In this document: one piece after another, positions 1 through 64,000 of the stretch | Numbering within the stretch: position 1 is the first letter of the stretch | Layout: each line of letters starts with the position of its first letter | Assembly (NCBI RefSeq): GCF_943192945.1 | Contig: NZ_CALPCE010000001.1 | Coordinates: 248,001 to 312,000, forward strand | Reading direction: 5' to 3' | Length of the DNA: 64,000 nt | Source: Anaerocaecibacter muris | Lineage (GTDB): Bacteria; Bacillota; Clostridia; Christensenellales; Pumilibacteraceae | Translations under genes and position numbers: made by a program | Notes under the pieces: model-generated | Databases searched by the model: none | Seen by the model: only the letters and a program-made list of their open reading frames with translations | What the model was told of the DNA's origin: nothing

Positions 1-1
1 C

Positions 2-2335
2 AAAAAGGGCGAGTATTCCAAGCTGTTCGAGGATTTTAAAAAGTCGGGTTATTCGCGCATGCGCGTGGACGGAATAATTTACGGCGTGGACGAACAAATA
101 AAGCTCGATAAAAATTCCAAGCACGATATATCTGTCGTGGTGGACAGGCTTGTCATAGAGCCGGATATTCAACAGCGTTTGACAGATTCGGTGGAAACCG
201 CGTTAAAGCTGTCGGACGGGCTTGTGATAGCGTTTTACGACGAACAGGAATTGTTGTTCAATACAAAATACACGTGCGGAAACTGCGGCATATCGCTGTC
301 CGAGGTCGAGCCGAGGCTGTTTTCGTTCAACTCGCCGTGGGGCGCATGTCCGACTTGCGGCGGGCTGGGATTTTTGACCAAGGTCGATCCCGAGCTGTTG
401 TTTTTCGGCGATTCGTCGTTGCAAGATCTTATCGACGGCGGTCAGCTCGACAATACGCCGCATTTCGAGCAGTGCTTTACCGCGCTCTCCAAAAAGTACG
501 GGTTTTCCATGAAAACTCCGTTCAAAAAACTCAAACAGGAAGTGCGCGACGTTATTCTTTACGCCAAGGACGAGCCTATCGTCGTCGAGTACACGACGGG
601 ACACTATCACCACAGCGAGAGAATAGTGTACGAGGGCGTTGTGGGATTTTTGGAGCGCAGGCTCGCGGAAACGACGAGCGACGGCGTGCGTTGGCGCATA
701 GGCAGGTTTACCAACTCCCAGCCCTGTCCCGACTGCGGCGGCAAGCGGCTCAAAAAAGAAGCGCTTGCGGTGCGCGTCGGCGGCAAAAATATCGACGAGC
801 TGTGCTGTATGCCCGTTAAACAGCTTTACGAATTTTTTGCGGGGTTGGAGCTTGCCAAGTCCAAAGCGATTATTGCCGAGCGCGTGCTTAAAGAAATTCG
901 CGCGCGATTGGAATTTTTGATGAACGTAGGGCTGGAATACTTGACGTTGTCGCGCTCGGCGCAAACTTTGTCGGGCGGCGAGGCGCAACGCATACGTCTC
1001 GCAACGCAGATAGGCTCGGGACTGTCGGGCGTTTTGTATATCCTCGACGAGCCGAGTATCGGTCTGCACCAGTGCGATAACCAAAAACTAATAGGCACGC
1101 TCAAACATTTGCGCGACCTCGGCAACACTCTTATCGTCGTGGAGCACGACGAAGACACCATGCGCGCCGCCGACCACATTGTGGATATAGGCGCGGGCGC
1201 GGGCATACACGGCGGGTCGGTCATAGCGCAAGGCACTGTGCAAGACATTATCGCGTCGGGCTCGGTTACGGGCAAGTTTTTGTCGGGCGAACGCAAGATA
1301 AAAATACCCGAAACGCGCAGACTTACGGACAGCTATATTACGATACGCGGCGCGAGTGAAAACAACCTGCAAAACGTAACGGTCAAATTTCCGCTCGGCG
1401 TGCTTACCGCTGTGACGGGCGTGTCGGGCAGCGGCAAATCGTCGCTTGTAAATCAGACGTTGTTCCCCGCGGCGGCTAACATGTTTAACACCGTAAAACA
1501 GCGCGTCGGCGCGTGCGAGGGAATTGACGGACTGGAAAAGATAGACAAGGTAATAAATATCGACCAAAGCCCCATAGGCAGAACGCCGCGCAGTAATCCC
1601 GCGACGTACACGGGCGCGATGTCCATTATCCGCGATCTGTTTGCCGAACTCCCCGCCGCCAAAGAGCGCGGATATACATCGGGCAGATTCTCTTTTAACG
1701 TCCGCGGCGGCAGGTGCGAAAACTGCGAGGGCGACGGCATTATCCGCATAGAAATGAACTTCTTGCCCGACGTGTACGTGCCTTGCGACGTGTGCCACGG
1801 CAAGCGGTACAACCGCGAAACGTTGCAGGTCAAATACCGCGACAAATCTATCGCCGATGTGCTTGAAATGACGATAGAAGAAAGTTACGAATTCTTTAAG
1901 AATATTCCGTCGCTGAAACGCAAGCTCGGCACGCTCATGGACGTGGGGCTGGGTTACGTCAAGCTCGGACAGCCCGCGACGACTTTGTCGGGCGGCGAGG
2001 CGCAACGCGTCAAATTGGCTACCGAGCTTGCCAAGGTTGCTACCAACAGCACGCTTTACGTGCTCGACGAGCCGACGACGGGGCTTCATTCGGCGGACGT
2101 GGAGCGGCTTATAGACATACTGTCGCGGCTTGTGGACAACGGCAACACCGTTGTCGTAATAGAACACAATCTCGACGTAATCAAGTGCGCCGATTATATA
2201 ATAGACCTCGGACCTAACGGCGGCGACGGCGGCGGCAAGATTGTTGCGACGGGCACGCCCGAAAAGGTCGCGTCCGTCAAAGAGAGTAAGACGGGAGAAT
2301 ACCTTAAAATGATTTTGCCCGCGACTGCGGATTGA
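2..2335 (+). CDS. uvrA: UvrA, excinuclease ABC subunit A (5' end outside window)
   Basis: UvrA is the damage-recognition ATPase of UvrABC nucleotide excision repair and acts as a dimer on DNA in the cytoplasm. The reading frame is already open at base 2, and the first residues (KGEYSKLFEDFKKSGY) are internal UvrA sequence, so the N-terminus and first Walker A lie outside. Visible: a CxxC...CxxC zinc module near base 275, the first ABC signature LSGGEAQRIRLA near 970 with Walker B ILDEPSIGLH, a second Walker A GVSGSGKSS near 1420, a second zinc module (CENCEG...CDVC) near 1715-1795, and a second signature LSGGEAQRVKLA near 1987 with VLDEPTTGLH. About 777 of the usual 940 or so residues are present. 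It is followed by an intrinsic terminator. Confidence 0.97.
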   Translation, partial: KKGEYSKLFEDFKKSGYSRMRVDGIIYGVDEQIKLDKNSKHDISVVVDRLVIEPDIQQRLTDSVETALKLSDGLVIAFYDEQELLFNTKYTCGNCGISLSEVEPRLFSFNSPWGACPTCGGLGFLTKVDPELLFFGDSSLQDLIDGGQLDNTPHFEQCFTALSKKYGFSMKTPFKKLKQEVRDVILYAKDEPIVVEYTTGHYHHSERIVYEGVVGFLERRLAETTSDGVRWRIGRFTNSQPCPDCGGKRLKKEALAVRVGGKNIDELCCMPVKQLYEFFAGLELAKSKAIIAERVLKEIRARLEFLMNVGLEYLTLSRSAQTLSGGEAQRIRLATQIGSGLSGVLYILDEPSIGLHQCDNQKLIGTLKHLRDLGNTLIVVEHDEDTMRAADHIVDIGAGAGIHGGSVIAQGTVQDIIASGSVTGKFLSGERKIKIPETRRLTDSYITIRGASENNLQNVTVKFPLGVLTAVTGVSGSGKSSLVNQTLFPAAANMFNTVKQRVGACEGIDGLEKIDKVINIDQSPIGRTPRSNPATYTGAMSIIRDLFAELPAAKERGYTSGRFSFNVRGGRCENCEGDGIIRIEMNFLPDVYVPCDVCHGKRYNRETLQVKYRDKSIADVLEMTIEESYEFFKNIPSLKRKLGTLMDVGLGYVKLGQPATTLSGGEAQRVKLATELAKVATNSTLYVLDEPTTGLHSADVERLIDILSRLVDNGNTVVVIEHNLDVIKCADYIIDLGPNGGDGGGKIVATGTPEKVASVKESKTGEYLKMILPATAD

Positions 2336-2384
2336 CGGTTGCGTCAAGCGCGGCGGCTCAAACAATTTATAAATATCAAAAGAC

Positions 2385-2422
2385 AAACCGCGGTTTCGGC
2401 TATCTTCCGAGCGCGGTTTTTT
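2385..2422 (+). terminator. Intrinsic terminator after uvrA
   Basis: AACCGCG pairs with CGCGGTT, with an inner TCGG/CCGA stem, and six T follow at 2417-2422. It lies 50 bases past the uvrA stop and ends that transcript before the DUF421 gene. Confidence 0.85.
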
Positions 2423-2486
2423 GTATGCGCAAACGTCGGGCGGCGGCAAGCATAAATGATAAAACGAAAGGCATACTACAATTATC

Positions 2487-3209
2487 ATGTTTGTGGTATT
2501 TCTTAAATCGGTAATTACGTTTATAGTCGTGTTCTTTGTAATTCGGCTTATGGGCAAACGTCAGCTCGGCGAAATGCAACCATTCGAGCTGGTTATCACT
2601 CTTATTATAGCGGAAGTCGCGTGTATTCCCATGAACGACCCGTATATCCCCATATACTACGGTCTTATTCCCATATTCACGCTTGCGACGTTGCATATAC
2701 TGCTGTCGCTGTTGTCGCGCAAGTCGATTAAGGCGCGCAAGGTGTTGAGCGGCAGCAGTGTTATCGTAATCGACAAGTCCGGCATAAATTACGCCAATAT
2801 GAAAAAAATGAACATGAACGTGGACGATCTGATAGAGGCTGTGCGCACGGCGGGCTATGTGGATTTTTCGCAAATCGCTTACGCCATTTTCGAAACCAAC
2901 GGACAGCTTTGCGTCGTGGAAAAAGAGCAACAGCAACAGGGTCAACAGCAGGATCAGAGCGAGAACGGCGAACAGCCGCAGACGCTTTTGCCGCTCGAAC
3001 TCGTTATCGACGGCAAATATATCGAGCAAAATTTGTCGCTGTCGGGCACCGAAAAATCGGAGGTCGAGCGCGTGCTCGACGACAACGGACTGCGCCTGTC
3101 CGATTTGCTTTACGCAGACGTTAGGCAGGACGGAAATGCGTATTTTTCGCCCAAGCGCAAGCCCGCGTTTTGCAGTAAGCTCGCAATAAGCGGAGGACAG
3201 AACTGGTGA
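2487..3209 (+). CDS. DUF421 (YetF-like) membrane protein
   Basis: This 240-residue protein has a hydrophobic N-terminal region of about three helices followed by the family hallmark RLMGKRQLGEMQPFELV, then a cytoplasmic mixed domain with a Gln-rich stretch (EKEQQQQGQQQDQ). DUF421 proteins are found in Firmicutes membranes, several linked to spores; their biochemical role is not settled. The start matches the usual family N-terminus, yet no Shine-Dalgarno sequence precedes it, and a TACAAT hexamer at 2477-2482 sits just upstream, so the message may be nearly leaderless. The last four bases overlap the start of the following DUF4363 gene, a pairing common in Clostridia. Confidence 0.88.
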   Translation: MFVVFLKSVITFIVVFFVIRLMGKRQLGEMQPFELVITLIIAEVACIPMNDPYIPIYYGLIPIFTLATLHILLSLLSRKSIKARKVLSGSSVIVIDKSGINYANMKKMNMNVDDLIEAVRTAGYVDFSQIAYAIFETNGQLCVVEKEQQQQGQQQDQSENGEQPQTLLPLELVIDGKYIEQNLSLSGTEKSEVERVLDDNGLRLSDLLYADVRQDGNAYFSPKRKPAFCSKLAISGGQNW

Positions 3210-3598
3210 AAAAAGTAATAGTTATAGTCGTCGTGTTTTTGATTATGATAGGCGGCATGATAGGCGAAATAACATACGTCAATAAGTTTTACAACGGACT
3301 TCAAGCCGACCTCGAAGCTATTGCGCAGAGTATTGACGAAAACGAAGAACACGTTCAAAACCCGCAGACGGAGCAGCTGTGCGACGCAATGCTCAAAAAA
3401 TGGGAAAAGGGCAAGCGCGCGCTGTTGATGTTGCAAAATCACAACACGGTGCGCAACCTCGACGACAAGCTCGTCAGCCTTGCGGCGGTTGTCGGGTCGG
3501 ACAACTACAACGACGCGGTTATTTTCGTGCAGTCGGCAATCAATTATATAGACGACGTATTGCTCGACAGTGTTCCTTTTTTGTCGAATATACTGTAA
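3206..3598 (+). CDS. DUF4363 family membrane-anchored protein
   Basis: A 130-residue protein with one N-terminal membrane helix (residues 4-22) and a helical, acidic extracytoplasmic part. It resembles DUF4363, a family of unknown function usually encoded immediately after DUF421 genes. The GTG start overlaps the previous stop as GTGA, and GGAGG lies 10 bases upstream, so the two genes are translationally coupled. The start codon choice rests on that spacing. Function cannot be read from the sequence. Confidence 0.78.
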   Translation: MKKVIVIVVVFLIMIGGMIGEITYVNKFYNGLQADLEAIAQSIDENEEHVQNPQTEQLCDAMLKKWEKGKRALLMLQNHNTVRNLDDKLVSLAAVVGSDNYNDAVIFVQSAINYIDDVLLDSVPFLSNIL

Positions 3599-3687
3599 AA
3601 CACGGTTTTTTGCGGCGGTTGCTACGGTGCGACCGCCGTGCGCATTTGTCGGCAAATTCGCTTCGCATGCTCTTTTATACAAAACGA

Positions 3688-3716
3688 TTGATTTTTGCGC
3701 GTGAATGTATTATAAT
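3688..3716 (+). promoter_or_regulatory. Sigma-A promoter of holA
   Basis: TTGATT (3688-3693), a 17-base spacer and TATAAT (3711-3716). The predicted transcription start falls at about 3723, which is the A of the holA ATG. Confidence 0.7.
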
Positions 3717-3722
3717 ATCGTT

Positions 3723-4670
3723 ATGGAGTTTGTCGAGTTAAAAAAACATTTAAAAACTCAAAAGCCCAATGCGTGCTATGCGTGTTACGGCGACGACGAT
3801 TTTTTGATCGATCGCGCGGTCGCGCTTTGTCTATCGCTCGCTTCCGAACCCAAGCCGTTCAACTGCACGGACAGGGAATTCGGCAGTGCGAGGGAATTGA
3901 CCGACGAACTTATGCAACTGCCCATGATGAGCGAATATCGCGTTGTTGTGGCGCGGGGCAAGCCGGACGTTGCGGCGATTGCCGAATATCTTAAAAAGCC
4001 CAATCCTTCGTCCGTGCTGGTGTTGCCTATGTACACGCCGCACGACAGTTGGAACAGAACGTCCGCGCCGAGTTTACCAAGCGGCTGTACCGCAGTCGAT
4101 TGTAACAGACTGCCCGTCAAGCACGTCGTGCCGTTTGTGCAAAAGATTGCCGAACAGTCGCAAGCGCGATTCGACGACGAAGCCGTGGGGTTGCTTTACA
4201 ACCGTTGCGGCGGGTACATGACGCGTATAAATTCGGAAACGCAAAAGCTCGCAATGCTGCGCGTGGGCGGCACGGTTACGGCGGCGGACGTTACGGAAAA
4301 CGTCAAAGCCGATACGGAATTCGTCGTGTTCGAGCTGTGCGACAGCATACTTGCGGGCAACGCCGCGCGCGCGCTTGCGATCGTGGACGGCATGGCAAAA
4401 AACAACGATCTCGTCGCGGCGTTTACGCTTATTTATAATCGATTTCGCAAGCTGTTCGTCGCCGCGATCGATCCCGACGGATTGACTGCGCTCGGTGTAA
4501 AGCCTTTTCAGGCGGGCAAGCTGAAATCCGAAAGCGCAAAGTTTTCCAAGACCAAACTTAAAAATATTCTCGACATGCTCGAAAAAGCGGACTATTCCTA
4601 CAAAACGGGCGTGATGACCGTTTACGACGCATTGACGTGTTTCGTCGCGCAGGCGGCATACGGAAAATAG
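3723..4670 (+). CDS. holA: DNA polymerase III subunit delta
   Basis: HolA is the delta subunit of the clamp loader that opens the beta sliding clamp. The 315-residue protein has the family's N-terminal nucleotide-fold start (CYACYGDDDFLIDRAV) and a helical C-terminus ending in the typical ADYSYKTGVMTVYDALTCFVA. The ATG at 3723 is preferred over 3705 because the protein similarity starts here and the promoter's -10 box lies between the two. No Shine-Dalgarno is present, so the mRNA would be leaderless. The stop codon overlaps the ribosome-binding site of the next gene, so the two are co-transcribed. rpsT, often next to holA, is absent. Confidence 0.9.
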   Translation: MEFVELKKHLKTQKPNACYACYGDDDFLIDRAVALCLSLASEPKPFNCTDREFGSARELTDELMQLPMMSEYRVVVARGKPDVAAIAEYLKKPNPSSVLVLPMYTPHDSWNRTSAPSLPSGCTAVDCNRLPVKHVVPFVQKIAEQSQARFDDEAVGLLYNRCGGYMTRINSETQKLAMLRVGGTVTAADVTENVKADTEFVVFELCDSILAGNAARALAIVDGMAKNNDLVAAFTLIYNRFRKLFVAAIDPDGLTALGVKPFQAGKLKSESAKFSKTKLKNILDMLEKADYSYKTGVMTVYDALTCFVAQAAYGK

Positions 4671-4678
4671 GAGGTACG

Positions 4679-5215
4679 GTGGTTAATATCGCAAAAAAGA
4701 AGTTGCCGACGGCGGCGATTTCCGTAATAGTATATTTGAGCTATTGCGCCATGTCGTGGTTTTCCATGCGCGGCACGCTCGCGTATTTGGGTCAGCAGTA
4801 CGGCATAGGCGGGTGGTTCGCCAACGACGCGTGGGCGTTTTTCCTCGGCGGGCTTATTCCGTTTTTGCTGTACGAAGTGTTTACTTCGTTCGTGTTTAAA
4901 ATGACGGCGGCGCGCGCGGGCGGCGACATAAAATCATTGCAGTACGGTTTGAACTATGCCGTTATTGCAGCCAACCTGTTGTTGTTTGCGCTTAAATTCA
5001 TGTATATCGCGCTCCCGTTGTATGCGGCGGTTATCGATATAATTATCGACCCCGCCGTGACGCTTGCGTTTGTCGGACTGTATATGTGGTATGCGTTCTA
5101 TCAAAATTACGTGGACAAAACGCGTTATCGACTTGTGCTGTCGCAGGTTATGAGCACTTTTGCGGGTGTGTATGGCTTGCTTGCCCTCGTCAATATGATT
5201 GTCGCGGTGGCGTAA
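4679..5215 (+). CDS. Multispanning membrane protein of unknown function
   Basis: A 178-residue hydrophobic protein with about five membrane segments (near residues 9-26, 41-66, 91-112, 117-137 and 155-175). I do not recognise the family. The GTG at 4679 is chosen because AGGAGG at 4669-4674 precedes it, overlapping the holA stop; codons further upstream lie inside holA. A GGAGG directly after its stop serves the next gene. The arrangement makes holA, this gene and the M28-like gene one transcription unit. Confidence 0.7.
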   Translation: MVNIAKKKLPTAAISVIVYLSYCAMSWFSMRGTLAYLGQQYGIGGWFANDAWAFFLGGLIPFLLYEVFTSFVFKMTAARAGGDIKSLQYGLNYAVIAANLLLFALKFMYIALPLYAAVIDIIIDPAVTLAFVGLYMWYAFYQNYVDKTRYRLVLSQVMSTFAGVYGLLALVNMIVAVA

Positions 5216-5225
5216 GGAGGCGGGC

Positions 5226-7010
5226 ATGAAAAAACGTATAAACATTTTATCGATTGTACTTTGCATTATTATCGCCGCGCTTGCGTTTGTCGGCTGTTCG
5301 TCCGCGGGCGCGCCCGATCATTCCGTGACAAACCCGCAATACGCGGTGTCCGTCGAGAGTTTGGAAAGCGTGCTTGACGATTTTATAAACACGGTTGGCG
5401 ACGACAGAACGAGCTTTACACAGGCGGAGGAGAACGCGGCGATTTATTTGCAAGCGCGGCTCATCGAATACGGCTACACCGACGCCGCTTTGCAGACGTT
5501 CGACACGACCGAGAACAATACGGAAGTGACCGGGCATAACGTCGTTGCGTATTACAGAACGAGCAACAGTACCGCCGATACGAAAAACGTTATTATCGGC
5601 GCGTATTTCGACAACAGATACAAAGCCGCGTATAAGGGCGCGGCGGTCTATAAATCGCAAGGCGCGCTCGCAAACGGTACGGGCGTTGCGACATTGCTTG
5701 CGATTGCCGAGTATTTTCAAACCGAAAAACCGCAGTACGATTTTGACGTAACAATCGCGTTTTTCGGCGGGTCGTTCGTGACGGACGTGGGCGCGCGCGA
5801 GTTTTACAAGTCGGGCATGACCCACGCGGAACGCGCCAATACCGTGCTGATGGTGGAGTTGCAACGCTTGGGCGTCGATCATGTTTACGCATATTCGGAC
5901 GCGCGACAGACCAAGCGCGAGCCGTTTTTCGACGGCGTCGCCGCAAAGTACGGGCTGGACGTTTACAAAATAACGCAAAAAACGCCGCTTATTACGGATG
6001 CGACCGCTTACGAGGGAATACCGTATTATCAGTGGGCGCACAGCGGAGTTTTCGGTTTGTTTTTCGATTCGGGAATACCCACGCTCAACCTTATAGGCGC
6101 GAACTGGGAAACTATAAACATGACCGACGCAGAGTCGAGCAAGCACCCGAATATTGCTTATACCGACAGGGATAACCTCGAAACTCTAAAACGCTTACAC
6201 CCGCAGTACGCGCAAAAAATGGCGACGGCGGCGACGCTTGTAATAGGCTCGCTTAATTCCGCGGATTTTCTTAACGTTATGAACTACGACCGCGCGCACT
6301 TCCCGAACACGGACGTTTTGACGAAAAATTGGATTTGGCACCTTGTCGTTTTGGGCATTGTGATTATATTTGTCGCGGCGTTCATGGCGATAAGCGCGCA
6401 CCTCGGCAAAAAGTACCCGATAGTCGCGACAGCATCCGCGCCGCGTCGCATGAAAATGGCGGTGTTCGGCATGGATTACGAGGATAAAAATTCGAGCGAT
6501 ATTTTTATCGACATTAAGGGCGCAACGCCGCTCGACGATATTTTTCCGGGTGTGCCGAACAACGACAAGTCGGCGCGTGCCGATAACCCGTTCGACGATA
6601 TTTTCCCCGCGCTGTTCGACGAGTCGTTTGATGAACATGCAGACAAGCCGACGGTACAAACACCGTTCGACGAAAAAGCCGACACTGCGAATACCGAGCA
6701 TGCCGAGGGGGAGCAATCGGACGTAAATCGACCCGACGTGGAGCGGACGGAAACAGACGAAACTGCGGTTGACGTGCCCTCGGAACAAAGCGAAGTGAAA
6801 TCCGCCGACGTGACTTTGTCCGAAAAGCCGTCCGCCGCGCCGCGCGCAAAAGCTCAACAAAAAACAGTCAAGCCTGCCGCAAAAAGCGGAACGACTAAAC
6901 GGCGCACGGTATCGGCGGGTAAGTCGGTCGGCGCAAAGTCGGGCAGAAGCGGCAAAGCCGCGAGCGGCGATAAACATTCCGACGACGGCAACGCGCAGGA
7001 CGGCGAATAG
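5226..7010 (+). CDS. M28-peptidase-like membrane lipoprotein, predicted inactive
   Basis: A 594-residue protein with an N-terminal signal and possible lipobox (FVGC, Cys24), an extracytoplasmic domain with the order of M28 metallo-aminopeptidases, one membrane helix (about 368-393), and a 200-residue cytoplasmic tail. M28 ligand positions are altered: GAHYD reads GAYFDN (Tyr127), the bridging Asp of DNGSG is Ala149, and the catalytic FFGGEE is FFGGSF (Ser183-Phe184). It is therefore probably not a peptidase. The tail repeats acidic LDDIFPG / FDDIFPA / FDEKAD units and ends in a Lys/Ala/Ser-rich basic stretch. The ATG at 5226 follows GGAGG. A binding or scaffold role is inference. Confidence 0.72.
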   Translation: MKKRINILSIVLCIIIAALAFVGCSSAGAPDHSVTNPQYAVSVESLESVLDDFINTVGDDRTSFTQAEENAAIYLQARLIEYGYTDAALQTFDTTENNTEVTGHNVVAYYRTSNSTADTKNVIIGAYFDNRYKAAYKGAAVYKSQGALANGTGVATLLAIAEYFQTEKPQYDFDVTIAFFGGSFVTDVGAREFYKSGMTHAERANTVLMVELQRLGVDHVYAYSDARQTKREPFFDGVAAKYGLDVYKITQKTPLITDATAYEGIPYYQWAHSGVFGLFFDSGIPTLNLIGANWETINMTDAESSKHPNIAYTDRDNLETLKRLHPQYAQKMATAATLVIGSLNSADFLNVMNYDRAHFPNTDVLTKNWIWHLVVLGIVIIFVAAFMAISAHLGKKYPIVATASAPRRMKMAVFGMDYEDKNSSDIFIDIKGATPLDDIFPGVPNNDKSARADNPFDDIFPALFDESFDEHADKPTVQTPFDEKADTANTEHAEGEQSDVNRPDVERTETDETAVDVPSEQSEVKSADVTLSEKPSAAPRAKAQQKTVKPAAKSGTTKRRTVSAGKSVGAKSGRSGKAASGDKHSDDGNAQDGE

Positions 7011-7049
7011 CTACAATCGATAGTGTTGTTAAATAGATAATAGGGCATG

Positions 7050-7079
7050 AAAAAAGGCGTTACGTTTTGTAACGCCTTT
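7050..7079 (-). terminator. Intrinsic terminator of the minus-strand gene at 7092-7544
   Basis: AAAGGCGTTAC (7053-7063) pairs with GTAACGCCTTT (7069-7079). Read on the minus strand it is followed by six T; on the plus strand only by TTTGATGTTTT, so it mainly ends the minus-strand gene but may also help end the M28-like gene. Confidence 0.8.
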
Positions 7080-7091
7080 GATGTTTTAAGT

Positions 7092-7544
7092 TTATTTAAA
7101 CCAACCGCTTATCGTACTGCCCATGTTTTTAAAGAAGTCGGAAATACCGAATTTATCGAACATATCGGACATGACAGTTACAAAATTGAATTTGTCAACC
7201 GCGAGATAGCACCAAAGTATGACTATCGCAAGGGTAAACACGATAAGAATAAGGATATTCAAAAGGCAACTGCGGACGTTAAGAGGACTGCGCAGTTTTT
7301 TAAGACGGGAATTGGGATCGTTGCTTTCCTTTATAGCTTGTTCGAGCTGTGCCGCCGTCATTTGTTCGGGCGACATGTTTGCAAGCGGAACGGACGGCGT
7401 GCCCGCGGGGGGAATACCGTTCGCGCCCGCCGCGCTCTGTGTCGCCGCCGCGCCCTTTTTATTTTTCTTGGATTTTTCTTTGCCCTGTTTTGCCGGCTTT
7501 GTTTTTTCCGGTTTTATCTTTTCGGGCTTTTCCTTTTTTGCCAT
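7092..7544 (-). CDS. Small basic single-pass membrane protein, unknown
   Basis: A 150-residue protein with a Lys/Pro/Glu repeat N-terminus (KPEKIKPEKTKPAKQGKEK), a short segment NMSPEQMTAAQLEQAIKESN, one membrane helix (about 98-118) and a short amphipathic C-terminus. I do not recognise the family. It is credible as a gene because it has its own promoter (7575-7603), a GAGGG ribosome site before the ATG, and a terminator at its end, although it lies alone against plus-strand neighbours. A plus-strand reading frame over the same bases lacks these signals. Confidence 0.72.
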   Translation of the reverse strand: MAKKEKPEKIKPEKTKPAKQGKEKSKKNKKGAAATQSAAGANGIPPAGTPSVPLANMSPEQMTAAQLEQAIKESNDPNSRLKKLRSPLNVRSCLLNILILIVFTLAIVILWCYLAVDKFNFVTVMSDMFDKFGISDFFKNMGSTISGWFK

Positions 7545-7574
7545 AGAACCCTCTTGTACGGTGATCTATTGTAT

Positions 7575-7603
7575 ATTATATAGCATATCGACAAAAAAAT
7601 CAA
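7575..7603 (-). promoter_or_regulatory. Sigma-A promoter of the minus-strand gene
   Basis: On the minus strand TTGATT (7603-7598), 17 bases, TATAAT (7580-7575), about 30 bases before the ATG at 7544. Confidence 0.75.
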
Positions 7604-7719
7604 GCACTTTTTGAGATTTGTTCATTTATTATTCATACTTCTGCGTGTGATAAAGACCCGAGCAGGGGCGACAGGGCGAAAAAATGTAAAATATAATCGT
7701 AAAATATACGCAAAAACGA

Positions 7720-7748
7720 TTGAAAACGCTACGACAATAATGTATAAT
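7720..7748 (+). promoter_or_regulatory. Sigma-A promoter of cdaA
   Basis: TTGAAA (7720-7725), 17 bases, TATAAT (7743-7748), giving a leader of about 15 bases before the ATG at 7770. Confidence 0.75.
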
Positions 7749-7769
7749 ATTTATACAGGTGTAAAAAGT

Positions 7770-8615
7770 ATGTGGTTTTTCGAGAGAGTATACGATAAAA
7801 TGGTCGATAAGCCGTGGGCGTGCGCGATCGATATTGCATTGACCGCATTGCTCATTTACGGCGTGATCGTGTTTTTGAGGAAGAACAACGCCAAACGTTT
7901 GGTGTTTGTTATTCTCGCGTTTCTCGCGATAGGCGTCGTGCTGTCCTCGCCATACTTGGGGCTTACCGTCATAGGCACTTTGCTCAAATACAGCATGGTG
8001 ATTATTATTGCCGCAGTGCTGTTGCTGTTTCCGCAGGAGGCTCGGCGCGGCTTGCTTAAAATCGCTTCGCCGCGCGATACGCACGAGGCGTACACCACGG
8101 CTTACGACGTGTCGGACGAGCAGTTGCACGCCGCTATCAACGATATTGTTCGCGCCGCGCAAAACATGTCCAAAAAGAACGTCGGCGCGCTTATAGTCAT
8201 TTCCACGCAAAATATGCCCGAACATATTATCGATTCGGGTACAAAGCTGGACGCTGTTTTGTCTTGCGCTTTGCTTGAAAGTATATTTAATACCAAAGCG
8301 CCGCTGCATGACGGCGCGGTGTTTGTTCGCGGCAACCGTATTGTCGCGGCGGGTTGTTTCTTACCGCTGTCGCAGTCAAATTCGATAGACAAAGAACTGG
8401 GCACGCGCCACCGTGCGGGCATAGGCGTTAGTGAAAACTACAACGTGCTTACGATAATAGTGTCCGAGGAAACGGGCGTAATTTCCATTGCGCAGGGCGG
8501 CGAGCTTACGCGGTATTTCGATTCGCAAATGCTCACCGATAAACTCGAACAAACATACGGGCTTCAAGCGACGCCCGAATCGACGCGCAGGCGCAAGCGC
8601 GGAAGGGAGGCTTAA
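7770..8615 (+). CDS. cdaA: Diadenylate cyclase CdaA (c-di-AMP synthase)
   Basis: CdaA joins two ATP into cyclic di-AMP at the membrane, controlling potassium, osmotic and cell-wall homeostasis. The 281-residue protein has three N-terminal membrane helices (about 12-90) and a DAC domain with the catalytic LHDGA (residues 179-183) and GTRHRAG (211-217) motifs. The ATG at 7770 is chosen because the promoter -10 lies at 7743-7748; an upstream in-frame ATG would precede the promoter. The next gene is a stub of CdaR, the usual partner. The degrading enzyme PgpH is encoded at 20144, so synthesis and breakdown lie within 13 kb. Confidence 0.93.
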   Translation: MWFFERVYDKMVDKPWACAIDIALTALLIYGVIVFLRKNNAKRLVFVILAFLAIGVVLSSPYLGLTVIGTLLKYSMVIIIAAVLLLFPQEARRGLLKIASPRDTHEAYTTAYDVSDEQLHAAINDIVRAAQNMSKKNVGALIVISTQNMPEHIIDSGTKLDAVLSCALLESIFNTKAPLHDGAVFVRGNRIVAAGCFLPLSQSNSIDKELGTRHRAGIGVSENYNVLTIIVSEETGVISIAQGGELTRYFDSQMLTDKLEQTYGLQATPESTRRRKRGREA

Positions 8616-8621
8616 TCCGTT

Positions 8622-8762
8622 ATGCAAAACAATAAACAGGACGAAAACGGGCGCGGCAAGTTTGCTGCCGTGCTTAAAAAAATCTTCGTTGACAACATCG
8701 GGTGGAAACTTCTTGCGATAGTGTCCGCCGCGGTTATTTGGACTTTGTCCGCGGGACTGTAA
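8622..8762 (+). CDS. CdaR N-terminal anchor without YbbR domains (stub)
   Basis: A 46-residue reading frame starts 6 bases after the cdaA stop, with GGGAGG at 8605-8610. Residues 1-20 are polar, and 23-46 (FVDNIGWKLLAIVSAAVIWT) match the membrane anchor that starts CdaR/YbbR proteins. CdaR normally continues with several extracytoplasmic YbbR repeats over 300 or more residues; here TAA follows directly after the helix and the next gene starts 2 bases later. It is either a deletion remnant or a minimal anchor peptide that still contacts CdaA. Its intact ribosome site and tight spacing argue that it is translated. Confidence 0.7.
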   Translation: MQNNKQDENGRGKFAAVLKKIFVDNIGWKLLAIVSAAVIWTLSAGL

Positions 8763-8764
8763 CG

Positions 8765-9916
8765 ATGGTTGTCGATTTTAACGACCAAATTTTAATACCC
8801 GACGGCGACGTCGGCGATTTCGGCGCGGTCGCTTGCGATCAGTTTTCCGCCGCCCCCGAATACTGGAACAACCTCGCCGCGGTCATGCCCGCGCAATCCG
8901 CGCTCGATTTGATATTGCCCGAGTGCTTTTTGGCGGACGCGGACAGGCGCATAGAAAACATTAAATCGGCGGCGAAGCGCATGCTCCAATCGAACAGGTT
9001 TAAAGCCTGTTGCGGCGCGGTGTACGTGACGCGTAAAACAGCTTACGGCAGGGTCAGGCGGGGCGTTGTCGCGTCCGTCGATTTGAGCGACTACGATTAT
9101 AAAAGCGGCGCGCAGACGCTTATACGCGCGTCCGAGCGCACCATAGAGGAAAGAATACCGCCGCGTGTGAAAATTCGCGAGGCGATTGACATCGAATTGC
9201 CGCACATACTGTTGCTTGTTGACGACCGCGAAAATCTGTTAAAACAGGCGTGCGAAAGCGCAAAACGCGTTCCGCTGTACGACGGCGATTTGCGGGGCGG
9301 CGGCGGACACATTACGGGCGAACTGATAACGGACGCGCGCGCGCTCGACGACGCTGTGCAAAAGATAATAAAAGCGTCCGTAAGCAAGTTCGGGTGCGAG
9401 CTGTTCGCGCTTGTGGGCGACGGCAATCACTCGCTCGCAACGGCTAAATATTGCGCGGTAAACAATCCCACGCCGTTTAACGGCAGGGCGCTTGTCGAAA
9501 TAATAAACGTGTACGACGACGGGCTTGTGTTCGAGCCTATTCACAGGCTTGTCAAAACGGACGACCCCGTCATGTTTATGGACAGTTTGCGTTCGGCTGT
9601 CAAAGGCAATGCCAAGACGACTGTGTACGCGCCCAATCCCATAGAAATAAGCGTGCCCGAGGATAAGATAGAAGCGATTAACGCCGTAGATAAATTTTGC
9701 GAAACGTATGTAAAGCATTTCGGCGGTTACGTCGAATATGTGCACGGCGCGGACGCGCTGAAACGCGAGGGGCATTTCGGCATAGAAATGCGCGGCATAC
9801 AAAAATCGGAACTGTTTGAATACGTCGTTAAAAACGGTGTATTGCCCAAAAAAACATTTTCGCTCGGCGAGGCGGAAGAAAAGCGTTATTACATAGAGGC
9901 GCGCAAAATAAAATAA
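8765..9916 (+). CDS. DUF1015 family protein
   Basis: A 383-residue cytoplasmic protein with DUF1015 features: an N-terminal VACDQFS segment, the central FALVGDGNHSLATAK motif (DGHHR-type in many members) and a C-terminus ending in EEKRYYIEARKIK. DUF1015 proteins are related to the SerK kinase fold and are often near amino-acid genes; the function of this member is not established. The ATG at 8765 is chosen because codons upstream in this frame lie within the CdaR stub. Aspartate kinase follows after 111 bases, which fits a link to serine/threonine metabolism, but that is inference. Confidence 0.82.
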   Translation: MVVDFNDQILIPDGDVGDFGAVACDQFSAAPEYWNNLAAVMPAQSALDLILPECFLADADRRIENIKSAAKRMLQSNRFKACCGAVYVTRKTAYGRVRRGVVASVDLSDYDYKSGAQTLIRASERTIEERIPPRVKIREAIDIELPHILLLVDDRENLLKQACESAKRVPLYDGDLRGGGGHITGELITDARALDDAVQKIIKASVSKFGCELFALVGDGNHSLATAKYCAVNNPTPFNGRALVEIINVYDDGLVFEPIHRLVKTDDPVMFMDSLRSAVKGNAKTTVYAPNPIEISVPEDKIEAINAVDKFCETYVKHFGGYVEYVHGADALKREGHFGIEMRGIQKSELFEYVVKNGVLPKKTFSLGEAEEKRYYIEARKIK

Positions 9917-9943
9917 CGCGCGCGTTTTGCGCGGCGTTACTGT

Positions 9944-9964
9944 CCGAATAAAAATTTTATTCGG
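9944..9964. promoter_or_regulatory. Perfect inverted repeat upstream of lysC
   Basis: CCGAATAAAA (9944-9953), one central A, TTTTATTCGG (9955-9964). It lies 64 bases before the lysC ATG. A GC-rich imperfect hairpin (about 9914-9939) just upstream may end the DUF1015 transcript. The palindrome could be an operator or the second half of a terminator region; there is no clear T-run. Confidence 0.4.
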
Positions 9965-10027
9965 TTATTCCAAAACAATAACCTTAATTCGCGGTTGCGA
10001 ATATATTATATACGGAGTTACTTTTTG

Positions 10028-11341
10028 ATGAAAGCGGTTAAATTCGGCGGAACTTCAATGTCCACGGCGGACAGTATACTGCGCGTAAGTCGGATAGTCA
10101 AGTCGGATGCGGAACGTCGGTTTGTCGTCGTTTCCGCGCCGGGTAAGGCGGACGGCGAAAACAAGGTGACGGATATGCTCGTCGCCGTAGCCGCGGCGCG
10201 CCCGACCGACAGAGCAAAACTGTTTGCGCACGTGCGCGAGCGGTTTGAAAACATAGTTGCGGGCGTCGGGCTTCCCGTCGGATTTTTAAAGTCCGAGCTT
10301 GACGGCATAGAGCGTGCGCTCGAAACTGCGGGGCGCGATTATATTGTGTCGCGCGGCGAGTATTTAAGCGCGTATATTCTTGCCGAGCTGTTGGGCTATG
10401 AGTTTGTGGACGCGGCAAAACTCGTCAAGTTTAACGGCGAGTTTTACGACGACGACTATACCGAATCGGTGTGCAAGATAGGTCTTGCGGGGCGGCGCTC
10501 CGCGGTTATCCCCGGGTTTTACGGCAGTAACGGCAACGGCGATATAGTTACGTTTTCGCGCGGGGGGTCTGATATATCGGGCGCGATTATCGCGCGCGCG
10601 GTCGGTGCGTCGCTGTATGAAAACTTTACGGATGTGGACGGGTTTATGACGTGCGATCCGCGCGTCGTGCCGCACGCTTCGGTGATAGACGTGCTTACGT
10701 ACAAGGAGTTGCGCGAGCTTGCGTACATGGGCGCAAACGTGTTGCACCCCGAATCCATTTTCCCAGTGCGCAAGGCGAATATCCCCATTCATATATTAAA
10801 CACGTTCAATCCGCAAGCCTGCGGCACAAAGATAGTGCCTACGGAGGAATTTTTGAGCGGCAAGTACAAGCGCACAAAAAAAATGCCCATCACCGCGATA
10901 GCGGGGCGGCAACACTTTTACTCGTTGCATATCGACAAATCGATGATGAACAGCGAGGTCGGTTTTGTGCGCCGCGTTCTGTCCTGCTTCGAGCAGTTCG
11001 GCATTGCGATAGAGCATATACCGAGCGGTATAGACTCCATGACCGTCGTGTTTTCGTCCGTCGAGCAAAGCGTGGTCAACGCGCTGACGGAAGCTATACA
11101 GAACGAAGTCAAGCCCGATCACATCAGCCTTACGACGGACGTCGCGCTTATAGCGATTGTCGGTCACGGCATGAAAGCCCGACCGGGAACGGCGGCGCGC
11201 GCGATTAACAGACTGTCCAACGCCGATATAAACCTGCGCATGATAGACCAAGGCGCGTCGGAAATAAACATTATTCTCGGCGTGTCCGACGACGACTTCG
11301 AGCGCGCGTTGGTAGCTTTAAACGGCGAGTTCGAGGTGTAA
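10028..11341 (+). CDS. lysC: Aspartate kinase
   Basis: Phosphorylates aspartate with ATP, the first step towards lysine, diaminopimelate, threonine and methionine. The 437-residue protein begins with the diagnostic KFGGTSM motif (residues 4-10), contains TRGGSDISG-type substrate residues (SRGGSDISGAIIARA) and the DVDGFMTCDPRVVP segment, and ends with two ACT regulatory domains (about 295-437), the usual sites of feedback inhibition. The ATG at 10028 is preferred over 9995 because the conserved start lies there and GGAG is 12 bases upstream. The gene is convergent with the minus-strand kinase, 12 bases apart. Confidence 0.95.
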   Translation: MKAVKFGGTSMSTADSILRVSRIVKSDAERRFVVVSAPGKADGENKVTDMLVAVAAARPTDRAKLFAHVRERFENIVAGVGLPVGFLKSELDGIERALETAGRDYIVSRGEYLSAYILAELLGYEFVDAAKLVKFNGEFYDDDYTESVCKIGLAGRRSAVIPGFYGSNGNGDIVTFSRGGSDISGAIIARAVGASLYENFTDVDGFMTCDPRVVPHASVIDVLTYKELRELAYMGANVLHPESIFPVRKANIPIHILNTFNPQACGTKIVPTEEFLSGKYKRTKKMPITAIAGRQHFYSLHIDKSMMNSEVGFVRRVLSCFEQFGIAIEHIPSGIDSMTVVFSSVEQSVVNALTEAIQNEVKPDHISLTTDVALIAIVGHGMKARPGTAARAINRLSNADINLRMIDQGASEINIILGVSDDDFERALVALNGEFEV

Positions 11342-11353
11342 AAGTCGGCGCGG

Positions 11354-12418
11354 TCAAATAATCGAATAAATAATATTTTGTAACGTGCTCGCGTTCGACA
11401 TTATGTCGTGCGCGAGTTTTAGTTGAGTGCGACAGCGCACTAAATTATGTTCGGGATATTGCGTTGCAAAGTATACGTCGCCGTCCAAATAGTCGGTTAA
11501 AAACCTTATGCCGCATTCCAGCGTCATTAGATAAGCCGAGTATGGCATGAGTTCGATTTCTTTATCGGTTACGCTGTTTTTGACCGCGTTTAAATATCCT
11601 TGCGCGTAAGCGGTAAAGAGCTTTGTATCGAGTTTAGCTTTTTTCGCGTCTTTTTCGTCCTCGCTCGCTTTGTTTGCCGCAAAACGTATCGCGTCGCCGA
11701 AGTCGTACAGCATAGACCCCGACATGACCGTATCGAGGTCTATAACCGCGCGAGCGTCGCCCGTAACGCTGTCGAAAAGAATATTGTTCAATTTGGTATC
11801 GTTGTGTGTGACGCGCAAAGGCAACGATCCGTCCGCAAGCCCTTTGATTATTTTGTCGAGAGTGTCGCCCGTCGAATTTATAAATTTTATTTCGGGCGCG
11901 CATGTGTGTGCGCGACGGGATTTGTCGTTTTCGAGCGCGGCGCAAAACGCACCGAACCTGCGCGGCGTATCGTGGAAAAAGGGGATTGTTTCGTGTAGGC
12001 TCGACGCGTCGAAATCCGACAGCGCGTTGACAAATCGCCCGAACGCATTGCCGCACACAGTCAAAGTGTTTTCGTCGCGCGCGGCTTGCAACGCAACGGT
12101 GTTTTCGATATATTCGTACATGCGATAGCCGCCGTCGCGCAAATAGCAATCGCCGTCGACCGTCGGCACGAGCGTGAGCGTGTTTTCGCCGCGACTGCGC
12201 AAATGATTCGTTACGGCGACGATATTGCTCATAAGATTTTCGACGTTTGGAAAAACGTCGGCGTTAATCTTTTGAAGAATATACCGCTTTTTGTCCGTCG
12301 TTACAAGATACGTCCTGTTGATATGTCCGTTGCCGTATTTTTGAACGTCCGACACGCGACCCGTAATATCGAACTTTTGCGCTATGCCTATAAGCGTCGA
12401 ACTGTGCGATTCCGTCAT
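11354..12418 (-). CDS. NahK-like N-acetylhexosamine 1-kinase / phosphotransferase
   Basis: A 354-residue aminoglycoside-phosphotransferase-fold kinase. Visible: the N-terminal GNGHINRTYLV nucleotide loop, KRYILQKIN with the ATP-binding Lys, the catalytic THNDTKLNNILFD (HxD...N) and the metal-binding AVIDLDTVMSGS, followed by YDFGDAIRFAAN. These motifs match the NahK family, which phosphorylates GlcNAc/GalNAc or related sugars at C1 in the cytoplasm; the exact sugar is not certain. AGGAG lies 8 bases before the ATG. A divergently transcribed AraC regulator 113 bases away may control it. Confidence 0.82.
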   Translation of the reverse strand: MTESHSSTLIGIAQKFDITGRVSDVQKYGNGHINRTYLVTTDKKRYILQKINADVFPNVENLMSNIVAVTNHLRSRGENTLTLVPTVDGDCYLRDGGYRMYEYIENTVALQAARDENTLTVCGNAFGRFVNALSDFDASSLHETIPFFHDTPRRFGAFCAALENDKSRRAHTCAPEIKFINSTGDTLDKIIKGLADGSLPLRVTHNDTKLNNILFDSVTGDARAVIDLDTVMSGSMLYDFGDAIRFAANKASEDEKDAKKAKLDTKLFTAYAQGYLNAVKNSVTDKEIELMPYSAYLMTLECGIRFLTDYLDGDVYFATQYPEHNLVRCRTQLKLAHDIMSNASTLQNIIYSII

Positions 12419-12531
12419 GATGTTTGCTCCTATGCCGTTGACAAGCGGACTTTTATTTGATAATATAGACTAAATAGCAAAATTTGCATGTTTATGCGTT
12501 TTTTGCGGTTTTAATATAATTTTCGATAACG

Positions 12532-13365
12532 GTGAAAATGAAGTACAATAATTGGGAAGAGTGCCCGATAGCCGAGGTCTTGCAAATAGATTCGCTGTTT
12601 ACTTGGTTTAGAAACAAGTTTTCGAGCGGCTACAAGTTCGGCGGCGAAGTGCATGATTTTATAGAAGTCGTGTGCGTAATGTCGGGAAGCGCCGGCATAA
12701 CCGCCGATAAAGACGTGCATATATTGACTGCGGGGCAAATGGTTATCCACGAGCCCAACGAGTTCCACAACATTTGGGCGGCGGACGGCGAGTACGAAGT
12801 ACTGATCTGCACGTTTAAGGCGAGCAAGTTTCCGCGCATATCGGGCGTTTATTCGCTGTATCCCGACGAGCTTAAAGAGTGGGGCGATATTTTTACCGTC
12901 GCAAAGCAAATATTTACTTTTGAGGGTATTGGCGTGTCGGGCATACTCGACGGCAAAACCGCGCAAGCATCGGCGGTCGTAAAAAGACTGGAAAGCGCGC
13001 TGATAAGAATAATGGACGCGGACGGCGTGAGCAAGCAAAGCTATAAAGGCGGCAGCGCGCAAAACTATATTAAGATAGTCACGGAAATGGAAAACAATTT
13101 ATCCGCCGCGCGCACGTCCGAGCAACTTGCCGAGCTGTGTAACATGAGCGTGTCGTCGCTCGAAAAGACGGTGCGCAAGTATGCAAACGCGGGCGCAATG
13201 GAACTGTTTAACATTATGAAAATCAAGCGCGCGAGCGAGCTGTTGCAAGCGGGGAACAGCGTTAAAGACGTTGCGTATTCGCTCGGCTATGCCAATCCTT
13301 ATTATTTTTCGACTTCGTTCAAAAAGCACACCGGCGTTTCGCCGTCCAAGTGGGCGCGCCGTTGA
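12532..13365 (+). CDS. AraC family transcriptional regulator
   Basis: A 277-residue one-component regulator. The N-terminal half is a cupin-like sensor (GEVHDFIEVVCVMSGSA, HILTAGQMVIHEPNEFHNI) and the last 95 residues form the double helix-turn-helix (SEQLAELCNMSVSSLEKTV and VKDVAYSLGYANPYYFSTSF, then KKHTGVSPSKWARR). Such proteins usually control sugar genes. The start is either GTG 12532 or ATG 12538; neither has a clear Shine-Dalgarno, and a TATAAT at 12515-12520 would give a leader of only a few bases. Neighbours are the divergent sugar kinase and a convergent Gfo/Idh oxidoreductase, both plausible targets. Confidence 0.88.
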   Translation: MKMKYNNWEECPIAEVLQIDSLFTWFRNKFSSGYKFGGEVHDFIEVVCVMSGSAGITADKDVHILTAGQMVIHEPNEFHNIWAADGEYEVLICTFKASKFPRISGVYSLYPDELKEWGDIFTVAKQIFTFEGIGVSGILDGKTAQASAVVKRLESALIRIMDADGVSKQSYKGGSAQNYIKIVTEMENNLSAARTSEQLAELCNMSVSSLEKTVRKYANAGAMELFNIMKIKRASELLQAGNSVKDVAYSLGYANPYYFSTSFKKHTGVSPSKWARR

Positions 13366-13396
13366 CGCGGCAAAACAACGTAACTTTTTTCCGGCG

Positions 13397-14677
13397 TTAA
13401 TTATCGTCATGCACTGCGAGCGTTTTTCCGCCCGTCAAGCGCGACTGCTCCGCGCGCAAAGCCATTAAATGGCTTTCTATCGATTGTTCGAGCGTAGTGA
13501 CTCCCGCGGCGTTATTTCCGTTGAGCGCGGCGTAAAGCGCTTCGATTATTCCGTAATCGCCGCCGCCGTGTCCGCCGTTCGCGTCGCCGCCGAGCGACTT
13601 TATATCAATTGCGCGTTGCGACGCGCCAAACGGTTTAACGGCTATGTATCCGTTTTCTTCGTCGAGTACGAGTTCGCCGAGCGTACAGCAAAATCTTATG
13701 TTGCGTCCGCCGTTGGCGGTAAAAGCGGTCATCAACAGCGACGCTTTTACGCCGTTTTTAAATACAAAGTCGGACAGTTGGTGATCTACTACATTGTTGT
13801 CGCACGCAAACACGCATCTGCCGTAAGGTCCTTCGCGCAACGCTTTTATCAGCGCGGGCTCGGTCAGCGGGCGGGCGTTCGTGATAACGCATTGCGGCCA
13901 TTTATGGTCGGGACAGCCCTTGTTCTTCCAATCGTCTACATAGAGTTTGACCGCGCTGTATGCGCAACTATCTACATGCGGACAGTCATAGCACCGCGCC
14001 GTCGCGCCGTCGGGCGCGTTGTCCGGATTGAAATACGCAAGGTCGCCGACGGACGAAACGCTGTCGCACTCCGACTGCGCGTAATATTGCAACAAGTCAA
14101 TGTCGTGACAGCACTTTGCGAGTATCATGGGCGCGGTTTCTTCGCGGTTGCGCCAGTTGCCGCGCACAAAGCTGTGCGCTTGATGCCAGTACGCAACCTG
14201 TTCAATCGCTTGAATAGCTACAAGCCTGCCCAGCTCGCCCGACTGCAATATTTTTTCGCACTCCAAAAAAGCGGGAGAGTAGCGTAGGACGTGACAAACA
14301 ATAATCTTGCCGCCGTACTTTTTGCGCGCCGCGAGCAATTTTTCGCACTCCTCGATTTTATCTGTGATCGGTTTTTCGAGCAGTATATCGTAACCGAGTT
14401 CGAGTGCGCGGACGGCTTGCCGCACATGATCGCCGTCGAGCGTCGCGATAACCAACACGTCTGCGCGCTTTTCCGCAAAAAACTCGACTTCGTCGATAAA
14501 TCGCAATGCGTCGGGAACGTCGAACTTTTTGCCTGCAATGTCAAGCCGTTCGGCGTTAATATCGCACAGCGCCGTAATTTTGTATTTGTCGGGCATTCCG
14601 TGCATAATATTGCCGTAAACGTCCGTGCCGCGATTTCCGCACCCGATAATAGCCGCGGTAAAAGTTTTGTCGGGCAT
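13397..14677 (-). CDS. Gfo/Idh/MocA family oxidoreductase
   Basis: A 426-residue NAD(P)-dependent oxidoreductase, likely acting on a sugar or inositol derivative. The Rossmann N-terminus reads AAIIGCGNRGTDVYG, followed by ALCDINAERL and the family signature LLEKPITD; CHDIDLLQYYA holds the usual C-terminal catalytic-face histidine and aspartate. A Cys-rich insert (CYDCPHVDSC near residue 225) occurs in some family members and may bind metal. The ATG at 14677 is preferred over the longer frame because GGAGG lies 8 bases upstream. The gene faces the AraC regulator, 31 bases away, and both may belong to one sugar-use cluster with the kinase. Confidence 0.88.
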   Translation of the reverse strand: MPDKTFTAAIIGCGNRGTDVYGNIMHGMPDKYKITALCDINAERLDIAGKKFDVPDALRFIDEVEFFAEKRADVLVIATLDGDHVRQAVRALELGYDILLEKPITDKIEECEKLLAARKKYGGKIIVCHVLRYSPAFLECEKILQSGELGRLVAIQAIEQVAYWHQAHSFVRGNWRNREETAPMILAKCCHDIDLLQYYAQSECDSVSSVGDLAYFNPDNAPDGATARCYDCPHVDSCAYSAVKLYVDDWKNKGCPDHKWPQCVITNARPLTEPALIKALREGPYGRCVFACDNNVVDHQLSDFVFKNGVKASLLMTAFTANGGRNIRFCCTLGELVLDEENGYIAVKPFGASQRAIDIKSLGGDANGGHGGGDYGIIEALYAALNGNNAAGVTTLEQSIESHLMALRAEQSRLTGGKTLAVHDDN

Positions 14678-14898
14678 AATTATGTCCTCCGCGTAAAAAG
14701 ATTTTGTCGAAACAAGTATAAAACATACGGGTTTATATGTAAATATGTTTTTTGACACAAAACATATAAATTTCGGCATTATAACATAGATTATATCGCG
14801 CAGTGTCGGCAGAATAAAGGTTGCGGACAATGTGCCGATAATGCGGTGCGCCGCGCCGAAACAGGTTATAAAAAATATCTTTTATCCCCGATTTCCGC

Positions 14899-14927
14899 TT
14901 GACAAAATTTTGCGCGGCGTGTATAAT
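14899..14927 (+). promoter_or_regulatory. Consensus sigma-A promoter of rplU-prp-rpmA
   Basis: TTGACA (14899-14904), 17 bases, TATAAT (14922-14927): a full consensus match, as expected for ribosomal protein genes. Confidence 0.9.
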
Positions 14928-14933
14928 AGCAGA

Positions 14934-15007
14934 GAACCGCACGAAAAGGGTTTTTTAATTCGGTTTTTCCGAAACCCCGACGGCGAATACTAAACGGAGG
15001 TTATGCT
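14934..15007 (+). promoter_or_regulatory. Probable L21 ribosomal-protein leader
   Basis: The leader between the promoter and rplU folds into a stem TTCGG/CCGAA capped by a T-rich loop, extended by GGGT/ACCC with a bulge, followed by the GGAGG site. In Firmicutes this position carries the L21 leader RNA, through which the ribosomal protein is thought to regulate its own operon. The assignment rests on position and fold, not on a covariance model. Confidence 0.5.
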
Positions 15008-15310
15008 ATGTTTGCAATTATCGAAACGGGCGGTAAGCAGTACCGCGTAAATGCGGGCGACGTTCTCGACGTCGAGCGTTTGGACGCGGAAGTCGGCTCT
15101 ACCGTCAACCTGAAAGTGCTTTTAACGGGCGAGGGCGACAAAATCGTCGCGGGCGCGGAGGCGGAAGGAAAAACCGTCAGCGCGACTGTCGTTCGTCAGT
15201 ACAAGGCTCCCAAGGTTGTTGTCTTTAAGTACAAAGCTAAAAAGAACGTGCGTAAAAGACAGGGTCACCGTCAAAACTATACGCGCATAAAAATAGACGC
15301 AATAGTATGA
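15008..15310 (+). CDS. rplU: 50S ribosomal protein L21
   Basis: bL21, a 100-residue protein that binds 23S rRNA in the large subunit. It starts MFAIIETGGKQYRVNAGD, the family hallmark, and ends with the basic KAKKNVRKRQGHRQNYTRIKI-type tail. CGGAGG sits just upstream of the ATG. Its stop overlaps the prp start by four bases (ATGA), coupling translation of the two. Confidence 0.98.
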   Translation: MFAIIETGGKQYRVNAGDVLDVERLDAEVGSTVNLKVLLTGEGDKIVAGAEAEGKTVSATVVRQYKAPKVVVFKYKAKKNVRKRQGHRQNYTRIKIDAIV

Positions 15311-15624
15311 TAACCGTCACGCTGTTCAATAGGAACGGCAGAATAACGGGCGTGCGCGCCGTCGGTCACAGCGACCTTGCCGAAAGCGGCAACGACATAC
15401 TGTGCGCGGCTGTATCGACTCTCGTACAAACGGCGTATCTTGCCATAAGCGACATAGCGGGCGAAGTTAAATACACGCGCGACAAAAAGTCGGCAAAGTT
15501 CGAGTTCGAGGTTCCCGACGGGGAACACAACCACGACGCGGACGTAATACTTCGAGCAATGCGCATTGGCTTACAGGACTTATCGAGCGGTTATCCGCAA
15601 AATCTAAAATTGGAGGAAACATAA
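15307..15624 (+). CDS. prp: Ribosomal-processing cysteine protease Prp
   Basis: Prp (formerly YsxB) removes the N-terminal extension of ribosomal protein L27 in Firmicutes. The 105-residue protein keeps the catalytic pair in [18 protein letters not shown]: His21 and Cys33, spaced as in the Staphylococcus aureus enzyme. It lies between rplU and rpmA, the standard order, and its substrate encoded next carries the matching cleavage site. Confidence 0.95.
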
Positions 15625-15625
15625 T

Positions 15626-15904
15626 ATGTTTATAGATATTCAGTTATTCGCTCACAAAAAGGGCGGCGGTTCCACCAAAAACGGACGCGACAGTAACGCG
15701 CAACGCCTCGGCGTAAAACGTGCGGACGGTCAGTTCGTATTGGCCGGTAATATTCTCATACGTCAACGCGGAACGAAAGTTCATCCCGGCGACAACGTCG
15801 GACGCGGCGGCGACGACACGTTGTTCGCGCTTGTGGACGGCAAAGTCAAGTTCGAGAATAAAAACAATCGTAAACAGGTAAGCGTTTACCCGATGGCAAA
15901 TTAA
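15626..15904 (+). CDS. rpmA: 50S ribosomal protein L27 with Prp-cleavable N-terminus
   Basis: bL27 reaches into the peptidyl transferase centre. The 92-residue protein starts [15 protein letters not shown]; the IQLF-A step matches the Prp cleavage site, after which mature L27 would begin AHKKGGG. The remainder ([24 protein letters not shown]) is canonical. GGAGG lies 10 bases upstream. A strong terminator follows 5 bases after the stop. Confidence 0.98.
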
Positions 15905-15909
15905 AAAAA

Positions 15910-15929
15910 GGGCGTTAAAGCCCTTTTTT
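15910..15929 (+). terminator. Intrinsic terminator after rpmA
   Basis: GGGC (15910-15913), loop GTTAAA, GCCC (15920-15923), flanked by six A and six T so that the stem can extend to ten pairs. It ends the rplU-prp-rpmA operon. Confidence 0.92.
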
Positions 15930-15996
15930 GCAATAATAAAGTTTTCGCGCGCGGGCGGCGAAACGATTTGGCGTAGGCCGTTAAAGGAATAATAAG

Positions 15997-16797
15997 ATGT
16001 ATAAGACCGAAGCAAATAAAATAGCCGTGAGCGCGGCTGCGCTGGACGTAAAAGCGACCCTCGAATGCGGTCAGCTTTTTCGTTACGAAAAGACCGAAAA
16101 CGGATACACGGTCAAGTCGGGCGGGCACAGTTGCGACATTTACGCTTCGGGTAGCGACGTGATAATAGAAACCGCGTCCGTCGATTATTTCGTCAATTTT
16201 TTCAATCTCGATCGCGACGTGAACCGCACCAAGCGCGAGCTGTCGCGTTTTCCCGAACTTCGTCCCGCGCTCGAAAGTTGCGGCGCGTTGCGCATTTTGC
16301 GTCAACCGCTGTTTGAAACGATAATATCGTTTATAATTTCCGCCAACAACAATATTCCGCGCATTAAGGCTATTATAAACAGGCTGTGCGGGTTGTACGG
16401 CGACGTTTTTCCCACGCCCAAACAGCTCGCCGCAATACCGCTTCGTCAGCTCAACGCAATAGGTTGCGGCTACCGTTCGCAGTACATATCGGACAGCGCA
16501 AAAATTTGCGCGCAAACGGATATACTCAACAGACTGCACGCCGCAGACACGACGGACGCCGAAAAAATGCTCATGTCGTTGCCGGGAGTGGGGCGCAAGG
16601 TCGCGGACTGCGTCACCTTGTTTTCGCTCGGGCGGTTGGAGGTTTTTCCCGTCGATACGTGGATGCTCAAAACGCAACGGCAGGGCATGGAAACGGAATC
16701 GCAACTCCGTCGGCGCGTCATGGAAAAGTACGGCACGTATGCGGGTTACGCTCAACAGGTTTTGTTTTACTATAACGCCATACTACGGAATAATTAA
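15997..16797 (+). CDS. ogg: 8-oxoguanine DNA glycosylase/AP lyase
   Basis: A 266-residue base-excision repair enzyme of the Ogg1 type that removes 8-oxoguanine and cuts the backbone. Residues 1-110 form the N-terminal OGG domain, and the rest the helix-hairpin-helix-GPD domain. The hairpin LPGVGRKVADC supplies the catalytic Lys201, and PVDTW supplies Asp220; their 19-residue spacing equals Lys249/Asp268 of the human enzyme. The four-cysteine iron-sulfur cluster of Nth is absent. The downstream NfeD gene starts 3 bases after the stop. Confidence 0.92.
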   Translation: MYKTEANKIAVSAAALDVKATLECGQLFRYEKTENGYTVKSGGHSCDIYASGSDVIIETASVDYFVNFFNLDRDVNRTKRELSRFPELRPALESCGALRILRQPLFETIISFIISANNNIPRIKAIINRLCGLYGDVFPTPKQLAAIPLRQLNAIGCGYRSQYISDSAKICAQTDILNRLHAADTTDAEKMLMSLPGVGRKVADCVTLFSLGRLEVFPVDTWMLKTQRQGMETESQLRRRVMEKYGTYAGYAQQVLFYYNAILRNN

Positions 16798-16800
16798 ATT

Positions 16801-17313
16801 ATGTCGCCGACCGAGAGTTTTAAAGAGCTGTTCGGCTCGATAAATATGCTTACGGTATGCCTGTGGATAACGGGCTTTATACTGTTTTGCATCGAGTTTT
16901 TTCAACCGATGCATGGCGTTGCTTACAGCCTCGGACTGGGACTTCTCGGCGCGGCGTTCATCTCGCGCATGATTTACGGATCGGCGGGCGAAGCGTTTAT
17001 GTTTGTGATGTTGACATGCGTGCTGTTGTTCTGCGTGCATATTGTGTCTATCGCAACGCAAAAGCGCGACTGGCTTAAAGTGGCGCGTATAGAACGCGCG
17101 GGCGCGCGGCGCAGGCGGTATAACGCGCTTATAGACAGCGTGGGTGTTGCCAACACTCCCATAGACTTAACGGGCAACGCGACTATCAACGATATTAACC
17201 TTGTAGTGTACAGCGAAACGCCCATAAAGCAGGGCGAGCGCGTTAGGATTACCGGAATTACGCCCGACAAGATAATTGTCGAGCGCGTCGCGCAGGCGGA
17301 CAGCGAAGCGTAA
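16801..17313 (+). CDS. NfeD-like membrane protein
   Basis: A 170-residue protein with about three membrane helices (residues 15-90), a basic linker (RAGARRRRYNAL) and a C-terminal OB-fold domain (GVANTPIDLTGNATINDINLVV, GERVRITGITPDKIIVERV) as in NfeD proteins, which partner with SPFH-domain scaffolds and serine proteases at membranes. No SPFH or ClpP-like partner is encoded next to it. It follows ogg by 3 bases without a clear ribosome site, suggesting translational coupling. Confidence 0.8.
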   Translation: MSPTESFKELFGSINMLTVCLWITGFILFCIEFFQPMHGVAYSLGLGLLGAAFISRMIYGSAGEAFMFVMLTCVLLFCVHIVSIATQKRDWLKVARIERAGARRRRYNALIDSVGVANTPIDLTGNATINDINLVVYSETPIKQGERVRITGITPDKIIVERVAQADSEA

Positions 17314-17366
17314 GTAAATAACGGCAATGTTCTACCGCGGCGATAAAATTCATAATATGTACCGTT

Positions 17367-17621
17367 ATGAGTTTTATAGAGCAAGCGGCAAAAGTGTTTT
17401 CAAAAACCGCGGAATTTAAATTCCAAGCGGTGCTGTTCGGGCGCGACGCGTTTTATATAGAAAGCGCGCGCCCCGTCAAGATAGACGAAACGGAAATGAT
17501 TTTCAAAGCGCCCAACGCGCTTATTTCCGTTTGCGGCGAAAATCTTGCCGTTAAGGAATTGTCGAGCGATTGTGCCGCGGTGACGGGTAAAATTACGGGA
17601 TTTACGGTGAACGATCTATGA
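17367..17621 (+). CDS. yqfC: YabP/YqfC family sporulation protein
   Basis: An 84-residue protein of the YabP/YqfC family, made in the mother cell during sporulation in Bacillus under sigma-E. The family pattern is seen in FQAVLFGRDAFYIESARPVKI and ISVCGENLAVKEL...GKITGF. The next gene, yqfD, overlaps by four bases (ATGA), the classical arrangement. A CATAAT element at 17351-17356 precedes the ATG; no convincing -35 and no Shine-Dalgarno were found. Confidence 0.85.
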   Translation: MSFIEQAAKVFSKTAEFKFQAVLFGRDAFYIESARPVKIDETEMIFKAPNALISVCGENLAVKELSSDCAAVTGKITGFTVNDL

Positions 17622-19177
17622 AAAACGTCAAACCGACAGTCGCGGACAGGGATAATAAACAACGCCGAAAAGCTGTCGCTTCGGCGACGGACAAGCGTAA
17701 AGCGGAAAAGGCGGCGGAGCGAGCGGCGCAAAAGGAACGCGAGGAGCGCGAACGGCGCAGACTGAAATCGCAACGCGATCTCGAAAACGCGCGGCGCAAA
17801 AAGATGGAAGCCGACAGGAAAGAGCGCGAGAACGCGCAGGCAAAGGCGCAACGCGATATCGAACGGCAGAGGCATAAAAACGCGGTTGCCGCAATGAAAA
17901 AGGAGCGCGAGGCGGAGCGCGCAAAACTGAAAAAAGCGCGCGAGGAGCTTGCCGCCGCTCGGCTTAAAAAGCGTAAAGCGGTTTATGCCGTGATTAAGTC
18001 CAAACTAAAAAACCTGCCCGACGGATTTAATTATCGCAATTACGGCATATTGCCGAGGACGGAGTTAGCGGTGAGCGGCGACAAAACGTCGGTCGCGGCA
18101 CGGCTGTCCGCGGCGGGTATTACGGTGAGCGATCTGCGTGCCGTGGGCGGGAAAACACGCTTTAAAATACGAAAAAAAGACATGCCCAAAGCTATTGCTA
18201 TTTTAGATGAAATGTGTTATAATTACGACGCGGGCGAGAAGTACGGCATGGGGCGCAGAATGGCGTTCTGGCTGTCGCGCGCGGGGCTTTTGCTCGGCGC
18301 GGTAGCTTCGGTCGCGGGGCTGTACATTTCATACGGATATGTTTGGCGCATAGAAATCGACGGCAACGAAAAACTGTCGGCGGCGGCAATCGAGAGCGCG
18401 CTCAACAGCGTAGGCGTGCGCGTGGGACGGAAAAAATCGGATATTGCGCCGATTGCGCCGTCCGCGCTCGACGGGCTGGAAGGCGTTGCCGACGCGTCGT
18501 GCGAAATTTCGGGCACGACGTTATACGTCCGCGTTCTCGAAGCAAAGGATTATATCGCGCACGGCAAAAACGGCGCGTATGTGTCCGATTACGACGCGAC
18601 GGTCACTCGCATAATTATGCGGAGCGGCACGGCGACGGTGGCGCGCGGCGATATAGTCAAGCGCGGCGACATGCTGGCTAACGGCGACGTGTATTCCACA
18701 AGCGGCGAACTTTTGTACACTGCGGACTGCGACGCGGAAATATACGGCAAAGTTTCCGTAACGTTCAGCGCGGACGTTTCGCGCGCGGCGGTGGAGTATC
18801 GGCGCACGGGCAAGTCGAGTAAAAAGACGGTGTTCGGTTTGTTCGGACATTCGATCGGCAAGGTTAAATCGCCTTACGCCTCGTATGAAACGGTCGCGCA
18901 CACGGCAAACTATGACGTGTTGATACCGCTGTACGTCACGACATACACGTTTTACGAAACCGCGCCCGTGGAAGCGGAACGCGACATTGACGAAGTGGCG
19001 CGCGACTATGCGACGGCAAAAATCGAAGAAATGAATTTTGCAGGCGACTTCGAGTATTCGTATAACGTAACGCAGTCTGTTGCGGGATTGTATTCCGTAC
19101 ACGTATTTTTAAGCGGCGAAGCGCTTATATCCCGCGGCGTGGAAAGAGAACAAGCCCCGCCGCAAGCAATTACATAA
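17618..19177 (+). CDS. yqfD: Sporulation protein YqfD with long charged N-terminal extension
   Basis: A 519-residue membrane protein; family members are about 400 residues. The core starts near residue 130 (NYGILPRTELAVSGDK), has a membrane helix (about 205-232, WLSRAGLLLGAVASVAGLYIS), an IEIDGNEKLSAAAIESAL domain and a large extracytoplasmic beta-rich part. Residues 1-128 are an added Lys/Arg/Glu-rich stretch without proline breaks, predicted to be a long coiled coil or single alpha-helix. In Bacillus, yqfD lies in this same gene order and belongs to the mother-cell regulon. Together with yqfC it indicates a sporulating ancestry. Confidence 0.88.
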   Translation: MKNVKPTVADRDNKQRRKAVASATDKRKAEKAAERAAQKEREERERRRLKSQRDLENARRKKMEADRKERENAQAKAQRDIERQRHKNAVAAMKKEREAERAKLKKAREELAAARLKKRKAVYAVIKSKLKNLPDGFNYRNYGILPRTELAVSGDKTSVAARLSAAGITVSDLRAVGGKTRFKIRKKDMPKAIAILDEMCYNYDAGEKYGMGRRMAFWLSRAGLLLGAVASVAGLYISYGYVWRIEIDGNEKLSAAAIESALNSVGVRVGRKKSDIAPIAPSALDGLEGVADASCEISGTTLYVRVLEAKDYIAHGKNGAYVSDYDATVTRIIMRSGTATVARGDIVKRGDMLANGDVYSTSGELLYTADCDAEIYGKVSVTFSADVSRAAVEYRRTGKSSKKTVFGLFGHSIGKVKSPYASYETVAHTANYDVLIPLYVTTYTFYETAPVEAERDIDEVARDYATAKIEEMNFAGDFEYSYNVTQSVAGLYSVHVFLSGEALISRGVEREQAPPQAIT

Positions 19178-19200
19178 ACTTCGGAGAGCGTAAAAACGTT

Positions 19201-20175
19201 TTGAAAAAGAGTATTCACAACGACGAATTGCGCGCCGTGTTCGGCGCGTATGACGCGAATATAAAGGCGTTGGAGGAGCTGTGCGGCGTGACTGTTCGCA
19301 CCGCCGCCGACAGCGTGGAAATAATCGGGAAAAATACGGAAACGGCGGAGCTTATGCTCGATAAACTTATTGCCGCCGTTCGCCGAGGCGAGCACGTCAC
19401 GCCCGACACCGTCCGCAGATATTTCGACATTTTGACGGACGATCCCGACGGGATAGAAAATATTTCCGCTCAACCCGTATGCGTAAACGCGCACGGGCAA
19501 AAAATCTACGCGAAGACGTTGCGTCAAAAAAAATTCGTGGACGCTGTAAACTCCAATCTATTGACTTTTGCGATAGGTCCGGCGGGCACGGGTAAGACCT
19601 ATCTTGCCGTTGCCATGGCGGCTAACGCCGTCAAGAAAGGACAGGCGGACAGAATAATACTCACGCGCCCCGCAATCGAGGCGGGCGAAAAATTGGGCTT
19701 TTTGCCGGGGGATCTTCAAATGAAAGTCGATCCTTACTTAAAGCCGCTGTACGACGCGCTCGGCGAAATGTTCGGCGCGGACTATACAAAACTAATCGAG
19801 CGCGGTACGGTGGAAATCGCGCCGCTCGCGTACATGCGTGGAAGAACGCTGTCGCACGCGTTTATTATTCTCGACGAAGCGCAGAACACCACGCCCGAAC
19901 AGATGAAAATGTTTTTGACTCGGTTCGGCGAAGGCAGTCGCGCCATAGTGACGGGCGACGTTACGCAAATCGACTTGCGCGGCGAACCGTCGGGGCTTGT
20001 CGAAGCGGAACAGGTTTTAAAGGACGTGGACGGCATAGCGTTTGTGCGGCTGTCGGAAGACGACGTAGTGCGGCACGGGCTTGTTATGAAAATAGTCAAA
20101 GCGTACAATAATTACAACAGACAGACAACTCAAAGGAGAAATCATGCGGGAAGCGGAAAAACCGAACGACAATAG
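19201..20175 (+). CDS. phoH: PhoH-like ATPase
   Basis: A 324-residue P-loop ATPase of the PhoH/YbeZ family, thought to act with YbeY in rRNA or RNA processing. Visible: an N-terminal KH-like part (residues 1-100), Walker A AIGPAGTGKTYLAVA, the LTRPAIEAGEKLGFLPGD motif and Walker B FIILDEAQNTTPEQ. The start appears to be TTG at 19201, because no ATG or GTG exists in frame after the yqfD stop; GGAG at 19183-19186 is unusually far (14 bases). The pgpH gene starts inside its 3' end (32-base overlap). Confidence 0.93.
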   Translation: MKKSIHNDELRAVFGAYDANIKALEELCGVTVRTAADSVEIIGKNTETAELMLDKLIAAVRRGEHVTPDTVRRYFDILTDDPDGIENISAQPVCVNAHGQKIYAKTLRQKKFVDAVNSNLLTFAIGPAGTGKTYLAVAMAANAVKKGQADRIILTRPAIEAGEKLGFLPGDLQMKVDPYLKPLYDALGEMFGADYTKLIERGTVEIAPLAYMRGRTLSHAFIILDEAQNTTPEQMKMFLTRFGEGSRAIVTGDVTQIDLRGEPSGLVEAEQVLKDVDGIAFVRLSEDDVVRHGLVMKIVKAYNNYNRQTTQRRNHAGSGKTERQ

Positions 20176-21613
20176 CGCAACGTCATACGAACCGCCGCGC
20201 GGCGCGTACTTTTGGCTTGCGGGAATTTTTGCGATAGTTTTCGCCGTTATTTACATAACGCTCGTATTGTTTGTGCACTTCGTAAGTCCGGGTAAGGGCA
20301 TATTCGGCATGAACGATACGGAAGCATACACGCTGTACGTATTCGTATTTGCGTTTTTTCTTGTCGCGCTGTACGTGTATATGGTCGTATCGCGCAAAGA
20401 ATTACTGTTTTCGTTAAAACGCGCGGGCGCGTTAATGGCTATATTTACTTTTGTAGTAGTCGTGAATATAGTTGTGGTCGCGTTCAATCCGTACTTGATA
20501 TGCGTCGCGCTTACGTCAATGCTTGTGTTGCCGTTTTCCAAACGGAGCGACGCGTTTGTCCTTAATGCGTTTTCGTGCTGGATTTCGTCGTTCGTGTTAA
20601 TAGCTACGCTCGATTACAGTCAATTTCCCGCCGTTGCGTTTACTCTGCTCGCGGGCATGATTTGCGGCGCGGTCGCAACGTATTCGTTCCCGTCGGACAT
20701 GACGCGCGCCGTGTCTGTATTGCGTTCGTTCGTTACGGGCGTTGTCACGTTGTTGGTGTACGGCGTGTTGCTGTCCACGTACAAGCTCGACTTTAAACCG
20801 TTTTTCGATAACGTCATGTATATAGGTTTTTCGGTCGCGGGCGAACTGTTGCTTACAGCGGTTATCGAGCCTATTATCGAGTGGATTTTCAATCTTACGA
20901 GCGACTATAAACTTATGGAGCTTACCAACCACAAAGCGCCGCTTATTCGCAGGTTGAGCACGGAAGCTCCCGGAACGTTTAACCACTGTTTGGCGGTAGC
21001 CAACTTTGCCGAAATCTGCGCCGATGCAATAGGCGAGGATACTTATCTTGCGCGCGCGTGCGCTTACTATCACGACGTAGGCAAGCTCAATAACGTCGAA
21101 TATTTTACCGAAAATCAGGCGGGCTACAACCCTCACGACGAAATTCTGCCCGAGGTGTCCGCGGAAATTATTCGCAAGCACACGGTCGACGGATACGAGC
21201 TGTGCAAAAAGTACCGCATACCCGAGGAAGTGGCGCGCGTTACGATAGAACATCACGGCACATTGCCGATTATGTACTTTTTCAATAAAGCGAAGTCTCT
21301 TACCGACGGCGACGTCGATATGGACGAATACCGCTATTACGGCGAAATCCCCACGGGCAAGATAGGCGCGATCATCATGATTTGCGATTCCGCGGAAGCG
21401 GCGATCCGCGCCATGGACAACCCGACGGGCGAAAAGGTGGACAAGCTGTTGCGCGGCATGATTGACGAGCGGTTAAAGCTCGGACAGTTCGACAACTGCG
21501 AAATAACGATGAAAGACTTGACGGCGATACGCGAGGCGATTGTCGGCGCGTTCGGCGGATTGTTCCACAAACGCATAAAATACAATATCGGACGCGGCGG
21601 CATAAATGTTTAA
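20144..21613 (+). CDS. pgpH: PgpH-type c-di-AMP phosphodiesterase lacking the extracellular domain
   Basis: A 489-residue membrane HD phosphodiesterase (YqfF/PgpH) predicted to hydrolyse c-di-AMP. Several membrane helices occupy residues 23-250, and an HD domain follows with NHCLAVA (His281), YYHDVGK (His310-Asp311), ENQAGYNPHDEI and TIEHHGT, all as in the family. Standard PgpH is about 700 residues because a large extracellular 7TMR-HDED domain sits after the first helix; it is absent here. AGGAG precedes the ATG inside phoH. With CdaA at 7770 it gives the cell both ends of c-di-AMP turnover. Confidence 0.9.
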   Translation: MREAEKPNDNSATSYEPPRGAYFWLAGIFAIVFAVIYITLVLFVHFVSPGKGIFGMNDTEAYTLYVFVFAFFLVALYVYMVVSRKELLFSLKRAGALMAIFTFVVVVNIVVVAFNPYLICVALTSMLVLPFSKRSDAFVLNAFSCWISSFVLIATLDYSQFPAVAFTLLAGMICGAVATYSFPSDMTRAVSVLRSFVTGVVTLLVYGVLLSTYKLDFKPFFDNVMYIGFSVAGELLLTAVIEPIIEWIFNLTSDYKLMELTNHKAPLIRRLSTEAPGTFNHCLAVANFAEICADAIGEDTYLARACAYYHDVGKLNNVEYFTENQAGYNPHDEILPEVSAEIIRKHTVDGYELCKKYRIPEEVARVTIEHHGTLPIMYFFNKAKSLTDGDVDMDEYRYYGEIPTGKIGAIIMICDSAEAAIRAMDNPTGEKVDKLLRGMIDERLKLGQFDNCEITMKDLTAIREAIVGAFGGLFHKRIKYNIGRGGINV

Positions 21614-22940
21614 ACTCACGGGAGAAGTGCAAGCGGGATTCAACAGGCTTGCGGGAATTATTTTTCACATGCTCAAACTCAAAGGCGACGCAACCGTCGA
21701 TATAGCGGTTACGGACGACGCGAGTATGCGCGAACTTAACAAGACGACGCGCGGCGTGGACGGCACGACGGACGTGTTGAGTTATCCCGCGCTCGACAGG
21801 ATAGTCGATTTTACGCGAAAAAATTATCCTAACGATTACGACGAGCAGCAAAAAGCTGTCGTTTTGGGCGAAATAGCCATAAACCTCGACGCGGCGGCGC
21901 GTCAGGCGGAGGAGTACGGCACGGGCGCGCGCGAGGTCAATTATTTGTTCGTGCACGGCATGTTGCACTTGCTCGGTTACGATCATATCGACGAAAACGA
22001 CAAAGCGAAAATGCGCGAACTCGAAGAAGCTGCGCTCGCCGAACAGGATAAATCGGTAGTGGTCGCGGTTGTCGGCAGACCAAACGCGGGCAAGTCGTCC
22101 ATAGTAAACGCGATAGTAGGCGAAAAAGTTTCCATAGTTTCGCCCAAGCCGCAAACGACGCGCGACAGAATAACGGGGATTTGCACCGAGGGTAGCAGGC
22201 AGATAATATTCCTCGACACCCCGGGTATGTTTAAACCGCGCACCAAACTGGACGAACACATGGACAAAAGCATACGAAGCTCGCTCGGCGGCGACGCTGA
22301 TGTTGTACTGGTGGTGCTCGACAGCACGAAAGGCATGACCGAGGCGGACGAAAAACTTATAACCGAACGGCTTAAATGCAAAGCGCCGCTGTATATAGCG
22401 GTAAACAAAACCGACTTAAAGGGTTACGACGGCGTTTATCCCATTTTGGAAAAACTAAACCCGCTCATGACGCGGGGCGAGGGTAAGTCCGTCAAGGACG
22501 TTATCCCCACAAGCTGTAAAACGGGCAGAAATATAGACGTGCTTAAAGCCGCGCTGTTCGAGGAGTGCAAGGACGGCGGGTTCTTATTTCCGGCGGACGA
22601 GTATACAGACAGACCCGTTAAGTTTTTAATAGCGGAAACGGTGCGCGAAAAGGCGTTGTTGTTTTTGCAGGACGAAATCCCGCACGGCGTGGGGGTAAGC
22701 GTCAGACAGGTGGACGAATCGGCGCAACCCATACGCATTTCGTGCGACGTGATAGTCGACAAGCAGTCGCATAAACAAATAGCGATTGGCGACGGCGGAG
22801 AAATGATAAAACGCATAGGTCAGTCGGCGCGGCGCGACATCGAGCGCATGCTCGGCGAGTCCGTTTACCTCGAACTGTTTGTCAAGGTGCGCACGGGCTG
22901 GCGCGATCGATCGGACATACTCAAAGACATAGGTTATTAG
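21606..22940 (+). CDS. YbeY-Era fusion: rRNA endoribonuclease plus ribosome-assembly GTPase
   Basis: One 444-residue reading frame joins two normally separate proteins. Residues 1-148 are YbeY: LSYPALDR, LGEIAINLD and the zinc-binding HGMLHLLGYDH (His117, His121, His127), which matures 16S rRNA. Residues about 150-444 are Era: G1 GRPNAGKSS (157-165), PQTTRDRI, G3 DTPG (204-207), G4 NKTD, and the C-terminal KH domain (GDGGEMIKRIG, WRDRSDILKDIGY), which binds the 16S 3' end. There is no stop or start signal at the junction (EAALAEQDKSVVVAVVG). The start overlaps pgpH by 8 bases. In Bacillus, ybeY and era are separated by dgkA and cdd, both missing here. Confidence 0.93.
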   Translation: MFKLTGEVQAGFNRLAGIIFHMLKLKGDATVDIAVTDDASMRELNKTTRGVDGTTDVLSYPALDRIVDFTRKNYPNDYDEQQKAVVLGEIAINLDAAARQAEEYGTGAREVNYLFVHGMLHLLGYDHIDENDKAKMRELEEAALAEQDKSVVVAVVGRPNAGKSSIVNAIVGEKVSIVSPKPQTTRDRITGICTEGSRQIIFLDTPGMFKPRTKLDEHMDKSIRSSLGGDADVVLVVLDSTKGMTEADEKLITERLKCKAPLYIAVNKTDLKGYDGVYPILEKLNPLMTRGEGKSVKDVIPTSCKTGRNIDVLKAALFEECKDGGFLFPADEYTDRPVKFLIAETVREKALLFLQDEIPHGVGVSVRQVDESAQPIRISCDVIVDKQSHKQIAIGDGGEMIKRIGQSARRDIERMLGESVYLELFVKVRTGWRDRSDILKDIGY

Positions 22941-22993
22941 TCGCGGCGCATATTTTCTTTGCCGATATGCAAAATAACGGTGGAGGGATTATT

Positions 22994-23101
22994 ATGGAAA
23001 ACGACGAAAAGATGTTTTGGGATTTGTTTTGCTCGACGGGCGAACCGCGGTACTATTCCATGTATGTAAAAGAACGCGAAAAATCCAACGAAAAGCGTTA
23101 G
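22994..23101 (+). CDS. yqzL: YqzL-like microprotein
   Basis: A 35-residue protein with GGAGGG just before the ATG. Its MFWDLFCSTGEPRYYSMYVKER segment matches the pattern of YqzL, a tiny protein encoded between era and recO in Bacillus. The position is the same here. The function of YqzL is unknown. Confidence 0.72.
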   Translation: MENDEKMFWDLFCSTGEPRYYSMYVKEREKSNEKR

Positions 23102-23140
23102 GATATACCAAGCAAAAGTTTTCGCGGAAAAGAGGGCGCA

Positions 23141-23779
23141 ATGATTGATTTTACCGATAAATGCGTTACGCTTAAAATAAGCGATTACCGCGAAAACGAC
23201 AGGCTGGCAAAAGTGCTTACCGCAGAGCACGGTATGGTTACCGTGTTGCTTCGCGGCGTGAAAAAAGCGAAAGCAAAGTTAAAACCGTTTGCGCAGGAGT
23301 TTACCGTTTACGACGCTCGGCTCACAGCCAATAAGGGCGCGTTCTTGACGGTTATAGACCCGTTCCTGATAAGCGACGGTTTTTTGCTTTGCGCGGACTT
23401 GAAAGTTTTTACCGCGGCTTCGGTCGCGGCGGAAGCGACGGTTGCGGCGCTCGGCGACGAGCAAACGCACGCGCCCGTGTTTTTGGAATTTTTAAAGCTG
23501 TTGCAGGCGTTGCGCCCCGATTGCGACCCGTACTATCAGGCGGCGGTATACATGACGCGGCTGTTGGAGCTTACGGGGTTTTTCAGAGAATATACATACG
23601 TCGGCGGCGAGCCGACTTCGCCCGTGCAAATGCTCGGCTATGCGCAACGCAACGGTTACGAGCAGGCGAGCGACAGGGATCTGTCGCGCCGCGCGCTCAA
23701 ATTCGTGTGCGGCGAGTTTCAACGCAACTTCGACATCGGGCTTAAAAGCGTGGACTCGATAGATTTATACGGAAAATAG
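23141..23779 (+). CDS. recO: DNA repair protein RecO
   Basis: RecO loads RecA on single-stranded DNA with RecR and anneals complementary strands. The 212-residue protein has the N-terminal OB fold (LKISDYRENDRLAKVLTAEHGMVTVLLRG) and a helical C-terminal domain. Many Firmicutes RecO proteins are 240-260 residues and carry a CxxC...CxxC zinc finger; no such pairs are present here, and the protein is correspondingly short. It follows yqzL in the standard Firmicutes order. Confidence 0.88.
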   Translation: MIDFTDKCVTLKISDYRENDRLAKVLTAEHGMVTVLLRGVKKAKAKLKPFAQEFTVYDARLTANKGAFLTVIDPFLISDGFLLCADLKVFTAASVAAEATVAALGDEQTHAPVFLEFLKLLQALRPDCDPYYQAAVYMTRLLELTGFFREYTYVGGEPTSPVQMLGYAQRNGYEQASDRDLSRRALKFVCGEFQRNFDIGLKSVDSIDLYGK

Positions 23780-23952
23780 CGAAGGGCTTTTACGCGTGCG
23801 ACAAAACGCTGCAAAATTCGACCTAATAGTTGCGGGCAAATACGGCAAAATCCTCTAAAAATTGCAAAAAGTTGTAAAATTGCTTGCTTTTTCTATTTAT
23901 TTTTGTTAAACTACTTTGTGGACAAAAACTATATTCAAGGAGAATAAAAACA

Positions 23953-26598
23953 ATGGCAAAAAAGTACTGTTATCTTTTTACCGAAGGTAACGCCAAAATG
24001 CGCGAGCTTTTGGGCGGCAAGGGCGCGAACCTCGCCGAAATGACTAACATCGGCTTGCCCGTACCCCAAGGCTTCACTATTTCCACCGAGGCGTGCACCC
24101 AGTACTATGAAGACGGTCGTAAAATAAACGACGATATTCAGAAAGAAATAATGACCTACATCGACAAGATGGAGAAGATCTGCGGCAAAAAGTTCGGAGA
24201 CAAAGAGAATCCTTTGCTTGTTTCCGTGCGAAGCGGCGCGAGAGCGTCCATGCCCGGCATGATGGACACCATTCTCAACCTCGGTCTTAACGAGGACGTT
24301 GTAAATACCATTGCCACCAAGTCGGGCAACCCCCGTTGGGCGTGGGACTGCTACCGCCGTTTTATCCAGATGTTCTCGGACGTTGTTATGGAAGTCGGCA
24401 AAAAATACTTTGAAAAACTCATCGACAAGATGAAGGAAGAAAAGGGCGTGGAGTTCGACGTGGACTTGACTGCGGACGACCTTAAAGCTCTTGCTCATCA
24501 GTTTAAAGCGGAATACAAAAACCAGCTCGGCAAAGAGTTCCCCAACGACCCGAAAGAACAGTTGTTCGAGGCTATCAAAGCCGTTTTCCGTTCGTGGGAC
24601 AACCCCCGCGCAAACATTTACCGCATGGACCACGACATTCCGTATTCGTGGGGCACGGCAGTCAACGTCCAGATGATGGCTTTCGGCAACATGGGCGACG
24701 ATTGCGGCACGGGCGTTGCGTTCACGCGTAACCCCGCCACGGGCGAAAAAGGTCTTATGGGCGAGTTCCTTATGAACGCGCAGGGCGAAGACGTCGTTGC
24801 AGGCGTTCGCACGCCGATGCCCATTTCCAAAATGGCGGAAGTTCTTCCCGACGTTTACAAGCAGTTCTTGCAGGTTTGCAACACGCTCGAAAACCATTAC
24901 CGCGACATGCAGGACATGGAGTTCACTATCGAGCAGGGCAAGTTGTACATGCTCCAAACCCGTAACGGCAAGCGCACCGCCGCCGCCGCTATCAAGATCG
25001 CTTGCGACCTTATCGACGAAAAAATGATTTCCGAGCAGGAAGCGTTGATGCAGATCGACGCCAAATCGCTCGATATGCTTTTGCACCCGCAGTTCGACCC
25101 GAAAGCGCTCAAAGCCGCCGACAAGAGCAATGTAGTCGGCAAAGGCATTGCGGCGTCCCCCGGCGCGGCGGCAGGCTCTATCGTATTTACTGCGGAAGAC
25201 GCGGTTATCGAGGGCAAAAAAGGCAACAAGGTTGTTCTTGTCCGTTTGGAAACCAGCCCCGAGGACATCGAGGGCATGAAGTACGCACAGGGTATTCTTA
25301 CCGTTCGCGGCGGACAGACTTCGCACGCGGCGGTCGTTGCGCGCGGCATGGGAACTTGCTGCGTGTCCGGTTGCGGCGACATCAAGATGGACGAGGAAAA
25401 CAAGCGTTTCACCCTCGGCGGCAAGGTTTACAAAGAGGGCGACGCGCTGTCTTTGGACGGATCTACGGGCAACATTTACGACATAATGATCCCCACGGTT
25501 CCCGCCGACCCCAACTCCGGCTACTTCGGCAGAATTATGTCGCTTGCCGATAAATACAAAGCGCTCGGCGTTCGCACCAATGCGGACACCCCCAACGACG
25601 CGAAACAAGCCGCGGCGTTCGGCGCGCAGGGTATCGGTCTTTGCCGTACCGAGCACATGTTCTTCGAGCCGACGCGTATCGGCGCGTTCCGCGAAATGAT
25701 CTGCTCGGACACCGTCGAAGAACGCGAAGCGGCGCTCGCCAAAATCGAGCCCATGCAACAAGCAGACTTCGAGGGACTTATGGAAGCGCTCGAAGGTCAG
25801 CCCGTTACAATCCGTTTCCTCGATCCGCCTCTGCACGAGTTCGTTCCGACCGACGATGCGGACATTGCGGCGCTTGCCAAAACGCAGGGCAAGACCGTTG
25901 CACAAATCAAACAGCTTATATCCGACTTGCACGAGTTTAACCCGATGATGGGTCACCGCGGTTGCCGCCTTACGGTCACGTATCCCGAAATTGCGGTTAT
26001 GCAGACCAAAGCGGTTATCAAAGCCGCAATCGCGGTGCAGAAACGTCATCCCAAGTGGAAAGTCGTTCCCGAAATCATGATACCGCTTACCGGCGAAGTC
26101 AAAGAAATGGCGTTCGTTAAAAAGACGGTTGTCAACACTGCGGACGAAGTTATCAAGGCGTCGGGCGTCAACCTTAAATACGAAGTCGGGACCATGATAG
26201 AAATCCCGCGCGCGGCGCTCACCGCCGACGAGATCGCCAAGGAAGCGGAATTCTTCTGCTTCGGCACCAACGACCTCACGCAAATGACGTTCGGGTTCAG
26301 CCGCGACGACGCGGGCAAGTTCTTGCCTAGCTACTATGCCAACAAGATTTACGAGTTCGACCCGTTTGCAAAGCTCGACACGGTAGGCGTCGGTAAGCTC
26401 ATGGAAACAGCGGTCAAGCTCGGCAAGGGCGAACGCAAAACACTGCATTGCGGTATCTGCGGCGAACACGGCGGCGATCCTTCGTCTATCGAGTTCTGCC
26501 ACGCGATAGGTTTGGACTATGTGTCCTGCTCGCCGTACCGCGTGCCTATCGCCAGACTTGCCGCAGCGCAAGCTAACATCAAAAATCCGAGAAAGTAA
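23953..26598 (+). CDS. ppdK: Pyruvate, phosphate dikinase
   Basis: Interconverts pyruvate, ATP and phosphate with PEP, AMP and PPi; in anaerobes it often runs in the glycolytic direction. The 881-residue protein has the ATP-grasp half (residues 1-340, with VSVRSGARASMPGMMDT), the swivelling phosphohistidine domain GGQTSHAAVVARGMG (His458) and the PEP/pyruvate TIM barrel with GLCRTEHMFFE and CGICGEHGGDPSS (catalytic Cys836). The ATG at 23953 follows AGGAG at about 23939. Codon use is visibly different from its neighbours (more ATC, AAC and AAG), fitting very high expression. Confidence 0.97.
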   Translation: MAKKYCYLFTEGNAKMRELLGGKGANLAEMTNIGLPVPQGFTISTEACTQYYEDGRKINDDIQKEIMTYIDKMEKICGKKFGDKENPLLVSVRSGARASMPGMMDTILNLGLNEDVVNTIATKSGNPRWAWDCYRRFIQMFSDVVMEVGKKYFEKLIDKMKEEKGVEFDVDLTADDLKALAHQFKAEYKNQLGKEFPNDPKEQLFEAIKAVFRSWDNPRANIYRMDHDIPYSWGTAVNVQMMAFGNMGDDCGTGVAFTRNPATGEKGLMGEFLMNAQGEDVVAGVRTPMPISKMAEVLPDVYKQFLQVCNTLENHYRDMQDMEFTIEQGKLYMLQTRNGKRTAAAAIKIACDLIDEKMISEQEALMQIDAKSLDMLLHPQFDPKALKAADKSNVVGKGIAASPGAAAGSIVFTAEDAVIEGKKGNKVVLVRLETSPEDIEGMKYAQGILTVRGGQTSHAAVVARGMGTCCVSGCGDIKMDEENKRFTLGGKVYKEGDALSLDGSTGNIYDIMIPTVPADPNSGYFGRIMSLADKYKALGVRTNADTPNDAKQAAAFGAQGIGLCRTEHMFFEPTRIGAFREMICSDTVEEREAALAKIEPMQQADFEGLMEALEGQPVTIRFLDPPLHEFVPTDDADIAALAKTQGKTVAQIKQLISDLHEFNPMMGHRGCRLTVTYPEIAVMQTKAVIKAAIAVQKRHPKWKVVPEIMIPLTGEVKEMAFVKKTVVNTADEVIKASGVNLKYEVGTMIEIPRAALTADEIAKEAEFFCFGTNDLTQMTFGFSRDDAGKFLPSYYANKIYEFDPFAKLDTVGVGKLMETAVKLGKGERKTLHCGICGEHGGDPSSIEFCHAIGLDYVSCSPYRVPIARLAAAQANIKNPRK

Positions 26599-26618
26599 TT
26601 AAAAATCCGGATTTCGAT

Positions 26619-26655
26619 AAAGCCGAAACGCCCTATAAAAGCTGTTTCGGCTTTT
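26619..26655 (+). terminator. Probable terminator after ppdK
   Basis: AAAGCCGAAAC (26619-26629) pairs with GTTTCGGCTTT (26644-26654), an 11-bp stem with a 14-base loop. The T-run is only four bases before GG, so termination may be partial and allow read-through into dgt. Confidence 0.6.
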
Positions 26656-26664
26656 GGAATACTT

Positions 26665-27657
26665 ATGGACTACAAAGCGATCGTATATGAAATTCAAGAC
26701 AAATATTTGTCGCCTTATGCGTGTAAGGACTGCGACAGCAGGGGACGCGCGCGTCCGTTGCCGTCCTGTCCTTTGCGCACCGAATTTCAGCGCGACCGCG
26801 ACCGAATTATCCACAGTAAGGCGTTTCGGCGTTTAAAGCACAAAACGCAAGTGTTTTTGTCGCCCGAGGGCGATCATTACAGAACGCGCCTTACGCACAC
26901 ACTCGAAGTAAGCCAAATTGCGCGCACTATTGCGCGCAGTTTGCGGCTTAACGAGGATTTGACGGAAGCAATCGCGCTCGGTCACGACCTCGGTCACACG
27001 CCTTACGGTCATGCCGGCGAGCGCGCGCTCGGCAAGTTCACGCATTTCACGCATAACGAGCAGAGCTTGCGCATGGTCGATTGTATCGAGAACGACGGCA
27101 AGGGCATGAACCTCACGTTCGAGGTGCGCGACGGCATACTCAACCACACGGGCGAAGGCAAAGCCGTTACGCTCGAAGGCAACGTCGTTGCTTTTGCGGA
27201 CAGAATAGCGTATATAAACCACGATATAGACGACGCGGTGCGCGGCGGAGTTATCGCGGCAAACGATATTCCCAAGCGTTTTACGGATTTATTCGGCGAC
27301 AGTCACTCCAAACGCATTTCGTCCATGATTTCCGATATAATAACCGAAAGTTATGGCAAAAATACAGTTGCGCAGACCGCGGAGTTTGCGCAGGGCATGA
27401 ACGAACTTCGGCAATACATGTTCGATAAAGTTTATACTTCACCGCTTGCGAAATCGGAAGAAAAAAAGGCAATCAAGATGATCGAATATCTGTACCTGTA
27501 CTATTGCGATCACGAAAACGAAATGCCCAAACAGTTCATTTACGAGTCCGAACCTATCGCAAGGCGCGTATGCGACTATATATCGACCATGTCCGACAGA
27601 TACGCCGTTTGTAAATTCGAGAGCATAACCGTGCCGCAAAATTGGTCGAAGCTGTAA
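26665..27657 (+). CDS. dgt: dGTPase-like HD phosphohydrolase
   Basis: A 330-residue HD-domain triphosphohydrolase of the dGTPase family, removing triphosphate from deoxynucleotides. Motifs: RRLKHKTQVFL, HYRTRLTHTLEVSQIARTIAR, ALGHDLGHTPYGHAGE (the HD metal site) and FADRIAYINHDIDDA. An N-terminal CKDCDSRGR...CPLRTEFQRDRDRI segment is typical of Firmicutes members. No good ribosome site precedes the ATG. It stands before dnaG and rpoD, the usual clostridial macromolecular-synthesis arrangement. Confidence 0.9.
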   Translation: MDYKAIVYEIQDKYLSPYACKDCDSRGRARPLPSCPLRTEFQRDRDRIIHSKAFRRLKHKTQVFLSPEGDHYRTRLTHTLEVSQIARTIARSLRLNEDLTEAIALGHDLGHTPYGHAGERALGKFTHFTHNEQSLRMVDCIENDGKGMNLTFEVRDGILNHTGEGKAVTLEGNVVAFADRIAYINHDIDDAVRGGVIAANDIPKRFTDLFGDSHSKRISSMISDIITESYGKNTVAQTAEFAQGMNELRQYMFDKVYTSPLAKSEEKKAIKMIEYLYLYYCDHENEMPKQFIYESEPIARRVCDYISTMSDRYAVCKFESITVPQNWSKL

Positions 27658-27799
27658 TATAGGCGTGCGGCGTTGGTCGCGGTTTGCGGTGTGTTTGCGG
27701 CAATCCGTTTAACGGACAGTGCGCGTTTGCGCCGCGCCGCTCTGTTTTTTACGGGGCGGACGTTACGGCGATCGTGCCCGCATAAAGTCAAGGAGTTTT

Positions 27800-29566
27800 G
27801 TGGAAGACAGGGAATTTTCCGATTACATTACGAGCGTGCTCGACAAGACAGATATAGTGTCGCTGATTTCGCGATATGTCAAAGTCGAGCGCAAGGGAAA
27901 CACCTATTGGGCGTGTTGCCCGTTTCATCACGAAACGCAACCGTCGTTTTCCATATCCGCGGACAAGCAGATGTTTCACTGCTTCGGTTGCAAGGAGAGC
28001 GGCAACGCTTTGTCCTTTGTTAAAAAAATGGAAAACGTCGAATTTATCGACGCGCTTAAAATGCTCGCGGAACAAGCGGGCATGGAAATTCCGGACTTTA
28101 AATCGGGCGGACGCGGAAGCGGTCACGTAGACAAAAAACGCCGCGAAACACTGCTGAACCTAATGCGCGACGCGGCGCGGCACTATCACGAAAACTTGTC
28201 AAGCCCGCGCGCGAAAATATTTAAAGACTATTTGGAAGAACGCGTTATAACTCAACCTATGGTGCGACGTTTCGGACTGGGCGCGAGCCTCGATTTTAAC
28301 GAAATGCTTGACTATCTTAAATCCAAGGGCTACACTTACGAGCAGATCAACGCGGCGGGCATAGCCGAAAAAAAGGACGGTCGGGAATACGACGTATTCG
28401 GCAGACGGCTGATGTACCCGATAATCGACAACATGAACAACGTGGTTGCGTTCGGCGGGCGCACGCTCGAAAAAGACGTGCATTTTGCCAAATACCGCAA
28501 CAGCTCGCAAACCGAAATATTTGATAAGTCCAAGGTAATTTACGGCATAAACCTGCTTAAAAAGCGCAAAGCCGCCGCGCCTATTCCTTACGTGATTATG
28601 GCGGAAGGGTATATGGACGTAATCGCTTTGCATAAAGCGGGTTTCGATACCGCCGTTGCGTCAATGGGCACCGCGCTCACTACGCGTCAAGCCAAGCAAC
28701 TGAAACTGTACAGCGATTTGGTGTACATCAGTTACGACGGCGACACGGCAGGGCAAAAAGCCACGCTTCGCGGACTGGATATTCTTCGGGAAACGGGTAT
28801 CACCGTCAAGGTCGTAAGGCTGCCGAACGGACTCGATCCCGACGACGTTATCAAGCGCGACGGCGCGGCGGGTTATCAAAAACTGCTCGACGAGGCAATC
28901 CCGCTTACAGCCTATAAAATCGACGTTCTGCAAGCTCGGTACAATTTGAACGATCCCGACGAGCGCGCGCAGTTCGCAATAGAGAGCACAAAGGTCGTCA
29001 CCGCACTCAATAACCCGATAGAGCAAGAGCAGTATTTTAATTATATTGCCAAGCACACTAACTTTTCGGTAGACGCGTTGAAGCGGCAGGCGAATTATGC
29101 GGTTAAAACCGCGCCCGAAAAACCGCAAGCGCGCATAGAACAGCGGCATGCGGCGCAACGCGCAAAACCGCTCGACGACGCGGTCAAATTCTATCTGTCG
29201 AGTATAGTAAACGGGCGCGAGTACGCGCGTTGCGAAAAGAACGTAAAGGAAGCAATGCCAGACGACTTCACTGCCAATCTGTACGAGTGGTGCCGCGACA
29301 ACGTCGGGTTCGACAGGACGGATTTGGAAGCGGCGTTCGGCGACGACAATCCGCTGTTGAACGAATTGTTTGATTACAAGCAACTCCCCGGCGACGACAG
29401 ACAAAAGTTCGCCGACGTGGAGAACGAGTTGTACCGTCGCGTACTCGAAACGGAAATCGCGCGGCTTAACGAAATAGTAAAGACGGCGAGCGACAAGAAC
29501 GAAATAATAGAACGAATAGGCAAGCTGTCCACGGAACGGTCAAAGCTGACCAAATATCGCAGTTAA
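27800..29566 (+). CDS. dnaG: DNA primase
   Basis: Synthesises RNA primers at the replication fork. The 588-residue protein has the N-terminal zinc-binding domain CCPFHHETQPSFSIS...FHCFGCKESGN, the TOPRIM catalytic core (AEGYMDVIALHKAGF and YDGDTAGQKATLRGL) and a C-terminal helicase-binding domain. The GTG at 27800 is preferred because AGGAG lies 4 bases upstream and the conserved start (FSDYITSVLDKTDIVSLISRYV) follows; an upstream ATG would add 27 unrelated residues. rpoD follows after 12 bases. Confidence 0.95.
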   Translation: MEDREFSDYITSVLDKTDIVSLISRYVKVERKGNTYWACCPFHHETQPSFSISADKQMFHCFGCKESGNALSFVKKMENVEFIDALKMLAEQAGMEIPDFKSGGRGSGHVDKKRRETLLNLMRDAARHYHENLSSPRAKIFKDYLEERVITQPMVRRFGLGASLDFNEMLDYLKSKGYTYEQINAAGIAEKKDGREYDVFGRRLMYPIIDNMNNVVAFGGRTLEKDVHFAKYRNSSQTEIFDKSKVIYGINLLKKRKAAAPIPYVIMAEGYMDVIALHKAGFDTAVASMGTALTTRQAKQLKLYSDLVYISYDGDTAGQKATLRGLDILRETGITVKVVRLPNGLDPDDVIKRDGAAGYQKLLDEAIPLTAYKIDVLQARYNLNDPDERAQFAIESTKVVTALNNPIEQEQYFNYIAKHTNFSVDALKRQANYAVKTAPEKPQARIEQRHAAQRAKPLDDAVKFYLSSIVNGREYARCEKNVKEAMPDDFTANLYEWCRDNVGFDRTDLEAAFGDDNPLLNELFDYKQLPGDDRQKFADVENELYRRVLETEIARLNEIVKTASDKNEIIERIGKLSTERSKLTKYRS

Positions 29567-29578
29567 GGAGAGATACAC

Positions 29579-30901
29579 ATGAAAGACAAGAATAAAGAAT
29601 CGAAAAAACAGTCCGCGTCGGATATGTCCGATATTGACGCGCAGTATGCGCCGCGCGCCGAAATACAGTCTGCGCTGTTCGACCTGTTGCGTTCCGCCAC
29701 CGACGGCGGTATCGAATATAACACGCTGTTGGAACGTCTTGTTCCGCTCGAAGCGGGCGCAAAGGACATGGATTACGCGCTCAAACTGTTCGAGGATTAT
29801 TCGATAAATATTCTTAAAGACGGCGTAAAAGCGCCGATACTTACGTCTAAAATGAACAACGCGTTGTCCAAGCTAATCGCGCTCGGCAAAACGCGCAGTT
29901 TTCTTTCCAACGTGGAAATAGGCGAAAAATTAACCATAGAGTGCGGCGCGGACGCGCAACAGCTCGAAGAAGCCATGCGCATTATCCGCGAGAGCGAAAT
30001 AGAAATCACCGACGGACAGGTCAAAAACGCAGAACTTAAAAACATAGAAACGCTTATCGGCGGCGAGATCGGCACGGACGACCCCGTCAAGGTTTTTCTT
30101 AAAGACATAGGCAAAATTCCGTTGCTAAACGCCGACGAGGAAACCAAGCTCGCAAAGCTAATGTCGGACGGCGACGAGGACGCAAAGAACAGACTTACCG
30201 AAGCCAACCTGCGCCTTGTCGTTGCTATCGCCAAGCGTTACGTCGGGCGCGGCATGCAGTTGCTCGACCTTATTCAGGAAGGAAATTTGGGTCTTCTGAA
30301 AGCGGTCGAGAAATTCGACTACACCAAAGGTTTCAGATTTTCGACCTATGCCACGTGGTGGATAAGACAGGCGATAACTCGCGCGATAGCCGACCAAGCC
30401 CGCACGATCCGCATACCGGTGCACATGGTGGAAACAATAAACAAACTCGCAAGGACAAACCGCATACTTGTGCAACGGCTCGGCAGAGATCCCACACCGG
30501 AGGAGATAGCCGAAGAAATGGAATTGCCCGTTGATCGCGTTATGGAAATACAGCGCATAAGTCAAGACCCCGTGTCGTTGGAAATGCCTGTCGGCGAGGA
30601 GGAGGACAGTCACTTGGGCGACTTCCTCGAAGACGAAAAATCCAAAGCCCCCCACGACTTTGCCGAGGCGGGCATGCTGCGCGAACAGCTTGCGGCGGTG
30701 CTTAATACGCTCACGCCGCGTGAGGAAATGGTTATACGCTTGCGTTACGGCTTGGACGACGCGCACCCGCGCACGTTGGAAGACGTAGGAAAGGAATTCG
30801 GCGTCACTCGCGAGCGTATACGTCAGATAGAAGCCAAAGCGTTGCGTAAACTTCGCCATCCCAACAGGTCGAAGCGACTGAAAGATTTTACCGATAGATG
30901 A
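29579..30901 (+). CDS. rpoD: Primary sigma factor SigA/RpoD
   Basis: The housekeeping sigma factor, 440 residues. Region 1.2 ([16 protein letters not shown]), region 2 ([53 protein letters not shown]), region 3 and region 4 ([21 protein letters not shown]-type helix-turn-helix [20 protein letters not shown]) are complete. The N-terminus is longer than region 1.1 alone: residues 41-84 and 102-149 each resemble region 1.1, suggesting a duplication. AAGGAG precedes the ATG. The stop overlaps trmK (ATGA). Confidence 0.97.
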
Positions 30902-31533
30902 GCGGGCGGCTCGACGTAATTAAATCGCTGATAACGCCCGCGACTATTATAGCCGATGTCGGTTGCGACCATGCAAAAATCGCCGCTTACTGTGCGGAAA
31001 GCGGTATCGCTCAAAAAGTTATTGCGTCCGACATAAGCGAAAAATGCTTGCAAAAAGCCAAATTGCGATTAGGCGGGGCGGACAACGTCGAGTTTAAATG
31101 TTGCGACGGCATAGCTTATATTTGCGACGAAGCGATAATTGCGGGCATGGGCGGACTGCTTATATGCGAAATTTTAAAATCCGCAGAACGCTTGCCGCAA
31201 ACGGTTGTGCTGTGTCCGCACCGCGACGAAGACGCCGTTAGGCGTACATTGTTCGCGCTCGGTTACGGCATTACGGACGACATACCCGTCGCGGAACGCG
31301 GCAAATACTATTCGGTTATACGCGCGCGATTGGGCGTGGAGCACGGCGAGGTGAGCGAACTTCAATTACTATTCGGCATGAACGTCGCGCGCCCCAGCGC
31401 CGTGTTGACCGAAAGACTGAAAAAACTACACGCGACATATTCGCGCGCGCCCCAAAAAAACAAAGCGCGACTGCAAGCCGTCACGGCGGCTTTGCGACTG
31501 CAAGGCGCAGACGCGGACGTAACTTTAAATTGA
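30898..31533 (+). CDS. trmK: tRNA (adenine(22)-N1)-methyltransferase TrmK
   Basis: Methylates A22 of tRNA with S-adenosylmethionine. The 211-residue protein has the Rossmann motif [17 protein letters not shown], the acidic loop [11 protein letters not shown] and the GMGG signature [14 protein letters not shown] typical of TrmK. The start overlaps the rpoD stop by four bases. In Bacillus trmK also follows sigA. Confidence 0.93.
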
Positions 31534-31562
31534 AACAACACATATATAAAAAGGAGAGAATT

Positions 31563-32294
31563 ATGGACGAAAACGTTAAACAAAAATTTACCAAACTGAT
31601 AGAATACCAAAAAAAGGATATAGAGCTACGTAAGCTCAACGCCGTGCTCGAACGCGACGACGCGCTCGTCAGCATGAACAAGAATAAACGCGCGTTTAAC
31701 GAAGCGAAACAAACGCTTGTCGATTGCGATCAGCAGGCGAGCGGGCTTTTGGAAATGTACGGCGAACTGCAAAAATATATAGACGACAACGAAGCGTTGC
31801 TCGCGGAACTCGAAAACGGCGTGGGCGACAGCGAGGAAGAGTTGGAAGCGCGCGTCAAGCGGCTCGAAAGTCTTAAATCCAAATTCCAGTCCGCCGATAA
31901 AAAAATGCACGACGTTGACGAAAAATCCAAGTCCGTGTGTAAGCGTCGCGCAGATGCGCTCAAATCGGGCAAAGCCGCACAGCAACAGCACGCCGCGGCG
32001 CGCGAAAAGCATGCCGCGCTTGTCAATTCCAAAGCGGCAGAGCTTAATAAACTGAAAGCCGAATTGGAAGAATTGCGCAACTCGATCGACGCTCAATTAT
32101 TCGGAGAATACAAAAAACTCGTAGAGGACAACAAGTTTCCGCCCGTCGTCAACGCGTCGGGCGACGACAAGAAAAATATGTATAACTGCGGCGGTTGCGG
32201 GCTTAATCTTCCGCAAAAAGGCAACGCCATGCTCAAAGAAAACGGTTATTGCCGTTGCGAAAACTGTCGAAGAATAATCGTTCTTTTAAAATAA
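31563..32294 (+). CDS. Coiled-coil protein with C-terminal C4 zinc ribbon
   Basis: A 243-residue protein: residues 1-195 are a long charged coiled coil, and the C-terminus is a zinc ribbon CGGCGLNLPQ...CRCENCRRIIV of the zf-RING_7 type. The family is widespread in bacteria, often next to trmK and nif3-like genes; its role is not established. The ATG at 31563 is chosen because AAGGAGAG lies 6 bases before it; the in-frame upstream start at 31530 overlaps trmK. galU follows after 19 bases. Confidence 0.85.
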   Translation: MDENVKQKFTKLIEYQKKDIELRKLNAVLERDDALVSMNKNKRAFNEAKQTLVDCDQQASGLLEMYGELQKYIDDNEALLAELENGVGDSEEELEARVKRLESLKSKFQSADKKMHDVDEKSKSVCKRRADALKSGKAAQQQHAAAREKHAALVNSKAAELNKLKAELEELRNSIDAQLFGEYKKLVEDNKFPPVVNASGDDKKNMYNCGGCGLNLPQKGNAMLKENGYCRCENCRRIIVLLK

Positions 32295-32313
32295 CCGATA
32301 AATCGAGGTTGAT

Positions 32314-33177
32314 ATGAACGCTATCAAAAAAGCAATCATACCGTGCGGTGGACTGGGGACTCGTTTCCTCCCCGCGACAAAAGCCGTGCCGAAAGAAATT
32401 TTGCCCGTTATAGATACTCCCGTGCTTGCGTATATAGTGGAAGAGCTTGCGGCAAGCGGCGTCGAACAAGTAATGATTATTTTGGGCACGGGCAAGGAAG
32501 CGATACGCGATTACTTTACCGATAGCCCGCGGCTGGAAGCGGCGCTCGAAAATAAGCCGGAGCTGTTGGAAAAAATACGGAGTATCGGCAAGGACGTCGA
32601 AATACGGTTCGGCATGCAGGAAAACCCGCGTGGTAGCGGCGACGCTGTTATGCGCGCGCGTGACTTTACGGGCGCGGAGCCGTTCGTTATGTGCAACGGC
32701 GACGACTTGATTGTTGCGGACATTCCCGCGTCAAAACAGTTGATTGATGCTTATGAAAAAGATCCCGCGCTGGTTTTGGGCGTGCAAAAGGTAGCGAGAG
32801 GCGAAACCGATAAGTACGGCATAATTAATCCGATTGCAATATCGGGCAGGTTTGTACGATGCGACGATATAATAGAAAAGCCCAAAAACAATCCGCCGTC
32901 GCTGTACGCCGCGCTCGGCAGGTATGTGCTTACTCCGGAAATTTACGAATATATCGAAAAACTGCCGCAAACGAACGGCGAAGTGGGTTTGACCGACGCT
33001 ATCTGTGCAATGATCAAGAACGGGCGCGGCTATGCGTATGAGTTTGACGGCACAAGGTACGATATGGGCGACAAGTTCGGCGCATTGACTGCAACCGTGG
33101 ACTTCGCATTAAAGCGCATGGAGTTCAAGGATAAATTCAAAGACTATCTTAAATCGGTGCTACGCAATGAAAATTAA
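32314..33177 (+). CDS. galU: UTP-glucose-1-phosphate uridylyltransferase
   Basis: Makes UDP-glucose from UTP and glucose 1-phosphate for cell-wall glycolipids and polysaccharides. The 287-residue protein shows the nucleotidyltransferase start PCGGLGTRFLPATKAVPKE, FVMCNGDDLI, DKYGIINP, EKPKNNPPS and GEVGLTDAI, all characteristic of GalU. The start of the next gene overlaps its 3' end by 11 bases. Confidence 0.95.
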   Translation: MNAIKKAIIPCGGLGTRFLPATKAVPKEILPVIDTPVLAYIVEELAASGVEQVMIILGTGKEAIRDYFTDSPRLEAALENKPELLEKIRSIGKDVEIRFGMQENPRGSGDAVMRARDFTGAEPFVMCNGDDLIVADIPASKQLIDAYEKDPALVLGVQKVARGETDKYGIINPIAISGRFVRCDDIIEKPKNNPPSLYAALGRYVLTPEIYEYIEKLPQTNGEVGLTDAICAMIKNGRGYAYEFDGTRYDMGDKFGALTATVDFALKRMEFKDKFKDYLKSVLRNEN

Positions 33178-33790
33178 CGCGCTGTGCACGGCCGATATCA
33201 GACAAGCGAAAAAGTTTTGCGATAAGTTAGTTGGCGTGAGCGCCGACGTACAGCAGTGCGACGGCGTTACGTTAATACAGGAATACGACAAAACGCAAAC
33301 GCGCGGCGATATATATTTGCCGACAATGACGGACGAAGACTTGCTCGAAAACGCGTGCGACTACATTGTAACGACAGGCGCGCGCGCAATAGTGCGCGCC
33401 GCTTACGACTTGAACGAAACGGGAATAATCGAAGCCAAGTATAAACTGTCGCCCGTGATGTTGCTTCACCGATTAGGTGTTTTGGATAAATGCACTGTTG
33501 CGGGCGGGGTGTGCCTCGATAACGACGATTTGGATTTGATGGCGCAAGAGAATGTGCCGCTGATAATCCTGCCGACAGCCGACGCCGGATACGGTCACGG
33601 TTTTGCGCCCGTGTGCGCGGCGTTAAAGTGCGGCGTGCGCGTCGGAGTGGGTACGTTCGACGGAAAATATAACAGGGCGTGTGATATAAATTACGAAACG
33701 GATTTTTTAAAACTTACGGCTAACGCCGAAATGAGCACGGAAAACGCATTGTCCGACGCGGATATAAAACGAATACTTGCGTTTGAATAG
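33167..33790 (+). CDS. Degenerate amidohydrolase-like protein
   Basis: A 207-residue protein whose second half follows the ATZ/TRZ-type amidohydrolase pattern: SPVMLLHRLGVLDKCTVAGGVCLDNDDLDLMAQENVPLIILPTADAGYGHGFAPVCAALKCG then VRVGVGTFDGKYN, split here only for description. The usual metal ligand His after the strand (aHcvhl) is Gly (AGGVCL), the LGTDG Asp is displaced, and the N-terminal HxH half of the barrel is missing. Family members are over 400 residues, so this is probably not a working hydrolase. The frame is open and coupled to galU, which suggests a retained non-enzymatic role rather than a dead gene. Confidence 0.6.
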   Translation: MKINALCTADIRQAKKFCDKLVGVSADVQQCDGVTLIQEYDKTQTRGDIYLPTMTDEDLLENACDYIVTTGARAIVRAAYDLNETGIIEAKYKLSPVMLLHRLGVLDKCTVAGGVCLDNDDLDLMAQENVPLIILPTADAGYGHGFAPVCAALKCGVRVGVGTFDGKYNRACDINYETDFLKLTANAEMSTENALSDADIKRILAFE

Positions 33791-33814
33791 CGTGAAAAAT
33801 AACGGTCATAAAGT

Positions 33815-33860
33815 CGGGTAAGCCTTGCCCGCAATTAAAAATTTTCAAAACTGAAAATTT
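33815..33860 (+). terminator. Two small hairpins between the galU operon and tRNA-Leu
   Basis: CGGGTAAG...TTGCCCG (33815-33831) and, directly after an A/T run, AAATTTTCA (33839-33847) with TGAAAATTT (33852-33860). They lie after the last stop of the galU unit and before the tRNA promoter; a terminator role is plausible but the T-tracts are weak. Confidence 0.35.
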
Positions 33861-33884
33861 ATCGAATATAACGATAAAAATGAG

Positions 33885-33913
33885 TTGACAAACCGAACAA
33901 TATTTAGTACAAT
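33885..33913 (+). promoter_or_regulatory. Sigma-A promoter of tRNA-Leu
   Basis: TTGACA (33885-33890), 17 bases, TACAAT (33908-33913), ending 10 bases before the tRNA. Confidence 0.85.
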
Positions 33914-33923
33914 AACAAGGCTT

Positions 33924-34006
33924 GCGAGGGTGGCGGAATTGGCAGACGCGCACGTTTGAGGGGCGTGTGGGCAACCGTACGGGTTCAAGTCCCGTCCTTC
34001 GCACCA
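33924..34006 (+). tRNA. tRNA-Leu (anticodon GAG)
   Basis: Acceptor GCGAGGG pairs with CCTTCGC, the D-arm region reads TGGCGGAATTGGCAG, the anticodon stem CACGT/GCGTG encloses TTGAGGG (anticodon GAG, reading CTC and CTT), and the T-arm is ACGGG-TTCAAGT-CCCGT. CCA is encoded. The length of 83 bases includes a class II variable arm. Confidence 0.96.
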
Positions 34007-34030
34007 AAGCGGCGCTTATGCGCCTAATAG

Positions 34031-34127
34031 AATAGATAAGAGATAAAAGATAAGAATTAAGGAAGTTGTGTAATGCTCTGCATGCCGCTTTGTACTATTA
34101 TCTTTTATCTCTTATTTTTTATCTATT
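34031..34127. repeat. Imperfect AT-rich inverted repeat before the four-helix-bundle gene
   Basis: An 18-base arm (34036-34053) is the exact reverse complement of 34098-34115; the arms extend further with a 7-base insertion in the right one (to 34127). A second pair, CAAAGCGGC (34005-34013, starting in the tRNA CCA) and GCCGCTTTG (34084-34092), is interleaved with the first. The unit sits between the tRNA and the gene at 34146 and could be a transcript hairpin or the edge of a former insertion. Confidence 0.6.
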
Positions 34128-34145
34128 AACTTAATAGAGGTAGCT

Positions 34146-34499
34146 ATGGCACAAGATAATATATTGCAAGAAAAATCACTGTTGTTTGCTGCGAGGATAG
34201 TTAAACTACATAAGTATCTGTGTAAAGAAAAACACGAAACGGTAATATCAAAACAGATTATTCGCAGCGGCACAAGTATCGGTGCAAACATAAATGAAGC
34301 AACATACGGAGCGAGCAAGGCAGATTTTATTGCAAAGTTACATATTGCATTGAAGGAAACAGCCGAAACAGAGTATTGGTTGAGGTTGATTACGCTATCG
34401 GAGTACTTAAATGCATCAGAAAGCAAATCGCTTATTGATGATTGCTTGGAGATAAAACGTATTCTAATATCGACACTGAAAACTTCTAAAGCGCAATAA
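34146..34499 (+). CDS. Four-helix-bundle protein (23S rRNA intervening-sequence type)
   Basis: A 117-residue all-helical protein with the family motif QIIRSGTSIGANINEATYGASKADFIAKL and ALKETAETEYWLRLI. These proteins are encoded in intervening sequences of 23S rRNA genes or as single accessory genes; the related Avd protein works in diversity-generating retroelements. No reverse transcriptase or rRNA is nearby. AGAGG lies 5 bases before the ATG. The gene is clearly more AT-rich than its surroundings and sits just downstream of a tRNA, both signs of horizontal gain. Confidence 0.88.
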   Translation: MAQDNILQEKSLLFAARIVKLHKYLCKEKHETVISKQIIRSGTSIGANINEATYGASKADFIAKLHIALKETAETEYWLRLITLSEYLNASESKSLIDDCLEIKRILISTLKTSKAQ

Positions 34500-34764
34500 A
34501 AATTATTGCTAATGTAAAACATTGTTCGGCAAATCTATCGTGTTTGTCGATTTTTTATTGCCGTCAATTATTAAGCGATGGTCGGCAGTATAAGTTATGA
34601 ACGGCTAATTCGCTTAAAACCGATTGTGTAAAGCGTTTTTGCGTCGGGGTTTGCGGAGGCGACAATATGCCTCACATACGGCATATTGTGTGACTTATTT
34701 GCGTGTAATTGCGAATATATTGTAAATTTACTATGAGAAATCCCATGTAAAAAGGTATATATGT
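34500..34764. other. Non-coding AT-rich stretch with one strong hairpin
   Basis: No convincing reading frame. The only clear structure is ACAATATGCC (34662-34671) with GGCATATTGT (34680-34689), a perfect 10-bp stem with an 8-base loop and no T-run. It precedes the promoter at 34765. Confidence 0.5.
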
Positions 34765-34793
34765 TTGACAAATGTCAGTTAAAAGTCTATAAT
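34765..34793 (+). promoter_or_regulatory. Consensus sigma-A promoter of the large lipoprotein gene
   Basis: TTGACA (34765-34770), 17 bases, TATAAT (34788-34793). The start of transcription is expected near 34800, giving a 160-base leader. Confidence 0.9.
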
Positions 34794-34799
34794 ATAAGT

Positions 34800-34960
34800 C
34801 GGTATCGGTATTGGCTTATGACAACGGTGTCAGCCAACGCCGATATTTGCATATAAAAAATCCGCCTTTTGAACGTGCGAAATCCTATTTTTATCGTTCA
34901 AACCGCTGTCGATTGGATTATGCGCGTAGGCAAGTGACACCGTAAAGACAAGAGGTTATT
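34800..34960 (+). promoter_or_regulatory. Structured 5' leader with possible pseudoknot
   Basis: P1: 34804-34816 pairs with 34832-34844 (12 of 13 positions). P2: TTTGAACG (34868-34875) pairs with CGTTCAAA (34895-34902). The P1 loop sequence ACGGTGTCA (34824-34832) is the exact complement of TGACACCGT (34935-34943), which lies 8 bases before the AGAGG ribosome site of the lipoprotein gene. This gives an H-type pseudoknot that could affect translation. I do not recognise a known riboswitch class. Confidence 0.55.
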
Positions 34961-37900
34961 ATGAATAAAATCCGCAAATTCTTGTATTTGGTTTTCATGG
35001 CAATGGCTATTGCCGCAATAGCCGTATTCGCTTCGGCATGCGGTGATAAGGAAAAAGCGCCTGCGACCAAGTACACGCTTAAATTTATGAACGGTACCGC
35101 CGTTTACGATACGGTTACCGCCACTGCGGGCAGTACTGTCGAGTACAAGCCCGATCCTTCGCGGGCGAACCTCGTGTTTGACGGTTGGAGCCTTTCCGAA
35201 AACGGCGAGGTCGTGGAACTGCCCGAAAAAATGCCTGCCGAGGACAGAACGTATTACGCGGTGTTTTCCGCTCGCTACAAAGTAAGACTTAATGCGGGCG
35301 AGTGCGGCACGATTCCCGCCGAGAGCGCGGAATTGACTGTTAAGTCGGGCGTTAAGCTGTACGACATTGTTGCGGGCATCACTCCGACGGTAAGCGGCGA
35401 CGCGACGTTCGGAGCGTGGTTCTATAACGGCGTCGAGTTGACGGCGCAGTCAGCTACGCTCATGCCCACCGTTGATATAACTCTCGAAGCAAAATATACT
35501 GTTAATTACGAGCTTAACGAATATAAGCAATTAAAGTACGGCGAAAACACTTACAGCGACGTTAATAAAGTATCGGGTACGGGATATGTCGGCGATTACG
35601 TTGTAATATCCAATCATACCGGTTACGAATATTACGAAACCGAAGAAAACGACGGCGACAAAGCCGTTACCGTTCCGCTCTCCGCGAGCAAGTCGGCTAA
35701 CACTTACAACATCTATTATAATCTTCGCGCATACAACGTTATATTCAATGCGAATATGCCCAAAGACGTAACGGTAAGCGGCACAATGGATAACGCATTA
35801 TGGGGCTACAACGAGCAGAACGTCGTCCCTCAATGTCTGTATTCGGCTACGGGCTACCGCTTTATCGGTTGGTCGGACCGGTCGGAGGGTAAAGCCAAAT
35901 ATTTCGAGGGCGACAAACTGTCGGTCACTCGCGCGACCGTGCTTTACGCTATTTGGAGCAAAGGCTATACCGACGCAATCGGACAGTCGTCCGACTATAT
36001 ATTCGTTGTGGAAAACGCCGAGGGCAATAACGAAGTTTATCTTCGCCGTTCGTACATAAAAGATATTAAAGGCGAATTCAACGCTGTTAACAATACGTTC
36101 GTATTTAAGAACGATAGCAATCAGGTTATACTTCGCGGTATCGTTTATCCCGAAACCGAAACGTATACGTATCTCGATACTCAATCGCAAACTACATACG
36201 TCTTGAACGAGCGCAAAGGCGTTATCGGCGCGGACGGTTACGTGACCGTTTCCGATACTGTCAACCGCGACGTTACCTTGGTCGTAAAAGAAAACGGCGA
36301 TTTGGTTTATAACGACGGCACTGCCGCGCACAACGGAACGCTGTCGTTCGATCAAGAATCCGAATCCATGGTGTTTGACGGCGGGGAAGATTGTACGTTC
36401 GTTTTCCGTTTGGCTACGCGCACCGTCAACGACGAGCTTGTGCCCGTGTTTGAAAGGCGCGACGAAACAATGTACGGCGTGCGCTACGGTCTTAATCAGA
36501 ACGGCACGCTCGACGCGACGACCTATATCGATTTCGACGGGTACGGCGGCGTTGTGATGTACGTTATCGGTTATAAATCGCTTGTTCGTTCCAAAGATAC
36601 TCTTGTTGTTTCTTCCGCCGGCGGATATTATGCGAAATTGACCGACGGCGGTCGCGCGGACATTTGCGTATCGCTGTTTAAAAACGATTATGTGCGCACG
36701 ACTTATCTTGCTCTTATCGACAGCGATAAGAATTTGGGCGACAAGGATAATCCCGTGTACAAAGTTTTTGCCGAGCGCCTTCTCGACAAAACCGTGTACG
36801 CCAAGCCCGAAACGGAAGTCGGCGAAAACTTCCAGTGGGCTGATTATATTCAGAATGCGGACACCGCGCGTATTACGCTCGACGGGTTCGGCATGTTCGA
36901 CAACAGCGCAGTCTATACTTATAAAGACGGCGCGGGCGCGCAAAAGACAATTTCCGGCAAGTACGTAATCGATACGGGCGTAAACGAACTCGTTTTGATC
37001 ACTGCGGAAAAGAACTATTTATTCATATTGTCTTACGTAACGACGGACGCGGAAAGCAAGACGGTTGAAATACTGTTTACCATTGCGGACGAAATGACTT
37101 ATACGTCGCGCCCCATAATCGGGCTTGACGCGCAGAATTTGAACCTTATGTACAGGTTCCGTCTTATCGACGGCGAAAATGCGGAGTTTGCGTTCGCGTT
37201 GCCTATCGCCGATCAGTTCTTCGGCGTTTACGAATACAGCCTGCAACTTCAAACGGCGTTCGGCGGCAAATACGTCGAGGTCGGCAAGGACGAGGATAGC
37301 AAAAAGGTTTACGAGTTTACTGCGGGCGCGGGGCTTACGGACGACCTTATTCAGTATATTTTCGCAAACTACTATTACGCAATGCAAAAAGGACTGGACA
37401 TCAGCGTTTTCCGTCAGTTCAAGTTTATCAGCACTACGGGTTATTTGAGCGACGGTAGCACGCTCGATTGCTTTGCAACGAAAGGCATTTACGACGGCTA
37501 TAAAGGCGTTACGCTTAAATACGACGGCGTGACTTACACGCTCGACGGTTACGGCATTGCCGTTTCGCCCGACACGTCCGTTGCCAATAAGGCTTATAGC
37601 ATATCGAGCAACTTTGGCATTGCGACGATACTTGCTTTGGAAGTTTCGCCGAAAGTGGGCACCACCGCCGCCGTTATTAAAGAGTATATGCAAATTACCG
37701 AAAACGGCGTAAAAACTTTTAAGTTGATGAACGCACATTATAACACGGTAAACGGAAAATACATGTTCCGCGTAGTTATGCTCGAAGACGGTTTTGCTGC
37801 AGTCGGTTCTTACAATTCGTCGGCGAGAAAATTTGAGTTTTATTCGTTCGGCACGCTGTCCGAAACGGACGGACTTTATACATATACCGAAACGGAGTCC

Positions 37901-39442
37901 AACACCGTGAACGGTATTCCTCTGTTGAGCGTATACGGCGATTTTTCGTTCCGCATCACGCAGGAGCAGGGCACGAGCGTCGGGTATATCTATATACAGG
38001 ATAAACTGCAAGAAACGTTGGATGTGCCGAACGTCGGTACGCTCACGATAGACAAAGACAAAGTAAAGGCTACTTTCACCGACAAAGACGGCAAAAAGTA
38101 TTCGGGGACTTATAGATTATTCGAGGATATTCTCGAAATCGTTTACACCGTACCCGCGGAAGGCGAAACGGCAGCGAAATCGATGGTTAAGTCCTTAAAA
38201 CTTATTTACGACGGCGGCGCTATAACTTCGTTTAAAGAGATAGGCAACGAAGCGGGCACGTGGTGGAACTATGAACAGACAACCGACAAGATCGTTCTTT
38301 CGGGCGATTACGACGGCGAAATGGAAATAGACTCATACGACAAAGACGGTAATCCCATTAAGAAAACCGTCAAAACGGCAAAAGCCGTCTGGACGTATCA
38401 TAGCGAGGATCAGCCCGTAACTGTAAACGGCAAGTATTACAGAACGGATAACGCAATGAATATCGAATACTGCTTTGTGTACAATAACGGCACAGCCGAC
38501 GTAGAAAAACCGTTCACTACGGCGTACACGGTTATCAATAAACCGTTGTTTAAGTTCAGAAGCGAAAACGTCGCGTTTTTGTCGGCAATATACGGCAGTG
38601 TTTCCGACGAAAAGCCCATAGCCCAGCTTATTTCCGACGGATACTTTACATCGCAATTAGTGTTGGGCGCAAATCAAGCGTTGCCGGGCGTGGTGACAAT
38701 TCACGAGGAAGAGGGAATTGTTGCGTTCGCCGTCAACAGCAGTACGGTATTCTATTTCGGGTTCTTCCCCACATCGCAGACAAGCGGGAAGTGGGTGTTA
38801 CTCGACGAAACGATAACCGATCCCAATCTCGGCACGTTTAAATGCGTAGAGGGCAACGAACTCGAAATCGACGGCGTCAAAGTTACGCACGTGCGTTTTA
38901 CGGGTTACGGTGTTGCGTGGATGTATACGGGCGTTGCGGAGAGCGACCCGCAGGGCGTGTTCTATTCGACGGTCGGCAATACGTACTTCCTGTATAACTT
39001 CGACGAGAACGATAAGATAGTAATCATTTCAGCTATCAGTTTGCGCATACGCAATAACGGCGAAAATGCGGACGACTATATCATACTTTTCGCCGATAAA
39101 GATTTGTACGATTTGAGCATACAAGGCAATATGTTTGTCATGAACAATTCGTTTACTAACAGTGACAATCATGTTCTGGTGTTTGACGGGTACAGCAGCG
39201 CTGTTTACATCGACGGCAAGGGCGTGCGCCGCAGTGCGGTATACGCAAAGGTCGAAAACCCGCTTGCTGGCGACGACTCTATAATTGTTCAAGTTATATA
39301 TGTAGGCGATAACGGTTACGAAATGATAGTAGTCGCTATAAAAGACGGCGAGTTTAAAGTGCTCACGGAGGAAGACCCGCGCTATCCCCGGCCTTCGGAG
39401 GACGAACCCCAAGCGCAATCAAGTTTGCCGCTTGCCGCATAA
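34961..39442 (+). CDS. Very large surface lipoprotein with InlB-type repeats
   Basis: A 1493-residue lipoprotein: basic start, hydrophobic helix and lipobox SAC-GD (Cys27). Residues about 36-180 and 240-320 contain InlB B-repeat (Listeria-Bacteroides repeat) units, seen as YTLKFMNGTAVYD...VFDGWS and YNVIFNANMP...GYRFIGWSD...LYAIWS. The rest is beta-rich, low in cysteine, and has a recurring FDGYG-like signature (near residues 522, 639, 861, 1311 and 1407) inside units of varying length. I do not recognise that part. It has its own promoter and leader and stands first in the surface-protein block. A role in binding polymers or proteins is inference. Confidence 0.85.
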   Translation: MNKIRKFLYLVFMAMAIAAIAVFASACGDKEKAPATKYTLKFMNGTAVYDTVTATAGSTVEYKPDPSRANLVFDGWSLSENGEVVELPEKMPAEDRTYYAVFSARYKVRLNAGECGTIPAESAELTVKSGVKLYDIVAGITPTVSGDATFGAWFYNGVELTAQSATLMPTVDITLEAKYTVNYELNEYKQLKYGENTYSDVNKVSGTGYVGDYVVISNHTGYEYYETEENDGDKAVTVPLSASKSANTYNIYYNLRAYNVIFNANMPKDVTVSGTMDNALWGYNEQNVVPQCLYSATGYRFIGWSDRSEGKAKYFEGDKLSVTRATVLYAIWSKGYTDAIGQSSDYIFVVENAEGNNEVYLRRSYIKDIKGEFNAVNNTFVFKNDSNQVILRGIVYPETETYTYLDTQSQTTYVLNERKGVIGADGYVTVSDTVNRDVTLVVKENGDLVYNDGTAAHNGTLSFDQESESMVFDGGEDCTFVFRLATRTVNDELVPVFERRDETMYGVRYGLNQNGTLDATTYIDFDGYGGVVMYVIGYKSLVRSKDTLVVSSAGGYYAKLTDGGRADICVSLFKNDYVRTTYLALIDSDKNLGDKDNPVYKVFAERLLDKTVYAKPETEVGENFQWADYIQNADTARITLDGFGMFDNSAVYTYKDGAGAQKTISGKYVIDTGVNELVLITAEKNYLFILSYVTTDAESKTVEILFTIADEMTYTSRPIIGLDAQNLNLMYRFRLIDGENAEFAFALPIADQFFGVYEYSLQLQTAFGGKYVEVGKDEDSKKVYEFTAGAGLTDDLIQYIFANYYYAMQKGLDISVFRQFKFISTTGYLSDGSTLDCFATKGIYDGYKGVTLKYDGVTYTLDGYGIAVSPDTSVANKAYSISSNFGIATILALEVSPKVGTTAAVIKEYMQITENGVKTFKLMNAHYNTVNGKYMFRVVMLEDGFAAVGSYNSSARKFEFYSFGTLSETDGLYTYTETESNTVNGIPLLSVYGDFSFRITQEQGTSVGYIYIQDKLQETLDVPNVGTLTIDKDKVKATFTDKDGKKYSGTYRLFEDILEIVYTVPAEGETAAKSMVKSLKLIYDGGAITSFKEIGNEAGTWWNYEQTTDKIVLSGDYDGEMEIDSYDKDGNPIKKTVKTAKAVWTYHSEDQPVTVNGKYYRTDNAMNIEYCFVYNNGTADVEKPFTTAYTVINKPLFKFRSENVAFLSAIYGSVSDEKPIAQLISDGYFTSQLVLGANQALPGVVTIHEEEGIVAFAVNSSTVFYFGFFPTSQTSGKWVLLDETITDPNLGTFKCVEGNELEIDGVKVTHVRFTGYGVAWMYTGVAESDPQGVFYSTVGNTYFLYNFDENDKIVIISAISLRIRNNGENADDYIILFADKDLYDLSIQGNMFVMNNSFTNSDNHVLVFDGYSSAVYIDGKGVRRSAVYAKVENPLAGDDSIIVQVIYVGDNGYEMIVVAIKDGEFKVLTEEDPRYPRPSEDEPQAQSSLPLAA

Positions 39443-39487
39443 AACGGGCGCGCACATATAAATTTGCCTTACGCAAGGTCAATAAAC

Positions 39488-39517
39488 TTGACAAAGCGAC
39501 GGAAATCTTGATAAAAT
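39488..39517 (+). promoter_or_regulatory. Promoter of the surface protease operon
   Basis: TTGACA (39488-39493), 18 bases, TAAAAT (39512-39517). The leader of about 80 bases can form a stem TTGCTTGTT/AACGGGCAA-type (39547-39558 with 39568-39581). Confidence 0.75.
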
Positions 39518-39604
39518 ATATCAGTTATTTTCCTAATTTGTCGAAATTGCTTGTTCCGTCGATATTTCGGTAAACGGGCAATCACGTTCGAGAGGATATA
39601 TTCA

Positions 39605-42600
39605 ATGACTAAAACAGCTCGAAAATCACTAATCAATAAATTCATAGTTTCGCTTATTATAGCGTTGTTATGCGTGGTGTTGGCTTTACAGCTTATTTCA
39701 GCACCCGTATTTAACATTGCGCCCAACCGCAACGGCGTTGCCAATGCGGACGGCATGGGCGACGTAAGCGTCACTTACGGAAAGTCGGATAACGGGCTTG
39801 TCGAAAACGAGTATATTCGTAGCGATTCGTCTGTCGCGCCCTCTACAGTCGGCGGCGTTACGCCCGCTCCCAACGAAAAAATAACCGTAATCGTGTCGCT
39901 CAAAGGCACGTCTATGATGAAGTTTGCTTCCGATAACGGTATTTCCGTTGCGGCGGCGCTCAATACGAAAGAGGGATTGCGTAACTACGCCGAGCTCGAA
40001 GATATACGTCAAAAAGCATACGGCGGCGTTTCGCAATACATAGAAGAATACGGTTACGAATACAGCACTGTTCTTAACGCTTTTTCGGCGACCGTGCGTT
40101 ACGGCGATATCGATTCGATTAAAGCCAATAAGTATGTAGAAGAAGTCATTATTTCCAATAAGTACCTCGCGCCCCAAACCGTTACGGAAAACTATGTCGA
40201 TGTTTACGAAACGGGTATATTCAATTCGTCGGGCATAGGGTACGACGGAACGGGCACTGTCGTCGCGGTTCTCGATACCGGTACCGACTATACGCACGAA
40301 GTGTTTGACATGGAACTCAATCCCAACACTTTGGCATTGACAAAAGACGATATTGCCGCCGTTGTTCCGTATCTTACCGCTACCAAGCAGTCCGCGCAGC
40401 AGAGCGAAAACGTAAACGAAGATAATCTTTACTTAAAGAGCAAGTTGCCGTTTGCATACGACTATGCGGACAGCGACGCCAACGTATATCCCAAGGAAGC
40501 TCACGGCACGCACGTCGCGGGCATTATCGCAGGCAAGTCGGACGAAATTACGGGCGTTGCGACGGGCGCGCAGATTGCTACGTTTAAGGTATTTTCGGAT
40601 TTCAGAAACGGCGCTGAAACCGAATGGATTTTGGCGGGCTTGGAAGACGCCGTTATACTCGGTGTGGACGCTATCAACATGTCGCTCGGCACGTCGTGCG
40701 GTTTTTCGCGCGAAGTGGACGAGGAAGCTATAAACAAGGTTTACGACGCTATCAACGAAGCGGGCATTTGCCTTGTCGTTGCGGCGAGTAACGACGCTTC
40801 GTCGGCGCAGTCCAGCACGTGGGGAAATACCAACCTTGCGAGCAATCCCGATTCGGGCACCGTCGGGTCCCCCGGATCTTATACAGCCTCGCTGTCCGTC
40901 GGTTCGGTCAGCGGCGTTAAAACCAAATATTTCACAGTTGACGGCAGAGAGATTTACTTTGCCGAGTCGCGGCTTGTAGGTAAAACGGACGCAAACGATT
41001 TTGTCGGGGAGTTGCTTGGCGATAAAGAATCGGGTGAATACGAATACGTCGTTATTCCCGGCGTAGGTTTGTCCGCCGACTATATGGGCTTGGACGTCAA
41101 CGGCAAAATAGCGGTTGTCAAGCGCGGAACGACCAATTTTGAAGAAAAAGTTAAAATTGCGCAAAACTTGGGCGCGGTCGGCGTTATAGTTTATAACAAC
41201 GTTTCCGGTACAATCAGCATGTCTGTCGGCACCAAGCCGCTTATTCCGAGTTGCTTTGTAACAATGGACTTGGCGGAACCGATTGTGGCAAGCGGATCTG
41301 GCACGCTCAAAGTGTCCAAAGAATTTCTTGCCGGTCCGTTCATGTCCGACTTTTCGAGCTGGGGCGCGTTGCCCGATCTTACGCTCGCTCCCGACATAAC
41401 GGCGCACGGCGGCGAAATTTATTCGTCAATCCCCGGCGGCGACAAGTACGACAAAATGAGCGGCACGTCCATGGCGGCGCCTAACCTTGCGGGCGCGCTT
41501 ATTCTCGTGCGTCAATACGTAAAAGAAAAATACGGCGAGAACGCAAGCACTACGTCTATTCGCGACGAGTCTTACAGCCGCATGATGAGCACGGCTACCA
41601 TTGTCAAAAACGAAGAGGGCAACCCTTATTCGCCGCGCAAGCAGGGCGCGGGCATTGCCGACATTGCGCACTCAATAAACACAAAGGCTTATCTTACGGT
41701 GGACGGATCGAATAAACCCAAACTTTCTTTGGGCGACGATCCCCAACGCACGGGCGAATATACGTTGCAGTTCAACATAGTCAATACGTCCGAGAGCGCG
41801 TTGAGCTATAACCTCGATCAGTTTGTAATGACGGAAAGCATGTCGAGCGACGGCAGAACGGTCGCCGAAAAAGCGTACATGTTTAACGACACCGTCAATA
41901 CTTACGCATTGCGACAGGTCAAGGGTAAGGCGTTTATAAACGACAAAACGATTACCGTCGGCGGCTATGGCGAAGCGGCGATAACAGTAAAGATCCAACT
42001 CTCGCAAAAGAACAAAGATTATCTTAATTCCAACTTCAAAAACGGCATGTTTGTCGAGGGCTATGTAAGACTTGTCAGTAACAACCTCGACGGAATAGAC
42101 CTTAATATCCCGTACATGGGATTTTACGGCAACTGGGCGGACGCGCCTATGCTCGACGTTACCGCATATCAGGTAGGCGAATCGGAAGCTGACGACTCGA
42201 TTCTTCCCGAAGAAAAATTGCGCCCCGACGTGTACGGCACTTTGCCTTATTCCGGTTTCGCTTCTTCGAGCGGCGTTGACGGCATGGGCTATTGGGGCAT
42301 GGGTAAATTCACGTTTATTCCCGCAAGCGGATATGCCGAGCCTGCCGCGCAAGAGAAGTACGCGGCGCTTACTACCAATACCGACGGCGACTATTTGTTC
42401 TATATGGTCAGCGCGGGCTTGCTCCGCGGCGCAAAGCGCGTAGATATGGAAATACGCAACAGCGCGACGGGCGAGCTTATTTGGTCGGGCGTCGATTACA
42501 ATGCGCGTAAAAGCCATTCTTCGGGCGGCGAGCAATCGGGCGGCTATGTGGAAGTCGATCTCGATATAAGCAAACTCAACCTTCCCAACAACTCCAAGTA

Positions 42601-45600
42601 CACTTTTACAATGAAGTGTTATCTTGACTGGAAAGACGGCGACGGCAACAATACTTACGGAAACAATAACGAGTTTTCGTTTGAATTTACCGTCGATAAC
42701 GAAGCTCCGTCCGTTTCGGACGTTGCGGTTAGAGAGGAGCAAACTCAAAACTCCAAGCGTCATATACTCGAATTGACGTTGTTTGATAACCATTACATAC
42801 AGGGTTATGCTGTTTATACGTATTCGGGTAAGGACAGCGACGGCATGCTTACAGGCGTAACAAGTCTTGCCGACGGCATGATCCCCGCAGATTCGGAATT
42901 TAATACTAACACCAAGTTCGAGCTCAACGTTTCGCAGTATTGGAGCACAATTCAAGCTAACGGCGGTAAAATGTACGTAACGGTTTACGACTATGCCAAA
43001 AACCAAGCGTCTTACGAAGTCGTTGCAAAGCAGGAATCGGACTTGCGCATAGAAAAAACGCGCAATGCAAAAGATTCGTATGTGCTTGTGCCCAACGGAC
43101 AGATCGACATGTCCGATAATATCATTGTTAAGGCTAACACCTTTGACGACGTTGACGAGGAAGACAAATCTTATGTCGAAGGGTATTGGTCGGAAGATCT
43201 TATTTGGGAAAGTTCCGATCCGTCGGCTGTCGAGGTAGACAGACACAGCGGACTTGTTACCGCGCTTAAAAATTGCTCGGGCGTAATCATAACCGTGCGC
43301 ACGAACAATGTAGACGCATTTGACGAAAACGATAAACTGCACTGCTTGAAGTTCGAGTTTTCGGTAAGCGGCACGCCGACTACCGTCAATATTTCGGGCG
43401 TGGATATGTACGAGGTCAAGCAATCGCCCGACGGCGGCGACGGCGTTAAGTATCTTACGGACGGGCTTGCGCTCGAACGCGGCGAGAGTGCGACGCTATC
43501 CGCCGAAATCAAGCCTTACAATTTCAAAGGCGATTTCGAGTTGGAGTGGACGAGCACGAGTTCCAATGTAAAAATTACAAACGTATCGCAAGATGGCTTG
43601 TCCGTTGATATATTTGCGGTGCAAAGCGGTTCCGCGACAATACGCGCTACCGTAAAGGGCAGTCGTATATCCGGTTATGTTTCGGTGCGCGTAAAAGAAG
43701 AGTTCACCATACATAACAACGTTTATTTGAAATCGTATACCGGTCGCGGCGGCGATTACGTAAACGAGCGCGGCGAAACCGAGCACAACGTTGTAGAAAT
43801 CCCCGGAGATAAGGGTATTGTTTATATTTACCCGAACGCTTTTGCGGGCAACGAGTATATCAAAAAAGTAATTATACCGGAAGGCGTTACAACCATAATG
43901 CGCGGCGCATTTGCAAGCTGTCCGTCGTTGGAAGAGGTTGTATTGCCGTCTACCGTCGAAACGATCGAGGAATTGGCGTTCTTCCAAGGCGTAGATAAAT
44001 CGGGTAAATACACGGGCAATCTCAAAAAGATAAACCTCGGCAATGTAAAAACAATAGGCGAACGCGCGTTCTTGGGCGGCATGATGGAAGAAATCGATCT
44101 GTCCGAATGTACGTATATTGACGCGCTCGGCTTTGCGTATTGCAACAAACTCAAAAAGTTCGACCTTTCGCGCGTCGGTACCGTCAGCGGCGGGGCGTTC
44201 TTGGGGTGCGGCGCGCTCGAAAGCGTTAATATTCCCGAAAATACGACGCTCGGCAGCAGAACGGCTAATTTCGGCGAACTCGGTGTGTTTGAGGGTTGCT
44301 CGGCGCTCAAAACGGTTACTATTCGTTCCAAGACGGTAGGCAACCGTGCGTTCTTGCAGTGCACCGCGCTTAAAAGCGTAACGTTTATGAACGACGTCGA
44401 TGTAATCGGTATAAACGCGTTTGCGGCTTGTACGGGCTTGACCCAAGTCACATTTAACGGTTCCGTTTACAAGATTGACTCCGCGGCGTTTTATAAATGC
44501 AGCGGTCTTACAAGCATTACGTTGCCCGCAGGTCTAACCATACTCGGCGCATACGTATTCTCCGACTGCGCAAACTTGAAAACAATCAAAATTTCGTCCG
44601 GCGCGCTTTTGACCGACGTAAATATGAGCGCTCTGTTTAACGACAACTTGCAAGCTCCTATACAGTCTTTTGTCGTAGAAAACGGCAATAAATATTTGTC
44701 GTCAGAAGACGGTGTGTTGTTCGATCGCGGCAAAAAACGCCTTGTTGCGTACCCGTTCGGCAAAATGAGCACGTCGTATAAAATTCCCGACGGCGTCAAG
44801 ACAATAAGCACCGGCGCGTTCTCAAACGTGTTAAATCTTGAAACAATCGATTTAAACCAAGTCGAATTTATCGAGTCTTATGCTTTTGCCTATGCGCGTT
44901 CTTATACTTATACAAACGGCAGCGTAGCGTTGCTCGGAATAACGAATTACCAAAACGTTAAGCATATCGGTACGGGCGCGTTTTTGAGCGCAAACATAAC
45001 CGAATTGCCCATTTCCGAAAATACCTCTTATATCGGCGACGGCGCGTTCCAAGGCTGTGTCAAGCTGTCCGCGGATATTGACAGCTTAACGATTGGCGAA
45101 AACGTTAAATATATAGGCGATTTCGCTTTTGCGGGATACGAACTTAAAGCCGGCGGAATTGTGTCTTTACCGTTAAAAACAGTATCGTTTGAAAACAGTT
45201 CGCTCGAATATGTCGGCGCAGGCGCGTTCGCATACAATACCAATATTTCGTCCGTCAATTTAGGCAAGCTCAAAGCGGTGAGCGAGGGCATGTTTATGAA
45301 ATGCACGGGCTTGTCACGCATAAAAATCCCCGACACTGTTACGAGTATCGGTGCGTCGGCGTTCGGAGCAAGCGGTATTGCAAGCGTTACGTTCACCGAT
45401 AAATCCGCGCTTACATATATCGGCGACAGTGCGTTCCTCGAAACGCGGATTATGACTTTTAACGTACCGAGCGGCGTTAAAGCAATCGGCGACAATGCGT
45501 TCAGAGGCTCGCAGTTGATTAATATAAATCTTAACAATGTGGAAAGCGTAGGCGAGTATGCTTTTGCCCAAACCCCGTTGGTGTCGGTGTCGTCCGACAA

Positions 45601-46924
45601 GTTGACCAAAATCGGCGAAGGCGCGTTCAACGGCTGTGCGCGGTTGACGGAAGTATCGTTGGCTAACGCAACCGATATTGGCGCGGCGGCGTTCTCCACT
45701 TGCTATAATCTCGCCACCGTATCTTTGCCCAAAGTCAAAACGATAGGCAACGACGCGTTTGTCGGCTGTTCCGCGTTAGAAAAACTTACGCTTGCAAATG
45801 TCGAAGAAGTAGGCGACAGAGCGTTTGAAAACGCGAGCAAACTTAAAACGCTCGAACTCGACAGCGTAAAGAAAATAGGAAAACGCATCATTGCGGGCAC
45901 GGCTGTTTCGACGCTCAACTTGCCCGTATCGCTCCAAAAGGTAGCCGAGGGCGCGTTTGTCGGCGCGTCAAACCTCGAACGCATTTCCGTAAACGCGGCA
46001 AACAAGTCGTTCGTAACCGACGAGCACGGCGTGTTATACAGCGTAAACGACAAAGGTTTTTACACTTTGTTGAGTTATCCTGCGGGCAAGACCGATAAAG
46101 AATATACCGTTCTCGACAGAACGATTAAGCTCGGCGCGCGTTCGTTTAACGGTAACAAGAGTTTGACGAAATTAACGTTGCCCGTGCATTTGCAGGTGAT
46201 CGGTATTTCCGCTATGAGCGGCATGAGCAGTCTTAATCAAATTGTACTCAATGCGGTTGACGCTCCCACGCTCGAAAGCGAAGTTTATACGTACTACAAG
46301 ACGAACGGAAGCGGGAAGCCGGAACTCGACGAAAACGGCGAACCCATTATCGATCGTATTGAAAACGTGTACGACAACTTCCCGTTTGCAATAAACGGCG
46401 AGGCGGGCGCGGGCTTCTCTATCGTAACGCCCAAAAATCACAGCGGTTACGACAATCGCGTATGGAAGATGTACGTCGGCAAGTATATCCGTCACTCCGA
46501 CAAGGTTCACGCGTCGATAGCGACTTTGGACTATATCGAGCAAATAAAAGCGCTGCCCGAAAATCCGTCGGCGGAGTATGCCGCGGAAATAACGGTGCTT
46601 GTGCGTATTTACAACATGCTTACCGCCGAACAGAAGAAGTTTGTAACGGGCGACTACAAGACCAACGACAACTCGATCGACGTCGATTATTACACCGCGT
46701 TGTTGGGCGGAAAGAATTACCGCGAGGAACTTCTTAAAAAACAGAGCAACATGCAAAAGGCTTCGGCACGCGCGCTGATTTCCGCGGTTGCGGGCAATAC
46801 GTCTGTGCGCGCCGATAGCGGCTTTGCCGTTGCGCCTTGGATAATAGTCGGCACTGTTGTGTCGGTGGTTGCTACCGTGATTGCGTTCGCCGCAATAGCT
46901 AATAAAAAGAGGAGCGGCAAATAA
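39605..46924 (+). CDS. Giant subtilisin-like surface protease with BspA-type LRR array and membrane anchor
   Basis: A 2439-residue exported protein. Order: signal helix (12-35); propeptide-like region (about 95-200); S8 catalytic domain with Asp224 (VLDTGTDY), His300 (AHGTHVAG), Asn396 (AASND) and Ser622 (SGTSMAAP), all intact; a PA domain inserted at about 443-575; lactocepin-like beta domains (690-1145); two Big2-like domains (1148-1365); a long LRR_5/BspA array (about 1365-2228, GAFxxCxxLxxVxLP units); and a C-terminal helix (2409-2432) with KKRSGK. It should degrade proteins at the cell surface. The ATG at 39605 is preferred because GAGAGGA precedes it and the signal peptide starts there. 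The next gene overlaps (TAATG). Confidence 0.93.
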   Translation: MTKTARKSLINKFIVSLIIALLCVVLALQLISAPVFNIAPNRNGVANADGMGDVSVTYGKSDNGLVENEYIRSDSSVAPSTVGGVTPAPNEKITVIVSLKGTSMMKFASDNGISVAAALNTKEGLRNYAELEDIRQKAYGGVSQYIEEYGYEYSTVLNAFSATVRYGDIDSIKANKYVEEVIISNKYLAPQTVTENYVDVYETGIFNSSGIGYDGTGTVVAVLDTGTDYTHEVFDMELNPNTLALTKDDIAAVVPYLTATKQSAQQSENVNEDNLYLKSKLPFAYDYADSDANVYPKEAHGTHVAGIIAGKSDEITGVATGAQIATFKVFSDFRNGAETEWILAGLEDAVILGVDAINMSLGTSCGFSREVDEEAINKVYDAINEAGICLVVAASNDASSAQSSTWGNTNLASNPDSGTVGSPGSYTASLSVGSVSGVKTKYFTVDGREIYFAESRLVGKTDANDFVGELLGDKESGEYEYVVIPGVGLSADYMGLDVNGKIAVVKRGTTNFEEKVKIAQNLGAVGVIVYNNVSGTISMSVGTKPLIPSCFVTMDLAEPIVASGSGTLKVSKEFLAGPFMSDFSSWGALPDLTLAPDITAHGGEIYSSIPGGDKYDKMSGTSMAAPNLAGALILVRQYVKEKYGENASTTSIRDESYSRMMSTATIVKNEEGNPYSPRKQGAGIADIAHSINTKAYLTVDGSNKPKLSLGDDPQRTGEYTLQFNIVNTSESALSYNLDQFVMTESMSSDGRTVAEKAYMFNDTVNTYALRQVKGKAFINDKTITVGGYGEAAITVKIQLSQKNKDYLNSNFKNGMFVEGYVRLVSNNLDGIDLNIPYMGFYGNWADAPMLDVTAYQVGESEADDSILPEEKLRPDVYGTLPYSGFASSSGVDGMGYWGMGKFTFIPASGYAEPAAQEKYAALTTNTDGDYLFYMVSAGLLRGAKRVDMEIRNSATGELIWSGVDYNARKSHSSGGEQSGGYVEVDLDISKLNLPNNSKYTFTMKCYLDWKDGDGNNTYGNNNEFSFEFTVDNEAPSVSDVAVREEQTQNSKRHILELTLFDNHYIQGYAVYTYSGKDSDGMLTGVTSLADGMIPADSEFNTNTKFELNVSQYWSTIQANGGKMYVTVYDYAKNQASYEVVAKQESDLRIEKTRNAKDSYVLVPNGQIDMSDNIIVKANTFDDVDEEDKSYVEGYWSEDLIWESSDPSAVEVDRHSGLVTALKNCSGVIITVRTNNVDAFDENDKLHCLKFEFSVSGTPTTVNISGVDMYEVKQSPDGGDGVKYLTDGLALERGESATLSAEIKPYNFKGDFELEWTSTSSNVKITNVSQDGLSVDIFAVQSGSATIRATVKGSRISGYVSVRVKEEFTIHNNVYLKSYTGRGGDYVNERGETEHNVVEIPGDKGIVYIYPNAFAGNEYIKKVIIPEGVTTIMRGAFASCPSLEEVVLPSTVETIEELAFFQGVDKSGKYTGNLKKINLGNVKTIGERAFLGGMMEEIDLSECTYIDALGFAYCNKLKKFDLSRVGTVSGGAFLGCGALESVNIPENTTLGSRTANFGELGVFEGCSALKTVTIRSKTVGNRAFLQCTALKSVTFMNDVDVIGINAFAACTGLTQVTFNGSVYKIDSAAFYKCSGLTSITLPAGLTILGAYVFSDCANLKTIKISSGALLTDVNMSALFNDNLQAPIQSFVVENGNKYLSSEDGVLFDRGKKRLVAYPFGKMSTSYKIPDGVKTISTGAFSNVLNLETIDLNQVEFIESYAFAYARSYTYTNGSVALLGITNYQNVKHIGTGAFLSANITELPISENTSYIGDGAFQGCVKLSADIDSLTIGENVKYIGDFAFAGYELKAGGIVSLPLKTVSFENSSLEYVGAGAFAYNTNISSVNLGKLKAVSEGMFMKCTGLSRIKIPDTVTSIGASAFGASGIASVTFTDKSALTYIGDSAFLETRIMTFNVPSGVKAIGDNAFRGSQLININLNNVESVGEYAFAQTPLVSVSSDKLTKIGEGAFNGCARLTEVSLANATDIGAAAFSTCYNLATVSLPKVKTIGNDAFVGCSALEKLTLANVEEVGDRAFENASKLKTLELDSVKKIGKRIIAGTAVSTLNLPVSLQKVAEGAFVGASNLERISVNAANKSFVTDEHGVLYSVNDKGFYTLLSYPAGKTDKEYTVLDRTIKLGARSFNGNKSLTKLTLPVHLQVIGISAMSGMSSLNQIVLNAVDAPTLESEVYTYYKTNGSGKPELDENGEPIIDRIENVYDNFPFAINGEAGAGFSIVTPKNHSGYDNRVWKMYVGKYIRHSDKVHASIATLDYIEQIKALPENPSAEYAAEITVLVRIYNMLTAEQKKFVTGDYKTNDNSIDVDYYTALLGGKNYREELLKKQSNMQKASARALISAVAGNTSVRADSGFAVAPWIIVGTVVSVVATVIAFAAIANKKRSGK

Positions 46925-48429
46925 TGAAAATCGGAAAGATAAAAACAGGAATAATTTGCGGCTTGACGGCTGTGTCCGCGACGGTGGCGTTGTGCGCGTG
47001 CGGCGATAAAAATACCGCTAAAAAATATACGGTATCGTTCGATACTCGCGGCGGCACAAATGTTTCTTCGTATTCGCTGGAAGCGGGCGCGACGGTGCGC
47101 CGTCCTTCGGGCACGCCTACAAAAGAAATGTTTGTGTTCGACGATTGGTATACCGACACTTCGTATACGCAAAAGTTTGAGTTTAATTCGCGCATGCCCG
47201 CTTACGACATTACCGTATATGCGGGGTGGATTGGCGAAGCGAGCGTTATGGTTACATACGACGCAAACGGCGGCAAATATGCCGACGGCGCTAATACCAT
47301 GGACGGCATAGGCGTTGTGGGCGAAGCGTTTGCCGCGCCGACGACCGTGCCGACGCGTAACGGCTATGTATTCGGCGGGTGGTTCACGGATCGCGCATGC
47401 ACTGTTCCTTACACGTTTTCGTCCTATCCCGTGGACGCTTTGACGCTGTATGCGGGCTGGAATACCGACGCGGCTTATGCTTACTATTCGTATTACGGCA
47501 ACGGCAGACTTATAGACAAAGTGCCTGTCAAAAAAGGCGAAACTGCGGAAGCCCTTGAATTTTTGGACGACGAGCTTGTGTTCGACGGCTGGTACAGCGA
47601 CGAGAACTTGACAAGAAAATACACTTTCGGAAGTGCGGCTGCCGATGTTAATCTGTATGCGGCATATTATACCGACGGACTGACCGTGAATAACGGCAAA
47701 GTAGTAGGTTACAGCGGCACGGTGGGCGACGTAATTGTCCCGCACATTTATAACGGCGTAAAAGTAACCGAAATAGGCGATTATGCGTTTTACCGTTCGA
47801 GCGAAACCACGGCGATCACTTCCGTAACTTTGCCTGATACCGTAAACAAAATAGGCAAGGGCGCGTTTTATGACTGCCAGTACTTGACGGACGTTAATCT
47901 TAATTCAAATATCACGGTTATAAGCGACGAAGCGTTTTACAACAATATGCGGTTAAAAAACTTCGGCGACATTTCCAAAGTAACCAAAATCGGAGAAGCT
48001 GCGTTTATCGGTTGCAAAGCGATAGTCGAATTGACTTTGCCGAGCGCTCTCACATCGATCGGCGAGTACGCTTTTGCGGATTGCACTACGCTCCAAGAAT
48101 TGACCGTGCCTGCGGGCGTTAGGGTAATTTCCGACTATATGTTCAGCGGTTGCACGTCGCTCAAAAAGGTAGATATTCAGTCGCCCGTATTGAGTACTAT
48201 TTATACAGACGCGTTTGAAAGGTGCTCGGCGTTAAAAGAAGTATATATCAGATGCACTCAATTCAGATCTACGCTGTTCGAGGATGCGGAAACCTCAATG
48301 GAAAGTCCGTTTGCATACATTGCAAACGTTACGGTTTACGTTCCGTCGTCTTTGCTCGATTTATATAAAAACGAATACGGCGTGCTCGATAACGGCACTT
48401 TGGCGGAAAAATTTGCGGTGATAGGATAA
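46924..48429 (+). CDS. Lipoprotein with InlB B-repeats and BspA-type LRRs
   Basis: A 501-residue lipoprotein (lipobox LCAC, Cys26). Residues 34-240 carry three InlB B-repeats (VSFDTRGGTNVSS...FDDWYTD; VTYDANGGKYADG...GGWFTD; FDGWYSDENLTRKY), and residues 255-460 carry LRR_5 units such as ITSVTLPDTVNKIGKGAFYD. The same LRR type is found in the protease encoded just before, whose stop overlaps this start by one base, so both are made from one message and may bind the same surface or substrate. Confidence 0.9.
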   Translation: MKIGKIKTGIICGLTAVSATVALCACGDKNTAKKYTVSFDTRGGTNVSSYSLEAGATVRRPSGTPTKEMFVFDDWYTDTSYTQKFEFNSRMPAYDITVYAGWIGEASVMVTYDANGGKYADGANTMDGIGVVGEAFAAPTTVPTRNGYVFGGWFTDRACTVPYTFSSYPVDALTLYAGWNTDAAYAYYSYYGNGRLIDKVPVKKGETAEALEFLDDELVFDGWYSDENLTRKYTFGSAAADVNLYAAYYTDGLTVNNGKVVGYSGTVGDVIVPHIYNGVKVTEIGDYAFYRSSETTAITSVTLPDTVNKIGKGAFYDCQYLTDVNLNSNITVISDEAFYNNMRLKNFGDISKVTKIGEAAFIGCKAIVELTLPSALTSIGEYAFADCTTLQELTVPAGVRVISDYMFSGCTSLKKVDIQSPVLSTIYTDAFERCSALKEVYIRCTQFRSTLFEDAETSMESPFAYIANVTVYVPSSLLDLYKNEYGVLDNGTLAEKFAVIG

Positions 48430-48432
48430 ACA

Positions 48433-49878
48433 ATGAACAAAAACATCAGCACAATACGCAGAAAGATAACTCTGCCGATAATATTACTTATCCTTGCCGC
48501 TCTTTGCCTGTTCGGTTGCGTCGCATGCGCGCACGAATTTCTTACGGAAGAGGACGTCAAAAAGGATTTTCCGATTGCCGTAATATTCGACTACAACGGC
48601 GGAAACGTCGAGGGCGAGGCGACAACCAAAATTCGCGTCAAAGAAAACAGCTATGTGCCCGAACCCGGGAACGAGCAGTTGAGCAATCTTGCCGCGCCGA
48701 CGCGTGCAAAGTACACGTTAAAAGGCTTTTTCTTGGCTAAAACCGACGAGGACGGCAAACCTATTCGCGGCGAGGACGGCAAACCCGTTTTAGACAGAGA
48801 GTGGGATTTCAAGACAGACAAGCCCGACGCGGATATAACGCTTTTCGCCGATTGGTGGGATAACTACGAAATGATCTTGCATTACGGCGACAACCTCACC
48901 AAAAGCATAGATATTCCGCGTAATCCCGACGGAACGCCTACCGCAGTAACTGCGGCGGACGCGCGAGTGCTCAATTACACGTTTATAGAGTATTACAAAG
49001 ACACTCAAAAGAAAGAGCCGATAACATTCCCGCATACGTTCGAGTTTGAACAAGGCAAACTCAAAGTCGATATTTACAGCGATTCGCTCGAAGGCACGTT
49101 CAGAATAATCCGCAGGGCGAGCGATTTAACGGGCTTTTCGTTCCTTAACACGACAAATATCTGTTTGCTTGCGGACATTGATATGAATGAAATTTACGAC
49201 GCGGGCAAAAAATTCTCGCTCCCCGCGACGTATAGCGGACAGTTCTTGGGCAGAAACCACACTATTTCCAATTTAGTCGTTACAGCAAAGGCGTCAGGTC
49301 CGCGCGACAGCAACTTCGGACTTTTCAACATAATAGACAGCGGCGCTAATATTTCCGACGTAACGTTTGAAAACGTAACGCTAAATTACGACCTGTCCAA
49401 CTTGCTTGTATCCGATTATTATGTAGGGTTGCTTGCGGGCAGAGTTCGCGACGAAGCCACAGTTAAAAACGTGCATGTATCGGGTACTCTCAATTACAGT
49501 GTTGTAGCGGGTTACGACGGCAGTAAACTTAACGTACATGATATGTGCGGTATAGTTATCGACGGCGCTGAAATGACGGATGTGACAGTTGACGTTACTG
49601 CTATAAACGGCGCGGCGGTTGCTTACACCGAGAACAGAGATTATGCCGTTTATGTCAAGTATACAAAGACCGCCGCCGGCACGGTTGCTGGCGATGTGTA
49701 CGGACTTGCGTCGCGCAACAGCGAAACGTCCAAGCATACCGTCATAAAAGCAAAAGAGGACGGTATCGTAAAAGTAAGCGACGGACAGTGGACGTTTACC
49801 GACGAAAGCGGAAAAGTTTACAATATAACGGTTTCGGTATCCGGTAGCAATATCACTTCGACCGTTTCCGCGGCATAA
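48433..49878 (+). CDS. Lipoprotein with InlB-type repeat and beta-helix-like region
   Basis: A 481-residue lipoprotein with lipobox at Cys29 (LFGC) or Cys32. Residues 47-140 resemble a B-repeat (VIFDYNGGNVEGEATT...LKGFFLAK) interrupted by the short repeat DEDGKPIRGEDGKPVLDRE. Residues 245-400 resemble GLUG/beta-helix repeats (GQFLGRNHTISNLVV, NFGLFNIIDSGANISDVTFENV, VGLLAGRVRDEATVKNVHVSG), a fold common in adhesins. It follows the LRR lipoprotein by 3 bases and is the last gene of the protease operon. Confidence 0.82.
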   Translation: MNKNISTIRRKITLPIILLILAALCLFGCVACAHEFLTEEDVKKDFPIAVIFDYNGGNVEGEATTKIRVKENSYVPEPGNEQLSNLAAPTRAKYTLKGFFLAKTDEDGKPIRGEDGKPVLDREWDFKTDKPDADITLFADWWDNYEMILHYGDNLTKSIDIPRNPDGTPTAVTAADARVLNYTFIEYYKDTQKKEPITFPHTFEFEQGKLKVDIYSDSLEGTFRIIRRASDLTGFSFLNTTNICLLADIDMNEIYDAGKKFSLPATYSGQFLGRNHTISNLVVTAKASGPRDSNFGLFNIIDSGANISDVTFENVTLNYDLSNLLVSDYYVGLLAGRVRDEATVKNVHVSGTLNYSVVAGYDGSKLNVHDMCGIVIDGAEMTDVTVDVTAINGAAVAYTENRDYAVYVKYTKTAAGTVAGDVYGLASRNSETSKHTVIKAKEDGIVKVSDGQWTFTDESGKVYNITVSVSGSNITSTVSAA

Positions 49879-49938
49879 GATTTCGACAAAGTAAATAAAA
49901 CATAAAATTAACGTAATTGTTTCTGAAAGGAGGCTATA

Positions 49939-52515
49939 ATGAAGAATAAAAGACTATTGAAAACAGTGGCAAAGACCATGTGCGCCCTTACTGTTTGTAC
50001 GGGCGTTGTAACGCCGCTTATGGGTTGTAAAAAAGACGGTATTTCCAACGAAACCACGCCGTTGGTTCTTGCGACCGATGTTTTGGACGGCGTGTTCAAT
50101 CCGTTTTTCTATACTTCGGGCACGGACGGCGAAATAGTAGGTCAAACGCAAATAGGCATGCTCACGAGCGACGAGGACGGACAACCGGACGCGGGCTGGG
50201 ACGAAGCGTGCGTGGCGTTTGACTATTCTGTAGTCACGACAGGCAATAAAGACTTGGTGCAGGGAAACGATTACAGCAATTATTACACCGATTATTACTT
50301 TGCCATTAAAGACAACGTCAAGTTCAGCGACGGCGTATTGCTTACAATGAACGACGTTTTGTTTAACGTGTATATGTATCTCGACCCCGCCTATACGGGT
50401 TCGAGCACTATGTATTCGGTTGCCATCAAAGGCATCAACAAATACAGAACACAGACCGATAGCGAGGGCGATCAAAATGCGTCGGACAGCTACTTTAATT
50501 CGTTGACGGACACGCGTATCAACAGTATTATCGCATGGGCGACCAACGACGAAGAGGGCGATTGGGGCGCGTGGAGCAATTACGAGGACACAAAATATCC
50601 AAATACAATGGAAAAAGATATTTTGCAAATTCATAGTTTGTTTAAAGAAGAGCTTGAGAGCGATTGGCGCAATTCCGAATCCATCGATGCGGAAAAAGAG
50701 TACGTCAAATATAAAGATCAAAGCGGCAAATTGCTTATAACGACGCACGAGGACGTGTTCCTTTACCAGTACGGCATTTTGGTTATGGTGCCGCACTACG
50801 GCGATGACGGTAAAATCGCGTATTACGAAAAGCAAAACAACTATCCGTTTACCGATTACAGTCAAGATAAAGTTATCAATTACGTTTACGCGCGTATGTT
50901 TGACAGCTATGAAAATGCGTCTAAAACATACAAGCAGAATTTGTTAAGCGCGATTACTCAATATGCTACCGCTTCCACTTTCCGCAGCTATGTTCGTGCG
51001 GACGTTATTCAACGCGAACTTGCCGGCAGTCAGCAGTTCAAAAACTGCGAAGGCGTTATGCCCGAAAAACTTACGGAGATACCTACCGCAGTGGATGCGG
51101 AAGGCAATGTTACCGCGACGCGCGAATTAAAGGACGCGGAAGGCAACAACCGCACGTTTGATGTTTTGCATATAAGAATAGACGGCGTTGACCCCAAAGC
51201 GATTCAAAACTTTTCGTTTACCGTCGCTCCCGGGCATTATTACGGCAAAGATTGGGATAATGTCGACGGCGTAAATTATTTCGGCGTTAAGTTTGCAAAT
51301 TACGACTTTATGAACGAAGTGCGCGCAAATCAAGTGCCGCTCGGCGCGGGACCGTATCGTGCAAGCGCGGAAAACGGCAAAGCCAATCCCGCAAAATCCG
51401 AATTCTACAAGGATAAAGCGGTATTTTTGGAACGCAACGATTATTTCTTGCTCGGCAAACCGAAAATCAAGAAATTGCGTTACAAAGTAGTTTATAACAA
51501 CATGTTGTACAACGTCGTTAAGACGGGCGAGGTGCACTATGCGTCGCCGTCGCTTACCGCAAACATGATTGCTTCCCAGCTCGAAGGTTCGGATAAGAGC
51601 ATAGTACAGTATGCTATGGCGGATAACCTCGGTTACGGCTATATCGGAATAAGTGCTCAATACATTAACAATATTTATATCCGTCGCGCTATTATGTCCA
51701 CGCTCGACGCGCAGGAATGTGTCGATTATTACGGCGGCGGTAAATACGCTTCGCGCATAGCAAGACCTATGTCGAGAACGCTTAAAGATTATTATCCGAC
51801 CGATGTAACCGATTTGAGCCGTATCGAATGTATTGACGGATCTATTTTGGATTATGAATATGATTCGCAAGCGGAGCCGGCGGATCGCGGCGCAAAAGCG
51901 TTGGCATTTGCTCTCGAGGCCGGCGCGGAACCGCGCAACGGCTTGCTGTATTTGGACAATAAACCGCTCAAATACACGTTTACGATAGCGGGCGACAGCG
52001 ACGATCACCCTGCAAACGCGTTGCTTTTGAAGTCTGCGGATATACTTAACGATATAGGCTTCCAAATCACGGTAACGCACGACTCGCAGGCTCTTGCAAA
52101 GCTCGCCAACGGTCAGCTTACCGTATGGGCGGCGGCGTGGAGTTCTTCGTCCGATCCCGATATGTATCAGGTTTATCACAAAAACTCCTCGGCAACCAGC
52201 ACCAAGGCGTGGGGCTATTCGTACCTTACGAGTTCGCTGTGCGACGATTATCAGCGCGGTATTCTCGATACTCTTTCCAATTACATCATGGAGGGTCGCG
52301 AAACGACAGATAAAAACGAACGTAAAGCTACTTATAATAAAGCGCTCAATGCGTTGATGGAGCTTGCCGTGGAATTCCCGACCTACCAGAGAAAAGTCTT
52401 TTACGTATGGCAAAAAGGGTTGCTTGACGAATCCACTATGTTTGCGGAAAAGGAAGGCAAAACTTACCGTTCGCCGTTGTCGGAAATTTGGAACGTAAGT
52501 TTTATCGAGGGTTAA
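49939..52515 (+). CDS. oppA: Oligopeptide ABC transporter substrate-binding lipoprotein
   Basis: An 858-residue extracytoplasmic solute-binding protein of family 5 (OppA/DppA), attached through Cys30 (lipobox LMGC). Motifs: VLDGVFNPFFYTSGTDGEI, DNVKFSDGVLLTMNDVLFNVYM, VPLGAGPYRAS, NIYIRRAIMSTLDAQE and the C-terminal WAAAWSSSSDPDMYQVYH. It is longer than the usual 540-600 residues because of inserts in the first half (about residues 150-340). AAGGAGG precedes the ATG. It is the first gene of a full opp operon and would capture peptides, plausibly those released by the upstream surface protease. Confidence 0.93.
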   Translation: MKNKRLLKTVAKTMCALTVCTGVVTPLMGCKKDGISNETTPLVLATDVLDGVFNPFFYTSGTDGEIVGQTQIGMLTSDEDGQPDAGWDEACVAFDYSVVTTGNKDLVQGNDYSNYYTDYYFAIKDNVKFSDGVLLTMNDVLFNVYMYLDPAYTGSSTMYSVAIKGINKYRTQTDSEGDQNASDSYFNSLTDTRINSIIAWATNDEEGDWGAWSNYEDTKYPNTMEKDILQIHSLFKEELESDWRNSESIDAEKEYVKYKDQSGKLLITTHEDVFLYQYGILVMVPHYGDDGKIAYYEKQNNYPFTDYSQDKVINYVYARMFDSYENASKTYKQNLLSAITQYATASTFRSYVRADVIQRELAGSQQFKNCEGVMPEKLTEIPTAVDAEGNVTATRELKDAEGNNRTFDVLHIRIDGVDPKAIQNFSFTVAPGHYYGKDWDNVDGVNYFGVKFANYDFMNEVRANQVPLGAGPYRASAENGKANPAKSEFYKDKAVFLERNDYFLLGKPKIKKLRYKVVYNNMLYNVVKTGEVHYASPSLTANMIASQLEGSDKSIVQYAMADNLGYGYIGISAQYINNIYIRRAIMSTLDAQECVDYYGGGKYASRIARPMSRTLKDYYPTDVTDLSRIECIDGSILDYEYDSQAEPADRGAKALAFALEAGAEPRNGLLYLDNKPLKYTFTIAGDSDDHPANALLLKSADILNDIGFQITVTHDSQALAKLANGQLTVWAAAWSSSSDPDMYQVYHKNSSATSTKAWGYSYLTSSLCDDYQRGILDTLSNYIMEGRETTDKNERKATYNKALNALMELAVEFPTYQRKVFYVWQKGLLDESTMFAEKEGKTYRSPLSEIWNVSFIEG

Positions 52516-52532
52516 TCACAAAGGTTAAATAA

Positions 52533-53528
52533 ATGGTTAAGTATATTCTAAAAAGGGTATTGTACTCGATACTCATACTGTTTGCCGTATCGTTGTTGCT
52601 GTACTTGCTCATGCGTTTGTTGCCCAGCAACTACATAGACGAAAAGTTCAGAGCACAGCTTGCCGACGGTACGATCAAACAAGAGGAAGTAGACCGCATT
52701 AAGGCGCTGTACGGGCTTTTGGATAATTCGTTCGGCGGAATAATGGCGGGCTACTGGGGCTGGCTTACCGCCGCGCTTTCGGGCGATCTCGGTACGTCGT
52801 TCTTGTACGGCGTGCCGGTTGGCGAAGCCATCGCCGACCACATGTGGGTTTCCTTTTCCGTAGCTATCATAGCGTATATATTGCAGTTTGTAATAGCTAT
52901 TCCGCTCGGAATAAAGGCGGCGACAAGGCAGTACGGAGCGGTTGACTACGCCACGTCTGTATTCGCCATGGTCGGTATTTCGTTGCCGTCGTTCTTCCTT
53001 GCGATATTACTTATACGCGTGTTTGCGGTAGGTTTGGGCTGGTTCCCGTCGCAGGGCTTGTACGAATTGACGGGCGGCGACGTGAGCGGCGGCGAGCGAC
53101 TTTTGGATATGCTTTACCACATGGTTTTGCCTATGATTACGATAGTTATAGGCTCCATCGGCGGACTTATGCGGCATACCCGCACAAATACGTTGGAAGT
53201 GCTTAATCAGGACTATATTCGTACCGCGCGCGCGAAAGGTCTTTCGGAAAACAAAGTCGTATACAAACATGTATTCCGCAACACAATGGTTCCTATCGTA
53301 ACAATGACTGCCGGCATTATTCCCAGTCTGTTCGGCGGTATGATGATTTTGGAACAGGTTTTCGCGCTCGACGGAATAGGCAGTTATGCTTACGCCGCAT
53401 TGAAGTCGGGCGATATTCCGTTCGTCATGGGCTACAATATGTTTATTGCCATACTCACGGTAATAGGCACGCTACTTTCGGATATAACCTATATGCTGGT
53501 TGATCCGCGCATTAAGATATCGAAATAG
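52533..53528 (+). CDS. oppB: Oligopeptide ABC transporter permease
   Basis: A 331-residue inner-membrane permease of the DppB/OppB type with about six helices. The start VKYILKRVLYSILILFAVSLLLYLLMRLLP is characteristic, GTSFLYGVPVGEAIADHMW follows, and the cytoplasmic coupling (EAA) loop reads DYIRTARAKGLSENKVVYKHVFRN. It follows oppA by 17 bases and precedes oppC. Confidence 0.95.
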   Translation: MVKYILKRVLYSILILFAVSLLLYLLMRLLPSNYIDEKFRAQLADGTIKQEEVDRIKALYGLLDNSFGGIMAGYWGWLTAALSGDLGTSFLYGVPVGEAIADHMWVSFSVAIIAYILQFVIAIPLGIKAATRQYGAVDYATSVFAMVGISLPSFFLAILLIRVFAVGLGWFPSQGLYELTGGDVSGGERLLDMLYHMVLPMITIVIGSIGGLMRHTRTNTLEVLNQDYIRTARAKGLSENKVVYKHVFRNTMVPIVTMTAGIIPSLFGGMMILEQVFALDGIGSYAYAALKSGDIPFVMGYNMFIAILTVIGTLLSDITYMLVDPRIKISK

Positions 53529-53541
53529 GCGGATTAAACAA

Positions 53542-54882
53542 ATGGCAAAGAAAATTCAAAAAATTACGGAGGAGCGCAACGTTCCCGACGACATTGTCGA
53601 AAACGCCGCTACTCCCGACGTGATGCCTGACGCAAATACGGTAAACGGCGATAATACAGTTGCACCCGATTTGAACGTCACCGAAAACCCGTCCGCATCC
53701 GTATCGGATTCGACGGTGGCGGAAGCGGTTTTGGAGCAGGAAACAACTGCCGTTGCAAATTCGGTCGCGCTTGACAGCGATCCGATAAACAGACCGATTG
53801 AAGGCGAGCAAAAAAAAGCAGAAGAAGCGTTAGCGGATAGAGTGCGCGTTGTATCGCCCATGAAACTCGTTGTAAAACGTTTTTTCAGATCCAAACTGTC
53901 CGTTATAGGTTTGGCGGTATTTTTGGCAGTACTATTGTTTTCGTTCCTCGGACCTGTTTTTGTACCGTGGGGCGAGAGCGAGGTGGACAGATCGCCCGCT
54001 CAACGTATTCAGTACAACAACATATCCTATACGGCGAACGATCCGAACGACCCTACAAACGAAGATAAAAAATATACATATTACGTTATAGACTTCAACC
54101 AACCGCAGGAGTTGAACGCGCATGCGCCTGCGGGCACATACGGAATAAGAAAAGACGGCACGCGTGCGTTGCATGTTCTCGGAACGGACAGAAGCGGGTA
54201 CGATATATTAGTTCGGCTTATGTACGGCGGACGGTTGTCGCTTTTGTTGAGCTTTTTGGTCGTATTGATTTATACCGTGCTCGGAATTATATTGGGCGGA
54301 CTCGCAGGATACTTCGGCGGGTGGGTAGACATGATTATAATGCGTATAGTCGATATACTCAACTGTATACCGTCTTTGCCCATACTGCTGATTATCGGCG
54401 CGATATTCGACGGATTTATGTACACGACGGGCATTGACGAATCGTTCCGAATTTATTTCATGATGGGCGTGCTTACGTTGTTGAGCTGGCCGGGGACGGC
54501 GCGACTTGTTCGCGGTCAAATTCTGTTCTTGCGCGAACAGGAATATATGGTCGCCGCCGACGCGCTCGGTTTCAGTTCGGGCAGAAAAATATTCAAGCAC
54601 CTTATTCCAAATGTCATGCCGCAGTTGATTGTGTCCATGACGCTCGGACTGGGCGGAACAATCTTGACCGAGGCGTCGTTGAGCTTTTTGGGCTTGGGTG
54701 TTCCGAACACGCTCGCTTCGCTCGGACAAATGGTCAGCCTTGCGACGCAACACACCGAAATTATGGAATTCTATATTTTGGACTGGTTGCCCGCGGGCTT
54801 GATAATAATAATGGCGGTTGTTGCGTTCAACTTTATCGGCGACGGATTGCGCGACGCGCTCGACCCGAAGATGAAGAGGTAG
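53542..54882 (+). CDS. oppC: Oligopeptide ABC transporter permease with acidic N-terminal extension
   Basis: A 446-residue permease of the DppC/OppC type. Core motifs: KLVVKRFFRSKLSVIGLAV, HVLGTDRSGYDILVRLMYGGR and the EAA loop QEYMVAADALGFSSGRKIFKHLIPN. Residues 1-95 are an added, acidic, proline-poor segment (DDIVENAATPDVMPDANTV...) not found in standard OppC (about 300 residues), and a tyrosine-rich extracytoplasmic insert lies at about 145-195. The ATG at 53542 is preferred because the upstream start lies inside oppB. Confidence 0.93.
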   Translation: MAKKIQKITEERNVPDDIVENAATPDVMPDANTVNGDNTVAPDLNVTENPSASVSDSTVAEAVLEQETTAVANSVALDSDPINRPIEGEQKKAEEALADRVRVVSPMKLVVKRFFRSKLSVIGLAVFLAVLLFSFLGPVFVPWGESEVDRSPAQRIQYNNISYTANDPNDPTNEDKKYTYYVIDFNQPQELNAHAPAGTYGIRKDGTRALHVLGTDRSGYDILVRLMYGGRLSLLLSFLVVLIYTVLGIILGGLAGYFGGWVDMIIMRIVDILNCIPSLPILLIIGAIFDGFMYTTGIDESFRIYFMMGVLTLLSWPGTARLVRGQILFLREQEYMVAADALGFSSGRKIFKHLIPNVMPQLIVSMTLGLGGTILTEASLSFLGLGVPNTLASLGQMVSLATQHTEIMEFYILDWLPAGLIIIMAVVAFNFIGDGLRDALDPKMKR

Positions 54883-54889
54883 GTGTCGC

Positions 54890-56659
54890 ATGGCAGAAAA
54901 AAAACCTATAATCGCGCGTGTAAAGGCTTGGTACAGACACTTCACGCATAAAGACGATCCGCATTATATTTCGGGCAAGGAAGCGCGCAGAATATCGCGC
55001 GAAAATCGCAAGACGACGCGCATGTACGAAAAGAAAAAATTGCGCAAAGCGAGCGAAAGCGAATACGTTACCCAAATGCGCGACCCGTCTAATATTTTGG
55101 AAATAGACAATCTTTGCACGTATTTCTTTACCGATGCGGGCGTGTCCAAGGCAGTAGACGGCGTGTCGTTCGATATTCCAAAAAGTTCGGTCGTCGGCGT
55201 TGTCGGCGAGAGCGGTTGCGGAAAATCTGTAACGTCGCTGTCCGTCATGCAACTTGTTCAAGCTCCGCAGGGACAGATAGTCAACGGGTCTATTCGGTTT
55301 AACACGCAGGACTATAAGTCCGACGAAAACGGCAAGCCTATTCCCGTTTGGGAGTATGAGGAAGTAAACGGCGAGCGCGTTATCAAGACCGAACCCGTGC
55401 TCGATAAAAAGGGCAATCCCGTACTTGATAAAGACGGCAAACCCGTAATGAAAAACGTTCAGGCGTTGGACGGCAACGGTTTTCCCGCGTTCGAGCTCGA
55501 AGATAAAGTTTTCGACATTACAAAAATGCCTACAAATGCGATGCGGCGTATTCGCGGCAAGGAAATCGCAATGATCTTCCAAGAGCCGATGACCAGCCTT
55601 AATCCGCTGTTCACGATAGGCAATCAGTTGGACGAAGTCGTTTTGCTCCACACCCCTGGGGCGGATAAAGCGCTTGCAAAAAAGCGCACGCTCGAAATGT
55701 TGGGGCTTGTCGGCATAGCTATGCCCGACATTGTTTACAAAAGCTATCCGCACGAGTTGTCGGGCGGTATGCGTCAGCGCGTTATGATTGCCATGGCGCT
55801 CGCTTGCAATCCCAAATTGATAGTAGCGGACGAGCCGACCACCGCGCTCGACGTGACAATACAAGCCCAAGTTTTGGACTTGCTCAAAGAAATCAAAGAC
55901 AAAATCAACGGGTCTATCATGCTTATTACGCACGATTTGGGCGTTATTGCGGGCATGGCGGATTACGTTGTCGTTATGTATGCGGGACGCGTAATAGAAA
56001 AAGGCACTGTCGAGGACATTTTCGATATGCCGTTGCACCCTTATACGATAGGACTTCAAAAAAGCAAGCCCGTTATCAACAAGGATACGGATTGGCTGTA
56101 CAGCATAAAAGGTCAGGTGCCTAATCCGATTGATATGCCCAAATACTGCTATTTTAAAGACCGTTGCGAGGAGTGTAAAGAGTGCTGTGAAGGCGAGTAT
56201 CCGCCGCTTGTTCAAGTAACGCCCACGCACAGCGTGTCGTGCTATTTGGCTAAAGAAAAAATGGCGGAAATTGAGTCGAAGAAAAAAGCCGAAGCGGAGC
56301 GCGCGGCAAGCAGTCAAACTGTTGAGGAAGTCGCCGAACCGATTGCCGAAGAACCTGCGCCGCAAAGCGAACCCGTCGCGGAGCAAGCCGAAAAATCGGT
56401 GAAGGCCAAAAAATCGAAATCGACGGCAACAGCAAAGTCAAAATCGGCAAAATCCGATACGACCGCAACAGACGCGTCAAACGCGAAAAAGAAGACGGCG
56501 ACAAAAAAGCCCGCGACTAAAAAAGATATAAACGGAGGCGCGGCTAAAACGGCTTCCGTTGCAAAAAAGACGGGCACTGCGGCAAGTAAATCTACATCGG
56601 CAAAGAAACCCGCGGCAAAAAAATCGACGGCAAAACCGAGCGCAAAGGAGAATAAATAA
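54890..56659 (+). CDS. oppD: Oligopeptide ABC transporter ATPase OppD with insert and Lys/Ala-rich tail
   Basis: A 589-residue ATPase; typical OppD is 330-350. Walker A GESGCGKS (106-113), signature LSGGMRQR (290-297), Walker B LIVADEPTT and the C-terminal oligo-transporter segment with Cys-rich YCYFKDRCEECKECCEGEYPP are intact. Additions: a basic N-terminal 65 residues, a 55-residue insert (about 143-200) with tandem DENGKP / DKKGNPV / DKDGKPV units between Walker A and the Q-loop, and a 130-residue tail (459-589), first acidic, then Lys/Ala/Ser/Thr-rich like histone H1. It powers peptide import. Its stop overlaps oppF (TAATG). Confidence 0.95.
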   Translation: MAEKKPIIARVKAWYRHFTHKDDPHYISGKEARRISRENRKTTRMYEKKKLRKASESEYVTQMRDPSNILEIDNLCTYFFTDAGVSKAVDGVSFDIPKSSVVGVVGESGCGKSVTSLSVMQLVQAPQGQIVNGSIRFNTQDYKSDENGKPIPVWEYEEVNGERVIKTEPVLDKKGNPVLDKDGKPVMKNVQALDGNGFPAFELEDKVFDITKMPTNAMRRIRGKEIAMIFQEPMTSLNPLFTIGNQLDEVVLLHTPGADKALAKKRTLEMLGLVGIAMPDIVYKSYPHELSGGMRQRVMIAMALACNPKLIVADEPTTALDVTIQAQVLDLLKEIKDKINGSIMLITHDLGVIAGMADYVVVMYAGRVIEKGTVEDIFDMPLHPYTIGLQKSKPVINKDTDWLYSIKGQVPNPIDMPKYCYFKDRCEECKECCEGEYPPLVQVTPTHSVSCYLAKEKMAEIESKKKAEAERAASSQTVEEVAEPIAEEPAPQSEPVAEQAEKSVKAKKSKSTATAKSKSAKSDTTATDASNAKKKTATKKPATKKDINGGAAKTASVAKKTGTAASKSTSAKKPAAKKSTAKPSAKENK

Positions 56660-57930
56660 TGTCAGAAGAATTATATACTCCCGAAACGGCGGAGAATACA
56701 GTCGATACGCCTGAAAACGGCGATAATGCAGTTGTTTCGGAAACGCCCGACGCACAAGATAACGGCAATATTATTCTCGAAGTAAGGAATTTAAAAAAGT
56801 ATTTTCTCACTAAAAAAGAGTGGAAAATAGTAAAGCAATTAGTGCCGGACGTCGGCGAAACTTCTGAAAATACGAATAGCGACGAAACGTCGCGAGCCGA
56901 TGCGACAGCGGAACAGGGTATCGAAGAACCGACAGCGGAATTGAACGCGGTCGAGCAAGAACCCAAGGTCGTTGACGTACAGAGCGAAGCGAACAAAACT
57001 CAAAAGTACACGCATAAGATAGTGCGCGAAAAAACTTTTGTAAAAGCCGTGAACGGAGTCAGTTTTAATATGACTTACGGCGAAACGCTGGGCATAGTCG
57101 GCGAAAGCGGTTGCGGTAAGAGTACTATGGGCAGAAGCGTTTTACGCTTGCACCCTATAACGGAAGGCAACGTTATTTTCGAGGGAACCGATATTACTCG
57201 ACTTAAATCGAGCGAAATGCGCAAGTTCCGCACGAAAATGCAAATAATATTTCAGGATCCGTACAGCAGTCTGCCGCCGCGTAGTCCCGTAGGGGAAATT
57301 ATAGGCGAAGCGGTCAAAGTGCATAAAATAGTGCCTAAAAGCGAATACCGCGATTACGTCATAGATATAATGCGCAAGTGCGGACTGCAAGACTTTTACT
57401 TCGACCGTTATCCGCACGAGTTTTCGGGCGGTCAGCGTCAGCGTATTTGCATAGCGCGCGCGCTTGCCGTCAAGCCCAAGTTTGTAGTTTGCGACGAGCC
57501 TGTGTCCGCGCTTGACGTGTCGATACAAGCGCAGGTCATTAACCTGTTGAAAGAGCTTCAACGCGATATGAACCTTACGTACCTGTTTATATCGCACGAT
57601 TTGAGCGTTGTTCAGCATATTTCGGACAGAGTGGGCGTTATGTATCTCGGCAGTTTTGTCGAGTTGGGCAGTAAACGCGATATTTTCGATAAGCCTATGC
57701 ACCCTTACACTCACGCTTTGCTGTCTGCCGTGCCTGTGCCCGATCCGCACTACAAAGGCAATCGCATTGTATTGCACGGCGATATTCCCAGTCCGGCGCA
57801 CCCGCCCGAGGGTTGTAAATTTCACACGCGCTGTTCGCGCTGTATGGAAATTTGCAAGCACGTCGAGCCTAAATTCAAGGATTACGGCGACGGGCACATG
57901 TGCGCTTGCCACTTATATCCGCAGGATTAA
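56659..57930 (+). CDS. oppF: Oligopeptide ABC transporter ATPase OppF with acidic insert
   Basis: A 423-residue ATPase with Walker A GESGCGKS (148-155), IIFQDPYSSLPPR, signature FSGGQRQR, Walker B FVVCDEPVSALD, H-loop FISHDL and the C-terminal CKFHTRCSRCMEIC segment. Unlike normal OppF (about 320 residues) it has an acidic N-terminal leader (1-37) and a Glu/Thr/Asp-rich insert of about 60 residues (62-118) within the first beta-sheet. With OppD it forms the nucleotide-binding pair of the peptide importer. Confidence 0.95.
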   Translation: MSEELYTPETAENTVDTPENGDNAVVSETPDAQDNGNIILEVRNLKKYFLTKKEWKIVKQLVPDVGETSENTNSDETSRADATAEQGIEEPTAELNAVEQEPKVVDVQSEANKTQKYTHKIVREKTFVKAVNGVSFNMTYGETLGIVGESGCGKSTMGRSVLRLHPITEGNVIFEGTDITRLKSSEMRKFRTKMQIIFQDPYSSLPPRSPVGEIIGEAVKVHKIVPKSEYRDYVIDIMRKCGLQDFYFDRYPHEFSGGQRQRICIARALAVKPKFVVCDEPVSALDVSIQAQVINLLKELQRDMNLTYLFISHDLSVVQHISDRVGVMYLGSFVELGSKRDIFDKPMHPYTHALLSAVPVPDPHYKGNRIVLHGDIPSPAHPPEGCKFHTRCSRCMEICKHVEPKFKDYGDGHMCACHLYPQD

Positions 57931-57935
57931 AAAAA

Positions 57936-58208
57936 ATGTTCGGAAAGAACAAAAAGAAAAAACATTATGATGACGACGACGGCAGAACTATCGTAAACAT
58001 GAACGTGGACGGTATGCCGTGGTATCAGCCTCACGCCGATAAGAACAAAAAGGTTAGCGAGGAGGATAAGCCCACGCGCAAGGAAACTTGGGCAATGGTG
58101 AAGGCATGGTTTGCCGCTTACGCGCCCAGAATTTTGGCTGTGCTTATAGGTTTCGGGCTTACGATTGGTATAATAGTTTGTTGGCTTAACGGTTGGTTCG
58201 TTAATTAA
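57936..58208 (+). CDS. Small single-pass membrane protein at the end of the opp operon
   Basis: A 90-residue protein: basic start (MFGKNKKKKHYDDDD), the motif NMNVDGMPWYQP, a charged linker and one C-terminal helix (about 66-86). I do not recognise it. It begins 5 bases after oppF and ends just before the operon terminator, so it is co-transcribed with the transporter and could be an accessory subunit. The ATG at 57936 is preferred to an upstream start that lies inside oppF. Confidence 0.75.
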   Translation: MFGKNKKKKHYDDDDGRTIVNMNVDGMPWYQPHADKNKKVSEEDKPTRKETWAMVKAWFAAYAPRILAVLIGFGLTIGIIVCWLNGWFVN

Positions 58209-58218
58209 AAGTTTATTG

Positions 58219-58250
58219 TCGGCGCGCTTTGTCGCGCCGATTGTTTTGTT
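58219..58250 (+). terminator. Intrinsic terminator of the opp operon
   Basis: TCGGCGCG (58219-58226), loop CTTTGT, CGCGCCGA (58233-58240), then TTGTTTTGTT. Confidence 0.93.
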
Positions 58251-58299
58251 AAGATTTTATTTAATATCGATTATAATACGATAAAGCAAGGGGCGGCGA

Positions 58300-58425
58300 A
58301 TGTTTCCTTACAACAGAGTTATCATAGTAGGCAACAGCGGTTCGGGTAAATCGACTTTGGCGCGCGAAATGGGCGAGCGGTTCGGCTTGCCCGTTGTTCA
58401 TTTGGATAAATTGTTTTGTGTTTAA
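58300..58425 (+). pseudogene. N-terminal fragment of a P-loop kinase (topology-modulation / FlaR type)
   Basis: A 41-residue reading frame: [21 protein letters not shown] then [12 protein letters not shown], followed by CV and a stop. This is the Walker A and first beta-alpha units of the adenylate-kinase-like FlaR family (normally about 170 residues); nothing of the remainder is found downstream before the next promoter. A TATAAT at 58272-58277 suggests it may still be transcribed. It is best read as a deletion remnant. Confidence 0.7.
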
Positions 58426-58459
58426 AATTTTCTCAATTACAGTCGGCAGGGCAAAGGTC

Positions 58460-58488
58460 TTGACAATATTGTCGAATTATTGTAAAAT
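58460..58488 (+). promoter_or_regulatory. Sigma-A promoter of the hydrolase gene
   Basis: TTGACA (58460-58465), 17 bases, TAAAAT (58483-58488); AGGAAG and the ATG at 58512 follow. Confidence 0.82.
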
Positions 58489-58511
58489 ACTAAAAAGGAA
58501 GAACAAGTTTT

Positions 58512-59579
58512 ATGGATAAAGACACCGAAAAAATGCGCGACGGCGCTACACAATGCAATAATACCGCCGAGTACATCAACGGCGAAATTTCGAGCTTGAC
58601 AAAACAAGACCAAAAGGAACTTTCGAGTTTGGAAAAATGGAAGCGCAAACGCACCGTTCGCAATGCGAAGTTGTTGTTTCGAGCGATTGACGTGCTTTTT
58701 AAAAAAGCGCAAAATTCTTGCCCGTATGTGGACAAAGATAACGCAAAGTCTATACACTGCATAAAAGATATTGTTTACGACGAAGCGCACGCCGAGGTGT
58801 GCAAATTCGATTTTTACAGGAAAAAAACGGGTGGGAAATTGCCTGCCGTAATTCTTATTCACGGCGGCGGATTTATTGCGGGCGATAAAAAATACAGGAG
58901 AGGCAGAGCGCAGTATTTCGCACTAAACGGATTTGCTGTTTTTTGCATAAATTACGGGCTTGCGCCGGACTTTACTTTTCCGGAGCCGCTTATTCACATT
59001 GTCACCGCGGCAAATTATATTTACGACAATGCCGAAAAATACAACATAGACATCGGTAAAATTTTCGTGGACGGCGACAGCGCCGGCGGATATTATGCGG
59101 CTATGCTTTCCGCATTTAATTGCAATGATAAATTAAAAGAGGTGTTCGGTTGCGCGCCCAAGTTCCGTATTTTCGGCGCGCTGTATAATTGCGGCGTATA
59201 CGATATGCAGACCGTTATCGATACCAAATATCCGTTCGACATTGCTGACGGCGTTATTTTGAGCCTGACGGGCGTGCGGAGTTCGGACTTCGAGAGCTAT
59301 GAACATAAAGACTATTGCGTGCCGATTGAATTTGTGTCCGCCGACTATCCGCCGACTTTTTTGATTTATTCGGATAACGATACTTTTTGTAAAGGACAGG
59401 GGAATAAAATGCTCGCCGCGCTTGATTCCGTCGGCGTGTATTGCGAACATTACGTCGCTCGGCACTCTACGTCAAATCACTGTTTTTCGCTTACGTGGAC
59501 GGGCGAGGACGCGTCGGTCGCTAACGAGTTGATGATGTCTTTTGCAAAGCGTCTTGCTGCGGACAAAATCAAGCTGTAA
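58512..59579 (+). CDS. Alpha/beta hydrolase, HSL-type esterase
   Basis: A 355-residue carboxylesterase-like enzyme. The oxyanion motif HGGGF (His117-Gly120) and nucleophile elbow GDSAGG (Ser190) place it in the hormone-sensitive-lipase group; a late HSTSNHCFSL segment carries the likely catalytic His. No signal peptide is present, and residues 1-70 are a charged helical extension. The substrate is unknown; small acyl esters or acetylated sugars are typical for the family. It stands alone behind its own promoter. Confidence 0.88.
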   Translation: MDKDTEKMRDGATQCNNTAEYINGEISSLTKQDQKELSSLEKWKRKRTVRNAKLLFRAIDVLFKKAQNSCPYVDKDNAKSIHCIKDIVYDEAHAEVCKFDFYRKKTGGKLPAVILIHGGGFIAGDKKYRRGRAQYFALNGFAVFCINYGLAPDFTFPEPLIHIVTAANYIYDNAEKYNIDIGKIFVDGDSAGGYYAAMLSAFNCNDKLKEVFGCAPKFRIFGALYNCGVYDMQTVIDTKYPFDIADGVILSLTGVRSSDFESYEHKDYCVPIEFVSADYPPTFLIYSDNDTFCKGQGNKMLAALDSVGVYCEHYVARHSTSNHCFSLTWTGEDASVANELMMSFAKRLAADKIKL

Positions 59580-59631
59580 ACGGAAACGCGGTGTAAATCG
59601 CCAACAACATATAAATCGCCGCGATAAAGGC

Positions 59632-59660
59632 TTGCTTTTGCTTTATTAAAGTTGTATAAT
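59632..59660 (+). promoter_or_regulatory. Sigma-A promoter of the O-antigen-ligase-type gene
   Basis: TTGCTT (59632-59637), 17 bases, TATAAT (59655-59660). Transcription should start within a base or so of the ATG at 59668, so the message is probably leaderless. Confidence 0.72.
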
Positions 59661-59667
59661 AATCGAG

Positions 59668-61170
59668 ATGAGAGAAAAGTTCCGAAAAATAGTGGAAAGC
59701 CCCGTCGGCGTTCGCTTGGATAAATTTTGCAATTCTGTGTGGTACATCATAGCGATAGGCTCGGTGTGCGTGCTTTGTCACTCCTTGGATATACCTGTCG
59801 TCGGCGCGGCGTTATTGACGGTGTTGCTTGTTCCTGCACTGCTGTTTTGCAAAAATTCGTTTGTTCTTGTACCTTTTTTAATGATGTGCGCCTTTGTTTT
59901 GTCCGAGGAAACAAAACCCGATACGGGATATTATAATACGCCGTTGCGCATTTCTGTTTTATGTATAGCTCTTGCAATTATTATTACGGCATTGTTGTTT
60001 AATTTAATTTATTACGGAAAATGGAAATATATTTTTAAAAAAGCTTATTTTTCGGCGTCGTTGTCGTTGATGTCGGGCGCTTTATTGATTGGCGGTATCG
60101 GTGCGTCTACTTTTACGTTTAGCGGCGTCGGTACGGCTATTTCTATCGCTATTGCGTCTTTTTTACCTTATTCGCTTATGATTAACTGCGGCATATACGA
60201 AGGTAAAAAAACAGTCGATTATTTTTCGTGGACGTTAATCACTGCCGCGGCGGTAATCGCACTCGGATTTTTACAGCAATTCGTCAGAAACGATTTCATT
60301 TTTGAAATGAGCGCGGTTAAGGATTTTCTGAAACTCGGATATGTCGGTCCGAATACGGGCGCGACGATAGTGACAATGGCTATACCCGTAACTTTTTATT
60401 TTGTTTATAATTATAAGCACGGATATTTATTTATGCTGTTGGTTGCATTGGAACTTTTTGTTGTAATAGTAACGTATTCGCGTGCTTCGCTGGTCGTTGC
60501 CTTACCGGGAACGGTCATAGTATCGATTGCATTGTGTTTTAAAAAGAAATCCGGAAGATTAGGTTATCTTATTACTTTCGGTTTGTGCGTGATTGCCGTG
60601 GCTGTTATAGCAATAGTATTTAGAAATTATATTATCGATAAGCTAACTGCACTTTTTGCGGGTAACGTAACGGGAAGCGGAAGAACTAATCTGTGGAAGA
60701 GCGGATTTGACGCTTGGTGCAAAACGCCCATATTCGGAATAGGAATTTGGTTTTTGCGTATCGACGGCGCGCATTGGTATTATTCTTTTCACTGTACGCC
60801 TTTGACTTATCTGTTTTGCGGCGGTGTTGTCGGGCTTGCCGCATATCTATATCACAGATATAAAACCGTGCGGATCGTGTTTTCGGCAAAACTGACTTCC
60901 GAACGAGTGTTTGTCGCCTTGACTATGCTTGCAATGCTTTGTAACGCATTGCTTGATATTGCCATGACGTCGCCGACGCATTTGCTGTATTACGGAATAA
61001 TGCTCGCGCTTATGGAGTGCGACGTTAGGAAAATAAAATCACAAAGTGCGGTGCAAACTACCGCTGAACAGGTTGAGAAAAATTTGAACGCCGTCAATCT
61101 CGAAATTTCGAGCGACGGCGAAACAAACACTGAAAATCATAGCGAGGAATTTAATAATGAGCGCGTGTAA
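59668..61170 (+). CDS. O-antigen ligase / polysaccharide polymerase family membrane protein
   Basis: A 500-residue protein with about 11-12 membrane helices. The family pattern is seen in GYVGPNTGATIVTMAIPV, the TYSRASLVVAL motif before the large loop, and SGRTNLWKSGFDAWCKTPIFGIGI, typical of Wzy/WaaL-type enzymes that polymerise or ligate lipid-linked glycans. The C-terminal 45 residues are soluble and Glu/Asn-rich. In a Gram-positive cell it probably serves a surface polysaccharide, but no glycosyltransferases are next to it. The 3' end overlaps the next gene by 14 bases. Confidence 0.86.
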   Translation: MREKFRKIVESPVGVRLDKFCNSVWYIIAIGSVCVLCHSLDIPVVGAALLTVLLVPALLFCKNSFVLVPFLMMCAFVLSEETKPDTGYYNTPLRISVLCIALAIIITALLFNLIYYGKWKYIFKKAYFSASLSLMSGALLIGGIGASTFTFSGVGTAISIAIASFLPYSLMINCGIYEGKKTVDYFSWTLITAAAVIALGFLQQFVRNDFIFEMSAVKDFLKLGYVGPNTGATIVTMAIPVTFYFVYNYKHGYLFMLLVALELFVVIVTYSRASLVVALPGTVIVSIALCFKKKSGRLGYLITFGLCVIAVAVIAIVFRNYIIDKLTALFAGNVTGSGRTNLWKSGFDAWCKTPIFGIGIWFLRIDGAHWYYSFHCTPLTYLFCGGVVGLAAYLYHRYKTVRIVFSAKLTSERVFVALTMLAMLCNALLDIAMTSPTHLLYYGIMLALMECDVRKIKSQSAVQTTAEQVEKNLNAVNLEISSDGETNTENHSEEFNNERV

Positions 61171-61993
61171 CCACAACTGCGAGAGTTGTAAAGAAAAATG
61201 CGACGCACCGCAACAGGAACAGCCGCACGAATTGTCGCGCATTAAGCGCGTTATAGCCGTTGTAAGCGGCAAGGGCGGGGTCGGCAAATCGTCTGTAACG
61301 GCGTTGCTTGCGTCGGCAATGCGCGGCAAAGGCTATAACTGTGCCGTGCTGGACGCGGATATTACGGGCGCGTCGATACCTAAAATGTTCGGCGTAAACG
61401 GCGGACTTAACGGCGACGGCACCGGGATATTTCCCGCACAGGCGAAGTCGGGTATAAAACTGGTATCGTCTAATCTGCTGCTCGAACACGAAACCGATCC
61501 CGTGGTTTGGCGCGGTCCTATAATAGCGGGCATGGTTAAACAGTTTTGGACGGACGTAATTTGGGGCGACGTTGATTATATGTTTATCGATTGTCCGCCG
61601 GGAACGGGCGACGTGCCGTTGACTGTATTTCAGTCGATAAAAATCGACGGCATAGTAGTCGTAACTACGCCGCAAGAGCTTGTTTCCATGATAGTCGAAA
61701 AAGCGGTCAACATGGCTAACATGATGAAAATTCCCGTGTTGGGCATTGTGGAAAATATGAGTTATGTTCTGTGTCCGCACTGTAACGATAGAATCGACGT
61801 TTTCGGCACGGGTAAAGCGGTTAAGGAAGTTTCGCAAAAATTCGGCTTGCCGTTGCTTGCCGAAATCCCTTACGATAAGGGCATTGTAAAAGCGGCGGAC
61901 GAAGGCAAAATCGACGAATGCGATAAGAAGTATATCGCATCCGCCGTCGATATTTTGGAAAGCGGTTTGCCTGTGTCAAAGCACACTGACTGA
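61157..61993 (+). CDS. mrp: Mrp/NBP35 family iron-sulfur carrier ATPase
   Basis: A 278-residue P-loop protein of the Mrp/NBP35 group that carries [4Fe-4S] clusters to target proteins. It has an N-terminal Cys cluster (CNHNCESCKEKC), the deviant Walker A SGKGGVGKSSV, VLDADITGASIPKMFG, IDCPPGTGDVPLTV and the cluster-binding CPHC near residue 212. Overlap with the preceding polymerase gene suggests read-through, though the functions appear unrelated. Confidence 0.93.
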   Translation: MSACNHNCESCKEKCDAPQQEQPHELSRIKRVIAVVSGKGGVGKSSVTALLASAMRGKGYNCAVLDADITGASIPKMFGVNGGLNGDGTGIFPAQAKSGIKLVSSNLLLEHETDPVVWRGPIIAGMVKQFWTDVIWGDVDYMFIDCPPGTGDVPLTVFQSIKIDGIVVVTTPQELVSMIVEKAVNMANMMKIPVLGIVENMSYVLCPHCNDRIDVFGTGKAVKEVSQKFGLPLLAEIPYDKGIVKAADEGKIDECDKKYIASAVDILESGLPVSKHTD

Positions 61994-62007
61994 TTGCATA
62001 AAAAAAT

Positions 62008-62082
62008 AAAAGCTCGATAAATGAAATGCGCCCAAAAGTTAGACAAAACTAACGGATGTGTATTTCACTAGTCGGGCTTTTT
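62008..62082. repeat. Nested-stem element, bidirectional terminator with IS3-like core
   Basis: Three nested stems: AAAAGCTCGA (62008-62017) with TCGGGCTTTT (62072-62081); TGAAAT (62022-62027) with ATTTCA (62062-62067); GTTAG (62038-62042) with CTAAC (62049-62053). The outer stem with its A and T runs can terminate both mrp and the convergent glycosylase gene. The core AAAAGTTAGACAAAACTAAC with TG...CA ends resembles the terminal hairpin of IS3-family elements and may be a remnant. Confidence 0.55.
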
Positions 62083-62589
62083 CTATTCGATAATTATCGA
62101 GTATGCGGCAATCAGTTCTTGTAACGATGTTTTGCAGTTTTGCGGACTTGTAGACGGCAAAGAAACTGCGGCGGCTATTACGGGATTATTGACGACTTTG
62201 TTATATTTCATTAAAAGTTTGTTCGCCGTGCCGCCCGTTGTGTAAATCTTTTTAACATTAGGGTAACGCGTCAATAATGTGTCTATGTCGTTAAATTCGA
62301 CGTTTTTTATCGTGCTGTCGGACGCGCCTACAATGTCGCAACTTTCTATGACGTCCCACAACGCAACTCCGTGCGACAATGCGAGCCGCGCGCGCCCGTC
62401 GCTATCGGCGGGGCAGTCGCAATCGAACAGTGCGGCGAGCACGCGCCAAAACCTGTTTTGCGGGTGCGCATAATAAAATCTGCGCTCTGCGGATTTTGGC
62501 GAGAGCATGGAGCCGAGAACAAGAATGCGGCTGTTTTCGTCTATTAACGGTGCGACAATATCGTGTTTTGCGTGGCGTATGTTGTCCAT
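62083..62589 (-). CDS. Hypoxanthine-DNA glycosylase (UDG superfamily)
   Basis: A 168-residue base-excision enzyme of the HDG type that removes deaminated adenine. Hallmarks: RILVLGSMLSPKSAERRFYYAHPQNRFWRVLA, ALWDVIESCDIVGASDSTI and LPSTSPQN. The ATG at 62589 fits the usual family N-terminus; an in-frame GTG at 62631 would add 14 residues and lies right at the predicted transcription start of a TATAAT (minus strand, 62643-62638), so a leaderless longer form is possible. Confidence 0.85.
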   Translation of the reverse strand: MDNIRHAKHDIVAPLIDENSRILVLGSMLSPKSAERRFYYAHPQNRFWRVLAALFDCDCPADSDGRARLALSHGVALWDVIESCDIVGASDSTIKNVEFNDIDTLLTRYPNVKKIYTTGGTANKLLMKYNKVVNNPVIAAAVSLPSTSPQNCKTSLQELIAAYSIIIE

Positions 62590-62752
62590 ATAACGGTAAA
62601 TACTCCGAGAGTTTTGCGGCAAATTTAACACATTATCATTATAACATTATTCGGGAAAAATGTCGAATAATAAATAAAAAACTTATGTTAATTTGCTATC
62701 TTTATAGGCAGATATGTGATAGAATAGGCGTAAATCTACAACGGAGAAGGTT

Positions 62753-63370
62753 ATGACCGAAAAAGAAAAAATGCTCGACGGCAAAATATACGATCCGTCC
62801 GACAGCGAACTTGCCGAGTTGAGAATCAACGCGCACAAATTGAGCAAGCTCTATAACGATACGTTCGACGACGAAGCCGACAAGCGCGCGGAAATTCTCG
62901 ATAAGCTGTTGCCCAATAAAGGAGAGGGAGTCAATCTTCAAGGCCCCATATATTTCGATTACGGCGTTTTTACGACGGTAGGCAAAAACTTTTTTGCAAA
63001 TTTCAATTTGACGGTTTTGGATACATGCCCCGTAACGATAGGCGACGACGTGTTTATCGGTCCCAACGGATCGATACTCACGCCCAAACACCCGCTCTGT
63101 CATGAGGATAGAAACGTATATAAAAAAGCCGACGGACGTATAACAGATAAAGAATACGGCGCGCCGATAACAATCGGTGACAATTGTTGGCTTGCGGGCA
63201 ACGTGACCGTGCTTGCCGGCGCAAAAATCGGTGCGGGTTGCGTAATCGGCGCCGGTTCGGTCGTAACGGGCGAAATCCCGCCGAACAGTTTTGCATACGG
63301 CAATCCTTGCCGTGTCGTCCGCAAAATAACCGAGCAAGACCGACTGATTTATAAAAAGGATTTGTTTTAG
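62753..63370 (+). CDS. Sugar O-acetyltransferase, maltose/galactoside type
   Basis: A 205-residue left-handed beta-helix (hexapeptide) acetyltransferase of the Maa/LacA/NodL family, moving acetyl from acetyl-CoA to a sugar. It shows the N-terminal MLDGKIYDPSDSEL, NFNLTVLDTCPVTIGDDVFIGPN, the catalytic KHPLC His region, and IGAGSVVTGEIPPNSFAYGNPCRVVRKI. GGAG lies a few bases before the ATG. It has no operon partner. Confidence 0.92.
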   Translation: MTEKEKMLDGKIYDPSDSELAELRINAHKLSKLYNDTFDDEADKRAEILDKLLPNKGEGVNLQGPIYFDYGVFTTVGKNFFANFNLTVLDTCPVTIGDDVFIGPNGSILTPKHPLCHEDRNVYKKADGRITDKEYGAPITIGDNCWLAGNVTVLAGAKIGAGCVIGAGSVVTGEIPPNSFAYGNPCRVVRKITEQDRLIYKKDLF

Positions 63371-63504
63371 TTGATTGCAAATTGAATTAAATAAAATGTT
63401 ACAACAATACACGTTTTTTGTTTTATACGCATAAAATGGATAAGCGGAACGTAAAAATTAGTCTAACATGTGACATAAGCGGATTTTAAATATATAGAAA
63501 TCGC

Positions 63505-63534
63505 TTGACAAAAGAAATAAACGTGTGATATAAT
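63505..63534 (+). promoter_or_regulatory. Sigma-A promoter upstream of the last lipoprotein gene
   Basis: TTGACA (63505-63510), 18 bases, TATAAT (63529-63534). The expected start is near 63541. Confidence 0.85.
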
Positions 63535-63547
63535 TACTCAAATCGAC

Positions 63548-63587
63548 AAAGGCGTCGCAAAGTGATTTGCGGTGCCTTTTGTTTTTT
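63548..63587 (+). terminator. Promoter-proximal terminator or attenuator hairpin
   Basis: A 14-bp stem (63548-63561 with 63566-63579, two G-U pairs) closed by GTGA, followed by TTTTGTTTTTT. It starts about 7 bases after the expected transcription start and lies 33 bases before the lipoprotein ATG, inside its leader. It would give a short RNA of about 45 bases or attenuate the gene. Confidence 0.72.
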
Positions 63588-63619
63588 GAATATTTACGCG
63601 CACAATTTGGAGGCAGTTT

Positions 63620-64000
63620 ATGAAAAGAACAAAACTGTTATCGAGTATCATAATCGGAGTAACTTCGTTGGTTGGAACGGTCGCCGTTGCATGCGGAAAT
63701 GATAAAGTGCCAGCGCAAAAGAAAGACGGCGTGGAAACGGGCGTGTATTATTACGATTCCATCGGCGGCAGCGAATATTTATTGTCGCTTTACGGCGGGG
63801 ATAAAGCAACTCTTGTCATGGAAAACAAATTTTCCGCAGGTACATATTCCAAAAAACAGGACGAGATAAATATCATATTTAATTCCACCGATTTAGGCAC
63901 ACTTTCGGCTGTGTTTGACGAATCTAACGGCATTGTTACATTGACTTATAACGATGTCGATATGCGTTTTTTGCGTCGAATAGATTATACGGTTAAGTAT
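63620..64000 (+). CDS. Lipoprotein, N-terminal part (runs off the window)
   Basis: 127 residues are visible and the frame is open to the window end. A signal peptide ends at lipobox VAC (Cys25), and GGAGG lies 6 bases before the ATG. The mature part is a series of short beta-strand patterns (GVYYYDSIGGSEYLLSLYGG, GTYSKKQDEINIIF, GIVTLTYNDVDMRFL) resembling the unrecognised strand-rich units of the 1493-residue lipoprotein. Function unknown. Confidence 0.85.
   Translation, partial: MKRTKLLSSIIIGVTSLVGTVAVACGNDKVPAQKKDGVETGVYYYDSIGGSEYLLSLYGGDKATLVMENKFSAGTYSKKQDEINIIFNSTDLGTLSAVFDESNGIVTLTYNDVDMRFLRRIDYTVKY

Follow-up and report, generated by a model that had tools for sequence, protein, structure and literature searches.

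The window analysed here, a stretch of 64,000 nucleotides from Anaerocaecibacter muris, a member of the Clostridia, contains a single open frame in which YbeY is directly followed by the GTPase Era. This raises the question of whether the join merely unites two neighbouring genes or creates a factor whose two halves act together in the assembly of the small ribosomal subunit. YbeY located directly N-terminal to Era within one open frame is what has been defined as a YbeY-Era fusion (PMC10582724), and such fusions are already in print for clostridia (PMC6738653, PMC10582724). As in the protein of the window, YbeY forms the N-terminal and Era-KH the C-terminal part of a single chain in a clostridial host; the available passages of these papers, however, contain no junction analysis, no origin counts and no functional test. 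In the available passages of PMC10582724 the N-terminal YbeY fusion is named as the most frequent Era fusion, the taxa are listed and the working of fused Era is treated as an open question. The same passages mention the RNase III-Era fusion of some Rickettsia, in which Era is also joined to a pre-rRNA RNase, although both the nuclease and the lineage differ from the fusion in the window. The fusion type itself is known, and new here are the repeated changes of state, the very short join in the genus of the window and a counter-example, i.e. the fusion of YbeY to cytidine deaminase.

The fused gene and its surroundings

The ybeY-era fusion gene codes for 444 amino acids (window positions 21606..22940, + strand). 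As the initial annotation had read from the sequence, one frame holds a complete YbeY and a complete Era with KH domain: translation of the open frame runs from the ATG at 21606 to the TAG at 22940 without an internal stop, and the curated cut-offs are passed for both parts. The YbeY catalytic part, residues 1-127 (21606..21986, + strand; PF02130, TIGR00043 and alignment to solved YbeY chains), closes with the zinc motif HxxxHxxxxxH in the form HGMLHLLGYDH (His117, His121 and His127). It is followed by a junction of 29 residues (21987..22073, + strand). The Era part, residues 149-444 (22050..22937, + strand; NF000908, TIGR00436 and KH_2), carries GRPNAGKS (G1), DTPG (G3), NKTD (G4) and the KH domain at residues 357-433. 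In the Pfam search YbeY (PF02130) matched residues 12-145 with 113.6 bits (cut-off 25), MMR_HSR1 residues 153-268 and KH_2 residues 357-433 with 58 bits (cut-off 22), and among the NCBIfam models the YbeY model TIGR00043 reached 117.5 bits (cut-off 45) and the Era models NF000908 and TIGR00436 reached 313.1 bits (cut-off 237) and 244.7 bits (cut-off 116.25), respectively.

The residues expected for function are in place in both halves. Arg49 and the three His residues are invariant in 17/17 sequences, and Arg49 aligns to position 59 of the E. coli YbeY chain 1xm5, which we take to be the important conserved Arg (Arg59). The G1, G3 and G4 patterns are present in all 51 fused loci, whereas a home-made GxxG-type KH pattern was found in 33 of the 51, with none of the misses in the genus of the window. 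A search of the genome gave this frame as the sole YbeY match and the sole full-length Era match, and the whole fusion as query found one full-length match and six partial matches to the GTPase region with 27-36% identity. Judged by these matches the protein almost certainly contains both domains in complete form, in a single copy and in one open frame. Stand-alone YbeY (E. coli YbeY, B. subtilis YqfG) and Era have the same catalytic and nucleotide motifs and a similar neighbourhood in Bacillota, but are two proteins instead of one chain.

Upstream of the fusion, an HD-domain protein (20144..21613, + strand; PF01966), presumably YqfF-like, overlaps its start by 8 nt, and a PhoH/YbeZ-like ATPase (19201..20175, + strand; PF02562, 301 bits) and, downstream, RecO (23141..23779, + strand; PF11967, PF02565) are conserved neighbours. 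Between era and recO lies an ORF of 35 amino acids with a GGAGG site (22994-23101, + strand), which has no Pfam match and which we take to resemble Bacillus YqzL; in 18/18 other loci of the genus, era is likewise followed by a similar small ORF (WELFC.TG.P.YYSMY).

Conservation in the genus and the product of the frame

The fusion is real and is conserved across an uncultured genus of Clostridia. YbeY matches were found in 18 of the 19 other genomes of the genus, each within a frame of 444-479 amino acids, and all 18 frames carry YbeY and Era domains; the exception, G008, is a draft of 410 contigs with 78% completeness. Full-length Era was matched once per genome in 19 of the 20 genomes of the genus (all but G008), always inside the fused frame, the next Era matches being far weaker per stretch and reaching the cut-off only by adding two stretches of a Der-sized frame. 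As the assemblies are metagenome drafts, an assembly or sequencing error that took out a stop or shifted the frame might be suspected. However, 18 other assemblies of the genus have an intact frame and a junction of identical length, and because they share the fusion we reject such an error, the chance of which we regard as vanishingly small. The 16 confirmed public loci, which come from several accession series and cover residues 1-444, belong to the same assemblies as 16 of the 18 genomes of the genus and thus add no further evidence.

The single chain is likely the product of this frame. Alternatively, the frame might be translated as the full chain and also, from an internal start, as free Era. 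An ATG at Met136 is present in 19/19 sequences of the genus, and in several members its upstream bases equal those of the fusion's own start in the strength of their pairing with the 16S tail (down to -6.3 kcal/mol). Yet Met136 lies within the last helix of YbeY and is also found in fused proteins of other genera, and the strength of the pairing is not kept genus-wide. For the window, the calculated anti-SD pairing before Met136 comes to only -2.0 kcal/mol, a weak value, and the mean of the genus (-4.35 kcal/mol; n=19; range -0.8 to -6.3) is near that of background codons (-3.62 kcal/mol; n=7691) and well short of the values for the fusion's own starts (-6.24 kcal/mol) and for the start of era in 17 unfused sister loci (-7.47 kcal/mol). 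As judged by codon conservation and anti-SD pairing in the 19 sequences of the genus, the junction has no other conserved in-frame start. On average, internal re-initiation of Era is unsupported by start-codon conservation and anti-SD pairing, although it may occur in single members of the genus, and we consider a second, free Era product very improbable.

Distribution of the fusion and its probable origin from adjacent genes

YbeY was matched in 69 of the 74 genomes from the family of the window. The fusion was confirmed in 23 of them, i.e. in 19 genomes of the genus, including that of the window, and in G431, G433, G309 and G435. Separate genes in relatives, named beforehand in the initial annotation as an argument against a true fusion, do occur outside the genus, in the 25 other loci fetched from the family, and in 0/18 of the genus loci read. 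The remaining 21 family loci were assessed by frame length: in 19 the frame is no longer than 212 amino acids and could not hold both domains, and in the other two (G021, G429) the match is cut. In family f25 the YbeY frame is at least 462 amino acids long in 36 of 40 cases; 19 loci were fetched and confirmed as fused (one of 402 amino acids), one is separate, and G343 shows no Era in the stretch taken. In this last locus (L194) YbeY lies in a frame of 188 amino acids with no Era within the 9 kb taken, and its genus, g135, has two fused others, so that fission, rearrangement or an assembly break are all possible. Family f29 has fused-length frames in 8 of 108 matches, with 8/8 confirmed as fused, and the fusion was found in 1/6 matches of family f18 and in 1/10 of family f24. 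Four genera (g80, g371, g395 and g4) contain fused and unfused loci side by side.

The initial annotation had proposed mapping such fusions on a tree. A tree of 147 loci from the order and the phylum (52 fused) was calculated from the two domains, leaving out the spacer; it shows at least 11 changes of the fused state, a count that does not tell gain from loss. A single ancestral fusion, with all fused rows in one clade, was rejected (p-AU 1.6e-55; 106 rows, 34 fused). Within the family of the window, a clade of the genus plus the other four fused loci was weakly rejected (p-AU 0.028), and a clade of these other four was not rejected (p-AU 0.084); support for separate origins within the family is only moderate. 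Overall, the YbeY-Era fusion seems to arise repeatedly between neighbouring genes. These results refer to 170 classified loci out of 195, leaving out L001, L012-L018, L019-L034 and L157 (repeats or other genes); 13 of the 170 are incomplete and 11 repeats were left off the trees, giving 146 loci plus the window. Long-frame candidates were taken among the matches listed of 382 YbeY matches, which gives no order-wide fused fraction. Three long frames (G424, G355 and G400) turned out not to be YbeY-Era fusions, that of G355 being a YbeY-cytidine deaminase frame. One fused protein of the family (L121:3963-5564, from G435) has a long spacer and the motif HGLLHLLGNTH instead of the usual HxxxHxxGYDH. 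In four loci from other families of the phylum (L067, L068, L069 and L071) era directly follows in the frame of ybeY, with nothing but a stop and a short gap in between.

In Bacillus-type loci ybeY and era are separated by dgkA and cdd. In S. aureus the genes of the operon include DgkA and Cdd, according to the available passages of PMC6738653. The initial annotation had noted that these two genes are gone. Indeed, nothing lies between the two parts, but the 25 unfused loci that were fetched from the family likewise lack a gene between ybeY and era, and DgkA (PF01219) has 0 matches in the 74 genomes of the family, whereas the same model matches 8 of 14 control genomes, B. subtilis among them. 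Thus, the loss of dgkA and the loss of cdd from this position did not accompany the fusion in the genus of the window. Some loci elsewhere in the order, in other families, still have a gap of several hundred bases between ybeY and era, which leaves room for a gene. In 9 of the 25 unfused loci of the family, ybeY and era overlap by 4 nt. The fusion may stem from adjacent ybeY and era genes as in the sister genera, via a small net deletion: compared with one common sister layout (24x3+3+23 = 98 nt vs 87) a net loss of 11 nt would yield the observed frame.

Exactly 29 residues lie between the last His of YbeY and Gly157, the first Gly of the Era P-loop GRPNAGKS, and this holds for the window and for 18/18 loci of the genus. 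Going by the secondary structure of the two families, the stretch takes in the end of the last YbeY helix and the first strand of Era. When the two proteins are separate, the commonest length is 24 residues for the YbeY tail past the last His and nine for the Era head, i.e. the junction is shorter than both ends summed. The start codon nine codons before the P-loop, which is the usual start of unfused sister era genes, is absent from the junction. A spacer could be measured in 50 of 51 fused loci and has 29-95 residues, the genus of the window having the shortest; the other measured loci have spacers of 31-95 residues, the sequences of which differ by eye.

Partners of the YbeY C-terminus and the possible function of the join

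With L072-L095 and repeats left out, YbeY is joined to Era in 51 of the 133 loci examined, which is not a rate, since the loci were partly picked for long YbeY frames, and for which the family counts given above are fairer. Other neighbouring pairs in these loci were never found fused (YqfD-PhoH 0/47, PhoH-HD 0/55, HD-YbeY 0/108, Era-RecO 0/101), and this contrast speaks for something special on the C-terminal side of YbeY, although the control pairs are imperfect: a fusion of HD to YbeY would tie YbeY to a probable membrane protein, and 82 of the 101 Era-RecO pairs are not adjacent.

Era is not the only partner found at this side. Five of six loci with long-tailed YbeY carry a cytidine deaminase (5/5 by Pfam, one also by NCBIfam), four of them in family f4 (L050:1072-2016, L058:1087-1995, L147:4575-5786 and L155:4932-5837) and one in family f12 of the same order (L002:1096-2013). 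In each case YbeY and the deaminase share one frame, with era separate and downstream. As in the window, the C-terminus of YbeY is thus joined to a downstream gene of the operon, but the partner is a nucleoside-salvage enzyme instead of a known assembly factor and Era remains separate. To our knowledge, cytidine deaminase has no role in ribosome assembly, and a limited literature search found no published YbeY-cytidine deaminase fusion. As these fusions occur at the same locus, a join to the C-terminus of YbeY needs no shared function, and much of the fusion pattern can be explained by an extension-tolerant C-terminus and a closely following gene. In the sixth locus (L172:2917-3720; G091, family f18) YbeY has a C-terminal extension of 112 residues that matched no other Pfam family.

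We give a probability of roughly 0.55 to the reading that the gene of the window makes a bifunctional assembly factor of the small subunit. From what is known of the two families, the Era half may bind the 3' end of 16S rRNA/h45 via its KH domain and may cycle GTP on the nascent 30S subunit, while the YbeY half, held nearby, may act on the platform, i.e. in the placement of uS11, and/or on the 3' single-stranded tail. The join would ensure 1:1 stoichiometry and co-recruitment; that its benefit lies in simultaneous action on the 30S subunit is a proposal to which we would give even odds. The initial annotation had pictured a nuclease tethered for cutting the 3' end. This is one of two live models; in its available passages PMC10582724 disputes it, arguing that Era is not directly involved in final 3' processing and suggesting for Era and YbeY a joint role in platform assembly, where they may aid the installation of uS11, and in these passages the platform model is the better supported one.

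The coupling that the initial annotation had inferred finds backing in the literature, as two-hybrid and pull-down data linking YbeY and Era have been published, but the link is modest. In the passages available, a YbeY-S11-Era three-way two-hybrid interaction is reported for E. coli, with 2 of 4 YbeY-Era plasmid combinations positive, whereas two large-scale studies did not catch the pair (PMC5101352), and the interaction in S. aureus is described as weak (PMC6738653). Loss of human YBEY caused no detectable 12S misprocessing, and ERAL1 was found near YBEY by FLIM-FRET and was not co-precipitated, as stated in the passages of PMC7515705. Among solved structures we recognised no YbeY-Era complex; PDB entry 9jkp has an Era chain, and no paper was found for that code. 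Cooperation of Era and YbeY is plausible from this literature, but the fusion by itself is no proof of it, and as cytidine deaminase is, in other families, a further fusion partner of YbeY at the same locus, the fusion alone is weaker evidence than had been supposed.

Instead, small indels may have joined the tail of YbeY to the next gene in a near-neutral way, so that both old functions were kept and the join itself is idle. That ybeY and era are neighbours, sometimes overlapping as in the unfused family loci and presumably co-translated, that the YbeY tail tolerates extensions and that deaminase fusions exist at the same locus in two families all agree with idle joining, as do the genera with fused and unfused members. 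Moreover, the varied spacers of the other fused loci indicate that no fixed geometry is needed. On the other hand, YbeY-Era is the commonest join among the loci examined, every one of the 18 genus loci read retains the fusion, 36 of the 40 f25 genomes retain fused-length frames, and independent literature connects the two proteins. We consider idle joining a serious possibility with somewhat less than an even chance. The bifunctional factor, in turn, is consistent with curated models above cut-off for both halves and with a 29-residue junction that recurs in each of the genus loci read. For the question of how the two proteins cooperate on the 30S subunit, a single-copy fusion with a short junction is a good reagent for cryo-EM and complementation: it could show whether both proteins occupy the subunit together and where the active site of YbeY points. 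The YbeY-cytidine deaminase fusions, in turn, caution against taking gene fusion as proof of shared function.

A stricter form of coupling would be a join without any linker in the genus of the window, with the last helix of YbeY running straight into strand 1 of Era. The two domains would then form one rigid body with a geometry set by the nascent 30S subunit, and the GTP cycle of Era would position or gate the active site of YbeY. We regard this as doubtful; if true, the linkerless fusion would be a natural molecular ruler for the site of action of YbeY beside Era.
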